From Nitrospirillum viridazoti CBAmc (lineage in GTDB: Bacteria; Pseudomonadota; Alphaproteobacteria; Azospirillales; Azospirillaceae), in the NCBI RefSeq assembly GCF_000730165.1, contig NZ_CP022112.1, positions 723,501 through 787,500 of the forward strand: a DNA stretch of 64,000 nucleotides, read 5' to 3'. Below the pieces are notes generated by a model. The model saw nothing but the letters and a program-made list of their open reading frames with translations, made no database searches and had not been told where the DNA came from. Both the position numbers and the translations under genes were made by a program. Within the stretch, counting starts at the first letter, position 1; the number at the start of each line of letters is the position of its first letter. This document shows, one piece after another, positions 1-64,000 of this stretch.

Positions 1-901
1 CGTGGCGATCGGCGCGGGCCATGATGCCGACGCCAATCTCCAGGGCGGCCAGGCCCAGGATGGGGGGCGTGCCGCAGAGCATGCGCTCGATACCGGGGGC
101 CGGCGCATAGTCATCGCCGAAGGCGAAGGGCGCCGCGTGGCCCATCCAGCCGGAGAGGGGGGAGCGCAGCTGCGCCTGGTGGCGCCGGGCCGCGTACAGG
201 AAGGCCGGCGCCCCGGGGCCGCCGTTCAGGTATTTGTAGCCGCAGCCGACGGCCAGGTCGGCGCCGGCCGCGTTCAGGTCGACATCGATGGCGCCGGCGC
301 TGTGCGACAGGTCCCACAGCGCCAATGCCCCGGCGGCATGGGCCTTGGCCGTCAGCCGGGCCATGTCATGAATGCGGCCCGTCTTGTAATGCACCTGGGT
401 CAGCAGCAGCAGGGCCGTGTCCGCGTCCAGGGCCTGCTCGATGCGGTCAGGCTCCACCACCCGCAGCTCGACCCGATCGCCCAGCAGGTCGCGCACGCCC
501 TGCAGGATATAGAGATCGGTGGGGAAGTTGCCCGGCTCCGTCACGATCACCCGGCGGCCGGGCCGCAGGGCCAGGGCGGCCGTCGCCAGCTTGAACAGAT
601 TGACGGAGGTGGAGTCCGCCGCGATGACCTCATCCGCTTCCGCGCCGATGAGGGAGGCGATGCCGGCGCCGACGCGCTGGGGCAGGGTGATCCAGCCGGC
701 GGTGTTCCAGCCACGGATGAGTTCGTCCCCCCATTCCCGCGCCACCACATCGGCCAGGCGCTGCCTCGTGGCCTTGGGCAGGGCGCCTAGCGAATTCCCG
801 TCCAGGTAGATGACGCCGTCGGCGATCTCGAACGCGTCACGGAATTCGGCCAGCGGATCGTCGCGATCCAGCGCTGCGCAGGCGGCACGGTCCAAGGGCA
901 T
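1..901 (-). CDS. kynU: Kynureninase (C-terminus cut by window edge)
   Basis: PLP-dependent hydrolase that splits L-kynurenine (or 3-hydroxykynurenine) into anthranilate (or 3-hydroxyanthranilate) and alanine in tryptophan catabolism; cytosolic. The first 300 residues are present. YLDGNSLG (about residues 32-39) is the characteristic N-terminal kynureninase motif. TEPGNFPTD lies near 121, and GCGYKYLNGG (219-228) carries the predicted Schiff-base Lys223. GWMGH follows, as expected for the family. The ATG at 901 has AAGGAG 10 nt upstream. The last third or so of a normal protein of about 400 residues lies outside the window. It is divergent from an Lrp/AsnC regulator, the usual arrangement for Lrp-type control of kyn genes. 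No kynA or kynB is seen here; they could lie beyond the left edge. Family call is firm; substrate preference between kynurenine and 3-hydroxykynurenine cannot be read. Confidence 0.95.
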   Translation of the reverse strand, partial: MPLDRAACAALDRDDPLAEFRDAFEIADGVIYLDGNSLGALPKATRQRLADVVAREWGDELIRGWNTAGWITLPQRVGAGIASLIGAEADEVIAADSTSVNLFKLATAALALRPGRRVIVTEPGNFPTDLYILQGVRDLLGDRVELRVVEPDRIEQALDADTALLLLTQVHYKTGRIHDMARLTAKAHAAGALALWDLSHSAGAIDVDLNAAGADLAVGCGYKYLNGGPGAPAFLYAARRHQAQLRSPLSGWMGHAAPFAFGDDYAPAPGIERMLCGTPPILGLAALEIGVGIMARADRH

Positions 902-993
902 GTCCCGAGGTCTCCTTGAGGTTTTCTTTCCCCGATCATACCGCCCCCGAAGGGGAACATTGTTACGAAGATGCTTGTGTTGGCGAAGTGTTA

Positions 994-1006
994 AGAACAT
1001 CGTTCT
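994..1006. promoter_or_regulatory. Candidate Lrp-type operator between kynU and its regulator
   Basis: Inverted repeat AGAAC-ATC-GTTCT in the 132-base region between the divergent kynU and regulator starts. Lrp/AsnC proteins bind short dyads of this kind and often repress their own gene while activating the divergent target. The position, about 28 bases before the regulator start, fits autoregulation. Binding is an inference; no second copy was seen. Confidence 0.4.
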
Positions 1007-1033
1007 GCCAAATCGACGAATGGAAGAATGATT

Positions 1034-1495
1034 ATGGATGCGATCGATCAGCGCCTGCTGACTATCCTGGAAACCAACGGCCGCGCGTCCTTCGCCCAGA
1101 TTGCGGAGACGGTGGGCCTGTCCAAGACGCCGTGCTGGAACCGCGTGCAGGCCCTGGAGGACGGCGGCGTGATCACCGGATATCGGGCGGAGCTTGACCG
1201 GTCACGCGTGGGGCTGCCGCTGCTGGCCTTCGTGGATGTAGCCATCGACCTGGGGCGCCACCAGGCGTTCGAGGAGGCCATCGCCCAGGTCCCCGCTGTG
1301 CTGGAATGCCATACCACCGCCGGGCCGTTCGATTACGTCCTGCGGGTGGCGCTGCGGGATGTCGAGGCGCTGGACCAACTGCTGCGGACAGAATTGTCGC
1401 GCCTGCCGGGCGTCAAGACCTTCTCCACCCGCATTTGCCTGAAGACGGTCTTCCAGGCGCGTCCGCTGATGGCCGCGTCGGGCACCCAGCCGTAA
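1034..1495 (+). CDS. Lrp/AsnC-family transcriptional regulator (KynR-like)
   Basis: DNA-binding feast/famine regulator of about 153 residues, normal for the family. Residues 1-60 form the winged helix: DAIDQRLLTILETNGR, then ASFAQIAETVGLSKTPCWNRV as the helix-turn-helix. The rest is the RAM ligand-binding and oligomerisation domain, with the family pattern of a GPFDYVL strand and a DVEALDQLL helix. Two in-frame starts exist, at 1028 and 1034; GGAAG sits 7 nt before the ATG at 1034, which is preferred. Being divergent from kynU, it probably senses kynurenine or tryptophan and controls kynU, as the KynR group does in other proteobacteria. That role is inferred from position; the family assignment is secure. 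Confidence 0.88.
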   Translation: MDAIDQRLLTILETNGRASFAQIAETVGLSKTPCWNRVQALEDGGVITGYRAELDRSRVGLPLLAFVDVAIDLGRHQAFEEAIAQVPAVLECHTTAGPFDYVLRVALRDVEALDQLLRTELSRLPGVKTFSTRICLKTVFQARPLMAASGTQP

Positions 1496-1612
1496 GGGCG
1501 GCGGCCCAGGCGGCCCGCCGTTCCGGAACCTTCTCCCGTCGCGGCGGATTGTGGGCCGTGATCCCCGGAGTCACACCGGTGGACGTCGCCCCTAGTGGAG
1601 GCTGTGGCCGCC

Positions 1613-1924
1613 ATGGACTATATCGCCCTGTTTTTCGCCGGGGTCTTCCTGTGCAACGGCGTTCCCCATCTGGTTGCCGGCCTGCACGGACGGCCGTTCC
1701 CCACGCCCTTCGCCAAGCCGCCCGCCGCCGGCGACAGCCCGCCCCTGGTGAACTTCCTGTGGGGCTTCGCCAACATCATCGCCGGCCTGTTGCTTTGGTC
1801 GGTGCGCCCGGTCATGGCGGTGCTGACGCTCGATTTCGCGGTGCTGGCGCTGGGCGCGCTGCTGACGGGCGTCTGGCTGACCCTGCACTTCGCCAAGATC
1901 CAGGCCGGGAAGTCCTCTCCATGA
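1613..1924 (+). CDS. Small membrane protein upstream of gcd
   Basis: Integral membrane protein of 103 residues with three or four predicted hydrophobic helices (IALFFAGVFLCNGVPHLVAG; LWGFANIIAGLLLW; a C-terminal helix around VLALGALLTGVWLTLHFA). The short loop HGRPFPTPFAKPP is polar and proline-rich. The ATG at 1613 has GGAGG 11 nt upstream; an in-frame GTG at 1595 overlaps that ribosome site and is less likely. Its stop overlaps the next start as ATGA, so it is translationally coupled to the PQQ glucose dehydrogenase and may be co-regulated or assist it. No function is recognised. Confidence 0.7.
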   Translation: MDYIALFFAGVFLCNGVPHLVAGLHGRPFPTPFAKPPAAGDSPPLVNFLWGFANIIAGLLLWSVRPVMAVLTLDFAVLALGALLTGVWLTLHFAKIQAGKSSP

Positions 1925-4299
1925 GCCCAGCCTGGGGCCGGCGCTTGTCTGTCGCGACGGCGGTGCTGATTGCGGTGTTCGGCCTTTATCTCCTGATCGG
2001 CGGTGCCTGGCTGATCCTCCTGCGCGGCAGCCCGTACTACGCCATCGCCGGTGTCACCCTGTTGGCGGTCGCCGCCCTGCTGTGGCGCCGCCGGGCGGCG
2101 GCCTTGTGGCTGTATGCCGCCTTGGTGCTGGCCACCATGGCCTGGGCGGTGTGGGAGGTGGGCTTCGATTTCTGGGCCCTGGCCCCGCGCGGCGACGTGT
2201 TGGTCCCCCTCGGCGTCTGGCTGATGCTGCCCTTCATCACCCGTGGGCTGCTACCATCGGCCAGTGGTGGAGCGGGCAGGGGACCGATGCTAGTGCTGGG
2301 CGGCGTGCTGGTGCTGGCCGTGGTGGTGGTCGGCGTCGCCCTGGCGCACGACCGGCACGCCATCCAGGGAACGGTGCGGCCCATGGGGCTTGAGCCGCCC
2401 GCCCCCGACCAGGCTGTGGCCGACTGGCCGGCCTACGGCGGCAGCGGCAGGGGCGACCGCTATTCCGACTTGGCCCAGATCACCCCTGGGAACGTCGGGC
2501 GCCTCAAGCTGGCCTGGCAATTCCGCACCGGCGACCTGCCGGGCCCAAACGACCCCGGCGAGATCACCACCGAGGTGACGCCCCTGAAGGTGGGCGACCT
2601 GCTTTACACCTGCTCTCCGCACCAGATCGTTTTCGCCCTGGACGCCGCCACGGGCGCGTTGCGCTGGAAGTTTGATCCGCAGGTCCAGCGCAATCCGGGC
2701 TTCCAGCACATGACCTGCCGCGGCGTGGCCTTCCACCGCACGCGGCCGGAGGCCACGACGGCGGATGGCGCGCCAGCCCCCGCCGAATGCCCCACCCGCA
2801 TTTACCTGCCCACCGATGACGGCCGGCTGTTCGCCCTGAACGGGGAAACCGGCAAGCCCTGCGACGGCTTCGGCGACCATGGCCAGATCGACCTGAAGCG
2901 CGGCAGCGCGGTGAAGCAGGTGGGCTTTTATCAGGGCACGTCCCCGCCGGCCGTGACGGACAGGGTGCTGGTCATGGGCGGCGCCGTCATCGACAACTAC
3001 TCCGGCAAGGTGCCGTCCGGCGTCATCCGGGGCTTCGATGTCTACAGCGGCCGGTTGCTCTGGGCCTTCGACGCCGGCAACCCCGACCCGAACGAGATGC
3101 CGTCGGCCACCCATCATTTCACCGCCGGCAGCCCCAACTCCTGGATCGTGTCGGCGGTGGACGAGGGGCTGGGCCTGGTCTATGTGCCGCTGGGCTCGGC
3201 CTCCCCTGACATCTGGGGCGGCAACCGCACGCCGGCGCAGGAACGCTATGACAGCGCCCTGGTGGCGTTGGACATCGCCACGGGCAAGCTGCGCTGGTCG
3301 TATCAGAACGTGCACCATGACGTCTGGGATATGGACGTCCCGGCCCAGCCCAGCCTGGTGGACGTGGCCACGCCGGCCGGACCTGTGCCGGCGATCTATG
3401 TCCCGGCCAAGACCGGCAACATCTTCGTGCTGGACCGCCGGGATGGGCACCCGATCGTGCCGGCGCCCGAGGTGCCGGTACCCCAGGGGGCCGCCCCCGG
3501 CGACCGGCTGTCCCCGACACAGCCTGCCTCGCAACTGAGCTTCCGCCCCCGGGACAAGCTGACCGGCGCCCAGATGTGGGGCGGCACGATGTTCGACCAA
3601 CTGGCCTGCCGCATTCTGTTCAAGCGCCTGCGCTATGACGGGCCGTTCACCCCGCCGTCCGTGCAGGGCACGCTGGTCTTCCCAGGTGACCTCGGCATGT
3701 TCGAATGGGGCGGCATCGCCATCGACCCGCGGCGGCAGGTGGCCATCGCCAACCCCATGTCCATCCCCTTCGTCTCACGCCTGGTGCCGCGCGGCAAGGA
3801 CAACCCGGCGGCACCCAACGGCCAGCATCCGCCGGGAACGGAACTGGGCGTGCAGCCCATGTACGGCACGCCCTTCGGCGCCAACCTGGGTGTTTTCCTG
3901 TCGCCCCTGGGCATCCCCTGCCTGCAGCCGCCGTGGGGTGAGCTGGCGGCCATCGACCTGCGCACCAACGCCGTGGTCTGGCGCCACCGCGTAGGTACCA
4001 TCCGCGACATGGCGCCCGTGCCGGTGCCGCTGAAACTGGGGATGCCCATGCTGGGCGGCCCGCTGGTGACGGCGGGCGGCGTGGTGTTTCTGACCTCCAC
4101 CATGGACTATGCCATCCGGGCCTTCGATGTGACGGACGGCAGGCTGCTGTGGCAGGACCGGCTGCCCGCCGGGGGCCAGTCCACCCCCATGTCCTACGAG
4201 CAAGGCGGGCGGCAATACATCGTCACCGTGGACGGCGGCCACGGCTCCTTCGGCACCAAGATCGGCGACTATGTGCGGGCCTATACCCTCGGTGATTGA
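1921..4299 (+). CDS. gcd: Membrane-bound PQQ-dependent glucose dehydrogenase
   Basis: Quinoprotein that oxidises glucose (and related aldoses) to gluconolactone in the periplasm and passes electrons to ubiquinone. The 792 residues match the roughly 800 expected for membrane-bound GDH. Residues 1-145 contain five predicted membrane helices. The rest is an eight-bladed beta-propeller opening with DWPAYGGSGRGDRYSDLAQI, with repeated blade motifs such as LFALNGETGKPC, LVALDIATGKLRW and DYAIRAFDVTDGRLLWQ. YQNVHHDVWDMDVPAQP and GGTMFDQLACRI are typical GDH segments. The ATG at 1921 overlaps the preceding stop (ATGA); an upstream in-frame extension reaching into the Lrp gene is rejected. PQQ must come from genes elsewhere, as no pqq gene is present here. 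Direct oxidation would acidify the periplasm, which in soil bacteria solubilises phosphate. Confidence 0.93.
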   Translation: MSPAWGRRLSVATAVLIAVFGLYLLIGGAWLILLRGSPYYAIAGVTLLAVAALLWRRRAAALWLYAALVLATMAWAVWEVGFDFWALAPRGDVLVPLGVWLMLPFITRGLLPSASGGAGRGPMLVLGGVLVLAVVVVGVALAHDRHAIQGTVRPMGLEPPAPDQAVADWPAYGGSGRGDRYSDLAQITPGNVGRLKLAWQFRTGDLPGPNDPGEITTEVTPLKVGDLLYTCSPHQIVFALDAATGALRWKFDPQVQRNPGFQHMTCRGVAFHRTRPEATTADGAPAPAECPTRIYLPTDDGRLFALNGETGKPCDGFGDHGQIDLKRGSAVKQVGFYQGTSPPAVTDRVLVMGGAVIDNYSGKVPSGVIRGFDVYSGRLLWAFDAGNPDPNEMPSATHHFTAGSPNSWIVSAVDEGLGLVYVPLGSASPDIWGGNRTPAQERYDSALVALDIATGKLRWSYQNVHHDVWDMDVPAQPSLVDVATPAGPVPAIYVPAKTGNIFVLDRRDGHPIVPAPEVPVPQGAAPGDRLSPTQPASQLSFRPRDKLTGAQMWGGTMFDQLACRILFKRLRYDGPFTPPSVQGTLVFPGDLGMFEWGGIAIDPRRQVAIANPMSIPFVSRLVPRGKDNPAAPNGQHPPGTELGVQPMYGTPFGANLGVFLSPLGIPCLQPPWGELAAIDLRTNAVVWRHRVGTIRDMAPVPVPLKLGMPMLGGPLVTAGGVVFLTSTMDYAIRAFDVTDGRLLWQDRLPAGGQSTPMSYEQGGRQYIVTVDGGHGSFGTKIGDYVRAYTLGD

Positions 4300-4486
4300 G
4301 GCGCCGGCAATGGGCATAGTTCCTTTGTCATTCTTGCGCGGCACAGCCCGGGCTGCGTTCTTCACAGGGCCCGGGGCGATGGTTCCCGGGGCGCGGTTGT
4401 CCATGGTTTCAATGATTTATGACCGCTCTGGTGGAAGGTTGGACTGATCGGCCGGCGTGATGAGGCAAAGGGCGTTGGAGGGGCAT

Positions 4487-7400
4487 GTGGAGTTGCAAAC
4501 CGATCCGCCGATCGTCGGCATCGGGGCGTCGGCAGGCGGGGTGAAGGCGCTGCAGGCCTTATTCGAGGCATTGCCCGACGAACCCAACGCCGCCTTCGTC
4601 GTCGTGATCCATCTGAATCCCGAACGGCGCAGCGAACTGGCCAAGATCCTGGCCACCCGCACCCGCATGCCTGTCTCGCAGGTCACCGACCGCGTGCACC
4701 TGCGCAACAACCACGTCTATGTCATCGCCCCGGACAGCGCACTCAACATCGCCGACCACATGATCTCAGCCCTGTCGTTTGACGAGCCGCGGGCTAAGCG
4801 GGCACCCATCGATCTGTTCTTCCGGTCGCTGGCGGCACAGCACAGCGACGGTTTCGCCATCATCCTGACGGGTGCCGGGGCGGATGGTGCCGTGGGCGTG
4901 CGGGCCATCAAGGAGGTGGGCGGCATCGTTCTGGTGCAGGACCCGGACGAGGCGGAATTCGCCTCCATGCCCCGCAACGCCATCGCCACCGACGCCGCCG
5001 ACTTCGTCCTGCCCGTGCGCGACCTGGCCCGGCAGTTGGCGGAATTGTTGCGGAACCGGAAGGATGGCGAGGCGCTGACCGCGCCGGACGACGACGAGAA
5101 TATGATGCGCCGCATCCTGGCCCATGTGCGGGTGCGCGTGGGCCATGATTTCAGCCAATACAAACGTGCCACCATTGCCCGGCGCATCACCCGGCGCATG
5201 CAGGTCACGCAGCAGGAAACGCTGAGCCAGTACCACACCTACCTGCGGGAGCATGCGGACGAGGCCCACGCCCTGTTCACCGACTTCCTGATCTCGGTCA
5301 CCACCTTCTTCCGCGACAAGCGGGCCTTCGATCAGTTGGCGGCCGTGGTGGTTCCCCAGTTGTTCGAAGGGAAGGAGGCGGCCAACACCATCCGCATCTG
5401 GGTCCCTGCCTGCGCCACGGGGGAGGAGGCCTACACCATCGGCATCCTCTTGCTGGAGGAGGCGGCGCGACGCGACGTGCGGCCTGAAATCCAGGTCTTC
5501 GGGTCCGACCTGGACGCCGATGCGCTGGTTGTGGCCCGCGAGGGGTGCTTTCCCCTGACCATCGAGCAGGACGTGCCCGAGGAGCATTTGCGCCGCTATT
5601 TTCAGCGCGAGGGCGACCATTACCGGGTGCGCCGGGAATTGCGCGACACGGTCATGTTCGCCAGCCACAGCATCCTGCGCGACCCGCCCTTTGCCCGGGT
5701 GGACATGGTGTCCTGCCGCAACCTGCTGATCTACCTGGACCGGGAACTGCAGCACCAGGTCTGCACCACCTTCCACTACGCGCTGAACCCCGGCGGCTTC
5801 CTGTTCCTGGGCGCGTCGGAGAACGCCGACAGTCCACCCGGCCTGTTTCGGGCCCTGGACCGCGATGCGCGCATCTACCGCATGATCCCCAATACTGGGG
5901 AACGGCGGACGGCCCTGCCCATCATGCCCAGCGCCCACCATGCGGCACCCAGCCGTGGCGCGCCCGCGTACCGGCCCCTGGGGCCGGGCGGCGACGTGGC
6001 CCTGCACCGCCAGATGCTGGAACGCGTGGCGCCGCCCAGCATGCTGGTGGATGAGACGCACCGCGCCATCCACCTGTCCGAGACCGCCGGCCGATTCCTG
6101 CAGCCCTCGGGCGGGCCCGTCACCACGGTGGCCACCGACATGGTTCGGCCCGAATTGCGCTTCGACCTCGAAGCGGCGTTGCACCGCGCCTTCGACCGGA
6201 AGGAGGCGACGCTGACCCGGCCGCTGGTGGTGAAGTTCGAAGGCCAGCCCCAGCGGGTCTATCTGCAGGTCAAGCCGGTCCTTGAAGAAGGCGATCCCAG
6301 CCGCTACGCCCTGGTGCTGTTCATCGAGGGCGAGACGGTGCGGGCGGACGACGACGGGGACGAGGGCGGCCAGAACCGCGAGCCGACCAACGAGACCATC
6401 CGCCAGTTGCAGGAGGAATTGCAGCTGGCGCAAAACCGCCTAAGGGCCACGCGGGAGGAGTCGGAGGCCACGAACGAGGAGTTACGGGCGGCCAACGAGG
6501 AACTGCAGTCCATCAACGAAGAGTACCGGTCCACCTCGGAGGAGCTGGAGACCAGTAAGGAGGAACTGCAATCCACCAATGAGGAACTGCAGACCGTCAA
6601 CAATGAGCTGAAGCAGAAGCTGGCCAGCGTGTCCCGCGCGCACAGCGACCTGCAGAACCTGATGGCGGCGGCGGATTTCGGCACCCTGTTCCTGGACCCC
6701 TCGCTGCGCATCAAGCGCTTCACGCCCCGCGTGACCGAGCTGTTCAACATCACCGCCACCGACGCCGGCCGGCCCATCACCGACTTCACCCACCAGCTGG
6801 ATTATGACCAGCTGGCGGACCACGCCCACGCCGTGCTGCGGGAGCTGACGCTGCTGGAGCATGAGGTGCAAAGCCGGGGCGGCGGCTGGTACCTGGTCCG
6901 CATCCGGCCCTATCGCACCGTGGACGACCGCATCGACGGCGTGGTGGTGACCTTCTTCGACATCACCGAGCGTCGCCGGGTCGAAGAGGCCCTGCGCGAC
7001 AGCGAGGCGCGGCTGAAGCAGGAGATGCGCCTGGTCGAATTCTCCCGCGCGCCCATTTTTGTCTGGGAGTACGACGACGGCATTGTCCAGTGGAACCGGG
7101 GCAGCGAGGAATTGTACGGCTACTCCCGGGAAGAGGCGAAGGGCCAGGACGTGGCCGAACTGCTGCGGTCGACGCTGGAGGACGGCAGCTTCGACAGTGT
7201 GCGCCAAGCCCTGTCGGAAAAAGGCGCCTGGAGCGGCGAGCTGCGGCACACCACCAAGGACGGCCGGGTACTGACCGTCGAAAGCCAGATCGAGATGATC
7301 AGCGTCGGCGGCCGGCGGCTGGTGCTGGAAAGCACGCGCGATGTCACCGACCGGAAGAAATGGGAACGGCGCCAGCGCCTGCTGCTGGGCGAACTGCGCC

Positions 7401-7975
7401 ATCGCGTGGGCAATACCCTGGCGGTAGTGCAGTCACTGGCCCGCCAGACCCTGCGCACGGCCGGGTCCAGCGACCGTTTCGTCGATCTGTTCGAAGGCCG
7501 CCTGACCGCGCTGGCCCGGGCGCATACCCTGCTGGTCGATTGCCAATGGGAGGGGGCGGAATTGATAGCCCTGGCCCGCATCCAGCTGGCGGCCTACATC
7601 AGCGCCGATCCGCAACGCCTGCGCCTGGTGGGCGCCCACGTCCTGCTGCCGCCCCACCTGGCAACCCCCTTTGGCCTGGTGTTGCACGAACTGGCCACCA
7701 ACGCCGCCAAGTACGGCGCCCTTTCCGTCGCCGGCGGGCGAGTGGAACTGGCGTGGACCCAGGTGACCCGAGAGGGCCGGCCCTTCCTGACGGTGACCTG
7801 GCGGGAATTCGACGGCCCCGCCGTCGTTCCGCCGGAACATCACGGCTTCGGCGGAGTTCTGATTGAACGTGGTATGCCCGGCGCCACCGTGACCCGGCTT
7901 TTCGAGCCCACGGGCCTGGTGTGCACCATGGAGATCGACCTTGAGGAGGAAGAGCAGGATGGGGACGACAGCTGA
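4487..7975 (+). CDS. CheB-CheR-PAS-PAS-HWE histidine kinase fusion
   Basis: Hybrid chemotaxis-type signalling protein of about 1162 residues. Order from this start: CheB methylesterase (10-195) with the triad Ser in GIGASAGG, His in VVIHLNPE and Asp in GAGADGAVG; CheR methyltransferase (205-465) with VPACATGEEAYTI for SAM binding; a long Glu/Asn/Leu coiled coil (635-718); PAS domains at 722-828 and 838-955; and an HWE kinase (965-1162) with LRHRVGN, HELATNAAKYGALS and the WRE residues. No receiver precedes CheB, so activity must be controlled by the PAS/coiled-coil part. The GTG at 4487 has GGAGGGG 5 nt upstream; an ATG at 4460 is the alternative. The next gene, a lone receiver, overlaps its end and is the likely phosphoacceptor. 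All CheB catalytic residues are kept, so it may act on receptors as well as on the receiver. Confidence 0.92.
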   Translation: MELQTDPPIVGIGASAGGVKALQALFEALPDEPNAAFVVVIHLNPERRSELAKILATRTRMPVSQVTDRVHLRNNHVYVIAPDSALNIADHMISALSFDEPRAKRAPIDLFFRSLAAQHSDGFAIILTGAGADGAVGVRAIKEVGGIVLVQDPDEAEFASMPRNAIATDAADFVLPVRDLARQLAELLRNRKDGEALTAPDDDENMMRRILAHVRVRVGHDFSQYKRATIARRITRRMQVTQQETLSQYHTYLREHADEAHALFTDFLISVTTFFRDKRAFDQLAAVVVPQLFEGKEAANTIRIWVPACATGEEAYTIGILLLEEAARRDVRPEIQVFGSDLDADALVVAREGCFPLTIEQDVPEEHLRRYFQREGDHYRVRRELRDTVMFASHSILRDPPFARVDMVSCRNLLIYLDRELQHQVCTTFHYALNPGGFLFLGASENADSPPGLFRALDRDARIYRMIPNTGERRTALPIMPSAHHAAPSRGAPAYRPLGPGGDVALHRQMLERVAPPSMLVDETHRAIHLSETAGRFLQPSGGPVTTVATDMVRPELRFDLEAALHRAFDRKEATLTRPLVVKFEGQPQRVYLQVKPVLEEGDPSRYALVLFIEGETVRADDDGDEGGQNREPTNETIRQLQEELQLAQNRLRATREESEATNEELRAANEELQSINEEYRSTSEELETSKEELQSTNEELQTVNNELKQKLASVSRAHSDLQNLMAAADFGTLFLDPSLRIKRFTPRVTELFNITATDAGRPITDFTHQLDYDQLADHAHAVLRELTLLEHEVQSRGGGWYLVRIRPYRTVDDRIDGVVVTFFDITERRRVEEALRDSEARLKQEMRLVEFSRAPIFVWEYDDGIVQWNRGSEELYGYSREEAKGQDVAELLRSTLEDGSFDSVRQALSEKGAWSGELRHTTKDGRVLTVESQIEMISVGGRRLVLESTRDVTDRKKWERRQRLLLGELRHRVGNTLAVVQSLARQTLRTAGSSDRFVDLFEGRLTALARAHTLLVDCQWEGAELIALARIQLAAYISADPQRLRLVGAHVLLPPHLATPFGLVLHELATNAAKYGALSVAGGRVELAWTQVTREGRPFLTVTWREFDGPAVVPPEHHGFGGVLIERGMPGATVTRLFEPTGLVCTMEIDLEEEEQDGDDS

Positions 7976-8357
7976 TCCCGAACTGCCGCTGGCCGGCACG
8001 TGCATCCTGGTCGCGGATGACGAGGTGATGATCGCCATCAACCTGGAGGAGACTTTCCGGGACGCGGGTGCCGATATCCTCAGCGCCGCCACCGTGCCGC
8101 AGGCGATCGTCGCCGCCCGCAACCCTCGCCTGACCGCCGCCATCCTGGATGTGCGCCTGGGGCGCGAGACCTCCGAAGCCGTGGCCGACATCCTGACCGA
8201 ACGGGACATTCCCTTCTTCTTCTACAGCGGTCAGATGCTGTCGCCGAGCATGCAGGCCAAATATCCCGGCGTCCCGGTGTTGACCAAGCCGGTGCGGCAG
8301 GACGCTTTCATGGCCACCATGCTGGCCCTGGTGGCCAGGCAGAAGGCGCTGGCCTGA
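7959..8357 (+). CDS. Single-domain response regulator, partner of the HWE kinase
   Basis: Receiver-only protein of 132 residues. It has the acidic pocket (VADDE), the phosphoacceptor Asp in AAILDVRLG, the Ser in FYSGQ and the Lys in LTKPV, and no output domain. The ATG at 7959 follows a strong GGAGGAAGAG site and lies inside the end of the kinase gene (17-base overlap), so the pair is translationally coupled. Receivers of this type next to HWE kinases often act in phosphorelays, for example in the alphaproteobacterial general stress response or as phosphate sinks. No PhyR, NepR or EcfG gene is present here, so the output cannot be named. Confidence 0.88.
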   Translation: MGTTADPELPLAGTCILVADDEVMIAINLEETFRDAGADILSAATVPQAIVAARNPRLTAAILDVRLGRETSEAVADILTERDIPFFFYSGQMLSPSMQAKYPGVPVLTKPVRQDAFMATMLALVARQKALA

Positions 8358-8516
8358 CCGGAACCGTCCCGCCCGGGTAAATTTCGCGCCATAAGGCGGA
8401 ACCCCGCCGTGCCGTCCGGATTGATCCCGCACTCGGGGAACCACCCTCGCTTCAAGTCCGCGGCGCCGGAGAGGTCTTCCCGTTCAATCCGTGATCGACC
8501 ATGGAAGGGATACCTC

Positions 8517-9686
8517 ATGAAAGCGCTGACCTGGCACGGCAAAGGTGATGTTCGATGCGAGCATGTTCCCGATCCGACGATCGAGCATGCGCGCGACTGC
8601 ATCATCAAGGTGACGGCCTGTGCCATCTGCGGCTCGGATGTGCACCTTTACGACGGCATTATTCCCTCCATGGAAAGCGGTGACGTGCTGGGCCACGAGA
8701 CCATGGGCGAGGTCGTCGAGGTCGGCAGCGGTGTCAGCAACCTGAAGGTCGGCGACCGGGTGGTGGTACCCTTCACCATCTCCTGCGGCGAGTGCTTCTT
8801 CTGCAAACGCGGCTATTACTCCGCCTGCGAGCGTTCCAACCCCGACAAGGCCAAGGCGACCAAGCTGTGGGGCAACTCCCCAGCGGGGCTGTTCGGTTAT
8901 TCGCACCTGCTGGGCGGGTACAGCGGCGGCCAGGCGGAGTACCTGCGCGTTCCCTACGCGGATGTCGGCCCCCTGAAGGTTCCGGGCGGCCTGACGGATG
9001 AGCAGGCGCTGTTCCTGTCCGACATCTTCCCCACCGGCTACATGGCCGCCGACTTCTGCAACATCCAGCCGGGCGATACCATCGCCATCTGGGGCTGCGG
9101 CCCGGTGGGCCAGATGGCAATCCGCAGCGCCTATCTGCTGGGGGCGGAGCGGGTCATCGCCATCGATCACGTGCCGGAGCGGCTGGAACTGGCCCGGCAG
9201 GGCGGCGCGATGACCCTGGATTTCAAGGAAGAGGACATCTACGACCGCATCATGGACCTGACCCAGGGCCGGGGCGCCGACGCCTGCATCGACGCGGTGG
9301 GGACGGAACCCGACATCGGCAGCGGCTTCGACGCCGTGGTCGACCGCATCAAGGTCGCGACCTTCATGGGAACGGACCGGCCTCACGTGTTGCGCCAGGC
9401 CATCATGTGCTGCCGGAACTTCGGCACCGTCTCCATCGTCGGCGTCTATGGCGGCCTGCTGGACAAGATCCCCATGGGTTCCGCCATCAACCGGGGCCTG
9501 ACCTTCCGCATGGCCCAGACGCCGGTCCAGCGCTACCTGCCCCATCTCCTACGGCGCATCGAGGAGGGGGAGATCGACCCCTCCTTCGTCATCACCCACC
9601 GCGCATCGCTGGAGGAGGGGCCGGAGCTCTACAAGACCTTCCGCGACAAGCAGGACGGCTGCATCAAGGTCGTGATGAAGCCCTGA
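8517..9686 (+). CDS. Zinc-dependent alcohol dehydrogenase (FdhA-like MDR family)
   Basis: Medium-chain dehydrogenase of 389 residues oxidising an alcohol or aldehyde adduct with NAD(P). Catalytic zinc residues are visible in [12 protein letters not shown] (Cys) and GHETMGEV (His-Glu). The structural zinc cysteines lie in [16 protein letters not shown]. The Rossmann motif is WGCGPVG. The insert [29 protein letters not shown] and the long C-terminal half resemble the glutathione-independent formaldehyde dehydrogenase branch, common in oxidative-stress and C1 detoxification loci. The ATG at 8517 has GGAAGGGA upstream. It sits 37 bases before an SDR, probably in one transcript. Substrate is not determinable from the sequence. 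Confidence 0.9.
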
Positions 9687-9723
9687 CCATCCCATAAGTC
9701 AGTCCCCAAGAAGGAGAAACGCC

Positions 9724-10530
9724 ATGGCTGCTTCCCGCGCGCCCATGCGCCTGTTGGCCGTCGTCACCGGTGCCTCGACCGGCATCGGCTATGAACTCGC
9801 CAAGCTGTGCGCCCAGAACGGCTTCGACCTGGTGGTCGCCGCCGATGAACCCGAAATCCATGACGCCGCCGACACCTTCCGTGCGCTGGGCGCGCATGTC
9901 GAGGCGGTGCAGGCCGATCTGGCCACCCTGGACGGCGTCGATACGCTTTATGCCACCATCCAGGCCCAGGGCCGGCCGGTGGACGCCCTGTTCGCCAATG
10001 CCGGCCGGGGCCTGGGCAAGGGCTTCCTGGATCAGAACTTCATCAAGGCCAAGCGGGTGATCGATACCAACGTCACCGGTACCGTGTACCTGATCCACCG
10101 GGTAGGCCGCGACATGCGGGCGCTGAATTCCGGCCGCATCCTCATCACCGGATCGATCGCCGGCTTCATCCCGGGCAGCTACCAGGCCGTCTACAACGCC
10201 AGCAAGGCCTTCCTGGACAACTTCGCCTACGCCTTGCGCAATGAGCTGGAGGGCACGGGCGTCACCGTCTCCTGCCTCATGCCCGGGCCGACGGACACCG
10301 ATTTCTTCCGCCGCGCCGAGTTGCTGGATACCGAGGTCGGCACGGCCAAGAAGGACGATCCGGCCAAGGTTGCCCGCGACGGCTTCGACGCCCTGATGAA
10401 GGGGGAGGCCGACGTGGTCAGCGGCTGGAAGAACAAGCTGCAGGCGACCCTGGCCAACATCATGCCGGCGGGAATGCTGGCGGACCAGCACCGTGGCATG
10501 GCCGCGCCCGGAACAGCCCACAAGCACTGA
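9724..10530 (+). CDS. SDR-family oxidoreductase
   Basis: Classical short-chain dehydrogenase of 268 residues. The nucleotide-binding TGASTGIG lies at about 15-22, ANAGRG near 94, and the catalytic Ser-Tyr-Lys in ITGSIAG and YNASK. After the catalytic Lys comes LMPGPTDTDFF, as in YqjQ/DltE-type SDRs of unknown substrate. The start has AAGGAG 7 nt upstream. Translation follows the zinc dehydrogenase closely, suggesting one operon for handling reactive carbonyls. The stop lies 8 bases from the convergent stop of the oxidase operon. Confidence 0.88.
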   Translation: MAASRAPMRLLAVVTGASTGIGYELAKLCAQNGFDLVVAADEPEIHDAADTFRALGAHVEAVQADLATLDGVDTLYATIQAQGRPVDALFANAGRGLGKGFLDQNFIKAKRVIDTNVTGTVYLIHRVGRDMRALNSGRILITGSIAGFIPGSYQAVYNASKAFLDNFAYALRNELEGTGVTVSCLMPGPTDTDFFRRAELLDTEVGTAKKDDPAKVARDGFDALMKGEADVVSGWKNKLQATLANIMPAGMLADQHRGMAAPGTAHKH

Positions 10531-10538
10531 CCCGTCGC

Positions 10539-10802
10539 TCAACGTGTCAGGTAGTCCAGCGCCAGATAGCCCAGCAGGATCAGCAGCCAGAAGGCGGCCC
10601 CCAGCGCCATGATGCGCATGAGGCCGCCTTCGCGGCGTAGCTGCATATAGACCCAGGCGATCAGCGCCGCCTTGGCGGATGCGATGCCCAGGCTGGCCAC
10701 CAAGCTGGGCGTGCCGGTCAGCACCAGGCTGGCGCCCACGGTCATTCCCAGCAGGGCCAGCAAGGCGGCCCAGACGGCGATCAGGGGGGCCACGACCTTC
10801 AT
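10539..10802 (-). CDS. ctaF: Cytochrome c oxidase subunit IV (bacterial type)
   Basis: Small membrane subunit of 87 residues with three predicted helices, the size and topology of the prokaryotic COX4 family that stabilises heme-copper oxidases. It closes the operon, starting one base after the subunit III stop. It has little sequence identity to mitochondrial COX4 and is assigned from topology and position. The last gene of the 12-gene respiratory operon, it abuts the convergent SDR gene with no obvious terminator between them. Confidence 0.78.
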   Translation of the reverse strand: MKVVAPLIAVWAALLALLGMTVGASLVLTGTPSLVASLGIASAKAALIAWVYMQLRREGGLMRIMALGAAFWLLILLGYLALDYLTR

Positions 10803-10803
10803 C

Positions 10804-11407
10804 TCAGCGCACCAGGTAGAGGATGGGGTAGAGGAAGACCCAGATGACGTCCACCAGGTGCCAGTAGAGGCCCACCACCTCCACGCCTGTGGCGGCGCGC
10901 GGCAGGGCCAGGCTGCGGCGGTGGACGCGCCAGGCCAAGCCGGCCAGCAGAGCCACGCCCACCGTCACGTGCACGGCGTGCAGCGCCGTCGCGACCAGAT
11001 AGAGGTCCATGAACAGGTGGGCCGCCGGGCTGTCGAATGCCTCGGCCGGGGTGAAGGCCGGCAGCAGCTGTTCACGGATTTCCATCCCGTACTCCGCAGC
11101 CTTCAGGGCCAGGAAGCCGAGCCCCAGGCCGGCGGCGGCCAGCAGGCCCGCCACGGTGCCCTTGACCTTGCCCATCTCCGCCGCCGCCACGGCCAGGGCC
11201 ACCGCCAGGCTGGAGGTCAGCAGCAACACGGTGTTGGCCGCCCCGATGCCGTAGTGCAGGCGGCGGGACGCGGCCGCCACCTCCTGCGGGTGCAGCAGGC
11301 GCAGGGCCAGCGCCACGGCGAACAGCCCGCCGAACAGCATGATCTCGCTGGCGAGGAACAGGTACATGCCCATCAGCGTGGTGTCGCGCTGCCGGCTGGG
11401 GGCGGCG

Positions 11408-11415
<8 letters not shown>
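10804..11415 (-). CDS. ctaE: Cytochrome c oxidase subunit III
   Basis: Membrane subunit of 203 residues with five predicted helices; lacking the two N-terminal helices of the mitochondrial seven-helix form is usual for caa3 and related oxidases. [19 protein letters not shown] and the C-terminal [14 protein letters not shown] are family signatures. The start ATG at 11415 lies 8 bases inside the end of ctaD, so it is coupled to it. Longer in-frame extensions reading into ctaD are rejected because they are out-of-frame shadow sequence rich in Pro and Arg. It stabilises subunit I and helps proton entry. Confidence 0.92.
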
Positions 11416-13017
<1,602 letters not shown>

Positions 13018-13021
<4 letters not shown>

Positions 13022-13989
13022 GGCGGTCCCCCGTCGTCGCGATCCTTCGTGGGTGGTGGCGCGTTCGCCAGGGACTTGATGTAGGCCACCAGCTTCAGCA
13101 CGTCGTCCTCCCCCAGCACGTTCTGGAAGGTGGGCATGATGGCGGGATAGCCCGCCGCCACCTGGGCCTGGGGCAGCAGGATGCTGTCGCGCAGGTATTG
13201 CTCGTCCGCTGTCACCACGCTGCCGTCGGCCAGCGGCACCGGCCGCCCGTACAGCCCTTCCAGCGGCGGGGCGTGGACGGTGCTGGCCGCACCATGGCAG
13301 CCGCTGCAGCCCCTGGTGCGGAACAGAACGGCCCCTTGCGCCGCCAGCGAACCGTCGGTGCCCATACCCTCCAGCCAGCGGCCATAGTCGGCCGGCGTCT
13401 GCACCACCAGCCGGCCGCCCATGACGGCATGGTCGGCGCCGCAGAACTGGGCGCAGACCAGGGCGTAGCTGCCGGGCGTGTCGGCGGTGAACCACAGGCG
13501 GGTGTACCGGCCCGGCACCACGTCCTGTTTCAGGCGCAGCGCGGGCACGAACAGGCTGTGGATGACGTCCTGGGAGGCCAGGGTGACCACCACCGGGCGG
13601 CCCGCGGGTACGTGCAACTCGTTGATTTCCGCCTGGCCGCCCGGGTGCTGGAACTTCCACATCCACTGCTTGCCCACGGCGTTGATGGCCAGCGCCTCGG
13701 CCGGCGGCTGGTAGAGGTCGATGTACAGGCGGGTGGACCAGACATAGAAGGCCAGGGTGGCCAGGAAGGGGATGGCGGCCCACGACACCTCCAGCCAGAC
13801 GCTGCGGTTCGCGGCATGGGTGCGGTCGGCCGGCTTGCCCCGCCGGTACTTCACTGCGAACCAGGGAATCAGGATGAACACCGGCGCCGACAGCAATACG
13901 GCCAGGGTCGCCAACCCCAGGAACAGCGTGTCCACCTGGTGCGCATGGTGTGAGGCCTGGCCGCCCCAGAAGGTCAGCAGCCGGTTCAT
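13018..13989 (-). CDS. ctaC: Cytochrome c oxidase subunit II with fused cytochrome c (caa3)
   Basis: Electron-entry subunit of 323 residues. Two membrane helices (about 22-47 and 65-88) precede a periplasmic cupredoxin carrying CuA: His144, Cys179, Cys183, His187, Met190 (CAQFCGADH, with Gln where many subunits II have Glu). A C-terminal cytochrome c domain follows, heme site CSGCH at 228-232, with a likely Met ligand in IMPTF. The fusion makes this a caa3 oxidase. No lipobox is evident at the N-terminus. The ATG at 13989 overlaps the sco stop, and the stop overlaps ctaD. It probably takes electrons from the ActA/ActE hemes of the neighbouring complex. Confidence 0.95.
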
Positions 13990-14756
13990 GACTTCACCAG
14001 GCGGCGGTCGCGCCACAGGGACCAGGCGATCCAGCCCCCGCCGCCCAGCGCCACCAGCGCGCCGAGGGTGCGCAGCAGGGTCCAGACCAGGGGCCCGTTA
14101 CGCCCGGTCATGGGATCGTAGTGGAAGCACAGCAGCAGGATGCGCTGGCCCCAGTCGCCAGCCCGGCCCTGTGCCGCCTCGTCCAGCGCCCGTTCCAGCG
14201 CGTCGGGTGCGGGCGACAGGCCATAGAGCCAATGGTTCAGCGTTCCATCAGGACGCAGGACAGCCACCGCCGCTACATGGGCGTACTGCCCGATGCGGTC
14301 ATCCCAGGCGTAGCGGTAGCCCAGGGCGTCCGTCACCGCCCGGATTTGCTCACGTGTGCCGGTCAGGGCGTGGATGCCGTCGGCGGGCAGCGCCGGGAAG
14401 GCGCGGCGCAGGTCGGCCAGGTCGGCGGCGGCCTCGGCCGGCCCCTCGCGCGGGTCGATACCGAAGGCCACCAGGGTGAAGTCGCGGCCGGGGCGCAGCC
14501 TCTGCGCCAGGATGGCCTGGGCCAGGCCCGCCAGGGTGACGCCGCAGATGTTGGGACAGCGATGCAGGACCGGGACCAGGACCAGCGGCTTGCCGTCCGC
14601 CAGTCCGCCCAGGCTGACCGCCCGGCCGTCGGCCTCGCGGAAGGTGCCATCCAGGGGGATGCGGGCGCCCAGCCGCGGGTCGATGCCCGCCGCCTGGAAG
14701 GGGGCGAAAGCCGCCAGCCAGAACGCGGCGGCGATCAGGGCCAGGGTACGCCTCAT
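13986..14756 (-). CDS. sco: SCO1/SenC-family copper chaperone
   Basis: Thioredoxin-fold assembly factor of 256 residues that delivers copper to CuA of subunit II. It has an N-terminal signal or anchor ([20 protein letters not shown]), the Cu-binding CPNIC motif near residue 70, and the downstream His in GQYAHVA that completes the site. It differs from single-anchor Sco proteins in having a second, C-terminal hydrophobic helix ([15 protein letters not shown]) followed by RDRR. Starts at the ATG overlapping the preceding stop; its own stop overlaps ctaC. A position directly before ctaC fits a dedicated CuA metallation role. Confidence 0.9.
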
Positions 14757-15130
14757 TCCGGCGCCCCCGTGTCCTTGTCGTCCGGATCCGGCCATCCCTT
14801 CCTCGCCAGCAAATCCATGGCCCGATCGATGGGGATGACGGCGCGTCCGGCGTCGCGGTCGGCCCAGCCATAGCGGGTGAGATCGGCCTGGGCCCGCGCC
14901 CGTACCCGGGCGCCGCCCAGGTATGGCACTTCATCCAGGGGGGCGCCCGCCACGGGCGGCGGGGCAGTGACTGGCGTCGGCCCCCGGCCGTGGCCCAGCA
15001 GATGGACCAGCCCGGCCACGATGCCCAGCGCCACGGCGATGGAGGCCACCAGGCCCGCCGCCGACCACAGCACGACGCGGGGGGACATGTCGCGCGCCTC
15101 GGGGGCCCGGGTTTCCGGCGTCCGGCTCAT
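14753..15130 (-). CDS. Small membrane-anchored protein of the ACIII-caa3 operon
   Basis: Uncharacterised protein of 125 residues: a charged N-terminus, one hydrophobic helix (VLWSAAGLVASIAVALGIVA), a Pro/Gly-rich linker, then a soluble part with YGWADRDAGRAVIPIDRAMD near residues 88-107. A similar Tyr-Gly-Trp plus Ile-Pro-Ile-x-Arg-Ala-Met pattern occurs, as far as I recall, in small proteins beside sco/caa3 genes elsewhere. It starts at the actF stop and ends in the sco start, both four-base overlaps, so it is made in step with the oxidase. It may be an assembly factor or accessory subunit; no cofactor motif (CxxCH, His cluster) is present. Confidence 0.72.
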   Translation of the reverse strand: MSRTPETRAPEARDMSPRVVLWSAAGLVASIAVALGIVAGLVHLLGHGRGPTPVTAPPPVAGAPLDEVPYLGGARVRARAQADLTRYGWADRDAGRAVIPIDRAMDLLARKGWPDPDDKDTGAPE

Positions 15131-16131
15131 ACCCGCACCTCCCGCCAGCGCAGGCCGACCCAACTGAGCAAGCCCATTCCCAGCAACGCCAGAACGCCGG
15201 CGACCGCCGCGGGCCCCTGGCCGCGGGGCAGGTCGGGCAGCACCAGCCAGGCCGTTTCCAGCACCTTGCCCAGCAGCACGACGGGCGCCATGCGGGCCAG
15301 GGCCAGGCGGCTGTGGCGGATGGGCGGGAAGAACAGCAGGAACAGGGGCAGCAGGCCCAGCACGGCCACGGCGTACTCCACCACGGCCCACGCGCCCTCA
15401 CCACGCCGCTGGTACCAGCGCACGCCCGGCGCCAGGTCCGTGGACCAGCTGATGAAATAGTGCATGAAGGCGAGGTAGGCCCACAGCAGCAGGGCCGTCA
15501 GCCATACCCCCGCCAGCACCCCCGCTGGCGCCGTCTTGTCCGCCATCACCCGCAGGGGAATCAGCACGGCCAGTGCCGTCACCATCTGGATGGACAGGAT
15601 GTAGAGCCCGAAGCCGGAGGAATGGAATTCCGGATCCAGCGACATCAGCCAGTCGGTGGCCACCAGATCCTGGAAGGGAACCAGCAGGATGAGGGTGAAG
15701 ATGGCCATCGGCACCGCCGGCCGCCGCCGCATCAGCCCCCAGGCCAGCAGGCCCGCCAGGGCGAAAAACAGCACGCCGCGCAGCCGGAAGGGCCAGGACG
15801 ACAGGTACCAGCCGCGAAAGCCCGCCATGACCTCATCCGCCCAAGGGTACAGCACACGCGGCGCGATCAGCAGGGGCAGCAGGGCCAGCGCCGCCAAGGC
15901 CAGCAGGGGCAGGGCGGCTTCCGCCCCCGGCGCCAGACCCTGGCGCCAGACGCCGGGGATGAGGCGCATCATGGCCAGCAGGATCAGCGCCGCGATGGGC
16001 AGCCCGCTCCAGAAGGCGAAGGCCGCCAGCCATCCGCCGAGCGCCACGGCGGGCTCCACCGCCGCATAGGCCAGCACGGCGCCGCATAGGAGCAGGCCGC
16101 AGACGGCCGGGAAATAGCGGCGGGCGGTCAA
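15127..16131 (-). CDS. actF: Alternative complex III subunit ActF
   Basis: Polytopic membrane protein of 334 residues with about ten predicted helices, an NrfD/PsrC-like quinol-handling subunit related to ActC but shorter. Typical segments include ATDWLMSLDPEFHSSGFG and the MHYFISWSTDL loop. The reading frame has no ATG before the first helix. It begins with TTG at 16131, which overlaps the actE stop as TTGA, so start efficiency may be set by coupling to actE. It ends in the start of the 125-residue protein. No cofactor-binding residues are expected in this subunit. Confidence 0.88.
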   Translation of the reverse strand: MTARRYFPAVCGLLLCGAVLAYAAVEPAVALGGWLAAFAFWSGLPIAALILLAMMRLIPGVWRQGLAPGAEAALPLLALAALALLPLLIAPRVLYPWADEVMAGFRGWYLSSWPFRLRGVLFFALAGLLAWGLMRRRPAVPMAIFTLILLVPFQDLVATDWLMSLDPEFHSSGFGLYILSIQMVTALAVLIPLRVMADKTAPAGVLAGVWLTALLLWAYLAFMHYFISWSTDLAPGVRWYQRRGEGAWAVVEYAVAVLGLLPLFLLFFPPIRHSRLALARMAPVVLLGKVLETAWLVLPDLPRGQGPAAVAGVLALLGMGLLSWVGLRWREVRV

Positions 16132-16700
16132 GGCGGCCCCCCATCCAGCTTGGCCCCACCCAGCTTGGCCCCGTAGAGCTTGGCCCTGTCCGTGGCCTCC
16201 AGCGCATCCGCCGGCGCGTCGCGGCGGAGTTGCAGGGCGCGGATGTAGGCGGCGATGGCCCAGCGGTCGGCGGGGGCCACCCGGTCGGCGTAGCTGTACA
16301 TGACGCCGTGGCCGCTGGTGATGACCTCCACGAAATAGCGGGACGGCGCCTGCACCAGGCGCGGCTCATGCAGGCTGGGCGGGGCCGGGAAGCCCCGTGC
16401 CGGCACGGCGCCGTGGCCGGTGCCGGCGACGTCATGGCAGGGGCTGCAATAGATGTCATAGCGCTGGCGCCCGCGTGCCAGCAGCGCAGCACTCATGGCC
16501 GGGCGCCGGTCCAAGGCGGCGGCGCGGGCGGGGTCGTCCTGCGCCACCGCGCCGGCCGGCGGGGCCTGCATCGCCTTGCCATCGGGGAACAGCCGGCCCG
16601 GCCCCGCCGCCTGGTAGCGGGGCTGGTGGGTCATCTCATCACAGCCGACAAGCAGGATGATCAGGACCGCGCACAGGGCCAACAGCAGCAGGTATCTCAT
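16128..16700 (-). CDS. actE: Alternative complex III monoheme cytochrome c subunit ActE
   Basis: Exported lipoprotein of 190 residues. The signal ends in a lipobox (LLVGC, lipidation at Cys20), so it is predicted to be anchored to the outer face of the inner membrane. One heme site, YCSPCH near residue 85, and a Met-containing segment GVMYSYADRV that probably supplies the sixth ligand. It links the quinol oxidation module to the caa3 cytochrome. The C-terminal tail has a small repeat (AKLYGAKLGGAKLDGG). Both ends overlap neighbouring genes by four bases. Confidence 0.9.
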   Translation of the reverse strand: MRYLLLLALCAVLIILLVGCDEMTHQPRYQAAGPGRLFPDGKAMQAPPAGAVAQDDPARAAALDRRPAMSAALLARGRQRYDIYCSPCHDVAGTGHGAVPARGFPAPPSLHEPRLVQAPSRYFVEVITSGHGVMYSYADRVAPADRWAIAAYIRALQLRRDAPADALEATDRAKLYGAKLGGAKLDGGPP

Positions 16701-17251
16701 TCCGGCCCCTCCGTCTGCGGCACGTCCACCACCCGCACGGGCGCCAGATCGCTGAGGAACCGGGCGGCCTCGCCAAACCGGGCGTCCTCGCCCAGGATCA
16801 CCAGGAAGAACTTGTCGGTACTGGCCAGGTGGAAATCCGGCACCCCGAACACCGGGTGGTGCAGGCGGGGCAGGCGGTTCAGCACCAGCATGCCAAGGAT
16901 GGCGCTGAGCACGGCGCCCAGCACCGTCAGCTCGAAGGTGATCAGCAGCGTGGCGGGAGGGGCCACCAGCGGCCGGCCGCCCACGGGAATGGGATAATCC
17001 AGGTTGCTCCACACCTGCAGGCCGAAGCCGGCGGCGGCACCCATAACGCCGCCGGCCAGGGTCAGCCAGGGGACGCGGTTGTCCTGGATGCCCAAGGCCT
17101 CCGTCAGGTCGGCCACGGGGAAGGGGGTATAGGCGTCCAGCCGACGGAAGCCGGCGTTCCTTGCCCGTTTCACGGCGTCCACCAGGTGTTCAGCGTCGTC
17201 GAATTCCGCCATCACGCCGAAGGGCGGCAGGGGGGCCTTACGCTCCGGCAT
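16697..17251 (-). CDS. actD: Alternative complex III subunit ActD (DUF3341)
   Basis: Membrane subunit of 184 residues with two central helices (LTLAGGVMGAAAGFGLQVW; LLITFELTVLGAVLSAILGML) flanked by soluble parts. The N-terminal part (GVMAEFDDAEHLVDAVKRAR) and the C-terminal FHLASTDKFFLVI segment match the ActD/DUF3341 pattern. Role is structural within the quinol:cytochrome c/acceptor oxidoreductase. The ATG at 17251 lies 14 bases inside actC; a further in-frame upstream ATG would extend the overlap and is less likely. Confidence 0.88.
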   Translation of the reverse strand: MPERKAPLPPFGVMAEFDDAEHLVDAVKRARNAGFRRLDAYTPFPVADLTEALGIQDNRVPWLTLAGGVMGAAAGFGLQVWSNLDYPIPVGGRPLVAPPATLLITFELTVLGAVLSAILGMLVLNRLPRLHHPVFGVPDFHLASTDKFFLVILGEDARFGEAARFLSDLAPVRVVDVPQTEGPE

Positions 17252-18602
17252 GGCCACCTCCCTTCTCTTCACTTTCCTCGAACATCGCCTCCTTCACCTC
17301 GAAGGCGGAGATGACGGGCAGGAACCGGACGAACAGCAGGAAGGGCACCAGGAACACGCCCAGCATGCCGGCGAACAGCGCCACCTCCCAGAAGCTGGGG
17401 GTGTAGGGCCGCCAGCTGGATGGGACCCAGCTGTGATGCAGGCTGGTGGCCAGCAGCATGAAGCGTTCGCACCACATGCCCACCATGGCGGAAAAGCCGA
17501 TGAGGAACAGGGCCAGCGGGTGCCGCCGCACACCCCGCCACCACAACAGCTGCAGCGGAACGAAGTTGGCGATGACGGCGCCCCAATAGCTCCAGGCGAA
17601 CGGCCCGGTCAGCCGGTCGGCCAGCAGGGACAGCTCCGGCTTTTCCCCGCCATAAAGGGCGTCGAACACTTCCGCCGCGTAGCCGTAGGCGGTCATCAGG
17701 CCGGTGGCCAGCAGCAGGCGGCCCAGCATGTCCAGGTGCAGGGGCCGCACCAGATCCTGCAACCCCAGGGCGCCGCGCAGCACCACCGCGATCATCGAGA
17801 CGACGGCGAAGCCGGAGAAGGCGGCGCCCAGCACGAAATAAGGCGGAAAGACCGTGGAACTCCATCCCGGCACCGGCCCGGCCGCCAGCAACAGCGAGAT
17901 TTCCGAATGCACGGAAACCACCAGCGGCACTGCGATCGCCGCCGTCAGGCGATAGGCCTGGCCCCAGCGCGCCCAGTGCCGGGCGGACCCGCGCCAGCCC
18001 AGGGCGCCCAGCCCGTACAGCACCTGAGCCAGGCGGCTGCGGGCCCTGTCCCGCGTGGCCGCCAGGTCCGGCACGATGCCAATGTACCAGAACAGGGCGG
18101 AGACGGTCAGGTAGGTCAGGACGGCGAAGAAGTCCCAGGTCAGCGGGCTTTTGAACTGCGGCCACAGCGTCATGCTGTTGGGATAGGGGGCCACCCAGTA
18201 GAACAGCCAGGGCCGGCCCAGATGCATCAGCGGATAAAGGCCGGCGCAGACCACGGCAAACAGGGTCATCGCCTCCGCGAAACGGTTGAGCGAATTGCGC
18301 CAGTGGACGTTCAGCAACAACAGCATGGCCGAGATCAGGGTGCCGGCATGGCCAATGCCTAAGAACCAGATGTAGTTGATGATGTCGAAGCCCCAGTTGA
18401 CGGGGATATTCAGGCCCCACACGCCCACGCCGTTCCACAGCAGGACGCCCAGCGCCGTGAAGAAGAGGGCCAGCAGGCCGCAGGCGGGCAGGAAGCACAG
18501 CCACCAGGCGCGTGGCCGGGGATAGTGCAGGGGGATGCCCGTCACCTCCGCCGTCACGTGAGCGTAGGCGGCGGCCCGTCGGGTGTCTGTCGCGTCCCTC
18601 AT
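17238..18602 (-). CDS. actC: Alternative complex III quinol-binding subunit ActC (NrfD family)
   Basis: Large polytopic protein of 454 residues, ten predicted helices, NrfD/PsrC family; it carries the menaquinol or ubiquinol site on the periplasmic side. Family segments include NWGFDIINYIWFLGIGHAGT, MHLGRPWLFYWVAPYP and VHSEISLLLAAGP. The start overlaps the ActB stop by four bases. The C-terminus (FEESEEKGGGHAGA) is short and polar. Electrons would go from quinol here to the FeS clusters of ActB and then to the ActA hemes. Confidence 0.93.
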   Translation of the reverse strand: MRDATDTRRAAAYAHVTAEVTGIPLHYPRPRAWWLCFLPACGLLALFFTALGVLLWNGVGVWGLNIPVNWGFDIINYIWFLGIGHAGTLISAMLLLLNVHWRNSLNRFAEAMTLFAVVCAGLYPLMHLGRPWLFYWVAPYPNSMTLWPQFKSPLTWDFFAVLTYLTVSALFWYIGIVPDLAATRDRARSRLAQVLYGLGALGWRGSARHWARWGQAYRLTAAIAVPLVVSVHSEISLLLAAGPVPGWSSTVFPPYFVLGAAFSGFAVVSMIAVVLRGALGLQDLVRPLHLDMLGRLLLATGLMTAYGYAAEVFDALYGGEKPELSLLADRLTGPFAWSYWGAVIANFVPLQLLWWRGVRRHPLALFLIGFSAMVGMWCERFMLLATSLHHSWVPSSWRPYTPSFWEVALFAGMLGVFLVPFLLFVRFLPVISAFEVKEAMFEESEEKGGGHAGA

Positions 18603-21514
18603 GCGGGGCCCCCGTCCTTATCCATGGGGGCGGGCTCGATGCGGGCGAGGTAGGTGGTGCGCGGCCGCGTCCCGGCCTCGGGCACCAGGCTGTAATTGCG
18701 GGGACTGGCCTTTTGGCGGCTGACGGCGGAGTTGGGGTCGGTGACATCCCCGAAGGTGATGGCCTGGGTGGGGCAGGCCTGCTGGCAGGCGGGCACGATG
18801 GCGCCGTCCGGGATGGCCTCCCCTTTCAGCTTGGCCTGGATGCGCGCGGCGCTGATGCGCTGGACGCAATAGGTGCACTTTTCCATGACGCCGCGCTGGC
18901 GCACGGTTACGTCCGGGTTGCGCTGGGCCTTCACGGACTCAGGCGCGTCGGCGGTATAGTCGTACCAGTTGAAGCGCCGCACCTTGTAAGGGCAGTAGGA
19001 CGAGCAGGTGCGGGTCCCGATGCAGCGGTTGTAGACCTGCAGGTTCAGGCCATCGTGGCTGTGCACCGCCGCGTTGACGGGGCAGCCCATCTCACACGGT
19101 GCCTGTTCGCAGTGCATGCAGGGCACAGGCTGGAAATAGGTGGCAGGCGCCGCCGCGTCGCCCGCGTGGTAGCTGTCGACGCGCAGCCAATGCATCTCCC
19201 GCCCCATGGCCACCAGTTCCGCCCCCACCATGGGCACGTTATTCTCCGCCACGCAGGCGACGACGCAGGCGTTGCAGCCGATGCACAGGTCCAGGTCGAT
19301 GGCCATGCCCCAGGACGGACGCTCACGCGGCGCATCGGGGTAGAAGCTGGGCGTGGGCTCTTCATGCGGCACCACAGGGTGGTCTGCCGGCACCGTGCGC
19401 ACGAAGTCCTCGCCCTCCATGGCGTGGTGGCGCTGGGTGCTGGCGATGTCCAGCCGCCGGCCCGTGGCCTCCAGCGCCACCGGTTCCGGTATCAGGGGGC
19501 CCAGTGCCAGGGGATAGGCGTCGTGGCCCAGGCCATCCGCCGTCTGGCCGGGCAGGCGCCGGCCATAGCCCAGCGTCAGGGTGATGGTCAGCGCCTGTTG
19601 CCCCGGCAGGATCCAGGCGGGACCTGTGATGCTGGCGCCGCCCGCCGTCACGCGTACCTCATCGCCATTTCTCAGGCCGCGCTCGGCCGCCAGCTGGGGG
19701 CTGATGTGCACGACATTGCCCCAGGTGACCTTGGTCAGCGGTTTGGGCGTTTCCTGCAGCCAGGCGTTGTTGGCGGACGCGCCGTCCCACAGGGTGGGGT
19801 CCGGCCGGACCAGCAGAGTCAGGCCGCCTGTTGTTGCCGCATCGGCGGGCGCGGGTAGGTTGGCGGGGAACTCGGCGGGCTGGGGCGTCACCCAAGCCGG
19901 GGCGCTGTCGGGAATGAAACCGCGCACCAGCGCGTCAGTCCAGCGCCGCTCAAAGTCATCGCCCCAGGCGGGACGCCAGGTGGCCTGCACCACCTCCCGG
20001 TCGGCGGCGTCGCCGCCCATCAGGCCATCCAGCAGGGCGTGGCGCCCACGCACGTCGTAAAACGGGCGCACCAGGGGCTGGATCAGGCTGACGGTGCCGT
20101 CCACGGCGCGCGCATCGCCCCAGCTTTCCAGATCATGGGCCAGGGACGCATGCCAGTGGCAGGCCGCGGCGGTTTCGTCCACCAGCGTGCCGGCATGCAG
20201 GCTGAAGGGCACCCGGGCCAGGGCGTCACGGAAGGCGGCGGCCTCGCGGGCGGCGTAGGCCGGGTTTGCGTCCAGGACCAGCAGGGCGCGCACCTGGCCT
20301 TCGGCCATGTCCCGCAACAGGTCATGCCATGGCGCGGCTGTCGCCACCAGCGGCCCGGTGAAGCGCAGGCAGCCGCCCAGCGCGCCCAGCCGGGTACTGA
20401 GGTGCAAGGCCTGGGCCTGCAGCGCCGGATCGTGCCAGGCCCCCACGGTGATCAATGAACGGCCGGGATGGGCCAGCAGCGCCGCCCTGGCCTCATCCGC
20501 CCAACGGGCTTCCTGAGGGCTCAAGTCCGCCGCCTCACCGCCCAGGGCCTGCATCAGGGCCGACAGCCGCTGCACCCCGGCCACCAGCCGCAGGTCAGCA
20601 CGGGCGCCGGTCAGGGTGGGGGTCGGTTCCGCCACGAACAGCCGGCACGGACCCTGGCCGGTCTGGCCTGCCAAGCGCCGTCGCGCCCAGCGCCGGGCCA
20701 GCGTGGCCTGGGCGGGGCCCGGACCCAGCGGGTCGTCATCCAGGCACACCACCACGTCCGCCTGATCCAGCAAAGGGTGTGCCTGCAAGGGCTGGCCGAA
20801 GGCCAGCCGCGCCGCCTCCAGCCGCGAGGCGTCACCCATCGGGTCCAGCACATGCCAGCGTGCCTGGGGCCAGCGTTGGGCCAAAGCCGTGATCTGGCGG
20901 ACCAGCGTCGGTGAGGTGGTGGGGCCGGTCAGCAGGCGCAGGCCCTCACCCTGGCTGGCGTCCGCCGCCCGCGCCATCCCGTTCAGCGCGGTATCCAATG
21001 CGGCCCAGGTCGTGGGCTGGTTGCTGTGGCGGGGACCCTGCGAGCGGTCGGGATCGTAAAGATCCAGCAGGGCCGCCTGGGTGAACAGGTCGGTGCCGCC
21101 GCCGGTGGCGGGGTGGCTGGCGTTGCCCTCCAGCTTCACCGGCCGCCCGCTGTGGGTCTTGCCCAGAACTGGCTGGGCATAACCGCCCAGGCGCACGGCG
21201 GTAGCGTAGTGGCGTGCGACGCCCGGCAGGTCGCCCTCCGGTGCCGTGACATAGGGCAGGGCCGTCTCATCCGGCCGGCCGTCGCAGCCCGTCAGGCCCG
21301 CCAGCGCCAGGCTGGCGGCCACGGCCTTCAGCGCGGCGCGGCGGTTCAGGCCGGCGGGCGCCAGCGACGGCAACAGGGCCGGGAACTCAGCCGCCAGCAG
21401 GTCACGGAAGGCGGCAGTGTCGGCCAGATCCTCCAGGCTGCGCCAGAGGCCGCTGCCGGTACGGCCGCTGAGGGCCTGGATGACGGTGTCTCGCGCCGTG
21501 CGGTCCATGGGCAT
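18599..21514 (-). CDS. actB: Alternative complex III iron-sulfur subunit ActB
   Basis: Periplasmic subunit of 971 residues, fusing a molybdopterin-oxidoreductase-like domain (about 70-700) with a ferredoxin-like domain (about 720-950). A Tat-like N-terminus (NRRAALK, then a hydrophobic run to LAGLTGC) suggests export as a folded protein; the Cys could be lipidated. Four cysteine groups bind FeS clusters: CIGCNACVVAC, CMHCEQAPCEMGC, CIGTRTCSSYC, and CTYC with CQQAC. The Mo-like domain of ActB is known to lack the cofactor in the family. The start ATG at 21514 shares its A with the ActA stop; a second ATG lies two codons in. This is the hallmark subunit of alternative complex III. Confidence 0.95.
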   Translation of the reverse strand: MPMDRTARDTVIQALSGRTGSGLWRSLEDLADTAAFRDLLAAEFPALLPSLAPAGLNRRAALKAVAASLALAGLTGCDGRPDETALPYVTAPEGDLPGVARHYATAVRLGGYAQPVLGKTHSGRPVKLEGNASHPATGGGTDLFTQAALLDLYDPDRSQGPRHSNQPTTWAALDTALNGMARAADASQGEGLRLLTGPTTSPTLVRQITALAQRWPQARWHVLDPMGDASRLEAARLAFGQPLQAHPLLDQADVVVCLDDDPLGPGPAQATLARRWARRRLAGQTGQGPCRLFVAEPTPTLTGARADLRLVAGVQRLSALMQALGGEAADLSPQEARWADEARAALLAHPGRSLITVGAWHDPALQAQALHLSTRLGALGGCLRFTGPLVATAAPWHDLLRDMAEGQVRALLVLDANPAYAAREAAAFRDALARVPFSLHAGTLVDETAAACHWHASLAHDLESWGDARAVDGTVSLIQPLVRPFYDVRGRHALLDGLMGGDAADREVVQATWRPAWGDDFERRWTDALVRGFIPDSAPAWVTPQPAEFPANLPAPADAATTGGLTLLVRPDPTLWDGASANNAWLQETPKPLTKVTWGNVVHISPQLAAERGLRNGDEVRVTAGGASITGPAWILPGQQALTITLTLGYGRRLPGQTADGLGHDAYPLALGPLIPEPVALEATGRRLDIASTQRHHAMEGEDFVRTVPADHPVVPHEEPTPSFYPDAPRERPSWGMAIDLDLCIGCNACVVACVAENNVPMVGAELVAMGREMHWLRVDSYHAGDAAAPATYFQPVPCMHCEQAPCEMGCPVNAAVHSHDGLNLQVYNRCIGTRTCSSYCPYKVRRFNWYDYTADAPESVKAQRNPDVTVRQRGVMEKCTYCVQRISAARIQAKLKGEAIPDGAIVPACQQACPTQAITFGDVTDPNSAVSRQKASPRNYSLVPEAGTRPRTTYLARIEPAPMDKDGGPA

Positions 21515-22176
21515 CACCGGTGGCACAGGGTGCAGTCGGTCATGCGCTCGGGCTTGATCCCGAGCAGCGCCGCCTGGTGGGGGCCGTAGTCGGCGTGGCC
21601 CTCGCGGTCCCAGGCGCGCCAGTCCATGCGCGTCACCTGGTCGGGCGGGCGCAGGTGCGGTCCGGGGTCGCGGTGGCAGTCCAGGCACCAGCGCATCTGG
21701 AAGGGCTGGGCCCGCATCATCAGGGGCATCTGGTCCACCCGCCCGTGGCAGGTGACGCAAGGCACCCCGCGTGCCACATGGATGCTGTGGTTGAAATAGA
21801 CGTAGTCCGGCAGGCGGGCCACCCGCTGCCAACGGATGGGCGTGCCGGTGGCGAGGCTGTCGCGCACCGGTGCCAGGGCGGGGGCGCTGGTCCACAGCTG
21901 GGAATGGCAGGTCATGCAGGTGTGGGTGGCGGGGAACCCTGCATGCGGCCCCGTCTCCACCGTCGTGTGGCAATAGCGGCAGTCGATGCCGACATCGCCC
22001 ACATGATGTTTGTGGCTGAAAGGTACCGGCTGGTCCCGCACCCACCCCACGGCGGTGATATAGCTGGATCCAATGGCCCCATCCCACAGCAAGCCCGTGA
22101 CCAAGACGCCCATCGCCGCCAGCAACACGCCGGCGCGCAGCCAGGTATCGGCGGATGCCGTGAAGATCTGGGGCAT
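21514..22176 (-). CDS. actA: Alternative complex III pentaheme cytochrome ActA
   Basis: Multiheme cytochrome c of 220 residues with an N-terminal membrane helix (LRAGVLLAAMGVLVTGLLW). Five CxxCH sites: 66-70 (CRYCH), 87-91 (CMTCH), 140-144 (CVTCH), 164-168 (CLDCH) and 215-219 (CTLCH). His-rich stretches (FSHKHHVG, FNHSIHVARG) give the distal ligands. This is the exact heme count of ActA in Rhodothermus and Flavobacterium. It is the first gene of the operon; AAGGGGGATC lies about 8-14 bases before the ATG at 22176. It should collect electrons from ActB and feed ActE or the caa3 heme. Confidence 0.94.
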   Translation of the reverse strand: MPQIFTASADTWLRAGVLLAAMGVLVTGLLWDGAIGSSYITAVGWVRDQPVPFSHKHHVGDVGIDCRYCHTTVETGPHAGFPATHTCMTCHSQLWTSAPALAPVRDSLATGTPIRWQRVARLPDYVYFNHSIHVARGVPCVTCHGRVDQMPLMMRAQPFQMRWCLDCHRDPGPHLRPPDQVTRMDWRAWDREGHADYGPHQAALLGIKPERMTDCTLCHR

Positions 22177-22469
22177 GGGGCGGGGATCCCCCTTATTCGG
22201 GTGTTGGGCTTCGGGACCTGAGCTGAACGAAGGGGAGCTGAACCGAGCCGCCCCCTGAACCGGTGCCCGGCCGGTTTGGTTCCAGACCTGCGGCGTCCTG
22301 TCGCGCCCACGGAAGGACGAGGCTTTGGCGCGGCAAGAACAAGCATTGGCCTGCTGGTCCTGGCGCTGCTGTAGTACGCGCATCCCTGCTGCCTGCTTCG
22401 CTGCCGGCGGGTGACCTGAGGCCGGAACCGGCCGTCCCCCTCGCCGGTTGTGCGGCTTTCCCCGCTGCG
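22177..22469. other. Divergent intergenic region upstream of the respiratory operon
   Basis: 293 bases between the divergent actA and flavodoxin-like gene. It must hold the promoter for the 12-gene minus-strand operon. It is GC-rich with several short CCGG-type dyads, but no convincing -35/-10 pair, FNR-like site or terminator could be picked out by eye. Confidence 0.5.
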
Positions 22470-23560
22470 ATGGACGCCATGCCGGATCCCACCCAACCTC
22501 GCGAAGGTACCCCCAGCCCCAGGCTGGAGGAGGCGGAGTTCCGCCGCCGCTTCCTGGCGCCCTTCCAGGATCCGGCCTTCGACGCCCTGGGCGGGGAGCT
22601 GGACCGCATCGCCGCCGCGGCCTGGGACGCCTACAGTCACCAGCGCAAAAGCCCGCGCACCCGCAAGGCCGGCCCCGGCTTCCATGATCCCGGCTATGAG
22701 CTGGCGACCGACTGGATCGCGGCCCGTGAGGCAATCGAGGCGGCCCAGGCGCAGCACGACGATGCCACCGGCCCCAACCGCTTCCTGCTGATCAGCGGCT
22801 CATCGCGCAGCGAGCACACCTGCCCGGGGGAAATGTCCAAGTCACACCGCCTGGTGGATTTGGCGCGATCGGTGCTGGAGGCAGGCCCGGACACGGTGGT
22901 GGAGGTGCTGGAACTGCATCGCCTGGCCGCGGAGTACGGCCGCCGCATCCACCCCTGCAAGGCGTGCTTCTCCACCGCCGCCCCGCTCTGCCACTGGCCC
23001 TGTTCCTGCTACCCCAACTATTCCCTCGGGCAGGCCCAGGACTGGATGAACGAGATCTACCCCATGTGGGTGCGGGCCCATGGGGTGATGATCGTGACGC
23101 CGGTCAATTGGTACCAGTGTCCTCACCGGTGAAACTCATGATGGACCGCCTGGTTTGCGCCGACGGCGGCAATCCCGACCCGACCCTGACCCAGGGCAAG
23201 GACGCCCAGCGGGCCAAGGCGGTGGAGCTGGCGGGTTGGGACTATCCCCGCCACCTGGCCGGCCGTCTGTATTCCGTCATCGTCCATGGCGATGTGGAAG
23301 GGGCGGAAAATGTCAGGCGCAGCCTGTCGGACTGGCTGCGCTTCATGCGGCTGGTGCCCGCAGGGCCCCAGGCGGAGCTGGACCGCTACATCGGTTATTG
23401 GAAGCCCTACGCCACCAACCACCAGGAGCTGGACGCGGACGAGGCCGTGCAGGAAGAGGTGCGCAACGCCGCCCGCACCCTGGGCGAGGCCGTGAGGGCC
23501 ACGCGCCAGGGGCATCAGGTCGCCGCCGGCCACGATCTACGCCCCCCGCGTCAGAAGTAG
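22470..23560 (+). pseudogene. Flavodoxin-like NADPH-dependent FMN reductase, frameshifted
   Basis: Family protein of about 360 residues broken by one missing base. From 22470 the frame encodes the flavodoxin fold, including LISGSSRSEHTCPGEMSKS near 110 and ending TPVNWYQ (at 23117), then runs to a stop at 23130. The downstream frame resumes with SSPVKLMMDRLVCADGGNPD and continues to 23560. A single base inserted between 23117 and 23118 restores a continuous VNWYQ-x-SSPVKLMMDRL sequence, which is the expected family order (FMN-binding loop). A Cys cluster, CKACFSTAAPLCHWPCSCYP, sits before the break and could be a metal site. The coding character on both sides is intact, so this is either a very recent mutation or a sequencing error. 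Confidence 0.8.
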
Positions 23561-23736
23561 ACGGCCCAAAAGCCGACACTGTTGGCGCTTAACCGTTTGT
23601 TCAAGGATTTGTCCTAATTCTCACGCTAGGGATTAACCACTACGGCTAGCCATTGCGGGATGGTGGCCGTGGTGCGGGGCGCGGTTTCGTCGGGTGCGGG
23701 ACCGGACGCCCCTAGGACCGTGAGGGGAGACGTCCG

Positions 23737-25809
23737 ATGACCATACGCAAGTTGATCGCATCATGTCTGGGTGGCGTCGCCGTCCTGATGCTGGTGCTGG
23801 GCGCCGTGGTGGCGGTGGAGCAATGGCGGGTGGCGGCCGCGGCGGCGGACGCCCAAGGTCTGGCCCGCGTGATGGCGGCGCTGACCCGCATGACGGAGAA
23901 CCTGGCGGTCGAGCGTGGCCCCACGCTGGTGGCGCTGGGCAGTGCCGATCCGGCGACGCTGGCCCCGATGAAGGAGCAGCGCGCCAAGTCCGATGCCGTG
24001 CGTAAGGCCCTGGCCGATCTGCTGGCCACCGAGAATTTCGATACCAAGGACAGCTTGAAGACGGTCATGTCCACGCTGGACGGCCGGCTGGCCACCCAGC
24101 GCGGCATCGTCGACGCCCTGGTGGCCAAGCCGGTGGCGGACCGTCCGGCGGCCGAGGTCGATACCTATGTCAAGGGCATGTTCGCCATCATGGCGGACCT
24201 TGGCGCCGAATTGAACGCCACCAGCCGGTCGCTGCTGCAGCGCGCGCCGGAGGCAGGGCACTATGCCAACATTGCCGTGATGGCCTGGTCGTACCGCGAC
24301 TATGCCGGACGCCAATCCTCCATGCTGTTGCAGGCCCTGAACAGCGGCAAGCCCATGAGCCCGCAGGCCATGCGCGACGTTCAGATCATGCAGGGGCATC
24401 TGGACGACCTGGAAGGGCGGCTGGACGGCCAATTGGCCCTGGCCGGCACGCCCGACAGCCTGGTAAAGGCGGCGGAGGCGGCGCGCCAGGGCTACAAGGG
24501 CATCTTCGGCGCCATGCGCGCCAAGGTGCTGGAGGCCAGCGCCGCTGGCACACCCTATCCCGTCGACGTCACGGAATACCGCAAGACCAGCGTGCCCCAA
24601 CTGGCCGGCATCCTGGGCATCCGCGACGCCGCCATCGCCGAGGCGACCCGCCTGGCCGACGAGCAGCATGCCAGCGCCAGCCGGGCCCTGCTGCTGGTCA
24701 CCCTGCTGCTGCTGGCCGCCGGTGGCGTGCTGGGGGGCATCGTCTGGCTGGTCGGCCGCCGGGTCACCGGCCCGCTGTCGGTGTTGACGCAGGTGGTGAT
24801 GAAAATTGCCGGCGGCGACCATGACCTGGCCGTCCCCTTGACGGAACGCCGCGATGAGATCGGGGAGATGGCGGGCGCCATCTCGACCTTGCGGGTCAAT
24901 GCCAAGGAGGCCGACATCCTGGCCGATCGCCAGCGGGAGGAGGAGGCCGCCAAGGAACAGCGCCGCCTGCGCCTGGAGGCGGCGACCCGGGAATTCGCCA
25001 CCTCCATCGACCAGGTGGTGGAGGGTTTCTCCGGGGCCGAACGCTCGCTGCGCGGGGCGGCGGACAGCCTGACCCTCTCGGCTGGCGACACCATCAGCCT
25101 GTCCAATACCGTGGCCGGCGCCGCCGAGGAGACCTCCGCCAACGTGCAGACGGTGGCGGCGGCGGCCGAGGAACTGAACCAGTCCATCAGCGAGATCGCC
25201 CGCCAGATGGTGGGTGCCACCACCACCTCCGAGGCGGCGGTGCGCGAGGCCTCGACCACCAAGCAGTCCATTGACGGCCTGGTCGGCGCGGCCCAGCGCA
25301 TCGGCGACGTGGTGAAACTGATCACCGACATCGCCAGCCAGACCAACCTGCTGGCCCTGAACGCCACCATCGAGGCGGCGCGCGCCGGTGAAGCCGGCAA
25401 GGGCTTCGCCGTCGTGGCCAGCGAGGTCAAGGCCCTGGCCAACCAGACGGCCAAGGCGACGGAGGAGATCCAGGCCCAGGTGGGCGCCATTCAGGGAGAG
25501 ACGGCGCGCGCCGCCGCTGCCATCGACGGCATCACCGCCACCATCGCCAGCATGAGCCAGATCACCACCGGCGTCGCCTCGGCGGTGGAGGAGCAGGGGG
25601 CGGCCACACGGGAAATCGCCCGCAACGTTCAGCAGGCCAGTGTCGGTACGCAGGAGGTGTCGTCCAACATCACCGGCGTACGCACCGCCGCCGACGAGAC
25701 GGGCAGCGCCGCACGCAGCGTGCTCAGCTCCTCCGACGTGCTGGGCCGCGAGGCCGATACCCTGCGCTCGGTGGTCAGCGGCTTCGTCGCCACCATCAAG
25801 GCGGCGTGA
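23737..25809 (+). CDS. Methyl-accepting chemotaxis protein
   Basis: Transmembrane chemoreceptor of 690 residues. Helix 1 at about 7-29, a periplasmic helical sensor to about 310 (NIT-like character: a conserved [12 protein letters not shown] segment after the first helix), helix 2 at about 312-338, HAMP 340-395, and the cytoplasmic signalling rod. The hairpin tip [20 protein letters not shown] and [15 protein letters not shown] are intact. No C-terminal CheR-docking pentapeptide is seen. The ATG is preceded by a GAGGGGAGAC site. Its 3' end overlaps the convergent membrane gene by 14 bases. Ligand unknown; nitrate/nitrite-type sensors have similar helical domains. Confidence 0.93.
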
Positions 25810-26236
25810 CGGCAGCAGGGGATTGGGCAGGGGCGTCGCCGCCAACCGCGGCGGCCCCCTGTCCAGCCCGCGCCATAAGCAGGGCCGCCGCCAGGCTGAA
25901 GCCATAGCCCCAGAGCAGCCAGGCGCCGGCCAGGCGGCTGACGGTATCGTCGGGCCCGTAAACCCGGGGGAACCAGTTCAGGACCAGGCCGTCGGCGACC
26001 ATGACCACGGCGCCCACCAGACCCACGCCCGCCATCAGCTGTTCCGGTGCCAATCCCGCCAGCCGCCGGATAAGGTACACGGCGGTCCAGGCGACCGAGA
26101 CGGTACTGGCGAAGTTCAGCGGATTCCAGAAGGGATCGGTCAGAAGCTGGGGCAGGCCGCGCAGGTAGGCCAGCGCCGACAGCCAGAACACACCCCCCAG
26201 CACGACCAGAATAGCGGCCTGTCGTCCCGTCAACAT
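25796..26236 (-). CDS. Four-helix integral membrane protein of unknown function
   Basis: Hydrophobic protein of 146 residues with four predicted helices ([79 protein letters not shown]) and a Pro/Ala-rich tail. WFPRVYG lies in a loop. No family is recognised. It lies between a convergent chemoreceptor and a two-component regulator on the same strand; the 3' end overlaps the receptor gene on the opposite strand. Coding is supported by the membrane pattern and consistent third-position GC. Confidence 0.65.
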
Positions 26237-26292
26237 CCCATCACCCCCTTACATCACGTGCATTCGCTTGAGAATACGCGCGAGCGGGCCGG

Positions 26293-26910
26293 TCAGCTCA
26301 CCCCCATTTCAATGGACAGGCGGATCAGGTCGGCGGTGCGGGCCACGCCCAGCTTGGCCTTGATGGCGGTGCAGGTGTTGGCGATGGTCTTATAACCCAC
26401 GCCCAACTCGCTGGCGATTTCCGCCAGCGCCCGGCCTTCGCCCAGCAGGCGCAGGATTTCCAGGTCGCGTTCCGTCAGGCGCTGCGCCGGGTGGCTGGCG
26501 GGCATGCCGTGCACCGCCAGTTCCTGGGCGATCTCATTCTCCACATAGCGGCCGCCCTCGGCCAGACGGCGGATGGCGGCCAGCAGCTCATCCGGGTCGG
26601 CGTTCTTGCTCATGTAACCCTTGGCGCCCGCCGCCAGCGCGCGCGAGGCGTACAGCGCCTCGGCATGCATGCTGAACACCAGGACGCGGGCCGTGGGATC
26701 CTCGATCAGCAGGCGCTGCAGCAGCTCCAGCCCGCCCACGCCGGGCAGGTTCAGGTCCAGCAGCACAATGTCCGGCCGGTCCTCGCGATAGCGGGTCAGG
26801 GCGTCGCGGCCCGTGGCGGCCTCGGCGATTGTGGTGTCGGGCAGGGGGGCCAGCAGGCGCCGCAGGCCGGAGCGCACGATGGCATGGTCGTCGACAAGCA
26901 ATAGCTTCAT
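26293..26910 (-). CDS. NarL/FixJ-family response regulator
   Basis: Receiver plus LuxR-type DNA-binding domain, 205 residues. Acidic pocket DDH at 7-9, phosphoacceptor Asp in IVLLDLNLPG, Lys in GYMSKNAD. C-terminal helix-turn-helix: LTERDLEILRLLGEGRALAE followed by GVGYKTIANTCTAIKAKLGV. The kinase gene lies 31 bases upstream on the same strand, making a co-transcribed pair. Start ATG 26910; a longer frame upstream is a Pro/Arg-rich shadow of the kinase end. Confidence 0.93.
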   Translation of the reverse strand: MKLLLVDDHAIVRSGLRRLLAPLPDTTIAEAATGRDALTRYREDRPDIVLLDLNLPGVGGLELLQRLLIEDPTARVLVFSMHAEALYASRALAAGAKGYMSKNADPDELLAAIRRLAEGGRYVENEIAQELAVHGMPASHPAQRLTERDLEILRLLGEGRALAEIASELGVGYKTIANTCTAIKAKLGVARTADLIRLSIEMGVS

Positions 26911-26941
26911 GGGGCCGTCATTCCTGATGCCGTCATCCTGA

Positions 26942-28324
26942 TCACGCCGCTTCCGGGGTCGCCAAGGCCGATATGCCGGTGGCCGAAGGCAGCACGGCGT
27001 GGACACGCACGCCACCTTCCGGCCGGTTGGCCACCGTCAGGCTGCCGCCCAGGGCTGCCACCCGTTCCGCCATGCCGCGCAGGCCATAGCCTGTACTGGG
27101 CGGCGCGCCCGCCGGCAGTCCGTCACCGTCATCCGCGATGTCGATGGTGATACCGCCGGCGGAGGACGCCACGCCAACGCTGACGGCCCGGGGCCGGCCG
27201 TGGCGGATGGCGTTGCTCAGACTTTCCTGCACCACCCGGTAGATCGCGGTGTCCCCCGCCTCACCCAGGTGCGGGCCAGGCGCCACGGTGACGGCGATGG
27301 CCACGTCCGGCCGGCGCGCGCGCCAGAAGGCCGCCAGGTTCTCCAGGGCAGCCCTCAGGCCCAGGTCGCTGAGGCCCGGCGGGCGCAGGCGGGCCAGGAT
27401 GGCCTTCACCTCTTGCTGCACATGGGTCACCGCCTCGCGGGCGGAGCGGGCCTGGTCGCGCATCGCGGCGTCACCCGCCCGTTCCGCCGCCGCCATCAAG
27501 GCGGTGACGTCAACATTGATGGCGAAGAGATAGGGGCCGACCTCGTCATGCAGGTCGCGGGCGAGATCCGCGCGCTCCTCCTCCTGGATGGTCTGCAGTT
27601 GTTCGTGCAGGCGGCGGTTGCGCGCCTCCGCCGCCGCCAGGCGCTCGATCATGCGGTTGAAGCCCACAGCCAGGCGGCGCAGTTCCGGCGGGCCCGCCTC
27701 CGCCACCGGCCGCGCTGTCTCCATGCCAGTTTCCGCCACCTGGGCAAAGGCCTTGGACAGCCGGTCGACGGAGCGCAGGGCCCGGCCCAGCGTCCAATAG
27801 ACCATGGGCAGGGCAAGCGCGCTGAACAGCATCATCATGACGGCGTCATCGCCCAGTTCGCCCCACACCTCGGACACCTCGCCTGAGGGATCGGTTTCGA
27901 GGCGCAGCCACAGGCCCTGGCCGGAAAAGCCGGGCAGGGGCACCTCCGCGCTCAATTGCGGCACGTCCAGCGACCGCACGAACCAGGCGGGGGCCGGATG
28001 GTCGGGCACGGCCAGGCGGGAGCTGGCGACCACCCCGCCGCCCGGCTGGCGCAGGCTGACCCTCAGGTGACGGTCGCCGTTGAAGGCGCCAACCAGCCGG
28101 GTCAGCATGACCGTGATGTCCTCGTCACTGCGGTCCTGCGGCGCCGGTCGACCGGCCAGATGGGCCAGCGCGCTGCCGACCGTGTGCTGGCCCACGGACA
28201 GGGCCGCCTCCATCTCCGTGCGGACGGACCGCTCCGCCCGCAGCCAGGCGGCGGCCCCGCCGGTGGCCAGGCTGACCAGCAACAACAGGGCGATGCTCAG
28301 GACCAGTCGGATGCGTAGCGACAT
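26942..28324 (-). CDS. NarX/UhpB-type sensor histidine kinase
   Basis: Membrane kinase of 460 residues. Helix 1 (RLVLSIALLLLVSLATGGAA), a periplasmic sensor of about 140 residues, helix 2 near 170-190, HAMP-like linker, HisKA_3 dimerisation helix with the phosphorylated His in LARDLHDEVGPYL, then HATPase_c with ADDGDGLP and GYGLRGMAERV. It is the partner of the downstream LuxR-type regulator. It is divergent from a TonB-dependent receptor across about 230 bases, so the pair may control that receptor. Signal unknown. Confidence 0.92.
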   Translation of the reverse strand: MSLRIRLVLSIALLLLVSLATGGAAAWLRAERSVRTEMEAALSVGQHTVGSALAHLAGRPAPQDRSDEDITVMLTRLVGAFNGDRHLRVSLRQPGGGVVASSRLAVPDHPAPAWFVRSLDVPQLSAEVPLPGFSGQGLWLRLETDPSGEVSEVWGELGDDAVMMMLFSALALPMVYWTLGRALRSVDRLSKAFAQVAETGMETARPVAEAGPPELRRLAVGFNRMIERLAAAEARNRRLHEQLQTIQEEERADLARDLHDEVGPYLFAINVDVTALMAAAERAGDAAMRDQARSAREAVTHVQQEVKAILARLRPPGLSDLGLRAALENLAAFWRARRPDVAIAVTVAPGPHLGEAGDTAIYRVVQESLSNAIRHGRPRAVSVGVASSAGGITIDIADDGDGLPAGAPPSTGYGLRGMAERVAALGGSLTVANRPEGGVRVHAVLPSATGISALATPEAA

Positions 28325-28554
28325 GAGGTTGGTTCCCCAGTGCCAGTGGCCGGTACCAGTGGCTAGTAAATGTGTGGCCGCCCACCTTCGGACGACGCCT
28401 CCCACCGCTATCTAACAGGCGCTTGGGGGACAGGTGCAACAACCGCCGTGATATCGGGAATTTTTCCCGGGAAAATCGGGAAGGGGGCCTATGGCCGGGC
28501 CGGGGCCCAGGGGCTAGCCTAAGGCCAGCTCCATCCCACCGGTGCGCCCCGATA

Positions 28555-30972
28555 ATGAAGAACATCCCGGCCGGCTTGTTGGCTCTGCTCTGCACCACCT
28601 GTTCCACCTTGGCCCTGGCGGCCGAGCCCGATCCGGCCCCCGATGGCGCGCCGCCGACCTTGAGCGACATCATCGTCATCGGTGTGACCCCTCTGCCGGG
28701 CGCCAACGTGCCGCTGGACAAGGTGCCGGCCGCCGCCAGCACCCTGTCGGCGGATGACTTGGCCCGCCTGCATTCCATGTCCATCCTGGACGGCATGGCC
28801 CAGCGGATGCCGGGGCTGGCGCTGTCGGACACCCAAGGTAACGCCCTGTTCCAGGATGTCCGCTACCACGGCTTCACCGTTTCCCCCCTGCAGGGCACGC
28901 CCCAGGGCATCGCCGTCTATCAGAATGGCGTGCGCCTGAACGAGGCCTTCGGCGACACGGTGAACTGGGACCTGGCGCCGGAGGTGGCGATCGACCGCCT
29001 GACCTTGGCCACCAACAACCCGGCCTATGGGCTGAACGCCCTGGGCGGGGCGGTGACCCTGGAGATGAAGAACGGCTTCACCTTCCAGGGCGCGAACGCC
29101 GAGCTGCTGGGCGGCAGCAACGGCCGGATCCAGGGCTCCGCCGAGTTCGGTTGGCAGTCCGGCGGCTTCAGCCTGTACCTGGCGGCGGAGGCGGAAAAGG
29201 ATGATGGCTGGCGCAAGCAGTCGGCGTCCGACGTCGAGCGCTTTTACGCCGACGGCGGTTGGCGCAGCGAAACGGCGGAGGTGCACCTGATCGCCGCCGC
29301 CGCGCGGTCCAGCCTGGGCGTCGTGGGGCCCACGCCGCTGGAAATGATCCAGGCGGACGAGACCGCCGTCTACACCTGGCCGCAGACTACCAAGAACGAC
29401 AGCGGCATGCTGGCCCTGAACGGCAGGATCGACATCGCCCCGGGCTGGGCCCTGCAGGGCAATGTCTACGGCCGCCATTTCGGGCAGAAGCATGTGGACG
29501 GCAACGACAGCGATTTCGAAGGCTGCAGCGCGCGCTCCTCCTACGGCGGCAAGCTATGCCTGGAGGATGACGCCTTCGGCACGCCGGCGGGCGGCAAGAC
29601 AACCGCGTTCCGCAACCAGTTCGTCATCACCGACCTGGCCGGCCACACCTTCGCTTTCGACCGCGACGCGACCTACGGCACCCTGGATCGCAGCGCCACC
29701 GACACCACCGCCGTGGGCGGGTCGCTGCAACTGACCAGCGACCGGCCGCTGATGGGCCTGGGCAACCGCTTCGCCGCCGGCGGTAGCATCGATCACAGCG
29801 ACATCCGCTTCACCGCCACCAGCACGCTGGGCATCATCAACCCCGACCTCTCGGTGACGACCCAAGGCGGCGACGCTGGCGATATCCCGGGGGCCGGCCT
29901 GATCATCCGCACCCTGGGCAACCTGGGCTATGCCCCCGTCTGGCTGTCCGGCACCACCGACTATTACGGCGCCTACGTCACCGACACGCTGGACCTGACG
30001 CCGGCCCTGTCACTGACCGCCGGCCTGCGCCTGAACGTGGCCGACATCAGCACCCGCGACCGGGGCGGGGCGGCGCCCGAACTGAACGGCGACAACCGCT
30101 ACACCCACTGGAACCCGCAGGCCGGGCTGACCTATCAGCTGGGCGGTGGGGTCAGCGTCTATGGCGGCTATTCCCAGTCCAACCGCGCCCCCACGCCGCT
30201 GGAGCTGGACTGCGCCGATCCGTTGCGCCCCTGCCTGCTGGAGAACTCCCTGGTGGCGGATCCACCGCTGCGCCAGGTCGTGGCCAACACCTACGAGGCC
30301 GGCGTCCGCGGGACCCAGGGCATCCTCACCGGCCGGCTGGACTGGACCGTGGGCCTGTTCCGCACCGATAGCGATAACGACATCGTGGCGCTGGCCAGCA
30401 GCATCCAGGGCCGCGGCTATTACACCAACGTGCCCGGAACCCGCCGCCAGGGCGTGGACGCCGGCCTGACCTTCGCCGCCGAGCGCTGGCAGGTCTACCT
30501 GAACTACAGCTTCGTCGACGCCACCTATCAGTTCGACGGCGTTCTGGCCTCGCCCAACAACCCGCAGGCGGATGACAACGGCACCATCACCGTGCACAGC
30601 GGCGACCGCATCCCCGGCATTCCCCGCCACCAGGTGAAGCTGGGCGGCGACGTGGCAGTGACCGACGCGTGGAGCGTGGGCGGCGCCGTGCAGTACTATG
30701 GCAGCCAGTACCTGGTGGGTGATGACGCCAACCAGAATTCCCAGCTGACACCCTATTGGACCATGGACCTGCGCACCTCTTACCAGATCCTGTCCAACAT
30801 CCAGTTGATAGGCGGCATTAACAACCTTTTCGACCGCCGTTACGCCAGCTACGGCACCTATTTCGACACGGGCGGCGCCAGCGACATCTTGGGCCGCTCG
30901 TTGAGCGACGCCCGCACCCTGACCCTGGGTGCGCCGCGCACCTTCTATGGCGGTGTGAAAGTGTCATTCTAA
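28555..30972 (+). CDS. TonB-dependent outer-membrane receptor
   Basis: Beta-barrel receptor of 805 residues. Signal peptide of about 22 residues (ends in ALAAEP), a TonB-box-like LSDIIVIG near 40, plug domain with SADDLARLHSMSILDGMAQRMPG and the NPAYGLNALGGAVTLEMKNG loop, then the barrel ending in a terminal aromatic Phe (GGVKVSF). Plug residues resemble TonB receptors without a known siderophore, and the plug lacks any heme motif. Two Cys pairs lie in an extracellular loop (EGCSARSSYGGKLC; LDCADPLRPC). Followed by a strong terminator. Divergent from the NarX-like kinase. Confidence 0.92.
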   Translation: MKNIPAGLLALLCTTCSTLALAAEPDPAPDGAPPTLSDIIVIGVTPLPGANVPLDKVPAAASTLSADDLARLHSMSILDGMAQRMPGLALSDTQGNALFQDVRYHGFTVSPLQGTPQGIAVYQNGVRLNEAFGDTVNWDLAPEVAIDRLTLATNNPAYGLNALGGAVTLEMKNGFTFQGANAELLGGSNGRIQGSAEFGWQSGGFSLYLAAEAEKDDGWRKQSASDVERFYADGGWRSETAEVHLIAAAARSSLGVVGPTPLEMIQADETAVYTWPQTTKNDSGMLALNGRIDIAPGWALQGNVYGRHFGQKHVDGNDSDFEGCSARSSYGGKLCLEDDAFGTPAGGKTTAFRNQFVITDLAGHTFAFDRDATYGTLDRSATDTTAVGGSLQLTSDRPLMGLGNRFAAGGSIDHSDIRFTATSTLGIINPDLSVTTQGGDAGDIPGAGLIIRTLGNLGYAPVWLSGTTDYYGAYVTDTLDLTPALSLTAGLRLNVADISTRDRGGAAPELNGDNRYTHWNPQAGLTYQLGGGVSVYGGYSQSNRAPTPLELDCADPLRPCLLENSLVADPPLRQVVANTYEAGVRGTQGILTGRLDWTVGLFRTDSDNDIVALASSIQGRGYYTNVPGTRRQGVDAGLTFAAERWQVYLNYSFVDATYQFDGVLASPNNPQADDNGTITVHSGDRIPGIPRHQVKLGGDVAVTDAWSVGGAVQYYGSQYLVGDDANQNSQLTPYWTMDLRTSYQILSNIQLIGGINNLFDRRYASYGTYFDTGGASDILGRSLSDARTLTLGAPRTFYGGVKVSF

Positions 30973-31024
30973 GACGTTGAATTCATGCAGTTCCCTGTGG
31001 GCGACGCGATAGTGCCATCAGGGA

Positions 31025-31065
31025 AGGGGGACCGGTTTCCATCCGCTGCCGGTCCCCCTCTTTTT
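31025..31065 (+). terminator. Rho-independent terminator after the TonB receptor
   Basis: Eleven-base stem AGGGGGACCGG / CCGGTCCCCCT with a 13-base loop, followed by CTTTTT. It ends plus-strand transcription from the receptor and just reaches the stop codon of the convergent Ldh-family gene. Confidence 0.85.
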
Positions 31066-32065
31066 ATCCGCCGGCCGTCAGGGTCTGGAGTTCTTCCAGC
31101 AACGCCGCCGGCACCTCCAGCCCACGGGCCTGTGCCTGGGCGCGGGCCGCCAAGCGGCGGTCGCCCGGCAGGCGCGCACCATCCGCGACGATGGCCTGAA
31201 CCAGCTCTCCCATGCGGCCAGCGAAGTCGGGGCCGCTGAACGCCGTGGGATCGAAGGCGATGATGAGTTGGCCCACGGCGGGGCTGGGCCCCTGGGCATC
31301 CAGGAAGGAACTGGCTTGCCAACCGTACCGCCCGCCGGCCAGCGCGCCGCAGAGGATTTCCACCATCAAGGCCAGCGCCGCCCCCTTGGGGCCGCCGATG
31401 GGGGCCAGCGCGCCCTTCAGCGCTGCCGCCGGATCGGTGGTGGGATTGCCATCGGCATCCACGGCCCAGTCGGCCGGAATGGGGCGCCCGGCCTTCTGCG
31501 CCGCCACGATCTTGGATCGGGCGACCAGGGACAGCGCCATGTCGATGACCAGCGGCGCCCGCCCCGCCACCGGGGCGGCGAAGGCCAGTGGGTTGGTGCC
31601 GAGCAGCGCCCGTCGTCCGCCCGCCGTCGCCATGGCGGCCGGGGTGTTGGACATGACCAGGGCCACCATGCCCTGGTCCGCCAGCCGCTCCACCACCAAC
31701 CCCGCTTGGCCGATGTGGTGGGAGGCGTGGATGCCCGCGCCCGCCGTGCCCATCTGGCGTGCCAGGGCGGCCACGGCATCCACAGCCATATCCACGGCGG
31801 GATAGGCGAAGCCGCCGGCGGCGTCCACCCGCAGGCTGGCGGTGGCGGTCTGGATCAGGCGTGGTACAGCCCCGCCGTCGACCTTGCCGGCACGCACCTG
31901 GGCGGCATAGGACGGCACACGGGCCAGGCCGTGGCCGGCCTGGCCGTCGGCCTCGGCCGCCACCAAGGCGCGGGCCACGCTGCCGGCGGCGGCAGGCAAG
32001 GTGCCGTTGGCGGTCAGCGCCTCGACAGTCAGCGTATAGGCGTCGGTGAGGGAGAGAATGGGCAT
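31064..32065 (-). CDS. Ldh-family (malate/L-lactate-type) NAD(P) dehydrogenase
   Basis: Oxidoreductase of 333 residues of the LDH2/MDG family, which reduces or oxidises 2-keto/2-hydroxy acids or cyclic imines (ureidoglycolate, delta-1-piperideine-2-carboxylate, 2,3-diketogulonate) and is unrelated to classical MDH. Signature segments are GHGLARVPSYA (catalytic His region), the active-site ASHHIGQAG, GTNPLAFAAPV and GGPKGAALALMVEIL. Normal length. It stands alone between a receptor and a PQQ dehydrogenase, so the substrate is not indicated by context. Confidence 0.88.
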   Translation of the reverse strand: MPILSLTDAYTLTVEALTANGTLPAAAGSVARALVAAEADGQAGHGLARVPSYAAQVRAGKVDGGAVPRLIQTATASLRVDAAGGFAYPAVDMAVDAVAALARQMGTAGAGIHASHHIGQAGLVVERLADQGMVALVMSNTPAAMATAGGRRALLGTNPLAFAAPVAGRAPLVIDMALSLVARSKIVAAQKAGRPIPADWAVDADGNPTTDPAAALKGALAPIGGPKGAALALMVEILCGALAGGRYGWQASSFLDAQGPSPAVGQLIIAFDPTAFSGPDFAGRMGELVQAIVADGARLPGDRRLAARAQAQARGLEVPAALLEELQTLTAGG

Positions 32066-32161
32066 GGCGGCGGCACAGGTCGGGGGCGGACACGGCTAAG
32101 CGATGATCGCCCAGCTATGCCGCCACCCGGTCCATTTGTCGCCGCCAAACTTCAGCCGCGG

Positions 32162-33487
32162 CTATTGCGCCGTCACCCGCCAGACGGTGTTGCCCACGTC
32201 GTCGGCGATCAATAGGGCCCCGGTCTTGTCCACCGCCAGGCCCACCGGGCGGCCGTGGGCCCTGCCGTCCTGGTCCAGGAAGCCGGTGACCACATCCACC
32301 GGCTGACCGTTGGGCTGGCCGTTGCTGAACGGTATGAAAATCACCTTGTAGCCATTTGGAATCTTTCGATTCCAACTGCCGTGCTCACCCACGAAGGCGC
32401 CACCCTGGTAGCTGCTGGGCAGCGTGCTGCCGGTATAGAAGACCATGCCCAGCGGGGCGACGTGGGTGCTGAGGGCATAGTCCGGCACGATGGCGCGGGC
32501 GACCAGATCGGGGCGCTGCGGCTTCACCCGCGGGTCGATGTTCTGACCGTAATAGCTGTAGGGCCACCCGTAGAAGCCGCCATCCTTCACCGAGGTCATG
32601 TAGTCCGGCACCAAATTTGGGCCCAACTCGTCGCGCTCGTTCACCACCGTCCACAGGGTGCCGGTCTGCGGTTCCCAACTCAGGCCATTGGGATTGCGCA
32701 GGCCATCGGCGTAGATGCGCCAGCGGCCGGTGGCGCGGTCCACCTCCCAGATGGCCGCGCGGTTCTTTTCCGCCTCGATGCCGTTCTCGGTGATGTTGCT
32801 GTTGGAACCAACACCGACATAGAGCCGCGTGCCGTCCTGGCTGGCCACCAGGCTCTTGGTCCAATGGTGGTCGATGGGGCCGCCGGGCAGGGGCGTCAGG
32901 GTGGTGCCCTCGGCCGTGATCTGGGTGTCGCCCTCGGTATAGGGGTAGCGGATGATGGCGTCGGTGTCGGCCACGTACAGGTCGTTGCCCACCAGGGCCA
33001 CCCCGAAGGGGGAATTCAGGTGGTCCAGGAAAATGCTCTGGGATTCCGGCACGCCGTCGCCATCCGCGTCGCGCAACAGGGTGATGCGGTTGCTGTCCTT
33101 GGTTTCACCGCCGGATGTGGCCAGCGATTCCACCCAATGCATGATCAGGTCCTTGGGACGCTTGATGGGTTCGCCTTTGGGCGCCACGGATTCAACCACC
33201 AGCACGTCGCCATTGGGCAGGACGGTGAGGGACCGGGGATGGTGCAGCCCGGTGGCCATGGCCTGGATTTTCAACCCTTGGGCCACGGCCGGCTTTTCCC
33301 CATCCTTCCAGCCCACCACCTTGGCCACCTTCATGGGCGGCAACAGGTATTGCTTCTGCTTGGGCAGGGCGGGGTTGGCGCCGATCTGGGCATTGGGGTC
33401 CGTGCCCTGGCTGCCGTCGTCGCAGGCGCTCAGGGCGAAGGTGGCCACACCGGCCAGGGCCAGCAGGCGAAGGGCATGCCTCTTCAT
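32162..33487 (-). CDS. PQQ-type sugar dehydrogenase (L-sorbosone dehydrogenase-like lipoprotein)
   Basis: Six-bladed soluble-GDH-like propeller of 441 residues oxidising an aldose or sorbosone-like substrate in the periplasm, with PQQ as probable cofactor. The signal ends in LSAC, so it is a predicted lipoprotein at Cys22. Family motifs: HHPRSLTVLPNGDVLVVE, LRDADGDGVPES, NPNGLSWEPQTGTLWTVVNERDELG, GFYGWPYSYYGQN and GSWNRK. It overlaps the DUF2231 gene by four bases; this two-gene pair is common in proteobacteria and suggests the membrane protein is its partner. Electron acceptor unknown. Confidence 0.9.
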   Translation of the reverse strand: MKRHALRLLALAGVATFALSACDDGSQGTDPNAQIGANPALPKQKQYLLPPMKVAKVVGWKDGEKPAVAQGLKIQAMATGLHHPRSLTVLPNGDVLVVESVAPKGEPIKRPKDLIMHWVESLATSGGETKDSNRITLLRDADGDGVPESQSIFLDHLNSPFGVALVGNDLYVADTDAIIRYPYTEGDTQITAEGTTLTPLPGGPIDHHWTKSLVASQDGTRLYVGVGSNSNITENGIEAEKNRAAIWEVDRATGRWRIYADGLRNPNGLSWEPQTGTLWTVVNERDELGPNLVPDYMTSVKDGGFYGWPYSYYGQNIDPRVKPQRPDLVARAIVPDYALSTHVAPLGMVFYTGSTLPSSYQGGAFVGEHGSWNRKIPNGYKVIFIPFSNGQPNGQPVDVVTGFLDQDGRAHGRPVGLAVDKTGALLIADDVGNTVWRVTAQ

Positions 33488-33984
33488 GGCCGCACCTCCA
33501 CCACCCGGCGGCGGTAGACCAGCACCGACCAGCCGATCCAGTTGCTGGTCAGCACGACGATCAGCACCAGGGCCGACAGGATCAGCCCCTGCGGCACGAC
33601 GGAGGTCCAGGCGTCGCGGCTGTGCACGAAACAATTCAGGATGGCCAGGCCCAGCGCCACCAGGTTGCCCAGCACGTGCGGCCAGATGGGCGCCTGGGTG
33701 ACGACGTAACGGCGCTGCCCCAGGTCCACCAGGCCGGCGACCAGCGCCAGGCACCCCAGCACCACGCCGGCGAACAGCAACCAGGCGGAAAAGTCCGCCC
33801 ACATCATCTCCGCCGTGCCCCAGTAGGCGAGATCAGTGAAGAAGGCGCCGACGAAGCAGACGCTGGGGAAGGGGACCAGCATGGGATAAAGGGGGTGACG
33901 CACAACCTCGGTGGTCGTGCTTTCCACGGTGGTCAGATGCACCGGTGTCCCCTGGACCGTCGATCGCGTGATGTCACTGGGCAT
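33484..33984 (-). CDS. DUF2231 membrane protein
   Basis: Membrane protein of 166 residues with four predicted helices and the DUF2231 opening HPLYPMLVPFPSVCFVGAFFTDL. The helices hold PHVLGNLVALGLAI and a C-terminal NWIGWSVLVYRRRV. The ATG at 33984 has GGAGAGG 7 nt upstream; an ATG two codons earlier leaves only 1 nt and is rejected. It is translationally coupled to the following PQQ dehydrogenase. Members of this family are often proposed to be electron-transfer or anchoring partners, which is unproven. Confidence 0.87.
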   Translation of the reverse strand: MPSDITRSTVQGTPVHLTTVESTTTEVVRHPLYPMLVPFPSVCFVGAFFTDLAYWGTAEMMWADFSAWLLFAGVVLGCLALVAGLVDLGQRRYVVTQAPIWPHVLGNLVALGLAILNCFVHSRDAWTSVVPQGLILSALVLIVVLTSNWIGWSVLVYRRRVVEVRP

Positions 33985-34244
33985 GGCCATTCCTCTCCAT
34001 AATCTTCCCCGCGCCTTCAACCCCTTAGGCGTCGGCGTGGTTCCGGAGGGCGCGTGGCTCCCGCTTTTGGGCACGCGTAAAAAGAGTATATCTTCCGGAT
34101 TGGCGACAGCCCACAGGCCGCCGCTGTCCGCAGGAACGCTCAGATTTCGGTTGTTTATATACTATTAATACGTGCATATCCCAGATGACAAAGCCCGCGA
34201 GCCGCGATATGAGTCGCGCATCGATTTCACCCAGGGGTTGTGAA

Positions 34245-35948
34245 ATGCGCATCATCACATCATCGCGGGCCACCCGTCGTCTGATCGGCACGGCGGCCCT
34301 CGCCATCGCCACGGCATTCGCCGTCCCGTCCCTGTCCAATGCCGAGACAAGCGCGGAGGCGGCCAAGGCTCCGGGCGGCATCCGCCTCAGTTGGCAGGAC
34401 TTCGCCAAGGATCCGGCCAAGGTCGCCAGCCTGCGCAAGGCCGTGGCCGTCATGAAATCCCGCAACAGCGCCGACCACACCAGCGCCGTGTACCGCACCA
34501 GCTGGGAGTATTGGGCCAACATCCATGGCTATTTCGGCCCGGATTCGCCTTTCGGCACGGTGGCCGACAACACCCAGGGCCTGCCGCAGCAGTACCTGGT
34601 CTATTTCAAGGGCATCCAGGACACGACCCCGCCGGACCAGGTGGCCAAGGACGTGTGGGCGAATTGCCAGCACGGCACGCCCTGGTTTTTCGCCTGGCAT
34701 CGCCTGTACCTGCTGTATTTCGAGAAGCAGTTGCAGGCGGCCTCGGGCGATCCGACCTTGCGCCTGCCGTATTGGGACTACAGCAACCCGGCCCAACTGG
34801 CCATGCCGGCGGCCTTCATCGACAAGACCTACGTCGACGGCTCGGGCAAGACCCAGCCGAACCCGCTGTACGAGGCCCGTCGCGCGCCCGGCTGGCTGAC
34901 GGGCAAGGCCACGCTGAACGGCAGTTCCACCAACATCAATTCCGCGCTGAAGCTGAAGCAGTTCACCGCCTACCAGAACTATATCGAGGGCAGGGTGCAC
35001 GGTTATGTCCACTGCACCGTGGGCGTGACCTGCCCGGTGGTGGACATGGGGTCGGTGCCCTATTCCTCCAACGATCCGGTGTTCTGGTCGCATCACGCCA
35101 ACATCGACCGGATGTGGAGTTGCTGGAGCAACATCGGCGGCCACCAGAACCCGGACACCGACGCCTTCCTGAACCAGCCCTATTCCTTCGTCGACACCAA
35201 CGGCAAGGAATTCACGGTAACGGTCCGCGACCTGTTCAACGGCACCATCGTCGACTACAAATATGAGCAGGAAACGAACTGCGCCCGTGGCGCTGGCGAG
35301 ACGCTGGTCGCCAGTGCCGGTTCGACGGTCGCGCTGGCCGCCGCGGCGGTGAAGACCGCCGACCAGCCGCCCAACCCGTTGACGCCCACCCCGTTGACGC
35401 CCAATGGGCCGGCCCCTAATGCGCCAGCCACGGAAAGCCTGCTTGCGGAGCCCCAGCCATTGAACGCGCCCTCCCAGCCGCTGGCGCTGACCCAGGCCAA
35501 GACCAAGGTGAAGATCACCATGCCCCAAGGCGGTGAGAAGGCGCGGTTGCAGGCGTTCGCGCTGGCCCCGCAAAACGCGGCGGCCACCGAGACCCACCTG
35601 ATCCTGGAGGGCATCAGCTACAAGGCGCACCCCGGCACCATGTTCGACGTGTTCCTGGAGAACAGCAAGGACCCCAAGAAGCGGGTGCAGGTGGGCACCA
35701 TCAGCTTCTTCAGCCTGTCGGGTGCTGCGGCCGCCAAGCATGCCGAACACCAAGCGCCCAAGACCGATGACTTCGACGTCACCGACGCCCTGCGCGAGGT
35801 CGCTGGTGGCAAGGCCAGCCTGTCCGACGTCACCGTGAGCTTCGAAGCCACCACCGGCCGCGAGGGCACGGGTGAGAAGCCAACGATGAACGCCGACGCC
35901 GGCCTGACGATCCAGAAGATCAGCCTGATGGTGCAGCCGGCGCAGTGA
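34245..35948 (+). CDS. Secreted tyrosinase/polyphenol oxidase with C-terminal domain
   Basis: Type-3 copper oxidase of 567 residues hydroxylating or oxidising phenols to quinones. Signal peptide about 1-33, after which it is exported. CuA: His94 (NIHGYFG), His143 and His152 (HGTPWFFAWHR). CuB: His252 and His256 (HGYVH) and His283/284 (SHHANIDRMW). Cys141 lies two residues before His143 (CQH), the spacing of the Cys-His thioether of fungal, plant and hemocyanin type-3 sites. From about 330 a Pro/Ala/Leu linker leads to a C-terminal beta domain (ILEGISYKAHPGTMFDVFLE), reminiscent of the KFDV domain of plant enzymes. The ATG at 34245 has AGGGG 7 nt upstream; an ATG at 34185 would add a polar lead. 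Flanked downstream by insertion sequences. Confidence 0.93.
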   Translation: MRIITSSRATRRLIGTAALAIATAFAVPSLSNAETSAEAAKAPGGIRLSWQDFAKDPAKVASLRKAVAVMKSRNSADHTSAVYRTSWEYWANIHGYFGPDSPFGTVADNTQGLPQQYLVYFKGIQDTTPPDQVAKDVWANCQHGTPWFFAWHRLYLLYFEKQLQAASGDPTLRLPYWDYSNPAQLAMPAAFIDKTYVDGSGKTQPNPLYEARRAPGWLTGKATLNGSSTNINSALKLKQFTAYQNYIEGRVHGYVHCTVGVTCPVVDMGSVPYSSNDPVFWSHHANIDRMWSCWSNIGGHQNPDTDAFLNQPYSFVDTNGKEFTVTVRDLFNGTIVDYKYEQETNCARGAGETLVASAGSTVALAAAAVKTADQPPNPLTPTPLTPNGPAPNAPATESLLAEPQPLNAPSQPLALTQAKTKVKITMPQGGEKARLQAFALAPQNAAATETHLILEGISYKAHPGTMFDVFLENSKDPKKRVQVGTISFFSLSGAAAAKHAEHQAPKTDDFDVTDALREVAGGKASLSDVTVSFEATTGREGTGEKPTMNADAGLTIQKISLMVQPAQ

Positions 35949-35974
35949 TCTGGACCGGATGAATTAGGATGCCT

Positions 35975-36005
35975 GGGAAGGGCCGCTGAAAATGCGGCCC
36001 TTCCC
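35975..36005. terminator. Perfect 12-bp hairpin after the tyrosinase gene
   Basis: GGGAAGGGCCGC / GCGGCCCTTCCC with a 7-base A-rich loop, 26 bases past the stop. There is no T-run on either side, so it may be a weak or Rho-assisted terminator or an mRNA 3' stabiliser. Confidence 0.55.
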
Positions 36006-36046
36006 AATGGCATAACATAATTTCCATAAGATAGATTATCGGTTTT

Positions 36047-36059
36047 TCGTATGTAGGCG
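36047..36059. repeat. 13-base direct repeat, left copy
   Basis: TCGTATGTAGGCG, identical to 37564-37576 on the other side of the insertion sequence. Either a target-site duplication or the tip of an IS30-family element that the insertion sequence entered. Confidence 0.75.
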
Positions 36060-36082
36060 CAAAGTTAAAATGTCAGGCCTGT

Positions 36083-36100
36083 GCAAAGTAGAACTGTCAG
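36083..36100. repeat. Left terminal inverted repeat, inner block
   Basis: GCAAAGTAGAACTGTCAG; perfect inverted match to 37513-37530, preceded by TGTCAGG at 36071-36077. The transposase start lies 37 bases inside. Confidence 0.9.
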
Positions 36101-36136
36101 TCTTCCGGTTGGCTGTGTCCGACGTGGGAGGCTGCG

Positions 36137-37516
36137 GTGGGCTGGGTCGTGATGAGCGAACGGGATGTTCGTCGGGTTGAGGTGCTGTCGGATGTTGTGG
36201 GCGGCCGGCTGACGGTGTCGTCAGCGGCGGCTGTTCTGGGCTTGAGCGAGCGTCAGGTATGGCGGTTGCTGGGCCGGTATCGGTCAGGCGGCGGTGGTGC
36301 CATCGTGCACCAGGCGCGAGGGCGGCCGTCGAACCGTCAGTTGGGTGCTGGGTTGCGCGAGTTGGCGCTGGAGCTGGTGCGGCGGCATTACGCGGATTTT
36401 GGTCCGACGCTGGCGGCGGAGCAGTTGGCGGAGCGTCATGGCCTGGTGGTGTCGCGGGAGACGCTGCGGGGGTGGATGTCCGCGGCGGGGTTGTGGGTGT
36501 CGCGGCATCAGCGACGTCAGTTCCACCGCCCTCGCCTGCGTCGAGAATGCCTGGGGGAACTGATACAGATCGATGGCAGTGAGCACCGGTGGTTTGAGGA
36601 CCGGGCGGGGCCGTGCAGCTTGCTTGTGTTCATCGATGACGCGAGGGGTCGGCTGATGCAGTTGCGGTTTGTGGCGTCGGAGAGCGCGTTCAGCTACTTC
36701 GCGGCATTGGAGGGGTACCTGGTTCGGCACGGTCGGCCCCTGGCGTTTTATTCCAACAAGCACACGGTTTTCCGGGTGGCGAAGACGGAGGCACGGACAG
36801 GGCAAGGCCTGACGCAGTTCGGGCGGGCCATGGCGGAACTGGGGATCGAGGTTTTGTGCGCGAACTCCAGCCAGGCGAAGGGCCGGGTTGAGCGGGTGAA
36901 CCGGACGCTGCAGGATAGGCTGGTGAAGGAACTGCGACTGGCGGGGATCGGCGACATGGCGGCTGGCAATGCTTTCCTGGAAGGGTTCATGGAACGCTTC
37001 AATGCCCAGTTTGCCGTGGTCCCTGCGCGGCCGGAGGATGTGCACCGTCCGCTGACGGTGTCGGCTGAGCGGTTGGGGGACATCCTGTGCTGGCGGGAGC
37101 GGCGGTATGTGGGGCGGCAGCTGACGCTGTCGTATGAGCGCCGGCGTGTGATGCTGGAAGAGACGGCGGTGACGCGGGGGTTGGTGGGGCAGTATGTGGA
37201 CAGCTACGCCTTTGCCGACGGGCGGGTGGAGTTCCGCTGGCAGGGCGTTGCCCTGCCCTACACCGAGTTCGACAAGACCCAGCGGGTGAGCCACGCGGCG
37301 GTGGTTGAGAATAAGCGGCTGTCGGCGGTGCTGGCCGAGATCCGGGAGACGCAGGACGCGATGCCGGCACCGACGGTCCAGACCAACAGCGAGCGCGTTG
37401 GTTACGTCAAGACCGGGGGCAAACCGGGGCGCAAGCGGGGGTTGCCGGGGCGCCTTGCGGGGGTAGGCCGGTCCGCTCCGCCTCCGGCTCCGCTGCCCGC
37501 CCTACCCCCGCACTGA
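36137..37516 (+). CDS. ISNCY-family transposase with Asn at a predicted catalytic Asp
   Basis: DDE-type transposase of 459 residues. N-terminal helix-turn-helix (SAAAVLGLSERQVWRLLGRY) and a second one near 90-125. Catalytic core: Asp146 in IQIDGSEHRWFE and Glu252 in KGRVERVNRTLQDRL. The middle acidic position, in the block usually read as Y-S-D-K-H-x-V-F-R-V in this family, is Asn207 here (FYSNKHTVFRV). A single D-to-N change would inactivate strand transfer, so the copy may be dead or rely on another copy in trans. Otherwise full-length, ending inside the right inverted repeat. In-frame ATG also at 36152. The tail (about 425-459) is Arg/Pro-rich. Confidence 0.9.
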   Translation: MGWVVMSERDVRRVEVLSDVVGGRLTVSSAAAVLGLSERQVWRLLGRYRSGGGGAIVHQARGRPSNRQLGAGLRELALELVRRHYADFGPTLAAEQLAERHGLVVSRETLRGWMSAAGLWVSRHQRRQFHRPRLRRECLGELIQIDGSEHRWFEDRAGPCSLLVFIDDARGRLMQLRFVASESAFSYFAALEGYLVRHGRPLAFYSNKHTVFRVAKTEARTGQGLTQFGRAMAELGIEVLCANSSQAKGRVERVNRTLQDRLVKELRLAGIGDMAAGNAFLEGFMERFNAQFAVVPARPEDVHRPLTVSAERLGDILCWRERRYVGRQLTLSYERRRVMLEETAVTRGLVGQYVDSYAFADGRVEFRWQGVALPYTEFDKTQRVSHAAVVENKRLSAVLAEIRETQDAMPAPTVQTNSERVGYVKTGGKPGRKRGLPGRLAGVGRSAPPPAPLPALPPH

Positions 37517-37530
37517 CAGTTCTACTTTGC
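37513..37530. repeat. Right terminal inverted repeat, inner block
   Basis: Reverse complement of 36083-36100 (18 of 18 bases). The transposase stop codon lies within it. The outer block CCTGACA is at 37538-37544. Confidence 0.9.
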
Positions 37531-37563
37531 GGGATACCCTGACACTTCTATCCGGTTGAAACA

Positions 37564-37576
37564 TCGTATGTAGGCG
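37564..37576. repeat. 13-base direct repeat, right copy
   Basis: TCGTATGTAGGCG, identical to 36047-36059; it continues directly into the leader of the IS30-family remnant, so it may be that element's terminus. Confidence 0.75.
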
Positions 37577-37640
37577 GGGTGGACTCAAAAACGAAGTGCG
37601 ACTTTCCAACGTTCTCAGTGAGTTGGACAGGAGGTCGCAA

Positions 37641-38006
37641 ATGGGGTCTCACTACTCTCACCTGGATTTGTCGGAACGTCGGCTGATTGAGGCCGGTCTT
37701 ATCGCCGGTCTCTCGGTTGCGGCCCTGGCCTCGACACTGGGTCGGCACCGGTCGACGGTCTATCGGGAGATTGCGCGTCACTTCTACCACACGGCGGAGC
37801 GAGACCGCTGGGGCCATGGCTATCATGGCTACTATTGCGTGGCGGCGCATCGGGCGGCGGGCCGTCGGCGGCATGGCTGTGCCAAGCTGGCCCGTAATCC
37901 GGCGCTGTTGGCACATGTGCTGTCGAAGCTACGTTCAGGCTGGTCACCGGAGCAGATCGCGGTGCGGCTGAAGATGCTCGATAGCGCTTCCCATGATAAT
38001 CTGTAA
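37641..38006 (+). pseudogene. IS30-family transposase, N-terminal remnant
   Basis: First 115 or so residues of an IS30-type transposase. SHLDLSERRLIEAGLIAGLS and the HTH VAALASTLGRHRSTVYREIA match the family start, and LRSGWSPEQIAVRLK is the conserved segment before the catalytic core. Similarity stops at about 37980, after which the frame ends in SASHDNL and a stop. The catalytic DDE domain and the right end are missing. AGGAGG 6 nt before the ATG at 37641 fixes the start. The break lies just before the M61-type gene and marks a deletion or insertion junction. Confidence 0.85.
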
Positions 38007-38037
38007 CATGAAATTCCTTATGGCAGGAGCAGAGCCT

Positions 38038-39783
38038 ATGCGGAGGAAACGAAGGGCGATGGGGTTCAAGCTGTTTCCCAGCTTTATAGGAATCGCGCTC
38101 TTCGCTTTGTTGGGGACAAGCAACGCCTCGACGGCAGTGTCCTCTGCCCCTTCAATCACTTATACGATATCTCCGAAAGCCGATGCCGGTCAGTTAACCG
38201 GAGTAATAGTAGAGGTCACGTTGCCGATCGGCGCGACGGGTGATGTTGTTCTTATCTTACCTGAAGATTGGGGCGGTACTGACAAGCTCTACCGATATCT
38301 TTCACCCATCGACGTGATCGGGGGGGCCATTGTCACGCTGTCGCCAGAGCAACGTAAGGTTGTTGGCTCGCCGGGCGGGAGCGTCACATTGCGCTACGCT
38401 GTATCCAGTGCCTATGATCATGAGCCGAATGCGAAGGACGGGATCCTCACGAAGGGACCTATGATCCGCCCGGACTGGTTCACCGGCATGGGCGACCAAT
38501 TTATCGTCGGCCTCAAGGACCGCGACACCGCGCCGGCAACGGTACACTGGAAAGGTTGGCCGAAAGGTTGGGTGACGGTATCGAGCGAGGATGCCCGCCC
38601 CTCAACTGTCGCCGATGTAATCGGCGCCAGCTTCATCGCCGGACGGGAGGTCGTAATACGGAGCCGCCCAATCAGCGGAGGCACGCTTCGCTTCGTAAGT
38701 CACGGTTCTTTTGAATGGAATGTTGATGCGTATGCTGATCGCGTAGCGCTAACGATCGATGCCGAGCGCAGATTCTGGGGTGGCATCACGGGCAACTACA
38801 CAGTGACCATGGTCGGCTTGGCCCCGTCGTTGGGGTTCAGTTCGTCGGGGGGCACAGGTCGAAACCACGGCTTCGTCCAATATGCCTCTCTGGATACGCA
38901 GATGCCCGTCCTTGAACGGAATATAGCGCACGAACACATGCACAACTGGATACCGCGCCAAGTCGGAGAGATGCCCGACACGGGTGGCGAGGCATCAGTC
39001 TATTGGTTCAGCGAGGGGCTCACTGATTTTTATACAGGAAGGACGCTGTTGCGCTCAGGTCTGTGGTCACCGGAGCAGTTTACGGACAACCTAAACGAAG
39101 TTATCACCCGCCTCGCAACGTCGAAGGCCCGCAACTACACCAACGCCCAAGCGGCGAAAGAGGCATGGTCGGATCAGGACGTGCACCAACTCGCCTATGA
39201 TCGCGGACAGCTGTTTGCGTTCCTGCTTGACCATGCATTGCGGAAGTCTGGAAAGCGCGGACTGGACAGCATCATGCTTCTAATGCGCGACCGCTGGCAG
39301 GCTGCGCCCGCAAACGCCAAACCGCCCGTGATCGCGAATCTGCTCTCAGCCGCCGATGCCGCTGCCTTCGATATGCGGCCGATGCTCGCAAAGTACGTCG
39401 ATGCGGGCGATACGATCATATTACCGGCGGACCTCTTCGCCAGTTGTGCCACGATCGCGGATGTGAAGCTGGCGGAGTTCGACCTTGGCTATGATCGCGT
39501 AGCTACGGGGAAAAGCGGCGGCGTGTTTGCCGGGGTTCAGCCGGATGGTCCTGCCTATGCCGCCGGACTGCGCGACGGCATGGTCAGATTGGCAAAGTTG
39601 AACGGAACGATGGGCGTCTCGACAAAAGCCTGGAGTGTCCGTGTTCGCGACGGTGACCGTGAGCGCGTCATCACCTACTATCCAAGGGGCAAGAAGCTCG
39701 TTGATGGTCAGGAGATGCGCCTAACGGCATCGCGCTCGCCCTCCCAACGCAAGCTGTGCGCGCTATCTATGAGCGGTGCCTGA
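38038..39783 (+). CDS. Secreted M61-type (glycyl aminopeptidase-like) metallopeptidase
   Basis: Exported protein of 581 residues: signal peptide of about 30 residues, a beta-rich N-terminal domain, a gluzincin core with the zinc motif HEHMH at 298-302 (HExxH) and the downstream Glu in WFSEGLTDFYTG, then a PDZ-like domain (GGVFAGVQPDGPAYAAGLRDG). This order is that of M61 peptidases. GGAG lies 8 nt before the ATG at 38038; upstream in-frame ATGs at 37993 and 38008 overlap the IS30 remnant. The codons are visibly less GC-rich at third positions than in all neighbours (many A/T-ending codons), and the gene starts at the IS30 break. Horizontal acquisition is likely. Its promoter is probably inside IS sequence. 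Confidence 0.82.
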   Translation: MRRKRRAMGFKLFPSFIGIALFALLGTSNASTAVSSAPSITYTISPKADAGQLTGVIVEVTLPIGATGDVVLILPEDWGGTDKLYRYLSPIDVIGGAIVTLSPEQRKVVGSPGGSVTLRYAVSSAYDHEPNAKDGILTKGPMIRPDWFTGMGDQFIVGLKDRDTAPATVHWKGWPKGWVTVSSEDARPSTVADVIGASFIAGREVVIRSRPISGGTLRFVSHGSFEWNVDAYADRVALTIDAERRFWGGITGNYTVTMVGLAPSLGFSSSGGTGRNHGFVQYASLDTQMPVLERNIAHEHMHNWIPRQVGEMPDTGGEASVYWFSEGLTDFYTGRTLLRSGLWSPEQFTDNLNEVITRLATSKARNYTNAQAAKEAWSDQDVHQLAYDRGQLFAFLLDHALRKSGKRGLDSIMLLMRDRWQAAPANAKPPVIANLLSAADAAAFDMRPMLAKYVDAGDTIILPADLFASCATIADVKLAEFDLGYDRVATGKSGGVFAGVQPDGPAYAAGLRDGMVRLAKLNGTMGVSTKAWSVRVRDGDRERVITYYPRGKKLVDGQEMRLTASRSPSQRKLCALSMSGA

Positions 39784-39908
39784 TTGCGTGGATGTGGGTT
39801 TCCCGATTGAAAACGACGACGCGACCTACGTGACCTGGCTGGGAGGCGCCCCTGGTCGGCCGGCAAGAGATAAGGCCGCCCGTGCCCGACCGCCCCCTCA
39901 TCATTGCC

Positions 39909-39951
39909 CTGCCCCGTCGCCGGGCGTGTGGCTTGGCCGGCGGCGGGGCAG
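39909..39951 (-). terminator. Hairpin directly after the S41 peptidase gene
   Basis: Arms CTGCCCCG and CGGGGCAG, extended inward by six more pairs after one mismatch (CGCCGG / CCGGCG). It starts right at the stop codon on the minus strand. No T-run follows, so factor-assisted termination or a 3' stem is more likely than intrinsic termination. Confidence 0.5.
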
Positions 39952-41311
39952 TTACTCCCGCACGCAGTCATAGGCGCTGTCGGAAATGGCCGTGATGTTG
40001 TCCACCGTCACCGGCACGCTGCTGCGATAGCCGGCGGGGCAGACGGCCATGATCCGCCAGCCGCCGCGCGGCGTGGCCCGGGTGGCCAGGGTCTGGCCGC
40101 TGTCCAACGTGTCCAGGCGCAGTGCGTTCGGGCTGGTGCTGCGGCGCTGTTCCAGGGTGATGGGCTGGGGACAGACGTTGGTCATGAGGCGCACGCCGGC
40201 GTCGTCCGGATCAGGCTCGGTATGACGGCAGCGCTCCGCCTGGGGCAGCGTCGCCTGTCCCAGGTCCCAGGGTGTGGCCGTCGCGTCCAGAGGGGGCCGC
40301 CGGTCGGGCGGCAGCGTGGTGGTCAAGGCGAAGTTCGGGTTCTGGGACGCCGTGAGCCAGTCGGCGCGGATCAGGTCGTAGGCGGCGGCCTTTTCCTGGC
40401 CGGGTTCCGTCACCACGTCGGGCCGCACCCCCACCCCTTCCCAGCCATCGCCGCCATCCGGCGCCCGCAGCAGCTTGGTGGGCAGGAACAGCGACAGGCC
40501 GCCGGGCAGATCCTCCAGGTGGCCTGCGATGCCTGCACCCGCCGTCGTCTGGCCCACGATGGTGGCGCGGCCGGCCCGCTGCAGGCCGAAGGCGAAGCCC
40601 TCCGCCGCCGAACCGGTGTGGGCGTCGACCAGGATGTAGAGCTTGGCGTCGGCCAGGCGGCGGCCGGGGACATAGCCGTAGGTCCACTCCTGTTCTTCAC
40701 GGGCCGGATCGCGGTGCACACCCCGGACCAGCAGGCGCTCCTGCCCCACGGGGAAGAAGTATGTCGCCAGGAACACCCCGATCTCGCCATTGCCACCGCC
40801 GTTCCCGCGCACGTCGATGATCACGTAGCGCGACCGGGCGGCCAGGGTCATGGCGGCGGCGGCACTGGCGAAGCCGGCCTCATTGGCGGTCCATGGCCCC
40901 GGGGAGCGGATGATCGTGACCGGCAGGTCGGGATCGACGGTGACGGCGGCGATGCCGTGATAGGGGCCGGCCACCTCCTCCAGGCCCGGACCGTCGCCGG
41001 GCGCGGCGTCGCACCGTACGCTCAGGTGCAGGTCGGCATGTTCGGCCCGCAAATCCTCGGTCAACCTTTTGGCCAGGGGGGCATGGCGCCTGCCCGTCAT
41101 AGCGCCCGGCCTTCAGCCCGCGGGCCAGCGCCTTTCCGTATCGCGCGGAAATGTCAGGCAAAGGATAGTGGTCGCGCAGCAGGCGGCTGATGGTTGCCAC
41201 CGCGTCCGCCACCTGCCCATGATCAAGCGGCGCCGGCCCGGCGTCGGCGGCCCCCGCCACCGTACTGATCAGCAGGCAGGCACCGGCAAGAAGCGTCAGG
41301 GCGCGTGGCAT
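39952..41311 (-). pseudogene. S41-family (IRBP-like) serine peptidase, frameshifted
   Basis: Exported peptidase of about 450 residues in two frames. The N-terminal part (from 41311) has a signal peptide (MPRALTLLAGACLLISTVAG) and the helical LLRDHYPLPDISARYGKALARGLK. The rest continues one frame over from LAKRLTEDLRAEHADLHLSV to the stop at 39952. The switch lies between about 41076 and 41095, where the sequence contains a run of six Gs (41076-41081, plus strand). Removing one base joins the frames. Core motifs: YVIIDVRGNGGGN, GSAAEGFAFGL with the nucleophile Ser, and GQTTAGAG; the Lys of tail-specific proteases is absent, as in IRBP-type members. Possibly a sequencing error in the G-run, or a phase-variable or dying gene. 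Confidence 0.78.
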
Positions 41312-41409
41312 CGGACGACAGACGATCCAGGTGAGGAAACGCCCCCATCCTATTGATGGTTCAAGATTCGTCACCCCTTATGCGGGCGGTGGCGAATTTG
41401 TCGCACATC

Positions 41410-41895
41410 TCAGTTAAGAAGATAGATCCCGGCGTTCAGTGCCGAGGCGAAGGCGACCCAGGCGGCATAGGGCAGGAACAGCAGGGCGGCGATCCGGTCG
41501 TTGCGCCAGGCCGTGGCGATGAAGGCGAGAATGGTGATCAGCAGCAACAGAATGACGGCCAGCGCCAGGCCCGTCAGGTGGGCGGCAAAGAAGATGGGCG
41601 ACCAGCAGAAGTTCAGCAGCATCTGAATCCACCACAGCCGCATGGGCCGGCTGTCCCTATCCCGCCGCCATACCAGCCAACCGCCGATGGCCACCAGTAC
41701 GTAGAGGATGGTCCAGGCGGGGGCGAATACCCAGTTGGGCGGCGTAAATCCAGGTTTGGCCAGGCGCAGGTACCACAGGCCGGGCACGGTCAGGTAGCCG
41801 ATGGCAAGGCCTATGCCCAGGACCAGGACGACGAAGAGGATGAGGGCCCGGGAAACCGACGATGGCGCCGGCGGTTCATCCTCATGGGGCGTCAT
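41410..41895 (-). CDS. tspO: TspO/MBR-family tryptophan-rich sensory protein
   Basis: Five-helix membrane protein of 161 residues that binds porphyrins and related ligands; in alphaproteobacteria it modulates tetrapyrrole and stress responses. Family motifs: KPGFTPPNWVFAPAWTILY in loop 1/helix 2 and WIQMLLNFCWSPIFF. The ATG at 41895 gives an N-terminal polar stretch of about 20 residues before helix 1; an earlier start at 41937 is possible but poorly supported. Neighbours give no clue to its ligand. Confidence 0.9.
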   Translation of the reverse strand: MTPHEDEPPAPSSVSRALILFVVLVLGIGLAIGYLTVPGLWYLRLAKPGFTPPNWVFAPAWTILYVLVAIGGWLVWRRDRDSRPMRLWWIQMLLNFCWSPIFFAAHLTGLALAVILLLLITILAFIATAWRNDRIAALLFLPYAAWVAFASALNAGIYLLN

Positions 41896-41991
41896 GGGCG
41901 CATTCCCTGAATGGTGTCTACCAAAGCATTGGTACACAATAACTTCGCTACTGTCGCGCCCGTTCCATGCGCCCCGTTCGGTGCCTGGTGG

Positions 41992-43047
41992 TTAGGCGCC
42001 TTGCAGCCGTTTCAGCAAATCCGGCGACCAAGTGGCGAGCCGCGCGCCGTGCGCGTTGGCCTCCTGCGCCACCTGGTTGTAGAGTTCCAGCAGCTTGCGC
42101 GGGTCGAGCAGGCAATCGTTGAAGGCCGCGCGGCCGAAACGCTTTTCCACCAGCACGGCCATCTCATAGCCCACGGTGTACCAGGCGCCCTGGGCATCGC
42201 CCCAGAAGGGGGCCGCGCGCTTCATGATGTCCGCGTCCTGGATCAGCTTGTCGTCCAGGATGTCCAGCAGCAGTTGCTGGATGGCGTCGAGGTCGGCGGC
42301 GAAGCGCTGCATGTCACCGTCCCAGCGGGCGCGGACGGGGGCGTCGTCCTCCCAGTGGGGATGCCGGTCGGCGCCGGCGGCGGCCAGCATGGCCTCCCCC
42401 TCCCCGAAGGCGCTGAGCCAGTTCACGGCGCGTTTCACATTGGCGGGCAGCCCCGCCTGCAATTCTTCCTGCCGGGCCGCCAGGCTTTCCAGGCCGATGT
42501 GGTGGCATTCATGGGCCACCGTGTTCTCGAACTGGTCCCGCGACTGATGGTTGACGGCCAGGAAGATGGCCGGGCCACCGCCATCATCCGCCGCCGTGGC
42601 GGGCTTTTTCCACACGAAGCTGTTGCGCTGCGGCTTGATTTCCGGGAACACCTGGGCGTGGATGCTGGCGCCCGGCGGCAACCATGCCAGGACCCCGGCG
42701 CCCAGCCGGGCCATGTCCGCTTGTTTCATGGCGGCCAGGGTCGATGCCCAATCCGACCGCTGCGCCGCCGCTTCCGCCGACAACAGGAAGCGCTGGAAGT
42801 CCTCGTCGGAAAGGGGGCGTCCCATCGCCGCCTCCCGGGCCTTCAGCCACTGATAGGGCCGTGTCGCGAACAGGCGGTTCCAATCCGCCGTCGTGACCGG
42901 CTCATGCGCCGCGCTCTTGTCCAGGATGCGCAGGGCTTCGTCCGCCTCCGACGTGTCGAGCGCCAGCGACACCGGCCCCTGGGCCATGGCCGTGCCCGCC
43001 AGGAAAAGCCACGCCCCGACGGCGGCGGAATACATCGATCCGTTCAT
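41992..43047 (-). CDS. Secreted putative zinc peptidase (DUF5700-like)
   Basis: Exported protein of 351 residues with a signal peptide (about 1-22, ending TAMAQ). The zinc-binding motif HECHH lies near residue 187 in NTVAHECHHIGLES, with a likely third ligand Glu in SAFGEGEAML. Length and layout resemble the DUF5700 putative zinc-dependent peptidases; I recognise the pattern but not a characterised homologue. The ATG at 43047 is chosen because the signal peptide follows; the longer frame to 43371 is antisense to eutB. Divergent from eutB across about 160 bases. Substrate unknown. Confidence 0.75.
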   Translation of the reverse strand: MNGSMYSAAVGAWLFLAGTAMAQGPVSLALDTSEADEALRILDKSAAHEPVTTADWNRLFATRPYQWLKAREAAMGRPLSDEDFQRFLLSAEAAAQRSDWASTLAAMKQADMARLGAGVLAWLPPGASIHAQVFPEIKPQRNSFVWKKPATAADDGGGPAIFLAVNHQSRDQFENTVAHECHHIGLESLAARQEELQAGLPANVKRAVNWLSAFGEGEAMLAAAGADRHPHWEDDAPVRARWDGDMQRFAADLDAIQQLLLDILDDKLIQDADIMKRAAPFWGDAQGAWYTVGYEMAVLVEKRFGRAAFNDCLLDPRKLLELYNQVAQEANAHGARLATWSPDLLKRLQGA

Positions 43048-43210
43048 GCCCCTGCCCCCCTCCAGTCCATGGCCCAAAATACCAGGACGTGGGCCGGCGC
43101 CCCAGGCCGCTTGCCGGTGCCCGGTTGGGGCCACTCGTCGCGCGGCCACCTTCTCCACGCCGGCATTCGATGTCATGATCGGCCCTGCCGTGAATCCTGT
43201 GAGGGGAGAT

Positions 43211-44599
43211 GTGGGCTTGGTTGGACGCGCGCCGTACCGCATCGCCTTGGGCGCCCGAACCTGGACATTCACCGATCTCAAGGATCTGATGGCCAAGGCG
43301 ACGCCCCCCCGATCGGGCGACCGGCTGGCCGGCATCGCCGCCCAGTCGGCCGAGGAAAACGTGGCGGCCAAGATGTGCCTGGCCGACCTGCCGCTGAAGA
43401 CTTTCCTGACCGAGGCGCTGGTGCCCTATGAGGAGGATGAGGTCACCCGCCTGATCCTGGACCGGCACGATGCCGCGGCCTTCGCCCCGGTGTCGCACCT
43501 GACGGTCGGCGGCTTCCGCGACTATCTGCTGTCGGATCAGGCGACGACGGGCGCGCTGGCCGTGCTCGCCCCCGGCCTGACGCCGGAGATGGCGGCGGCC
43601 GTGTCCAAGATCATGCGCAACCAGGATCTGATCCTGGCGGCGCGGAAGTGCAGTGTCGTCACCCGCTTCCGCAACACCATCGGCCTGCCCGGCACGCTGG
43701 CTGTGCGGCTGCAGCCCAACCACCCGGCGGACGACCCCGCCGGCGTGGCGGCCAGCATCCTGGACGGGCTGCTCTATGGCTGCGGCGACGCCGTGATCGG
43801 CCTGAACCCGGTATCGGACAGCCTGTCGGTGCTGGCCGACCTGGCCCGCCTGATCGACGGCGTCATCCAGCGCTTTGCCATTCCCACCCAGGCCTGCATC
43901 CTGACCCATGTCACCACCAGCATCGAACTGATGAACCGGGGCGTGCCGCTGGATCTGGTGTTCCAGTCGGTGGCGGGCACCCAGGCGGCCAACCAGGGCT
44001 TCGGCGTCAACCTGGCCTTGCTGCGTGAGGGCATGGAGGCGGCCCAGGCGCTGAAGCGCGGCACCGTGGGCGACAACGCCCTATATTTCGAGACCGGCCA
44101 GGGCAGCGCCCTGTCCGCCGGCGCCCACCATGGCGTGGACCAGCAGACGCTGGAGGCGCGGGCCTACGCCGTGGCGCGGGAGTTCCGTCCCCTGCTGGTC
44201 AACACGGTGGTGGGCTTCATCGGGCCGGAATACCTCTATGACGGCAAGCAGATCATCCGCGCCGGGCTGGAGGACCATTTCTGCGGCAAGCTGCTGGGCC
44301 TGCCGCTGGGCTGCGACGTCTGCTACACCAACCATGCCGAGGCCGACCAGGATGACATGGACACGCTGCTGACCCTGCTGGCCACCGCCGGCGTGTCCTA
44401 CGTCATGGGCGTGCCGGGGGCGGACGACGTCATGCTGAACTACCAGTCCACCTCCTTCCACGACGCCCTTTATGTCCGCCGCCTGCTGGGCCTGAAGCGC
44501 GCGCCGGAGTTCGAGGCCTGGCTGGCCGCCATGGGCATCACCGGCGCCGATGGCCGGCCCCTGCCCCAGCCGCCCAGCCAGCCTTTGCTGCGGGGGTGA
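43211..44599 (+). CDS. eutB: Ethanolamine ammonia-lyase large subunit
   Basis: Catalytic subunit of 462 residues of the adenosylcobalamin-dependent enzyme converting ethanolamine to acetaldehyde and ammonia. Family segments: SGDRLAGIAAQSAEENVAAK near 35, QPNHPADDPAG, GDAVIGLNPVSDS, HVTTSIELMNRGVPLDLVFQ, FETGQGSALSAGAHHGVDQQ and LPLGCDVCYTNHAEADQDDM. The start is GTG at 43211 behind GAGGGGAG; a TTG two codons on is an alternative, and no suitable ATG exists. It is coupled to eutC. No shell, EutA reactivase, or eut regulator is nearby, so ethanolamine use here would be of the microcompartment-free type. Confidence 0.95.
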   Translation: MGLVGRAPYRIALGARTWTFTDLKDLMAKATPPRSGDRLAGIAAQSAEENVAAKMCLADLPLKTFLTEALVPYEEDEVTRLILDRHDAAAFAPVSHLTVGGFRDYLLSDQATTGALAVLAPGLTPEMAAAVSKIMRNQDLILAARKCSVVTRFRNTIGLPGTLAVRLQPNHPADDPAGVAASILDGLLYGCGDAVIGLNPVSDSLSVLADLARLIDGVIQRFAIPTQACILTHVTTSIELMNRGVPLDLVFQSVAGTQAANQGFGVNLALLREGMEAAQALKRGTVGDNALYFETGQGSALSAGAHHGVDQQTLEARAYAVAREFRPLLVNTVVGFIGPEYLYDGKQIIRAGLEDHFCGKLLGLPLGCDVCYTNHAEADQDDMDTLLTLLATAGVSYVMGVPGADDVMLNYQSTSFHDALYVRRLLGLKRAPEFEAWLAAMGITGADGRPLPQPPSQPLLRG

Positions 44600-44604
44600 C
44601 GCTG

Positions 44605-45390
44605 ATGGACAAGCCGACGGTCATGCCCGACGCCTGGGCGCACCTGGCCGCCGCCACGCCGGCGCGCATCGCCCTGGGCCGCGCGGGCGACAGCCTGCCG
44701 ACGGCGGAGGTGCTGCGCTTCGCCCTGGCCCACGCCCAGGCGCGCGACGCCGTACACACCCCGTTCGACGCCGCCGGCCTGGTGGAGCAACTGGCGGCCT
44801 TGGATCTGGCGCCGGTGGCGGTGCACAGCGCCGCACCCGACCGCGCCACCTACCTCAACCGCCCGGATCTGGGCCGCCTGCTGGATCCGGCGGGCCGGCA
44901 GGCGCTGACGGCCTTGCCCCTGACCAGTCCGGACCTGGCCATCATCATCGCCGACGGCCTGTCGGCGACGGCGGTGCATCGCCAGGCCCTGCCCCTGCTG
45001 ACCGCTTTCCTGCCCTGGGTCCGGCAGGAGGGCTGGCGCCTGGCGCCGGTGGTGGTGGCGTCCCAGGCGCGGGTGGCCCTGGGCGACGCGGTGGGCCAGG
45101 CGCTGGGCGCCCGTGCCGTGGCCGTGCTGATTGGCGAGAGACCGGGCCTGTCCGCCCCCGACAGCCTGGGCGTCTACCTCACCCTGAATCCCGCGCCTGG
45201 CCGCCTGGATGCCGAACGCAACTGCCTATCCAATATTCGCGACGGCGGCCTGTCCCACGACCTGGCGGCCTTCAAGCTGGCCTGGCTGCTGCGCCAGGCG
45301 CTGCGCCGCCAGGTGACGGGTGTGGCCCTGAAGGATGACAGTGACCGCTTGCTGGTCGATGGCCGCGCCCCCATGTTACTGGCGGACTGA
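44605..45390 (+). CDS. eutC: Ethanolamine ammonia-lyase small subunit
   Basis: Small subunit of 261 residues that holds the cobalamin lower face. Conserved segments: RIALGRAGDSLPT near 27, FALAHAQARDAVH, DLAIIIADGLSATAV, LIGERPGLSAPDSLGVYLT and ERNCLSNIRDGGLS. The ATG at 44605 has GGGGG about 8 bases upstream; a GTG at 44596 overlapping the eutB stop lacks a ribosome site. Together with eutB it makes a complete two-subunit enzyme. An esterase follows after 14 bases. Confidence 0.94.
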   Translation: MDKPTVMPDAWAHLAAATPARIALGRAGDSLPTAEVLRFALAHAQARDAVHTPFDAAGLVEQLAALDLAPVAVHSAAPDRATYLNRPDLGRLLDPAGRQALTALPLTSPDLAIIIADGLSATAVHRQALPLLTAFLPWVRQEGWRLAPVVVASQARVALGDAVGQALGARAVAVLIGERPGLSAPDSLGVYLTLNPAPGRLDAERNCLSNIRDGGLSHDLAAFKLAWLLRQALRRQVTGVALKDDSDRLLVDGRAPMLLAD

Positions 45391-45404
45391 GGGAGAGAAC
45401 GGCC

Positions 45405-46283
45405 GTGCTGCGGACAGGTTTGGTGGCGTTGTCGATGATGGCGCTGGCGTCAGGAGCCCAGGCGGAGGCCGGCCGCATCGAGGAACGGACCCTGCCCTAT
45501 GCGCCGCTGCCGGCCGACCTCAAGGCGGTGGACGAGATCATCAAGGCGGCGCTCAGCGACGACTTCGTAGCCAAGACCTATACCGCCCCGGACGGTCGCA
45601 CCGTGCCCTATCGCCTGCTGGCCCCGGCCACGGTGGTGGCGTCCCAGCCGGCGCTGGCCAAGCTGCCCCTGGTGGTGGTCCTGCACGGCTCCGGCAGCAT
45701 CGGACAGGACAATGCCGGACAAATGACCGGCTTCGCCAAGGCCTGGGCCCTGCCCGACCTGCGCCGCCGCTTCCCCGCTTATGTAGTGGTGCCGCAGGTG
45801 GACGCGCGCAGCGCCGACTACGCCTCCGGCGGCGACGGCCTGTTGGCATCCCGCCCCGGCGCCTCCCTGTCCGCGGTGCTGGCTTTGGTGGACGACCTGG
45901 CGGGCCGTCTGCCGGTCGACCCGGCGCGGATCTATGTCATCGGTTTCTCCATGGGGGCGTCGGCGGCGCTGGACGCGCTGGTGGCCAAGCCCGGGCGCTT
46001 CGCCGCGGCGGTCGCCTTCTCGTCCGTGCCGCCGGACCGGGCCCAGGCCGCCGGGGTGGCGACCGTGCCCACCCTGCAGGTGCATGGTGACCAGGACACC
46101 GAGAACCCTTACGCCCCCGACCATGCCTGGGCGGAGGCGGTGGCCGCGGCCGGCGGTGCGCCCGTCTTCGTGCGTTATCAGGGGATGGCGCACCGGGTGC
46201 CGCCAGACATGATTCTAGCGCCCGGCTGGCGGGAGTGGTTGTTCGCCCAGCGGCTCACACCGGCCGTGCCGCCCCGTCCTTGA
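45405..46283 (+). CDS. Secreted alpha/beta-hydrolase (esterase/phospholipase-like)
   Basis: Exported hydrolase of 292 residues. Signal peptide about 1-21 (ends in GAQAEA); oxyanion HGSG in VVVLHGSGSIG; nucleophile Ser in GFSMGASAA; Asp in HGDQDTENPY; His in GMAHRVP. The pattern is that of PHB-depolymerase/feruloyl-esterase-like proteins with a short core. GTG start at 45405 with GGGAGAG 8-9 nt upstream. Placed 14 bases after eutC, so co-transcription is likely; release of ethanolamine from a phospholipid head group or ester by this or a partner enzyme is only a guess. Its end overlaps the convergent TetR gene by 29 bases. Confidence 0.85.
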   Translation: MLRTGLVALSMMALASGAQAEAGRIEERTLPYAPLPADLKAVDEIIKAALSDDFVAKTYTAPDGRTVPYRLLAPATVVASQPALAKLPLVVVLHGSGSIGQDNAGQMTGFAKAWALPDLRRRFPAYVVVPQVDARSADYASGGDGLLASRPGASLSAVLALVDDLAGRLPVDPARIYVIGFSMGASAALDALVAKPGRFAAAVAFSSVPPDRAQAAGVATVPTLQVHGDQDTENPYAPDHAWAEAVAAAGGAPVFVRYQGMAHRVPPDMILAPGWREWLFAQRLTPAVPPRP

Positions 46284-46902
46284 GGGGCCGGCCGTATCGG
46301 GCCAGCAGGGTCCGCACCGCCTCGTCGATCACCCGGCCCACTTCGGCATCGTCCACCACCTGGTCCGCGGCCAGGAAGGTGGGCCAGAAGATCAGGTCGT
46401 TGATCATGCCCAGGAACTGGCGCGCCGCCAGGGGCACGTCATGGATGTCCATGGTGCCGGCCGCAATCTCGGACCGCAGGTAGGCATGCAGGCGGTTGAG
46501 GTAGGGTGCCTTGCCCCGCAGGAACAGCGCCTGGCCAAGCTCCGGGAAACGCGGCGCCTCCGCGATGATGACGCGGAACAGGGGGCCGGTATCGGGCTGG
46601 CGCAGCTTGCCGGCATAATCGTGGCCGATGGCGGTCAGCCCGGCGGTGGGGTTGCCGGCCGGCGGCAGCGGACGCTGCAGCTCCGGATCAACCTCCCACA
46701 ATTCCTCCATGATGCCTTCGAACAGGGCGGCCTTGGTGGGGAAGTGCTTGAACAGGGTGCCGGTGGAGATACCTGCCTCCCTGGCCACATGCGCCAGGGT
46801 GGTGCGGTCGTAGCCGTGCGACAGGAAGGCCCGGCCGGCGGCGGCCAAGGCCGCGGCGCGCTTTTCGGACTTCACACGTTCCCGGTACTTTTCCACAGCC
46901 AT
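46255..46902 (-). CDS. TetR-family transcriptional regulator
   Basis: Repressor of 215 residues. N-terminal HTH: TTLAHVAREAGISTGTLFKH followed by the F-P-T-K-A-A-L-F helix. The C-terminal ligand domain is of TetR_C_33/AefR-like type (LRQPDTGPLFRVIIAEAPRFPEL). ATG 46902 is chosen, with a GTG three codons upstream as alternative. A 39-base palindrome lies 20 bases upstream and is a good candidate autoregulatory operator. Same strand as the monooxygenase gene behind it; likely controls that gene and the divergent receptor. Confidence 0.9.
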   Translation of the reverse strand: MAVEKYRERVKSEKRAAALAAAGRAFLSHGYDRTTLAHVAREAGISTGTLFKHFPTKAALFEGIMEELWEVDPELQRPLPPAGNPTAGLTAIGHDYAGKLRQPDTGPLFRVIIAEAPRFPELGQALFLRGKAPYLNRLHAYLRSEIAAGTMDIHDVPLAARQFLGMINDLIFWPTFLAADQVVDDAEVGRVIDEAVRTLLARYGRPLKDGAARPV

Positions 46903-46921
46903 GGCCGACACATCCCCAATT

Positions 46922-46960
46922 CCAGCCGCAAGCCGCCTGTATACCGGCGGTTGCGGCTGG
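46922..46960. promoter_or_regulatory. Long palindrome, candidate TetR operator
   Basis: CCAGCCGCAA and TTGCGGCTGG arms frame an inner dyad CCGCC-T-GTATAC-C-GGCGG centred on GTATAC (one bulged G, one mismatch pair). It lies just upstream of the TetR start, where these proteins usually bind. A hairpin terminating the upstream minus-strand gene is the alternative, but no T-run follows. Confidence 0.6.
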
Positions 46961-46997
46961 GGTTAAGGAAACAGATGTTCCCCTTCAAAGAATGCTT

Positions 46998-48098
46998 TTA
47001 AAGGGGGCCATGGTTCAAATGTGGCAGGACATGGCGGGCGAACAGGTCGCATTCCCGCGCATGGGGATAGCCTGACAGGATGAAGGCCTCGATCCCCGCC
47101 GCCTGATAGGCCCGCAGCTTGGCCAGCACTTGGTCCGGATCGCCGACGATGGCAGCGCCGCAGCCGGAGCGGGCGCGGCCGATGCCGGTCCACAGGTTTT
47201 CCTCGACATAGCCGTCGGTGTCCGAGGCTTCGCGCAGGCCCGCCTGGCGGCTGACGCCCAGCGAGGCGCTGTCCAGCGACTGCTTGCGGATGCGTTCCCC
47301 CTCCGCCGCGTCCAGGTGGGATAGCAGGCGGTCGGCCGCCGCCCGCGCCGCCGCCTCCGTCTCGCGCACCACCACGTGGACGCGGTAGCCGAAGCGCAGC
47401 GTACGGCCGTGGCGGGCGGCGCGGGCCGACAGGTCGTCGACGATGGCCTTTACCTCGCCCAGGCGGTCCGGCCACATCAGGTAAACGTCCGCCCCCTTGG
47501 CCGCAGCCTCGCGCGCGTCATCCGACAGGCCGCCGAAGTAGAACAGCGGCGCCTTCCCGCTGACGGGCCGCACGCGCGGCGGCTCGACCGCGACCTGATA
47601 GAACTCGCCCTTGAAGTCCACCGCCTCTCCATTCAACAGGCTGCGCAGCAGGGCCATCAGTTCCGTCGTGCGGGTGTAGCGGGCGGCGCTGGGCAGTGTC
47701 TCGCCCGGCATGTCGCTGGAAATGATGTTGATGCTGAGCCGCCCCTGCAGCATCTGGTCCAGCGTCGCCAATTGGCGCGCCAGCTGCGGCGGCCACATCT
47801 CACCACAGCGGATAGCCACCAGCAGCTTCAGCCGGCGCAATAGCGGCGCCATGGCGGCGGCGAAGGCGGTGGTGTCGATGCCCAGGCTGTAGCCGGAGGG
47901 TAGAAGGATGTTATCGTATCCTCCCTTTTCCGCCGTCAGCACGATGTTCCGACAGTGCTCGAAACTGGACAGCAGGGCCGGATCGCGCACCCCCAGGAAT
48001 TCGTAGTCGTCGTCGCAGAGGGCAGAAAACCAGCTCACCTCACAACGGGGGGCGGCCGATAACGACGTCTGGGAGGACGGGGATGCGGTGTTCGACAT
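46998..48098 (-). CDS. LLM-class flavin-dependent monooxygenase (SsuD-like)
   Basis: Bacterial-luciferase-like two-component monooxygenase of 366 residues using FMNH2 and O2. SsuD-type segments: WFSALCDDDYEFLG, GGYDNILLPSGYSLGIDTTA, KLLVAIRCGEMWPPQLARQL, NIISSDMPGE and a Tyr-rich barrel end YFGGLSDDAREAAAKGADVYLMWPD. In alkanesulfonate monooxygenase the analogous regions bind the sulfonate and flavin. No SsuE-type flavin reductase is adjacent; the frameshifted FMN-binding gene at 22.5 kb is distant. Divergent from a TonB receptor over 313 bases. Substrate could be a sulfonate, a dimethyl sulfone-like compound or a heterocycle. Confidence 0.88.
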   Translation of the reverse strand: MSNTASPSSQTSLSAAPRCEVSWFSALCDDDYEFLGVRDPALLSSFEHCRNIVLTAEKGGYDNILLPSGYSLGIDTTAFAAAMAPLLRRLKLLVAIRCGEMWPPQLARQLATLDQMLQGRLSINIISSDMPGETLPSAARYTRTTELMALLRSLLNGEAVDFKGEFYQVAVEPPRVRPVSGKAPLFYFGGLSDDAREAAAKGADVYLMWPDRLGEVKAIVDDLSARAARHGRTLRFGYRVHVVVRETEAAARAAADRLLSHLDAAEGERIRKQSLDSASLGVSRQAGLREASDTDGYVEENLWTGIGRARSGCGAAIVGDPDQVLAKLRAYQAAGIEAFILSGYPHARECDLFARHVLPHLNHGPL

Positions 48099-48411
48099 GG
48101 GGGCTCAGGCCTTTCCATCTGGCTGGCATGCCTGGGGACCAGAATGGTTAAGCCCCTGAACATGAAGCGGAATTCGTGACACGAGGCAAGGTCCGGCAAG
48201 GCCCCTGCCCAGGCCCGCACACTCTCCACCCCACCGGTTTCCAGTTCAACTGATTTTTTGTGTGGAATGTCCATCACGCATACGGCAATTGTCCGAATTA
48301 GCAGTGAAGTTCGTTGACCGCGTTAATTTGTATGCTGAATATGTCCGTGAATAATCTTCAATAAACACATTATATGATGTGAAATAATGCAGCAGAAGGG
48401 GAGTTCGAGGG
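48099..48411. other. Divergent intergenic region, monooxygenase / TonB receptor
   Basis: 313 bases with no gene. The half nearest the receptor (from about 48250) is distinctly AT-rich and holds a sigma-70-type promoter match (48314-48342). The half nearest the monooxygenase is GC-rich. No copy of the TetR-type palindrome at 46922 was found here. Confidence 0.6.
48314..48342 (+). promoter_or_regulatory. Sigma-70-type promoter for the TonB receptor gene
   Basis: TTGACC at 48314-48319, a 17-base spacer, and GAATAT at 48337-48342 (4 of 6 to TATAAT). Inside an AT-rich tract 70 bases before the start codon. Confidence 0.45.
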
Positions 48412-50790
48412 ATGAAGATCGCCAACAGGGCCGCCATCGAACAGTCGCGTAAAGTAGGTTTGTCATTCCGTCTGCTGGGAACCGCCGCGCTGGCGCTGTC
48501 CCTGGCGGGCGCTGCCCATGCGGCCGAGGCCACGTCCACGGATGACGACGCGCTGACCGAGATCATCGTGACGGCGCAGAAGCGGGGGGAGAACCTGACC
48601 TCGGTTCCGGTCGCGATGTCGGTGGTGACGGGCGACGCCCTGGCCCATGCCGGCGTCAGCACTTCGGAATCCCTACCCAACCTGGTGCCGGGCGTGACCT
48701 TCCGCAAAGGCACCACCAACAAGAACTCCGCCCTCAACATCCGCGGCATCGGCACCCTGTCGTTCAGCTCGGGTGCCGAGCCCAGCGTGTCCACCGTGGT
48801 GGACGGCGTAGTCTACGCCCGTTCCGGCATGGCGGTGACCGACCTGCTGGACATCGACCGGGTGGAGGTGCTGCGGGGACCCCAGGGGACGTTGTTCGGC
48901 AAGAACGCGTCGGCCGGCGTCATCAACATCGTGACGGCAGAGCCCAAGCCCAGCTTCGGCGGCTATGCCGAGGCATCCGGCGCCGACAATGGCGAGGTAC
49001 GGCTGCGCAGCAGCGTCTCCGCCCCCATCAGCAGCGACCTCGTGGCCCAGCTGGCGGCGTTTTATGGTCACGCCGACGGCAACGGCCGCAATGTCCACAA
49101 CGGCCACGACATCAATGGCTATGACCACAAGGGCGCCCGGGCCAAGCTGCAGTGGACGCCCACCGACGCGGTCAAGGTCACCTTCATCGGCGACTATGCC
49201 GAGGCCGACGACAATTGCTGCGCCGAATCCATCCAGATCATCTCCAACAGCGCTGCCAACGTACGCGGCCTGATCCCGGCCTTGTCGCCCGTGTATCCCT
49301 CGGCGACCAACAAAGACATCAACAACGACGTCGACCCCCACACCAAGGATCGCAACTTCGGCGCCTCCGTCCAGGTGGACTGGGCGTTGCCGGCGGGGAC
49401 CTTCACCTCCATCTCCGCCTGGCGCGGCTGGCACAATGTGGAAACCCGGGACGGTGATTTCACCGCCAGCTACCCGGCCTACGTGGGATCGTCCGTGCCC
49501 GGCGGCAGCACCAGCCTGACCGACCACGGCTATGTCGACCTGAACCAGTATTCGCAGGAACTGCGCTATGCCTCCGACCTGGGGGGCCGGTTCGATTATG
49601 TCGGCGGGTTCTTCTTCTTCCATACCGACACCAAGGAACGCTTCATCCGGTCGGACGTCACCTGCACCGCCTCCACCCTGGCGGCGCTGGGCAACGGCAA
49701 CATCCCGTGCGCGTCCGGCAGTTCCACCTACGCCCGCGCCTCCGGCACGGCGGTGGACAGCGTGACCACCAACAACGAGGCGCTGTTCGGCCAGGGTACC
49801 TATCACATCACCGACGATTTCCGCCTGACCTTCGGCGGCCGCCTGACACATGACGAGCTGGACTACACCTTCCAGCGCGTGGCCACCGCCACCGGTTTCG
49901 CCGGCATCGGCGCCAGCTTCGCCAGCGCCAACAACTACAGCCGCAACGACGCGTCGGCCAAGGCGGGCGTGCAGTACGACCTCGGCCCCAACACCATGGC
50001 TTACTTCACCTATTCCCAGGGCTACAAGGGGCCGGCCTACAACATCTTCTTCAACATGGCGGCCAACAACACCGGCCGCCTGTCGCCGGAAACCTCCAAC
50101 GCCTATGAGGTGGGGCTGAAGACCTCCGCCTTGGACAACAAGGTCGTGGCCAGCCTGGCGCTGTTCCGCGACGACATCGACGGCTTCCAGACCAACAGCT
50201 TCACCAACATCAATGGCGCCGTGGTCAGCACCTTGGTCAACGCCGGCACGGTCCGCACCCAGGGCGTGGAACTGGATTTCCTGACGCGGCCCCTGCCCGG
50301 CCTGACGCTGAACGGGGGTGCCGCCTACACTGACGCCACCATCGTGCAGTTCGCCTGCCCCACCGGCGCGCCGGCCACCTGCTATTACCCCAATGGCAAG
50401 GTGCTACCTTATGCGCCCAAATGGAAGCTGACGGCGGACGCGGCCTACAAGCTGCCCCTGCCCGACAGCGTGCCGGTCGGCGTGACCATCGACACCAGCT
50501 ATTCCTGGCGCTCCAACCAGCAGATGGACATCGGCGAATCCCCGGCCACCATCCAGCAGGCCTACGGCATCTGGAACCTGGGCGTGGACTTCGCAGCGCC
50601 GGAGGACCGCTTCGTCGTCCGCCTCTATGCCCAAAACCTGCTGAACCAGTTCTATGCCGTATCCAAGGTGCCCGACAGCGCCACCAGTGTGGTCAACGGT
50701 ATCGCCGTGCCCTCCACCACCTATGTGCGCCTGGGCGTGCCGCGCGATGCCCAGCGCATCCTGGGCCTGGGCATCCGGACGAAGTTCTGA
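48412..50790 (+). CDS. TonB-dependent outer-membrane receptor (catabolic type)
   Basis: Receptor of 792 residues. Signal peptide about 1-41; TonB box EIIVTAQKR; plug with SVPVAMSVVTGD, NKNSALNIRGIGT and the LRGPQGTLFGKNASAGVINI motif; barrel ending in the aromatic GLGIRTKF. The EIIVTAQKR type is the large group in alphaproteobacteria that imports aromatic, carbohydrate and xenobiotic compounds rather than siderophores. GGGGAG and GAGGG precede the ATG. It is followed after 13 bases by an MFS transporter and then a cyclase-family hydrolase, an apparent uptake operon. Confidence 0.93.
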   Translation: MKIANRAAIEQSRKVGLSFRLLGTAALALSLAGAAHAAEATSTDDDALTEIIVTAQKRGENLTSVPVAMSVVTGDALAHAGVSTSESLPNLVPGVTFRKGTTNKNSALNIRGIGTLSFSSGAEPSVSTVVDGVVYARSGMAVTDLLDIDRVEVLRGPQGTLFGKNASAGVINIVTAEPKPSFGGYAEASGADNGEVRLRSSVSAPISSDLVAQLAAFYGHADGNGRNVHNGHDINGYDHKGARAKLQWTPTDAVKVTFIGDYAEADDNCCAESIQIISNSAANVRGLIPALSPVYPSATNKDINNDVDPHTKDRNFGASVQVDWALPAGTFTSISAWRGWHNVETRDGDFTASYPAYVGSSVPGGSTSLTDHGYVDLNQYSQELRYASDLGGRFDYVGGFFFFHTDTKERFIRSDVTCTASTLAALGNGNIPCASGSSTYARASGTAVDSVTTNNEALFGQGTYHITDDFRLTFGGRLTHDELDYTFQRVATATGFAGIGASFASANNYSRNDASAKAGVQYDLGPNTMAYFTYSQGYKGPAYNIFFNMAANNTGRLSPETSNAYEVGLKTSALDNKVVASLALFRDDIDGFQTNSFTNINGAVVSTLVNAGTVRTQGVELDFLTRPLPGLTLNGGAAYTDATIVQFACPTGAPATCYYPNGKVLPYAPKWKLTADAAYKLPLPDSVPVGVTIDTSYSWRSNQQMDIGESPATIQQAYGIWNLGVDFAAPEDRFVVRLYAQNLLNQFYAVSKVPDSATSVVNGIAVPSTTYVRLGVPRDAQRILGLGIRTKF

Positions 50791-50803
50791 GTAGGCTGAC
50801 GGC

Positions 50804-52093
50804 ATGACGACGCAGACCGACACCGGCCCGGACGGTGTGACCGAGGCGCCCGCCGAAGCGCCCGAGCTTGCGGCCCGCCGCCCCCTGGGCTGGGCGCCGT
50901 GGCTGGTGCTGGCCTGCGTCTTCGCCGCCACGGCCCTGAACTACGCCGACCGGCAGAGCATGGCCCTGCTGAAGCCCTTGATCGACGCCGATCTGGGCTG
51001 GGCGCAGGAGGATTACGGCCTGGTCATGACCGCCTTCCAGGCCGCCGGCATGCTGGCCCTGGTCGGGGCCGGCTGGTTCATCGACCGGGTGGGCCTGCGC
51101 TGGGGCTATCCCCTGGCGGTGGCGGCGTGGAGCTTGGCGGCCATGGCCCATGCCGGCGCCCGCACCACCGGGCAGTTCCTGGCCTGCCGCCTGGCCCTGG
51201 GCGTGGCGGAGGCCGCCAACACCCCGGCGGCGGCAAAGGCGGTGGCGCGCTGGTTCCCGGCCGATCGCCGCTCCATCGCCATCGGCCTGATGAACGCCGC
51301 GCCCAACGTGGGCGCGGTGGCGACCCCCCTGATCCTGCCCTGGCTGGCGCTGGAATGGGGCTGGCACGTCACCTTCTTCCTCACCGGCGCCGCCGGTCTC
51401 ATCTGGCTGGTGGCCTGGTTCCTGCTGCCCGCGCGGCCCCGGGTTCAGGCCGTGGCCGCACCCGTCGAGGACCAGGCGGCCTGGTCCTGGCGGCGCCTGC
51501 TGACCGATCGCCACTGCTGGGCGGTGGCCGGGGCCAAGTTCCTGACCGACCCGGTCTGGTGGTTCATGCTGCTGTGGATGCCGGACTTCTTCCATCAGCG
51601 CTTTGATCTCGACATGCGCCATATCGGGGCGCCGGTGGCCACGGTCTACGCCCTGGCCACGGTGGGGGCGCTGCTGGGCGGCATCGTGCCGGCGCGCCTG
51701 CTGGCGGCGGGCGTGTCGCCCAGCCGGGTGCGCTGGATCCCCATGGCGGCCTCGGCCGTGCTGGTGCTGCCCCTGCCGCTGGCGCTCTGGGCTGACAGCC
51801 CTTGGCCGGCGGTGCTGTTGGTCGGGCTGGTGCTGGCGGCGCACCAGGGGTTCTCCACCAACGTCTTCGCGCTGGCGGCCGACGCCTTCCCCGTGCGCAT
51901 GGTGGGCACGGCCATCGGTGTCGGCGCCTTCTGTGGCAATCTGGGCGGCGTGCTGATTCTGCAGGCCACCAGCTGGCTGTCGGCCCATGGCGGCTATCAC
52001 CCGCTGTTCATCTATTGCGCCGTGGCCTATGGCCTGGCCTTTCTGCTGGTGCGGGTCCTGATCCCGCGCGTGCGGGTGGGGGAAGGGGCATGA
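50804..52093 (+). CDS. MFS transporter, anion:cation symporter type
   Basis: Twelve-helix major facilitator of 429 residues. NYADRQSMA after helix 1, GLRWGYPLAVAAWSL and the cytoplasmic PADRRSIAIGLMNAAPNVGA follow the ExuT/GudP pattern of ACS-family symporters for organic acids. WWFMLLWMPDFFHQRF corresponds to helix 7. It would move the substrate that the TonB receptor brings into the periplasm across the inner membrane. Preceding gene lies 13 bases upstream; the next, 168 bases away. Confidence 0.9.
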   Translation: MTTQTDTGPDGVTEAPAEAPELAARRPLGWAPWLVLACVFAATALNYADRQSMALLKPLIDADLGWAQEDYGLVMTAFQAAGMLALVGAGWFIDRVGLRWGYPLAVAAWSLAAMAHAGARTTGQFLACRLALGVAEAANTPAAAKAVARWFPADRRSIAIGLMNAAPNVGAVATPLILPWLALEWGWHVTFFLTGAAGLIWLVAWFLLPARPRVQAVAAPVEDQAAWSWRRLLTDRHCWAVAGAKFLTDPVWWFMLLWMPDFFHQRFDLDMRHIGAPVATVYALATVGALLGGIVPARLLAAGVSPSRVRWIPMAASAVLVLPLPLALWADSPWPAVLLVGLVLAAHQGFSTNVFALAADAFPVRMVGTAIGVGAFCGNLGGVLILQATSWLSAHGGYHPLFIYCAVAYGLAFLLVRVLIPRVRVGEGA

Positions 52094-52261
52094 TCTATTT
52101 GCCCCGTCGATGGCGACGCATGGGTTTTATCGATTTTCCTTTTACCCTCGCGCCCCGGTCTAATGCGGACCCAAGACGGGAGGAATAAGGACACCAGCGT
52201 ATCCGGGTCATAAACCCGAGCGGTCCCGTCGTCCGTGGTAGTACAGACAGGAACCGGCAGC

Positions 52262-53038
52262 ATGGCCCGCACCTTCATCGACATCTCCGTCACCCTCGAC
52301 AACGACGTGGTGGCCGACCCGCCCTTCATGCGCCCACATATCGAGTACCAGACGCATAAGGACACGCTGCATGAGTTGACGGTGTTCTTCCCCGAACTGG
52401 ATCCCAACGACATGCCGGATGCGGAGTTCGCGGCAGCCGAGACCGTGCGCCTGTCCACTCACAACGGCACCCATCTGGACGCGCCCTGGCACTACGCCTC
52501 CACCATGAACAAAGGGGAGCGGGCCATCACCATCGATGAGGTGCCGCTGGAATGGTGCTTCAACCCCGGTGTGAAGCTGGACTTCCGCCACCTGCCCGAC
52601 GGCCATGTGGTCAGCGCGGCGGAGGTTGAGGCGGAACTGGCCCGCATCGGCCATACCTTGCAGCCGCTGGACATCGTGCTGGTCAACACGCGGGCCGGTT
52701 CCCGCTACGGTCACGCCGACTTCCTAGGCGCCGGCTGCGGCATGGGGCGGGAGGCGACGCTATACCTGACGGAACGCGGCGTGCGTGTCACCGGCACCGA
52801 CGCGTGGAGCTGGGACGCCCCCTTCCCCCACACCGCCAAGAAGTTCGCCCAGACCAAGGACGTGGGCCTGATCTGGGAAGGCCACAAGGCCGGCCGCGAC
52901 ATCGGTTATTGCCACTTGGAAAAGTTGTACAATCTGGAGGCCCTGCCCGCCACCGGCTTCACCGTCAGCTGCTTCCCGGCCAAGATCAAAGGTGCCTCGG
53001 CCGGCTGGACCCGGGCGGTCGCCATCATCGATGGGTAA
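52262..53038 (+). CDS. Cyclase-family metal-dependent hydrolase (PF04199 type)
   Basis: Metal-dependent hydrolase of 258 residues in the family of kynurenine formamidase, isatin hydrolase and polyketide cyclases. The metal-binding signature is HNGTHLDAPWHY near residues 75-86, with further His/Glu in IWEGHKAGRDIG. GTDAWSWDAPFPHTAKKF and GFTVSCFPAKI are typical of an uncharacterised subgroup. The ATG at 52262 fits an AGGAA site about 8 bases upstream. It may open a lactone, lactam or amide ring of the molecule imported by the two upstream genes. The family is far from the kynU locus, so a role in tryptophan breakdown is possible but not indicated. Confidence 0.88.
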   Translation: MARTFIDISVTLDNDVVADPPFMRPHIEYQTHKDTLHELTVFFPELDPNDMPDAEFAAAETVRLSTHNGTHLDAPWHYASTMNKGERAITIDEVPLEWCFNPGVKLDFRHLPDGHVVSAAEVEAELARIGHTLQPLDIVLVNTRAGSRYGHADFLGAGCGMGREATLYLTERGVRVTGTDAWSWDAPFPHTAKKFAQTKDVGLIWEGHKAGRDIGYCHLEKLYNLEALPATGFTVSCFPAKIKGASAGWTRAVAIIDG

Positions 53039-53224
53039 AGCCGGCAGATGCGACGCCATACAACCAAAATAAGAAATTTTTTCGGCTCTACCACTTTTCA
53101 AATTGACGATTGGTGCATTGCGGCACACCTTATGCGTGCCCTGTCGCACATGCGAACAATTTAAGGCCGCGCGCTGCGGCACGCATCGTCCTGGGCGTCA
53201 ACCCTTTGAAAAATGGAGATCGGA

Positions 53225-53488
53225 ATGGCCGGCGTGACTGAATTCACCAACACCCGCATCTCGGGCCACGGCGCCAACATCGCGGGGGGCATCGGCAGCT
53301 ATGTCTGGGGTGGCCCCTCCCCCAACGTCACCATCTTCGCCGTGACGGGCCAGGGCCTGTCGAAGGGTGAGGAATACATCATCACCGCCACCGTCCTGCT
53401 GGGCCCGGCGCTACCCGTTCCCTTTGTCGTCACCTACACGGGCCAAATGGCCGGCGCGCCGGCCATCGCCACCTTCGAGGCGGTCTGA
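53225..53488 (+). CDS. Small protein of unknown function
   Basis: Protein of 87 residues, beta-rich by composition (alternating hydrophobic and small residues, many Gly, Val, Thr) with no signal peptide, membrane helix, Cys or metal motif. Segments: GGIGSYVWGGPSPNVTIFAV, EEYIITATVLLG, PFVVTYTGQMAG. GGAG lies 6 nt before the ATG at 53225; an ATG at 53213 overlaps that site. A good terminator follows at 53519. A standalone gene with its own ribosome site and terminator between the cyclase and AraC genes; not recognised. Confidence 0.55.
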   Translation: MAGVTEFTNTRISGHGANIAGGIGSYVWGGPSPNVTIFAVTGQGLSKGEEYIITATVLLGPALPVPFVVTYTGQMAGAPAIATFEAV

Positions 53489-53518
53489 CCCTCCGCATGG
53501 TCCCTCTGGGATTAAGGG

Positions 53519-53548
53519 CAGGGCGGCATCCGGTTGGGGGCCGCCCTG
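53519..53548 (+). terminator. Terminator after the 87-residue gene
   Basis: Nine-pair stem CAGGGCGGC / GCCGCCCTG with a 12-base loop, followed by TTCGTT. It sits between the convergent small gene and the AraC gene (stop at 53554) and could serve both. Confidence 0.65.
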
Positions 53549-53553
53549 TTCGT

Positions 53554-54357
53554 TCAGGCACGCAGGTAACGGCTGGGTGGCACACCCAGCAGGCGCTTGA
53601 ACATGCTGGTGAAGGCGGCGGGGCTGTCATAGCCCAGATCCAGCGCCACGGTGGTCACCGGGTCCCCCGCCACCAGCCGGGGCAAGGCCGCGAACAGGCA
53701 GGCTTGCTGGCGCCAGGCGGCGAAGCTGAGGCCGGTTTCGCCCCGGAACTGGCGGGTAAAGGACCGGCGGCTCATGCCCAATTCATGGGCCCAGCCATCG
53801 ATGGTGGCGTGCGGGTCGGGATCGGCCACGAAGGCGCGGCAGCGGGCCGCCAACCGCGCATCGGTGGGCAGCGGCATGGACAACGGCAGCACGGGCAGCG
53901 ACGCCAGGTCATGCAGCAGCAGGGCCATGATCATGCCGCCACGGCTTTCTGCCGGCACATCATCCACCGGCAGTTCCGCCGCTTCCATCAGCAGGGCATG
54001 CACCAGCGGCGTCACGCCCACCACCTGGCAGCGACCGCCGCCAGGGGCCAGGGTGTCGGGCCCGCGCGCAGCCGGCAGCACGGTCGGGTCGATGTATAGG
54101 CTGCGCATCGCGGCGGGGCCCACCACCACCGCCACCTCATGCACCACGCCGGCCGGGATCCACACGGCCCGCTCCGCCGGGACCATCCAGGCGCCCTGCG
54201 CGGTCGCCACCGTCATGACGCCCCGGATGACATACAGCAGCTGGCAGCGCCGATGCTGGTGCGGCGGCAGCACGTGCCCCGGCGGATAGTCGTTGCCCAG
54301 CGCGAAGACCGGCTGCGGCGCCGTCTCGTAAACCTGGGAGCGGACGTCGCGGACCAT
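53554..54357 (-). CDS. AraC-family transcriptional regulator
   Basis: 267 residues: an N-terminal cupin sensor (YPPGHVLPPHQHRRCQLLYV, with His residues typical of the fold; IPAGVVHEV) and a C-terminal double HTH, HTH_18 (GWAHELGMSRRSFTRQFRGE; VALDLGYDSPAAFTSMFKRL). The class often represses or activates a divergent efflux pump in response to a small molecule. A 21-base direct repeat, the spacing AraC proteins favour, is just upstream. Divergent from the MFS gene at 54515. Confidence 0.92.
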   Translation of the reverse strand: MVRDVRSQVYETAPQPVFALGNDYPPGHVLPPHQHRRCQLLYVIRGVMTVATAQGAWMVPAERAVWIPAGVVHEVAVVVGPAAMRSLYIDPTVLPAARGPDTLAPGGGRCQVVGVTPLVHALLMEAAELPVDDVPAESRGGMIMALLLHDLASLPVLPLSMPLPTDARLAARCRAFVADPDPHATIDGWAHELGMSRRSFTRQFRGETGLSFAAWRQQACLFAALPRLVAGDPVTTVALDLGYDSPAAFTSMFKRLLGVPPSRYLRA

Positions 54358-54376
54358 AAACGTATCTCTCTCCTGG

Positions 54377-54403
54377 TTGGCCCAGTCCCGGAATAGTTTG
54401 GCC
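54377..54403. promoter_or_regulatory. Direct repeat, candidate AraC-regulator operator
   Basis: TTGGCC at 54377-54382 and again at 54398-54403, exactly 21 bases apart (two helical turns), in the divergent region between the AraC gene and the MFS gene. This geometry is the classic binding mode of AraC-family dimers. Whether the half-sites extend beyond six bases could not be judged. Confidence 0.5.
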
Positions 54404-54514
54404 TAAAGACGAAAGCAGGCCGCCAGCATGCGCGCTAGCTTGTCCATCGGCCGCCGAAATGCAAGGGGGCTGGTTGGGAAATCGGGAGGTCGCGGCGCCA
54501 CGCGGCCCCATGGG

Positions 54515-55795
54515 ATGGGAGTGTCACCAGTGAGTCAGGCTGAAAGCGTGGGTGCGTCCGCACCATCCCCCGTGGCGCAGACGGCCATGGGCCAGATTGG
54601 GACCAAGGCCGGGGGCACCGTGTTTTCGGTGCTGGGGGCCATCAGCTTCTGTCATCTGTTGAACGACATGATGCAGTCCATGCTGCCGGCCATCTACCCC
54701 ATCCTGAAGGGCAGCTTCGACCTCAGCTTCAGCCAGGTGGGCCTGGTGACCCTGGTCTACCAGATCACCGCCTCCCTGCTGCAGCCGTTGATCGGCCTTT
54801 ATACCGACGCCAAGCCCAAGCCCTATTCCCTGTCCATCGGCATGGGGTTCACCCTGGTGGGCCTGGTGCTGCTGGCGACGGCGCCCAGCTTTCCCCTGGT
54901 GCTGGCGGCGGCGGCCCTGGTGGGCACAGGCTCATCCGTCTTCCATCCGGAATCGTCCCGCGTGGCCCGCATGGCCTCGGGCGGGCGGCACGGCCTGGCC
55001 CAGTCGCTGTTCCAGGTGGGCGGCAACGCCGGTTCCGCCCTGGGGCCGCTGCTGGCTGCCTTCATCATCGTGCCGCACGGCCGGGGCAGCATCGCCTGGT
55101 TCTCCCTGGCCGCCTTCCTGGGCATGATCGTCCTGGCCAAGATCGGCCTGTGGTACCAGCGCAACGCCAAGCCCAAGGCCGCCAAGACGGTGAAGGAGGA
55201 TCTGACGGGCCTGACGCCACGCCAGGTCGGCCTGGCCTTCGCCATCCTGCTGGCGCTGATCTTCTCCAAATATGTCTACCTGGCCAGCATCACCAGTTAC
55301 TTCACCTTCTATCTCATCCAGACATTCGGCCTGTCGGTGAAGGCGGCTCAGTTGCACCTGTTCATCTTCCTGGGCGCGGCAGCGGTCGGCACCATCGCCG
55401 GCGGGCCCATCGGCGACCGCTTCGGACGCAAACATGTCATCTGGTGGTCCATCCTGGGCGTGCTGCCCTTTACCCTGATCCTGCCCTACGCCAACCTGTT
55501 CTGGACCAGCGTGCTGAGCGGTGTCATCGGCGTCTGCCTGGCCTCCGCCTTCCCGGCCATCGTCGTCTATGCCCAGGAGCTGATGCCGGGCAAGGTCGGC
55601 ACCGTGGCCGGCCTGTTCTTCGGCCTGGCCTTTGGTGTCGCTGGTGTGGCGGCGGCGGCCCTGGGCTGGCTGGCGGACCTCACCAGCATCACCACCGTCT
55701 ATAAAATCTGCGCCTACCTGCCGGCCCTGGGCATCCTGACAGTGTTCCTGCCGGATATCGAAGGGGCGATGAAGCGGGCGCGCCGGGCGGGGTAA
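54515..55795 (+). CDS. MFS efflux transporter (fosmidomycin-resistance Fsr-like)
   Basis: Twelve-helix transporter of 426 residues. The Fsr type is shown by GAISFCHLLNDMMQSMLPAIYPI after helix 1, LVTLVYQITASLLQPLIGLYTD, GSSVFHPESSRVARMASGGRHG and AQSLFQVGGNAGSALGPLLAAF. It exports a toxic compound, likely controlled by the divergent AraC regulator. The start at 54515 is a choice among several in-frame codons (GTG 54521 is another); the upstream extension to 54428 is Arg/Gly-rich and unlikely. Confidence 0.88.
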   Translation: MGVSPVSQAESVGASAPSPVAQTAMGQIGTKAGGTVFSVLGAISFCHLLNDMMQSMLPAIYPILKGSFDLSFSQVGLVTLVYQITASLLQPLIGLYTDAKPKPYSLSIGMGFTLVGLVLLATAPSFPLVLAAAALVGTGSSVFHPESSRVARMASGGRHGLAQSLFQVGGNAGSALGPLLAAFIIVPHGRGSIAWFSLAAFLGMIVLAKIGLWYQRNAKPKAAKTVKEDLTGLTPRQVGLAFAILLALIFSKYVYLASITSYFTFYLIQTFGLSVKAAQLHLFIFLGAAAVGTIAGGPIGDRFGRKHVIWWSILGVLPFTLILPYANLFWTSVLSGVIGVCLASAFPAIVVYAQELMPGKVGTVAGLFFGLAFGVAGVAAAALGWLADLTSITTVYKICAYLPALGILTVFLPDIEGAMKRARRAG

Positions 55796-55821
55796 GGCCG
55801 AACAATGCCCGTTTCGCTTTA

Positions 55822-55857
55822 TTGGCTGGACTACGGCGATGTGGTATCAAACTTTGA
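55822..55857 (+). promoter_or_regulatory. parDE promoter with overlapping palindrome
   Basis: TTGGCT at 55822-55827, 17-base spacer, TATCAA at 55845-55850. The perfect dyad TCAAA-C-TTTGA (55847-55857) overlaps the -10 box, where a ParD-type repressor would bind to autoregulate. Confidence 0.5.
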
Positions 55858-55884
55858 CAGAAGCACCATGGACAAGGGTGAGCC

Positions 55885-56172
55885 ATGAGCGGACGGAATT
55901 TTAGCCTCACACCTCACTTAAGCGGCTTCGTCGACGAGCAAGTATCCTCGGGGCGCCACCAGAACGCCAGCGAGGTCGTTCGCGAAGCTCTCCGTCGTTA
56001 TGAGAACGATATCCTCATCAACCAGGCGCATGTCGCCGCCTTGGAAAAGGTGGTCGAGGCGGGGGCTACGGATATTGAGCGGGGCGATTACGTCGAAATT
56101 TCTGGCGACGACGGATTGCAGGTTCTGCTGGAGGAACTGCATAGCAAGGCGCGAGCGCGAGTATCGAAGTGA
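55885..56172 (+). CDS. parD: ParD-family antitoxin
   Basis: Antitoxin of 95 residues with a ribbon-helix-helix fold: NFSLTPHLSGFVDEQVSSGR as the strand and helix, then HQNASEVVREALRRYEND, the family signature. The acidic C-terminal half (GDYVEISGDDGLQVLLEELH) would wrap the toxin. It binds DNA to repress its own promoter and neutralises ParE. The toxin gene overlaps its stop by four bases, giving one transcript with a fixed ratio. Confidence 0.92.
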   Translation: MSGRNFSLTPHLSGFVDEQVSSGRHQNASEVVREALRRYENDILINQAHVAALEKVVEAGATDIERGDYVEISGDDGLQVLLEELHSKARARVSK

Positions 56173-56558
56173 GCACATTTCGCCTCACTCGATCTGCCCG
56201 TGCTAATCTTGATGATATATTGGTATGGAGTGCTGAAAACTTCGGCCTGGCGGCAGAGCTTCGATATTCGACGCTCATTATCCAAGCCATCAAGGACGTT
56301 GCGCAGGTCCCCGGCCATCCCTTGATTGTTTGGGAAAGAGTCGGGCGGCGGGAGGTTGGCTTCTACCACATCAGCCATAGTCGCCGGCATGTGCCCAATC
56401 CGGATGATCAGGTCGCCGAGCCGCGGCATTACCTTGTGTTTCGCCATCAGCCGGAAGATGTCATCGAAATTCTGGGCATCATTCACGAACGCATGTTGCG
56501 CCGGAAGGCCGTCCGCGAAATCTTCCGAAAAATCGAGAAGGTGGGATTGCGGCCATAA
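56169..56558 (+). CDS. parE: ParE-family toxin with C-terminal extension
   Basis: RelE/ParE-fold toxin of 129 residues, longer than the usual 95-100. Family residues: FRLTRSARANLDDILVWSAE, AELRYSTLIIQAIKDVAQVP, and RHYLVFRHQPEDVIEILGII leading to the H-E-R-M end block. ParE toxins poison DNA gyrase. The last 20 or so residues (LRRKAVREIFRKIEKVGLRP) are a basic helix past the normal end. GTG start overlaps the parD stop (GTGA). Whether the extension changes the target is unknown. Confidence 0.9.
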   Translation: MSTFRLTRSARANLDDILVWSAENFGLAAELRYSTLIIQAIKDVAQVPGHPLIVWERVGRREVGFYHISHSRRHVPNPDDQVAEPRHYLVFRHQPEDVIEILGIIHERMLRRKAVREIFRKIEKVGLRP

Positions 56559-56567
56559 GGCTCCATC

Positions 56568-56604
56568 AAAAAAGGGGCCGCCCCACGGACGCCCCCCTTC
56601 TCCA
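56568..56604 (-). terminator. Terminator after the S9 peptidase gene
   Basis: On the minus strand a GC-rich stem (AAGGGG pairing with CCCCTT across a GC-rich loop) is followed by TTTTTT. The stem has internal mismatches. It lies between the parE stop and the S9 stop and faces the minus strand. Confidence 0.5.
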
Positions 56605-56628
56605 CTCGCTTTCGGCTGACGCCTGGCC

Positions 56629-58725
56629 TTACTTGGCCTCGGCCGTCCAGGTATTCAGCCAGCCCAGCACCTCCTGGTGCCACTGGACGGAGTTCTGGGG
56701 CTTCAGCACCCAGTGGTTCTCATCGGCGAAGTAGACCAGCTTGCTGGGCACACCCTTGCGCTGCAGGGCGGTGAAGGCGCCCAGGCCCTGCTCGAAGGGA
56801 ATGCGGAAGTCGCGGCCGCCGTGGATGATCAGCTGTGGCTTCACCCACTGGTCGACATGGTTGGCTGGGTTGAACCGCTCGTACCCGGCCGGGTTCTCCC
56901 AGACCTTGCCGCCGTTCTCCCACTCGCTGAACCACAGCTCCTCGGTGGAATAGCCCATCATGCGGTTGTCGAAGACGCCGTCATGGTTGACCAGGCACTT
57001 CCACGGGCCGTTCCAGTTGCCGGCGATCCAGTTGATCATGAAGCCGCCGTAGCTGGCGCCCAGGGCGCAGGCCCGGTCGCCGTTCAGGAAGGGGTACTTG
57101 GCCAGTGCCGCGGCCCAACCCTTCTGCAGGTCTTCCAGCGGGCGGTCGCCCCAATGCTGGCTGATGGCGTCGGTGAAGGCCTGGCCGTAGCCGGTGGAGC
57201 CGTGGAAGTCGATCATGACCACGGCATAGCCCGCACCGGTGTAGGCCTGCGGATTCCAGCGGAAGCTCCAGGCGTTGCCGAAGGAGCCCTGAGGGCCGCC
57301 GTGGATGATGAAGGCCACCGGGTACTTGTGGCCTTCCTGGTAGTTGGCCGGCTTCACGACATAGCCGTGGACCGTCTCGTTGTTCCAGCCGGGGAAGCTG
57401 AACTGTTCATAGGCGCCCAGGGTGACGTTGGCCAGCGTCCCGGCGCCCACATGGGTCAGCTGCTCCGCCTTGCCGCCCTTCAGCGACACCTTGTAGGCCT
57501 GCGACGGGCCGGACAGGCTGTCGGCCATATAGACCACGCCCTTGTCCCCGCCCTTCACCAGGTCGATGGCCGTCACATGGCCCTCGCCGGTCAGCGCCTT
57601 CACGGCACCCGACTTCACGTCGACGGAGAACAGCTTGGACTGGCCTACGTCGTAGGCCGTGGTCAGCAGGGTGCGGCCATCGGCGGTCCAGGCCAGCGTG
57701 TCGGCGGAACGGTCCCAGCTGGGGTCGATCTCGCGCGTCTCGCCGCTCTTCAGGTCGCGCACCATGATGCCGAAGCGGTCGGCCTCGAAGGTCGGCCGCT
57801 TCATGGCCCGCCAGGCCATCTTGGACCCGTCGGGGCTGAACACGGGGCCCGTGTCCATGGCGGCGTTGCCGGCCGTCAGGTTGACCGGGGCGGTGCTGCC
57901 GTCCATGGGGACCTGCCACAGGTCCAGGTTGGTGCTCCACGGTTCCGTGCGGCCGGCCAGGCGGGCGGTGAAGACCACGGTCTTGCCGTCCGGGCTGATG
58001 GTGATTTCGCTGTCGTCGCCGAAAGGCTTGCCCGGCGCGTCGCCGTCGAAGCCCTTCATCAGCGGCACGGGCGCGCCGGTGGCCACTCCCTCGCCGTTCA
58101 GCGCCAGGGCGAACAGGTGGTTGCGGGTGCCGTCGGCCCATTCATCCCAATGCCGGACGAAGACCTTGTCGAACACCACGCCGCTGGACTTGGCGATGTC
58201 CGCCGGCTTGGCCGGCTTGTCGCCCGTTTCCGTGCCGGGGAACACGGCCATGGAGACGACGATGTGCGTGCCGTCCGGCGCCAGGTTGAAGCTGCCCACG
58301 TCCAGCGGCAGGGCGGTCACCTGGGTGGCTTGAGTGCCAGCCGCATCCGTCTTCCACACCTGCTGGCTACCGGAGCGGCCGGACATGAAATAGAGGCTCT
58401 TGCCATCGGCCGACCAGCGCGGGGTGCTGGCGCCGCCATCGGAAATGGCCAGGCGATGGCCGTCGCCCTTGCCATCGATCTCTTTCACCCACAGGGAGTG
58501 GGCGGCCTTGTTGTTGGCGTAGTCGACGGTGCGGACGTCGAAGGCCAACAGGCGACCATCGGGCGAGACGCGCGCGTCGCTGGCGCGGTCCATCGTCGCC
58601 AGTTCCATCGGCGTCAGGCCGTGCGCGGCCTCTGCCGCCATGGCCACAGGCGAAACGGTGACGGCCAGGGCCAACGCCAGAGGCGCGCCCAGGGCGTACC
58701 CAAGGGCGTATAGGGAACGGTTCAT
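56629..58725 (-). CDS. Prolyl-oligopeptidase-family (S9) secreted peptidase
   Basis: Exported dipeptidyl/acylaminoacyl peptidase-like enzyme of 698 residues. Signal peptide 1-30 (ends AMAAEAAH). Beta-propeller (35-420) with repeats such as VSPDGRLLAFDVRT and ISPDGKTVVFTARL, then the alpha/beta hydrolase domain. Catalytic Ser in GASYGG (about 557), Asp in HGGRDFRIP (about 638) and His in ENHWV (about 669) are all kept. It degrades short peptides in the periplasm. The ATG follows GGAGAG 5-6 nt upstream. Divergent from the ABC operon. Confidence 0.92.
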   Translation of the reverse strand: MNRSLYALGYALGAPLALALAVTVSPVAMAAEAAHGLTPMELATMDRASDARVSPDGRLLAFDVRTVDYANNKAAHSLWVKEIDGKGDGHRLAISDGGASTPRWSADGKSLYFMSGRSGSQQVWKTDAAGTQATQVTALPLDVGSFNLAPDGTHIVVSMAVFPGTETGDKPAKPADIAKSSGVVFDKVFVRHWDEWADGTRNHLFALALNGEGVATGAPVPLMKGFDGDAPGKPFGDDSEITISPDGKTVVFTARLAGRTEPWSTNLDLWQVPMDGSTAPVNLTAGNAAMDTGPVFSPDGSKMAWRAMKRPTFEADRFGIMVRDLKSGETREIDPSWDRSADTLAWTADGRTLLTTAYDVGQSKLFSVDVKSGAVKALTGEGHVTAIDLVKGGDKGVVYMADSLSGPSQAYKVSLKGGKAEQLTHVGAGTLANVTLGAYEQFSFPGWNNETVHGYVVKPANYQEGHKYPVAFIIHGGPQGSFGNAWSFRWNPQAYTGAGYAVVMIDFHGSTGYGQAFTDAISQHWGDRPLEDLQKGWAAALAKYPFLNGDRACALGASYGGFMINWIAGNWNGPWKCLVNHDGVFDNRMMGYSTEELWFSEWENGGKVWENPAGYERFNPANHVDQWVKPQLIIHGGRDFRIPFEQGLGAFTALQRKGVPSKLVYFADENHWVLKPQNSVQWHQEVLGWLNTWTAEAK

Positions 58726-59098
58726 CCAAGCTCTCCGAAAGGCAGGAACCCCATCGGCCTTGCGGCCGCTTGGACGCCGTCATAGCGCAATTCGCCGCCG
58801 TCGCCTACGCCGCTTGACGGCACAAGACCGGCCGCTGCCCGGTCGCGGCGGAAAAGGTGACAGCCCCGTCCCCGCCGTGGCGGAAAAACCGCCAGCGGGG
58901 CGTTGCCGCGCCCCTTCCCCGCTTAAGACCCGACCCGCGCACGGTGGCAGGGATGCTGGCGTTTCAAGCCGTTCTCCCTCCCGGTGAGGGTTTGACCCGG
59001 CGGTTGGCACAGCTTCTGCTAGTATTGCCGATAGTTCCAAGACGACCAGGAACCGCCGGCGCGGATCGGCGGCCACCAAAGCCCGGGAGGTATTTAAG
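58726..59098. other. Divergent intergenic region, S9 peptidase / ABC operon
   Basis: 373 bases with no gene. It contains the -24/-12 promoter match at 59004-59020 on the ABC side. The remainder is GC-rich with short dyads such as CCCCGTCCCCGCC and AAAACCGCCAGCGGGGC. No clear enhancer pair for an NtrC-type activator was recognised, which would usually lie 80-200 bases upstream of the promoter, inside this region. Confidence 0.6.
59004..59020 (+). promoter_or_regulatory. Sigma-54 (-24/-12) promoter
   Basis: TTGGCACAGCTTCTGCT: the invariant GG (59006-59007) and GC (59018-59019) are exactly ten bases apart, and TTGGCAC matches the -24 consensus block. The expected transcript start is near 59031, leaving a leader of about 68 bases to the ATG at 59099. 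The operon itself ends in an NtrC/DctD-type regulator, the class that activates such promoters. Confidence 0.72.
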
Positions 59099-60094
59099 AT
59101 GACGCTCAAGAAAGCCCTGCCCCCAAAGACCCTGTTGGCCGCCCTTCTGGCCGCGTCCGCCCTGTCGCTGTCGGCCTTGCCGGCCGCCGCCGAGGATGTG
59201 GTGCGCCTGGGCAACCTGAAGCTGGCCCACTTCGGCGCCGTGTCCTATACGCAGATGCTGACCGACTGCGGCATCAAGGTGGAGGAGCGGATTTTCGCCA
59301 AGGGCCCCGACATCATGCAGGCCATGGTGGCCGGTGAGCTGGACGTGGGCGCCACCGCGTCGGAGGCCGCCATCTCCGGCCGCGCCGCCGGCGCGCCCAT
59401 CTACATCGTCGCCGGTTTCGCCAAGGGCGGCGCCCGCCTGGTGGCGGCGCCCGAGGCCAAGGTGACCAAGGTCGCCGACCTGAAGGGCAAGAAGGTGGGC
59501 GTCACCCGGGGCGGCATCCAGGAGGTGCTGCTGGCCGCCGAGCTGGCGCAGAACAATCTCACCTGGTCCGACCAGCCGGGCAAGGACGTGCAGATCATCT
59601 ACCTGAACTATCCGGACCTGAACCAGGCCCTGATGCTGAAGCAGCTGGATGCCATCATGCAGACGGAGCCGCAGGGCTCGCAGGCCGTGAACGGCGGCTT
59701 CGGTGTCGAGGTGATGAAACCCTATGACACCGCCATCGGCAGCCCCGTACGCACCCTGGTGATGTCGGAGGAGTTCCACGACAAGCACAAGGCTGTGGCC
59801 GAGAAGTTCATGCGCTGCTTCGTGAAGGCCACCAAGACCTTTATCGACAAGCCGGAGGTGGCATCCAAGTACGTGCGCGAGACGCTGTTCAAGAAGCAAT
59901 TGACCGAGGCCGACTTCAACAGCGCCATGGGCAACGCCCAGTACAGCTATGACATCGACCCGGCCCAGATCCAGATCACGGGCGAGACCATGGCCAAGTA
60001 TGGCGTGTCCAAGATGGCCAAGGTGCCGACCGCCACCGACTATGTGAAGCTGGACCTGCTGGCCGACGCCAAGAAAGACCTTGACATCCAGTAA
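59099..60094 (+). CDS. ABC transporter substrate-binding protein (NitT/TauT family)
   Basis: Periplasmic binding protein of 331 residues. Signal peptide 1-31 (ends AAAED). The fold of the nitrate/sulfonate/bicarbonate group: VVRLGNLKLAHFG at the start, KGPDIMQAMVAGELDVGATA, AGFAKGGARLV, and KVADLKGKKVGVTRGGIQEV. Loading is probably of a small anion such as a sulfonate, nitrile-derived or pyrimidine compound; no ligand residues are diagnostic. It is the first gene of the sigma-54-type operon and is followed by a hairpin terminator, which would make it more abundant than the membrane parts. Confidence 0.92.
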   Translation: MTLKKALPPKTLLAALLAASALSLSALPAAAEDVVRLGNLKLAHFGAVSYTQMLTDCGIKVEERIFAKGPDIMQAMVAGELDVGATASEAAISGRAAGAPIYIVAGFAKGGARLVAAPEAKVTKVADLKGKKVGVTRGGIQEVLLAAELAQNNLTWSDQPGKDVQIIYLNYPDLNQALMLKQLDAIMQTEPQGSQAVNGGFGVEVMKPYDTAIGSPVRTLVMSEEFHDKHKAVAEKFMRCFVKATKTFIDKPEVASKYVRETLFKKQLTEADFNSAMGNAQYSYDIDPAQIQITGETMAKYGVSKMAKVPTATDYVKLDLLADAKKDLDIQ

Positions 60095-60101
60095 GCGCCT
60101 G

Positions 60102-60132
60102 GGCCCGCCGCCGGCCAAGCGGCGGGCCTTTT
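60102..60132 (+). terminator. Intra-operon hairpin/attenuator after the binding protein gene
   Basis: Perfect nine-pair stem GGCCCGCCG / CGGCGGGCC, nine-base loop, then TTTT. Located 8 bases past the stop codon and 37 bases before the permease ATG. A partial terminator here would set the binding protein above the permease and ATPase in abundance, as in many ABC operons. Confidence 0.75.
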
Positions 60133-60168
60133 CCCATCCGCCTTTCCGCCTTTAAGGGGAGTACCCGA

Positions 60169-60990
60169 ATGCGGCGTAACACCTGGTTGGCGGCCCTGCA
60201 GGGGGCCGTCGTGCCGCTCGTGCTGCTTGCCATCTGGCAGGCGGCGTCCAGTTCCGGCCTGGTCAACGCGAAGATCCTGCCCTCGCCCGTGGCGGTGGCC
60301 GTGCGCTGGTGGGCCTATCTCGCCCCGGCCGAGCCATATGACCCCGCGAACGGCGGCTACATCGCCTGGCTGTTCTCCGGCGAGCTGATCATGGACGCCA
60401 TGGGCAGCCTGTATCGCGTCGTCATGGGCTTCCTGGTGGGGGCAATCCTGGCCCTGCCGATGGGCCTGGCCATGGGCGCCAGCCGGGCGGCGTTTCGTTG
60501 GCTGAACCCCTTGGTGGAGGTGCTGCGGCCCATTCCGCCCATCGCCTACATCCCGCTGTCCATCCTGTGGTTCGGCCTGGGCAACCCACCGGCCATTTTC
60601 CTGATCTCGCTGGGCGCCTTCTTCCCCGTGCTGGTGAACACCATCGCCGGGGTGCGCCAGGTAGACGGCATCTATCTACGCGCCGCCCGCAATTTGGGCG
60701 CCGGGCCCCTGACCATCTTCCGCCGCGTCATGCTGCCGGCGGCCACGCCCTACATCCTGTCGGGCGTGCGCATCGGCATCGGCACCGCCTTCATCGTCGT
60801 GATCGTGTCGGAGATGATCGCCGTGAACAACGGCCTGGGCTTCCGCATCCTGGAGGCGCGGGAGTATTTCTGGTCCGACAAGATCATCGCCGGCATGCTG
60901 ACCATCGGCCTGCTGGGCCTGGCCATCGACAGCGGCGTCACCCGCATCAACAACCATCTGCTGCGCTGGCACCGCGGGCTGGAGCACTGA
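60169..60990 (+). CDS. ABC transporter permease (NitT/TauT family)
   Basis: Inner-membrane permease of 273 residues with six predicted helices. An N-terminal basic start, then VPLVLLAIWQAASSSGLV as helix 1. The cytoplasmic EAA loop that meets the ATPase is RAARNLGAGPLTIFRRVMLP. The remaining helices match SsuC/TauC. Starts at 60169 after AAGGGGAG. Co-transcribed with the ATPase, 3 bases downstream. Confidence 0.92.
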   Translation: MRRNTWLAALQGAVVPLVLLAIWQAASSSGLVNAKILPSPVAVAVRWWAYLAPAEPYDPANGGYIAWLFSGELIMDAMGSLYRVVMGFLVGAILALPMGLAMGASRAAFRWLNPLVEVLRPIPPIAYIPLSILWFGLGNPPAIFLISLGAFFPVLVNTIAGVRQVDGIYLRAARNLGAGPLTIFRRVMLPAATPYILSGVRIGIGTAFIVVIVSEMIAVNNGLGFRILEAREYFWSDKIIAGMLTIGLLGLAIDSGVTRINNHLLRWHRGLEH

Positions 60991-60993
60991 ACC

Positions 60994-61785
60994 ATGTCCG
61001 ACATCCTGATCAACCACGTCTACAAGCGCTTCGCCGTCCCGGGGAACGAGGTGGTGGCGCTGAAGGACATCAACCTGGACATCGCGTCGGGGGAGTTCGT
61101 CTGCCTGCTGGGCCCCTCCGGCTGCGGCAAGTCCACCCTGCTGAACGCCATCGCCGGCTTCTCCCACCCCACGGAGGGCAGCATCACTGTGGGCGGCCGC
61201 CCGGTGGTGGAACCCGGGCCCGACCGGGGCATGGTCTTCCAGGAATACGCCCTGTTCCCCTGGATGACGGTTTTCAAGAACGTCCGCTTCGGGCTGGAGG
61301 TCAAGGGCGTAGCCAATGATGTGGCCGACGCCAGGGTGCGCGAGCTGCTGGACATGCTGGGCCTGTCGGAATTCGGCGAGCGCTTCCCCAAGGATCTCTC
61401 CGGCGGCATGCGCCAGCGCGTCGCCATCGCGCGCGTCCTGGCGCTAGACAGCCCCGTCCTGCTGATGGATGAGCCCTTCGGCGCGCTGGACGCCCTGACC
61501 CGCCGCTCCCTGCAGGATGAACTGCTGAAGATCTGGGCGCGCTTGGGCAAGACCATCGTCTTCGTCACCCATTCCATTGAGGAGGCCATCTACCTGGCTG
61601 ACCGCATCGTCGTCCTGACCTACCGCCCCGGCACTGTGAAGCGCGATATCAGGGTGGAGATGCCGCGACCGCGCGACGCCGCCTCGCCCGAGTTCAACAC
61701 GCTGAAGCGCGAACTGTCCCGCCTGGTGTCGGAGGAGCAGCAGCGTCATGAGGCGGCGGAACGCGCCGGCCTCACCACCGACTGA
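60994..61785 (+). CDS. ABC transporter ATP-binding protein (NitT/TauT family)
   Basis: ATPase of 263 residues. Walker A GPSGCGKST, Q-loop in MVFQEYALFPW, signature LSGGMRQRVAIAR, Walker B VLLMDEPFGALD, and H-loop VTHSIEEAIYLADR. The VFQEYALFPW and PFGALDALTRRSLQDEL sequences are typical of SsuB/TauB. Its last 38 bases overlap the sensor kinase gene, so transport and sensing are made from one message. Confidence 0.95.
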   Translation: MSDILINHVYKRFAVPGNEVVALKDINLDIASGEFVCLLGPSGCGKSTLLNAIAGFSHPTEGSITVGGRPVVEPGPDRGMVFQEYALFPWMTVFKNVRFGLEVKGVANDVADARVRELLDMLGLSEFGERFPKDLSGGMRQRVAIARVLALDSPVLLMDEPFGALDALTRRSLQDELLKIWARLGKTIVFVTHSIEEAIYLADRIVVLTYRPGTVKRDIRVEMPRPRDAASPEFNTLKRELSRLVSEEQQRHEAAERAGLTTD

Positions 61786-63580
61786 TCCCCACTTGGCCGG
61801 CCCCTTCCCCTTCACGGCGCGCCTGCGCGGCATGAGCACCGGCGGCGCCCTGGCGCTGCTGCTGGCGGCGGTGGGGGCCGTGGGGATATGGGTGCTGGCC
61901 GTAGGCCATGCCGAGCGGCGGGCGGTGGAGGCCGTGGCCGCCGACGCCCGTCATCGGCTGGAGATCTACGCCAACAACTTGGACAGCGCGGTGGAGCGTT
62001 TCGACTACCTGCCCACCGTCGCTGCGCGGGATCCAGCGGTGGCGGCGCTGGCGGCGGCCGGCTTCGGCCATACCGACCCGGTTGAGGTCGACCGTGTGAA
62101 CCGCTATCTGGAAGCGGTGAACGCAAGTGCCGGATCCGCCGTCCTGTACCTCATGGACGCCGAGGGGCGGACCGTGGCGTCCAGCAACTGGAACCGGCCG
62201 GATAGCTACGTGGGCGTGGACTTTTCCTACCGGCCCTATTTCAGGGACGCGCGTGACCAGGGCGTGGGCCGTTTCTATGGCGTGGGCACGGTCACCCGGC
62301 TGCCCGGCTATTTCATCGCGGCACCGGTGGAGCGGGACGGACGTCGCGTGGGCGTGCTGGCGGTCAAGATCGTGCTGGACGCGCTGGAGGATGGCTGGCG
62401 CACCTCTCACGATGCGGTGCTGGTGGCCGACCGTTTCGGTATCGTCTTTTTGTCGTCCAATCCGGAGTGGAAGTTCCGCGCCCGCCGGCCGCTGGACCCG
62501 GACACCGTGACGTACCTGAATGAGACCCGTGAATATGTCGGGCTGGACCATCCACCCCTGGTGCTGCCCCGCTCCCTCCGGACCCATCCGGATCTGCTGG
62601 TGGAACGGGGGCTCAGCCGTTATGGCTGGACCATCGCGCTGGCCGCAGACGCCCACCCCGTGGCCCAGGCCGCCGCCACGGCCCGCATCGGCCTGGCGCT
62701 GCTGTTGCTGCTGGCGCTGGCCATCGGCCTCTATGTACGCCAGCGGGTGAAACGCCTGCGGGAACAGCGGCTGGCCAAAGCGGCCCTGGACCGCGCCTAC
62801 CAGGACCTGGAACGCCAGGTGGAAGCGCGCACCGCGGACCTGCGCGACGCCCAGGCCGAACTGGTGCAGGCCGCCAAGCTGGCCATGATCGGCCAGGTGG
62901 CGGCGGGCGTGACCCATGAACTGAACCAGCCGCTGACGGCCCTGCGCGCCCTGGCCGACAACGCCCGCCTGCTGCTGGACCAGGGCCGGCAGGCGGAGGT
63001 CAGCCAGAACCTGACCCACATCGCCGGGCTGGTGGACCGCATGGCCAAGATTTCCAGCCAGCTGCGCAATTTCTCCCGCCGCAGCGAGGGACCGGCCCAG
63101 CCTGTTGCCCTGCCCGGCGCGGTGCAGGAGGCGCTGGCCTTGCTGGACCGCCGCCTGAAGGAGGCGCGGGTCCAGGTGACGGTGGACGTGCCGGAGGTGA
63201 CGGTGGCCTTCGATCCCGTGCGGCTGCAACAGGTGCTGGTCAACCTGATCCGCAACGCGGAGGATGCGACGGCCGGGGTGGCCGAACCCCACATCGCCAT
63301 CACCGCCGTGCCCGCCCTACTGGACCAGCGCGCCGCCGTGCGGGTGACGGTGGCCGACAACGGCCCGGGCCTGGACCCGGCGGTGCGCGACCGGCTGTTC
63401 GACCCCTTCGTCACCACCAAGCCGGGCGGCCAGGGCCTGGGCCTGGGCCTTGCCATCTCCCTGGCCATCGCCCAGGAATATGGCGGGCAGCTGGAGGCCC
63501 GCGATGGGGACGACGGCGGGGCCGTCTTCCTGCTGACCCTGCCTTTGATTTCAGTTGAGCATGATGACGCAATCACCTGA
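61748..63580 (+). CDS. DctB-like sensor histidine kinase
   Basis: Membrane kinase of 610 residues. Helix 1 near 31-50; periplasmic sensor (about 52-310) with the PAS/dCache pattern of C4-dicarboxylate sensors (VGVDFSYRPYFRDAR, GVGTVTRLPGYFIAAPV, ALAADAHPVAQAAAT); helix 2 near 313-332; coiled linker; HisKA with the His in AAGVTHELNQPLTALRA; HATPase motifs NLIRNAEDA and GQGLGLGLAISLAIA. The start overlaps the ATPase gene; GGAGGAG is 9-11 bases upstream. It pairs with the NtrC/DctD-like regulator and ends in its start. Its ligand is probably the transported compound, not necessarily a dicarboxylate. Confidence 0.93.
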   Translation: MRRRNAPASPPTDPHLAGPFPFTARLRGMSTGGALALLLAAVGAVGIWVLAVGHAERRAVEAVAADARHRLEIYANNLDSAVERFDYLPTVAARDPAVAALAAAGFGHTDPVEVDRVNRYLEAVNASAGSAVLYLMDAEGRTVASSNWNRPDSYVGVDFSYRPYFRDARDQGVGRFYGVGTVTRLPGYFIAAPVERDGRRVGVLAVKIVLDALEDGWRTSHDAVLVADRFGIVFLSSNPEWKFRARRPLDPDTVTYLNETREYVGLDHPPLVLPRSLRTHPDLLVERGLSRYGWTIALAADAHPVAQAAATARIGLALLLLLALAIGLYVRQRVKRLREQRLAKAALDRAYQDLERQVEARTADLRDAQAELVQAAKLAMIGQVAAGVTHELNQPLTALRALADNARLLLDQGRQAEVSQNLTHIAGLVDRMAKISSQLRNFSRRSEGPAQPVALPGAVQEALALLDRRLKEARVQVTVDVPEVTVAFDPVRLQQVLVNLIRNAEDATAGVAEPHIAITAVPALLDQRAAVRVTVADNGPGLDPAVRDRLFDPFVTTKPGGQGLGLGLAISLAIAQEYGGQLEARDGDDGGAVFLLTLPLISVEHDDAIT

Positions 63581-64000
63581 TATCGCACCTATAGTCCTGT
63601 TCGTGGATGATGAGGAGATCATCCGCCTGACCGTGCGCCAGACGCTGGAGCTGGCGGGTTTGGCCGTGACGACCTACCCGACTGCGGAGGCGGCGCTGGC
63701 CGATATCTCGGCCGACACGCCCGGCATCTTGGTGACCGACGTGCGCCTGCCGGGGATGAGCGGGCTGGACCTGCTGTCGCGGGTACGGGCGCTGGATGCG
63801 GAACTGCCGGTGGTGCTGGTGACCGGCCAGGGCGATGTCTCCATGGCGGTGCGCGCCATGCAGGACGGCGCCTACGACTTCATCGAGAAGCCCTTCGTCA
63901 CCGACCATTTCGTGGAGGTGATCCGCCGCGCCCTGGAGAAGCGCGCCCTGGTGCGGGAGAACCGGCGCCTGCGCCAGGCCCTGGACCAGAACGCGGCGGT
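63561..64000 (+). CDS. NtrC/DctD-like response regulator, partial (cut by window edge)
   Basis: First 146 residues of a regulator. Receiver: VDDEEIIRLTVRQTLELAG, phosphoacceptor Asp in GILVTDVRLPGMSG, Thr/Lys in VLVTGQGDVSMAVRAMQDGA and FIEKPF, then the linker KRALVRENRRLRQAL. The receiver and this linker are typical of the NtrC/DctD group; the AAA+ and Fis domains lie beyond the window. It begins within the kinase gene by 20 bases (ATG 63561, or 63564). As an expected sigma-54 activator it could drive the -24/-12 promoter at 59004. No AAA+ domain is visible, so this is inferred. Confidence 0.85.
   Translation, partial: MMTQSPDIAPIVLFVDDEEIIRLTVRQTLELAGLAVTTYPTAEAALADISADTPGILVTDVRLPGMSGLDLLSRVRALDAELPVVLVTGQGDVSMAVRAMQDGAYDFIEKPFVTDHFVEVIRRALEKRALVRENRRLRQALDQNAA

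Follow-up and report, generated by a model that had tools for sequence, protein, structure and literature searches.

The window analysed here, a stretch of 64,000 nucleotides from Nitrospirillum viridazoti CBAmc, ends with a run of forward-strand genes that opens with an ABC importer. Gene calls and domain searches identified a substrate-binding protein of the NitT/TauT/SsuA type (59099-60094; NMT1 and NMT1_2 domains, with profile and structure matches), one permease (60169-60990; BPD_transp_1) and one ATPase (60994-61785; ABC_tran), which is the make-up of a NitT/TauT-type importer. The binding protein stayed under every named cut-off among the sulfonate, taurine and nitrate profiles, with 142.5 bits against the 163.5 of TIGR01728 (SsuA, aliphatic sulfonate). 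Its predicted structure (pLDDT 86.8) matched SsuA and TauA folds at about 20% identity, a resemblance that does not settle the substrate.

The next gene encodes a DctB-like sensor histidine kinase, which ends at 63580 and starts at either 61748 or 61832. Its HisKA and HATPase_c domains scored above cut-off, dCache_1 reached 42.9 bits, slightly under its cut-off of 45, and the best PDB match of the sensor domain was DctB (3e4o, E 2e-39). The kinase gene is followed by an NtrC/DctD-type response regulator (ATG at 63561), which runs past the window to G000:C3:788398 (L009 5562-6899) and is 445 amino acids long. A Response_reg domain, a Sigma54_activat domain (8.5e-65) with the GAFTGA motif and an HTH_8 domain were found in it, so that the AAA+ and Fis domains predicted to lie beyond 64000 are indeed there. 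The original prediction also described overlapping genes. The regulator shares 20 nt with the end of the kinase gene, but the overlap between ATPase and kinase genes would disappear if the in-frame ATG at 61832 is the kinase start. Next after the regulator comes a gene for a beta-keto-acid cleavage enzyme (BKACE; L009 6913-7749), with a PF05853 score of 234.3 bits, over cut-off.

A -24/-12 sigma-54 promoter element, TTGGCACAGCTTCTGCT, is found upstream of the importer at 59004-59020 (forward strand), its GG (59006-59007) and GC (59018-59019) being exactly 10 bases apart, and RpoN is encoded in the same genome. From this spacing, a transcript start at about 59030-59031 is predicted. A simple scan of the operon region gave no sigma-70-type match. 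Using a score of our own, a site of 6.5 or more was obtained in 24 of 1700 random 311-nt stretches drawn from the same loci, real sites being left in (about 1.4%), and the entire 64 kb window contains, on both strands, 2 sites scoring at least 7. Because of these chance levels the element on its own is only suggestive; it is its conservation in relatives, reported below, that takes it beyond chance.

Further upstream, in the interval 58800-58980 where enhancer dyads had been anticipated, two enhancer-like sites were found on the forward strand, each within a block conserved across 6 Nitrospirillum loci. Site A (58847-58861) is a degenerate dyad of GCGG half-sites, and site B (58879-58893) an inverted repeat, GGCGG-N5-CCGCC. 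They are 32 bp apart, the same spacing as in Azospirillum relatives. The dyads are therefore present, but in degenerate form: site B fails the strict 12-base motif used for dyad counts, and this motif is matched neither by the window's own dyads nor by those of 14 other site-bearing loci, including all those of Nitrospirillum. Among 66 loci bearing the -24/-12 site, some of them from strains fetched twice, 51 have at least one GCGG-N4-CCGC dyad (6.9 expected from Markov shuffles) and 39 at least two (0.35 expected), paired about 32 bp apart, and none of the 44 site-less loci has any. Perfect IHF-type sites occur in 27 of the 66 (19 of these at -28; 0.15 expected), though the window promoter lacks one. 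To look for a regulon, we ran a single exact pair pattern against 13 Azospirillum genomes and one pattern against the window's own genome. The exact dyad pair was present at the importer promoter in 11 of the 13, and no other exact pair with A/T-rich spacers in both dyads was found across them; in the own genome, the pattern GGCGGAAAA-N{0,3}-GGTKACA had a single match, site A. We regard this putative conserved enhancer of the importer family as new.

To these features may be added a GC-rich hairpin followed by TTTT (60102-60132, forward strand), in the gap between the binding-protein and permease genes, possibly an attenuator or an mRNA-stabilising structure. Six Nitrospirillum loci, and 2 of 3 from a sister genus, have a strong hairpin between these genes; that of the window has a shuffle z of only -1.29 and is missing from the terminator scan output. 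The gene order is consistent with the single self-regulated message first proposed, but because of the hairpin and its TTTT a full-length message is not assured, and the structure could uncouple the binding-protein gene from the genes for permease, ATPase and regulator.

We surveyed 85 loci (the window locus, 4 on plasmids and 80 on genome_contigs), of which 70 had enough flank to be scored. All 32 scorable loci in which the kinase-regulator pair lies downstream have the -24/-12 site, as do 3 of the 38 without the pair, and the GG/GC spacing is conserved in relatives; counts of this kind overstate independence, because relatives share ancestry. The 15 loci with too little flank comprise 5 with the site, 9 without, and L121, which has both pair and site. 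Each of the three exceptions has a likely regulator at another place of its replicon or contig: in L094 the pair is found downstream, at about 9 and 11 kb, on the contig of the importer, in Azospirillum sp. B510 (L013) it is on the same plasmid, at the coordinates of an 87% regulator found in G405, and a 57% regulator is on the same plasmid in L014. PilS/PilR-like genes downstream of the importer in L074, L100, L128, L132 and L135 were weak hits and were scored as pair-lacking; the L132 kinase was identified as PilS-like, and the remaining four were classed with it from their pattern of hits only.

Within Azospirillum (genus g2), 19 of 45 genomes encode the importer, and exactly the same 19 encode an L151-type regulator, the two usually being unlinked. 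Built-in control, as read from the window where the pair does lie downstream, is thus not obligatory. The importer can also work without this control, since 35 of the 70 scorable orthologous loci have neither site nor pair. Conversely, 3 Herbaspirillum genomes with site-less importers carry a regulator elsewhere (55-56% identity; 71-76% to an importer-linked regulator), so that finding such a regulator is not enough to infer control of the importer. In regulator trees, the importer-linked regulators need 4 label changes, of which well supported branches force 3 in the 68-row tree and 4 in the 41-row tree; as the other rows were picked by similarity, repeated recruitment and loss are not separable. 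The importer-linked regulators come from at least 3 separate branches of the DctD tree, which we also count as new. As a whole, the comparison provides strong evidence for wiring between regulator and importer.

The DctB/DctD-type identity of the downstream pair stands: a periplasmic dCache sensor with HisKA/HATPase, a receiver, an AAA+ domain with GAFTGA, a Fis domain, and a -24/-12 target promoter with upstream paired dyads, albeit degenerate ones that fail the strict motif. It is not DctBD proper, the C4-dicarboxylate system, as the linked transporter is a NitT/TauT-type ABC importer and not DctA or DctPQM. DctBD-DctA shares the sensor domain and regulator with our locus, and in 4 cases (L205, L209, L210, L211) a relative of the regulator is encoded next to an SDF symporter gene, but DctA belongs to a different transporter class; the region upstream of dctA showed no GCGG-type dyad in any of the four, and no convincing -24/-12 site was found in L205. 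This wiring had been thought unusual, which in kind it is not. Pseudomonas AauSR is described as a third DctBD-type system, which drives the ABC importer AatJQMP with RpoN (PMC7962211). Two reports describe the same combination as here, a DctBD-type kinase, an enhancer-binding regulator, an RpoN promoter and an ABC importer in a linked locus, with two upstream dyad sites and a regulator that raises its own locus, as ours would (PMC7962211, PMC7386598). Our operon is nevertheless no member of that system: AatJQMP belongs to the acidic amino acid importers and has two permease parts, against one in our NitT/TauT/SsuA-type importer, the AauSR dyad is TTCGG-N4-CCGAA, against GCGG-N4-CCGC in most relatives, and our operon includes a BKACE gene. 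MifSR of Pseudomonas, associated with a C5-dicarboxylate permease, is likewise given as a DctBD-type pair (PMC7962211), and resembles an orthologous Herbaspirillum pair found with a PRK10406-family permease; the window pair differs in being linked to an ABC importer. A literature search, in which most subscription papers were beyond reach, did not turn up a NitT/TauT-type importer described as controlled by a pair of the DctBD type. We regard the importer family under such control as new, the kind of wiring being already known.

We consider it very likely that the locus is a substrate-induced, sigma-54-dependent uptake operon with its own DctBD-type control. Sequence and comparison establish the order of the genes, their domains, the promoter element, the conserved dyads and the joint occurrence of regulator and importer; the signal, phosphotransfer, regulator binding to the dyads, single transcript and substrate are what we infer. 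A periplasmic small carboxylate would be detected by the DctB-like dCache sensor, and the kinase would then phosphorylate the DctD-like regulator. The phosphorylated regulator, bound to the paired dyads that precede the -24 element by about 110-160 bp, would then drive the opening of RNA polymerase-RpoN at 59004-59020 by means of its AAA+ ring with the GAFTGA motif. Transcription would yield the importer, then the kinase and regulator, hence positive autoregulation, and the BKACE made from the same transcript would probably help to break down the imported compound.

The receptor may instead be the binding protein, which would touch the kinase when ligand-loaded and form with it one signalling unit, as in the AatJ-AauS model, rather than the DctB-like domain alone. 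In P. syringae, the AauSR-dependent response is reported to be weaker when aatJ is lost (PMC7386598), and here the binding-protein gene is the first of the operon, behind the same promoter. We nevertheless find this unlikely, as the kinase itself contains a DctB-type sensor domain and, in most of the 19 Azospirillum genomes, the genes for kinase and regulator are not linked to the binding-protein gene. Less probable still is a sulfonate, taurine or nitrate importer under RpoN nitrogen or sulfur control, next to a kinase-regulator pair acting elsewhere. The binding-protein fold and sequence do belong with SsuA/TauA/NrtA, as does the importer make-up with SsuABC/TauABC/NrtABCD, and some 6-9 kb upstream of the Azospirillum oryzae importer (L014) there are genes annotated as nitrate reductase and cobA. 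L014 is, however, the only neighbourhood examined with a nitrate reductase gene, both genes are missing from the matching B510 stretch, no sulfonate pathway gene was found in the scanned neighbourhoods and no desulfonation gene was recognised among the scanned neighbours (selected clusters only); the failure to reach any named cut-off and the joint occurrence of site and pair also speak against it. Finally, that the -24/-12 match arose by chance and the operon is read from another promoter is highly improbable despite the 24 random stretches of comparable score, given the distribution of the site (32 of 32 pair-bearing loci, missing from 35 of the 38 others) and the lack of a sigma-70-type match in the simple scan.

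As to the substrate in our preferred model of a self-controlled uptake operon, all 17 importer-linked BKACE copies aligned have GFENN where Kce has GFEDN. The orthologous kinase-regulator pair of two Herbaspirillum genomes lies behind a -24/-12 site with the PRK10406-family permease, which we take to be KgtP, hinting at a C5-dicarboxylate-like ligand. Neighbouring genes were also considered as clues, and rejected: conserved betaproteobacterial neighbours included ffh, cytochrome c assembly, ribonucleotide reductase, PabB and glucosidase genes. As the loci scanned had mostly housekeeping, peptide or sugar genes, only the BKACE and the KgtP-family link were retained. Since the sensor descends from carboxylate sensors, a KgtP-family permease accompanies its Herbaspirillum orthologue and beta-keto acids are what BKACE cleaves, the operon might be dedicated to taking up and breaking down a C5 keto-dicarboxylate, for example 3-oxoglutarate or 2-oxoglutarate. 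At least three DctD lineages might have taken over the importer promoter, and the enhancer dyads might have changed in adaptation to some of these lineages. We offer this extended reading as a speculation, more probably wrong than right.

These results provide an alpha- and betaproteobacterial importer family with a regulator, a promoter code and a class of ligands that can be tested, and link a lone sensor-regulator pair of Azospirillum to its likely target. Regulator branches and dyads that vary together at one orthologous transporter would also provide a natural test of co-change between enhancer-binding proteins and their sites.

The sigma-54 promoter element at 59004-59020, the three genes of the NitT/TauT/SsuA-type importer (59099-61785, plus strand), the DctB-like kinase gene (61748-63580) and the start of the NtrC/DctD-type regulator gene (from 63561) were all found as originally noted, by inspection of the sequence, gene calls and a domain search. 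Past position 64000, where AAA+, GAFTGA and Fis elements were to be sought, the complete regulator was read in L009, a fetched stretch extending beyond the window (G000:C3:723501-787500) and spanning G000:C3:781500-801000, so that subtracting 57999 from a window position gives the L009 position. The regulator consists of a receiver, a Sigma54_activat domain with GAFTGA and a Fis-type HTH. Thirteen nt after its stop comes a gene for a beta-keto-acid cleavage enzyme (BKACE; PF05853, 234 bits; ATG taken at L009 6913). The binding protein is of the SsuA/TauA/NrtA type, yet falls under the named cut-offs; its closest named relatives in a protein search of genome contigs are Nitrospirillum strains (94-97%, among the best 80 of 123 loci). 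The 7.38 Mb genome encodes RpoN, and also 13 strong and 4 weak further matches to sigma-54 activator domains. Given the 13 strong ones, the regulator is one among many, and its partnership with this promoter is not the default assumption. By itself, the -24/-12 match is suggestive.

Conservation of the GG/GC spacing in relatives was borne out: a match of equal spacing precedes the binding-protein gene in all four plasmid homologues retained (the best of 342 records with a match; binding-protein identity 54-59%; Rhizobium lusitanum, two Azospirillum and Sinorhizobium fredii). With the 80 loci from the genome-contig scan (best 80 of 123) and the window locus, these made 85 loci. A kinase was scored as present on the same strand 2-5.5 kb downstream above 200 bits, and a regulator at 3.5-7.5 kb above 300 bits. 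Among the 70 loci with enough flank, a site scoring at least 6.5 on our own scale was found in 32/32 loci with the kinase-regulator pair versus 3/38 without it (Fisher P 1.5e-16, with kinship ignored and hence overstated, because the loci are related). The three exceptions are L094 and two Azospirillum loci, L013 and L014. In L094 (Rugamonas rubra), the pair follows the importer at distances of about 9 and 11 kb within the one fetched stretch, and its regulator is 82% identical to an importer-linked one; for L014, a regulator (57%) lies on the importer's plasmid.

The importer is present in 29 of 82 genomes of the family, and in 19 of 45 of the genus that we infer to be Azospirillum. With the regulator adjoining the importer in L151 as query (E <= 1e-165), matches were obtained in those same 19 genomes and in none of the other 26 (Fisher P 4e-13, overstated as the genomes are related). 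Among the loci fetched, the pair adjoins the importer, in other orientations, only in L151 and L164. Azospirillum sp. B510, the source of L013, carries a solitary pair on the importer's plasmid, matching the window kinase and regulator and annotated merely as ATP-binding protein and sigma-54 regulator.

Enhancer-like dyads were sought as GCGG-N4-CCGC, with one mismatch tolerated and A/T at three of the four spacer bases, in 66 site-bearing loci: 41 of the 85 (site >=6.5) and 25 of 27 fetched later (site >=6.0; 26 of the family plus L170, with L155 and L163 left out), one strain occurring twice as L013/L153 and another as L070/L173. At least one dyad lies upstream of the -24 element in 51 loci (6.9 expected from shuffles) and at least two in 39 (0.35 expected); none was found in 44 site-less loci. 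Fifteen site-bearing loci lack a strict match, namely the window, the other Nitrospirillum loci, L012, L015, L170, L073, L077, L121, L144 and L146. The dyads to be sought at 58800-58980 do exist as two copies, at 58847 and 58879, 32 bp apart and within a block conserved across six Nitrospirillum loci, only in degenerate form. Azospirillum dyads recur at -109 and -77. A search of 13 of these Azospirillum genomes placed an exact dyad pair at the importer promoter in 11; none was found in G425, the sole one in G409 is GC-rich and away from that promoter, and no further exact pair with A/T-rich spacers in both dyads turned up in the 13. By eye, the dctA genes of sister systems have other upstream dyads, where any exists. 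Perfect IHF-type sites, scanned with what we take to be the consensus, occur in 27/66 site-bearing loci, all betaproteobacterial records, and not at the window promoter.

Different inverted repeats are found in L012, L015, L170 and two Pandoraea loci, whose regulators carry PHR and PKA in the likely recognition helix; elsewhere this is mostly PRK or PRR (ARK in L148, PKK in L121). In regulator trees, importer-linked regulators fall in at least three separate branches. Downstream of the importer in L162 and L169, on the opposite strand, lies a partial sigma-54 activator match (46%, query 149-373), a different regulator, 93% alike between the two genomes.

The single message proposed for importer and sensor calls for caution: folding revealed a strong GC hairpin followed by TTTT at 60102-60132, between the binding-protein and permease genes, which may lower expression of all genes past the binding protein. 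It is kept, with changed arms, in 6/6 Nitrospirillum and 2/3 sister-genus loci. A strict script found it in 3/96 loci and missed some hairpins seen by folding, so its blanks elsewhere are no proof of absence.

Divergent from the operon is an S9 prolyl oligopeptidase-like gene (56629-58725), kept in place (85-99%) in 5/5 other Nitrospirillum loci examined and without a match in three sister-genus loci; from this distribution, it may share its upstream region with the importer operon within the genus. Further upstream are overlapping ParD/ParE-type toxin-antitoxin genes (55885-56558; PF03693, PF05016), and genes for an AraC-type regulator and an MFS transporter in divergent orientation (53554-55795).

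BKACE follows the regulator in 9/9 Nitrospirillum and sister-genus loci examined. In eight metagenome-assembled loci (L091, L109, L112, L116, L120, L122, L124, L129; four labelled betaproteobacterial or Ferrovaceae, four just Proteobacteria), it comes directly after the ATPase gene, and neither a site >=6.5 nor the pair was found in the sequence covered, four loci being incomplete. Its position beside the importer even there ties BKACE to importer function rather than control; it is missing from most other loci. Three Herbaspirillum genomes, G465 among them, combine a site-less importer with a related regulator. In the two whose regulator neighbourhood was examined (L244, L245), the orthologous kinase-regulator pair is preceded by a PRK10406-family permease that has a -24/-12 site of its own; this permease-linked regulator nests within the importer-linked betaproteobacterial clade. 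Site-less genomes G466-G469 gave no regulator match above 46%. PRK10406 is presumably the KgtP 2-oxoglutarate permease; the database name, MFS family transporter, is no narrower. Taken together, the DctB-like sensor and this permease link lead us to guess that the imported compound is a carboxylate, perhaps a C5 keto-dicarboxylate. In L014 (Azospirillum oryzae), annotated nitrate reductase and cobA genes (L014 1-3001), 6-9 kb upstream of the importer, speak against this guess, or at least for another substrate.

The wiring was originally held to be unusual. According to PMC7962211, Pseudomonas AauSR is a DctBD-type pair activating an ABC importer via RpoN, with two target dyads of the TTCGG-N4-CCGAA type, so this kind of wiring is already known; PMC7386598 adds that the binding protein of the AauSR-linked importer shares in signalling. 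The window operon has the DctBD-type pair, a putative RpoN promoter and an ABC importer in common with AauSR and differs in its importer family. What is new here is thus a member of this kind with another importer family.
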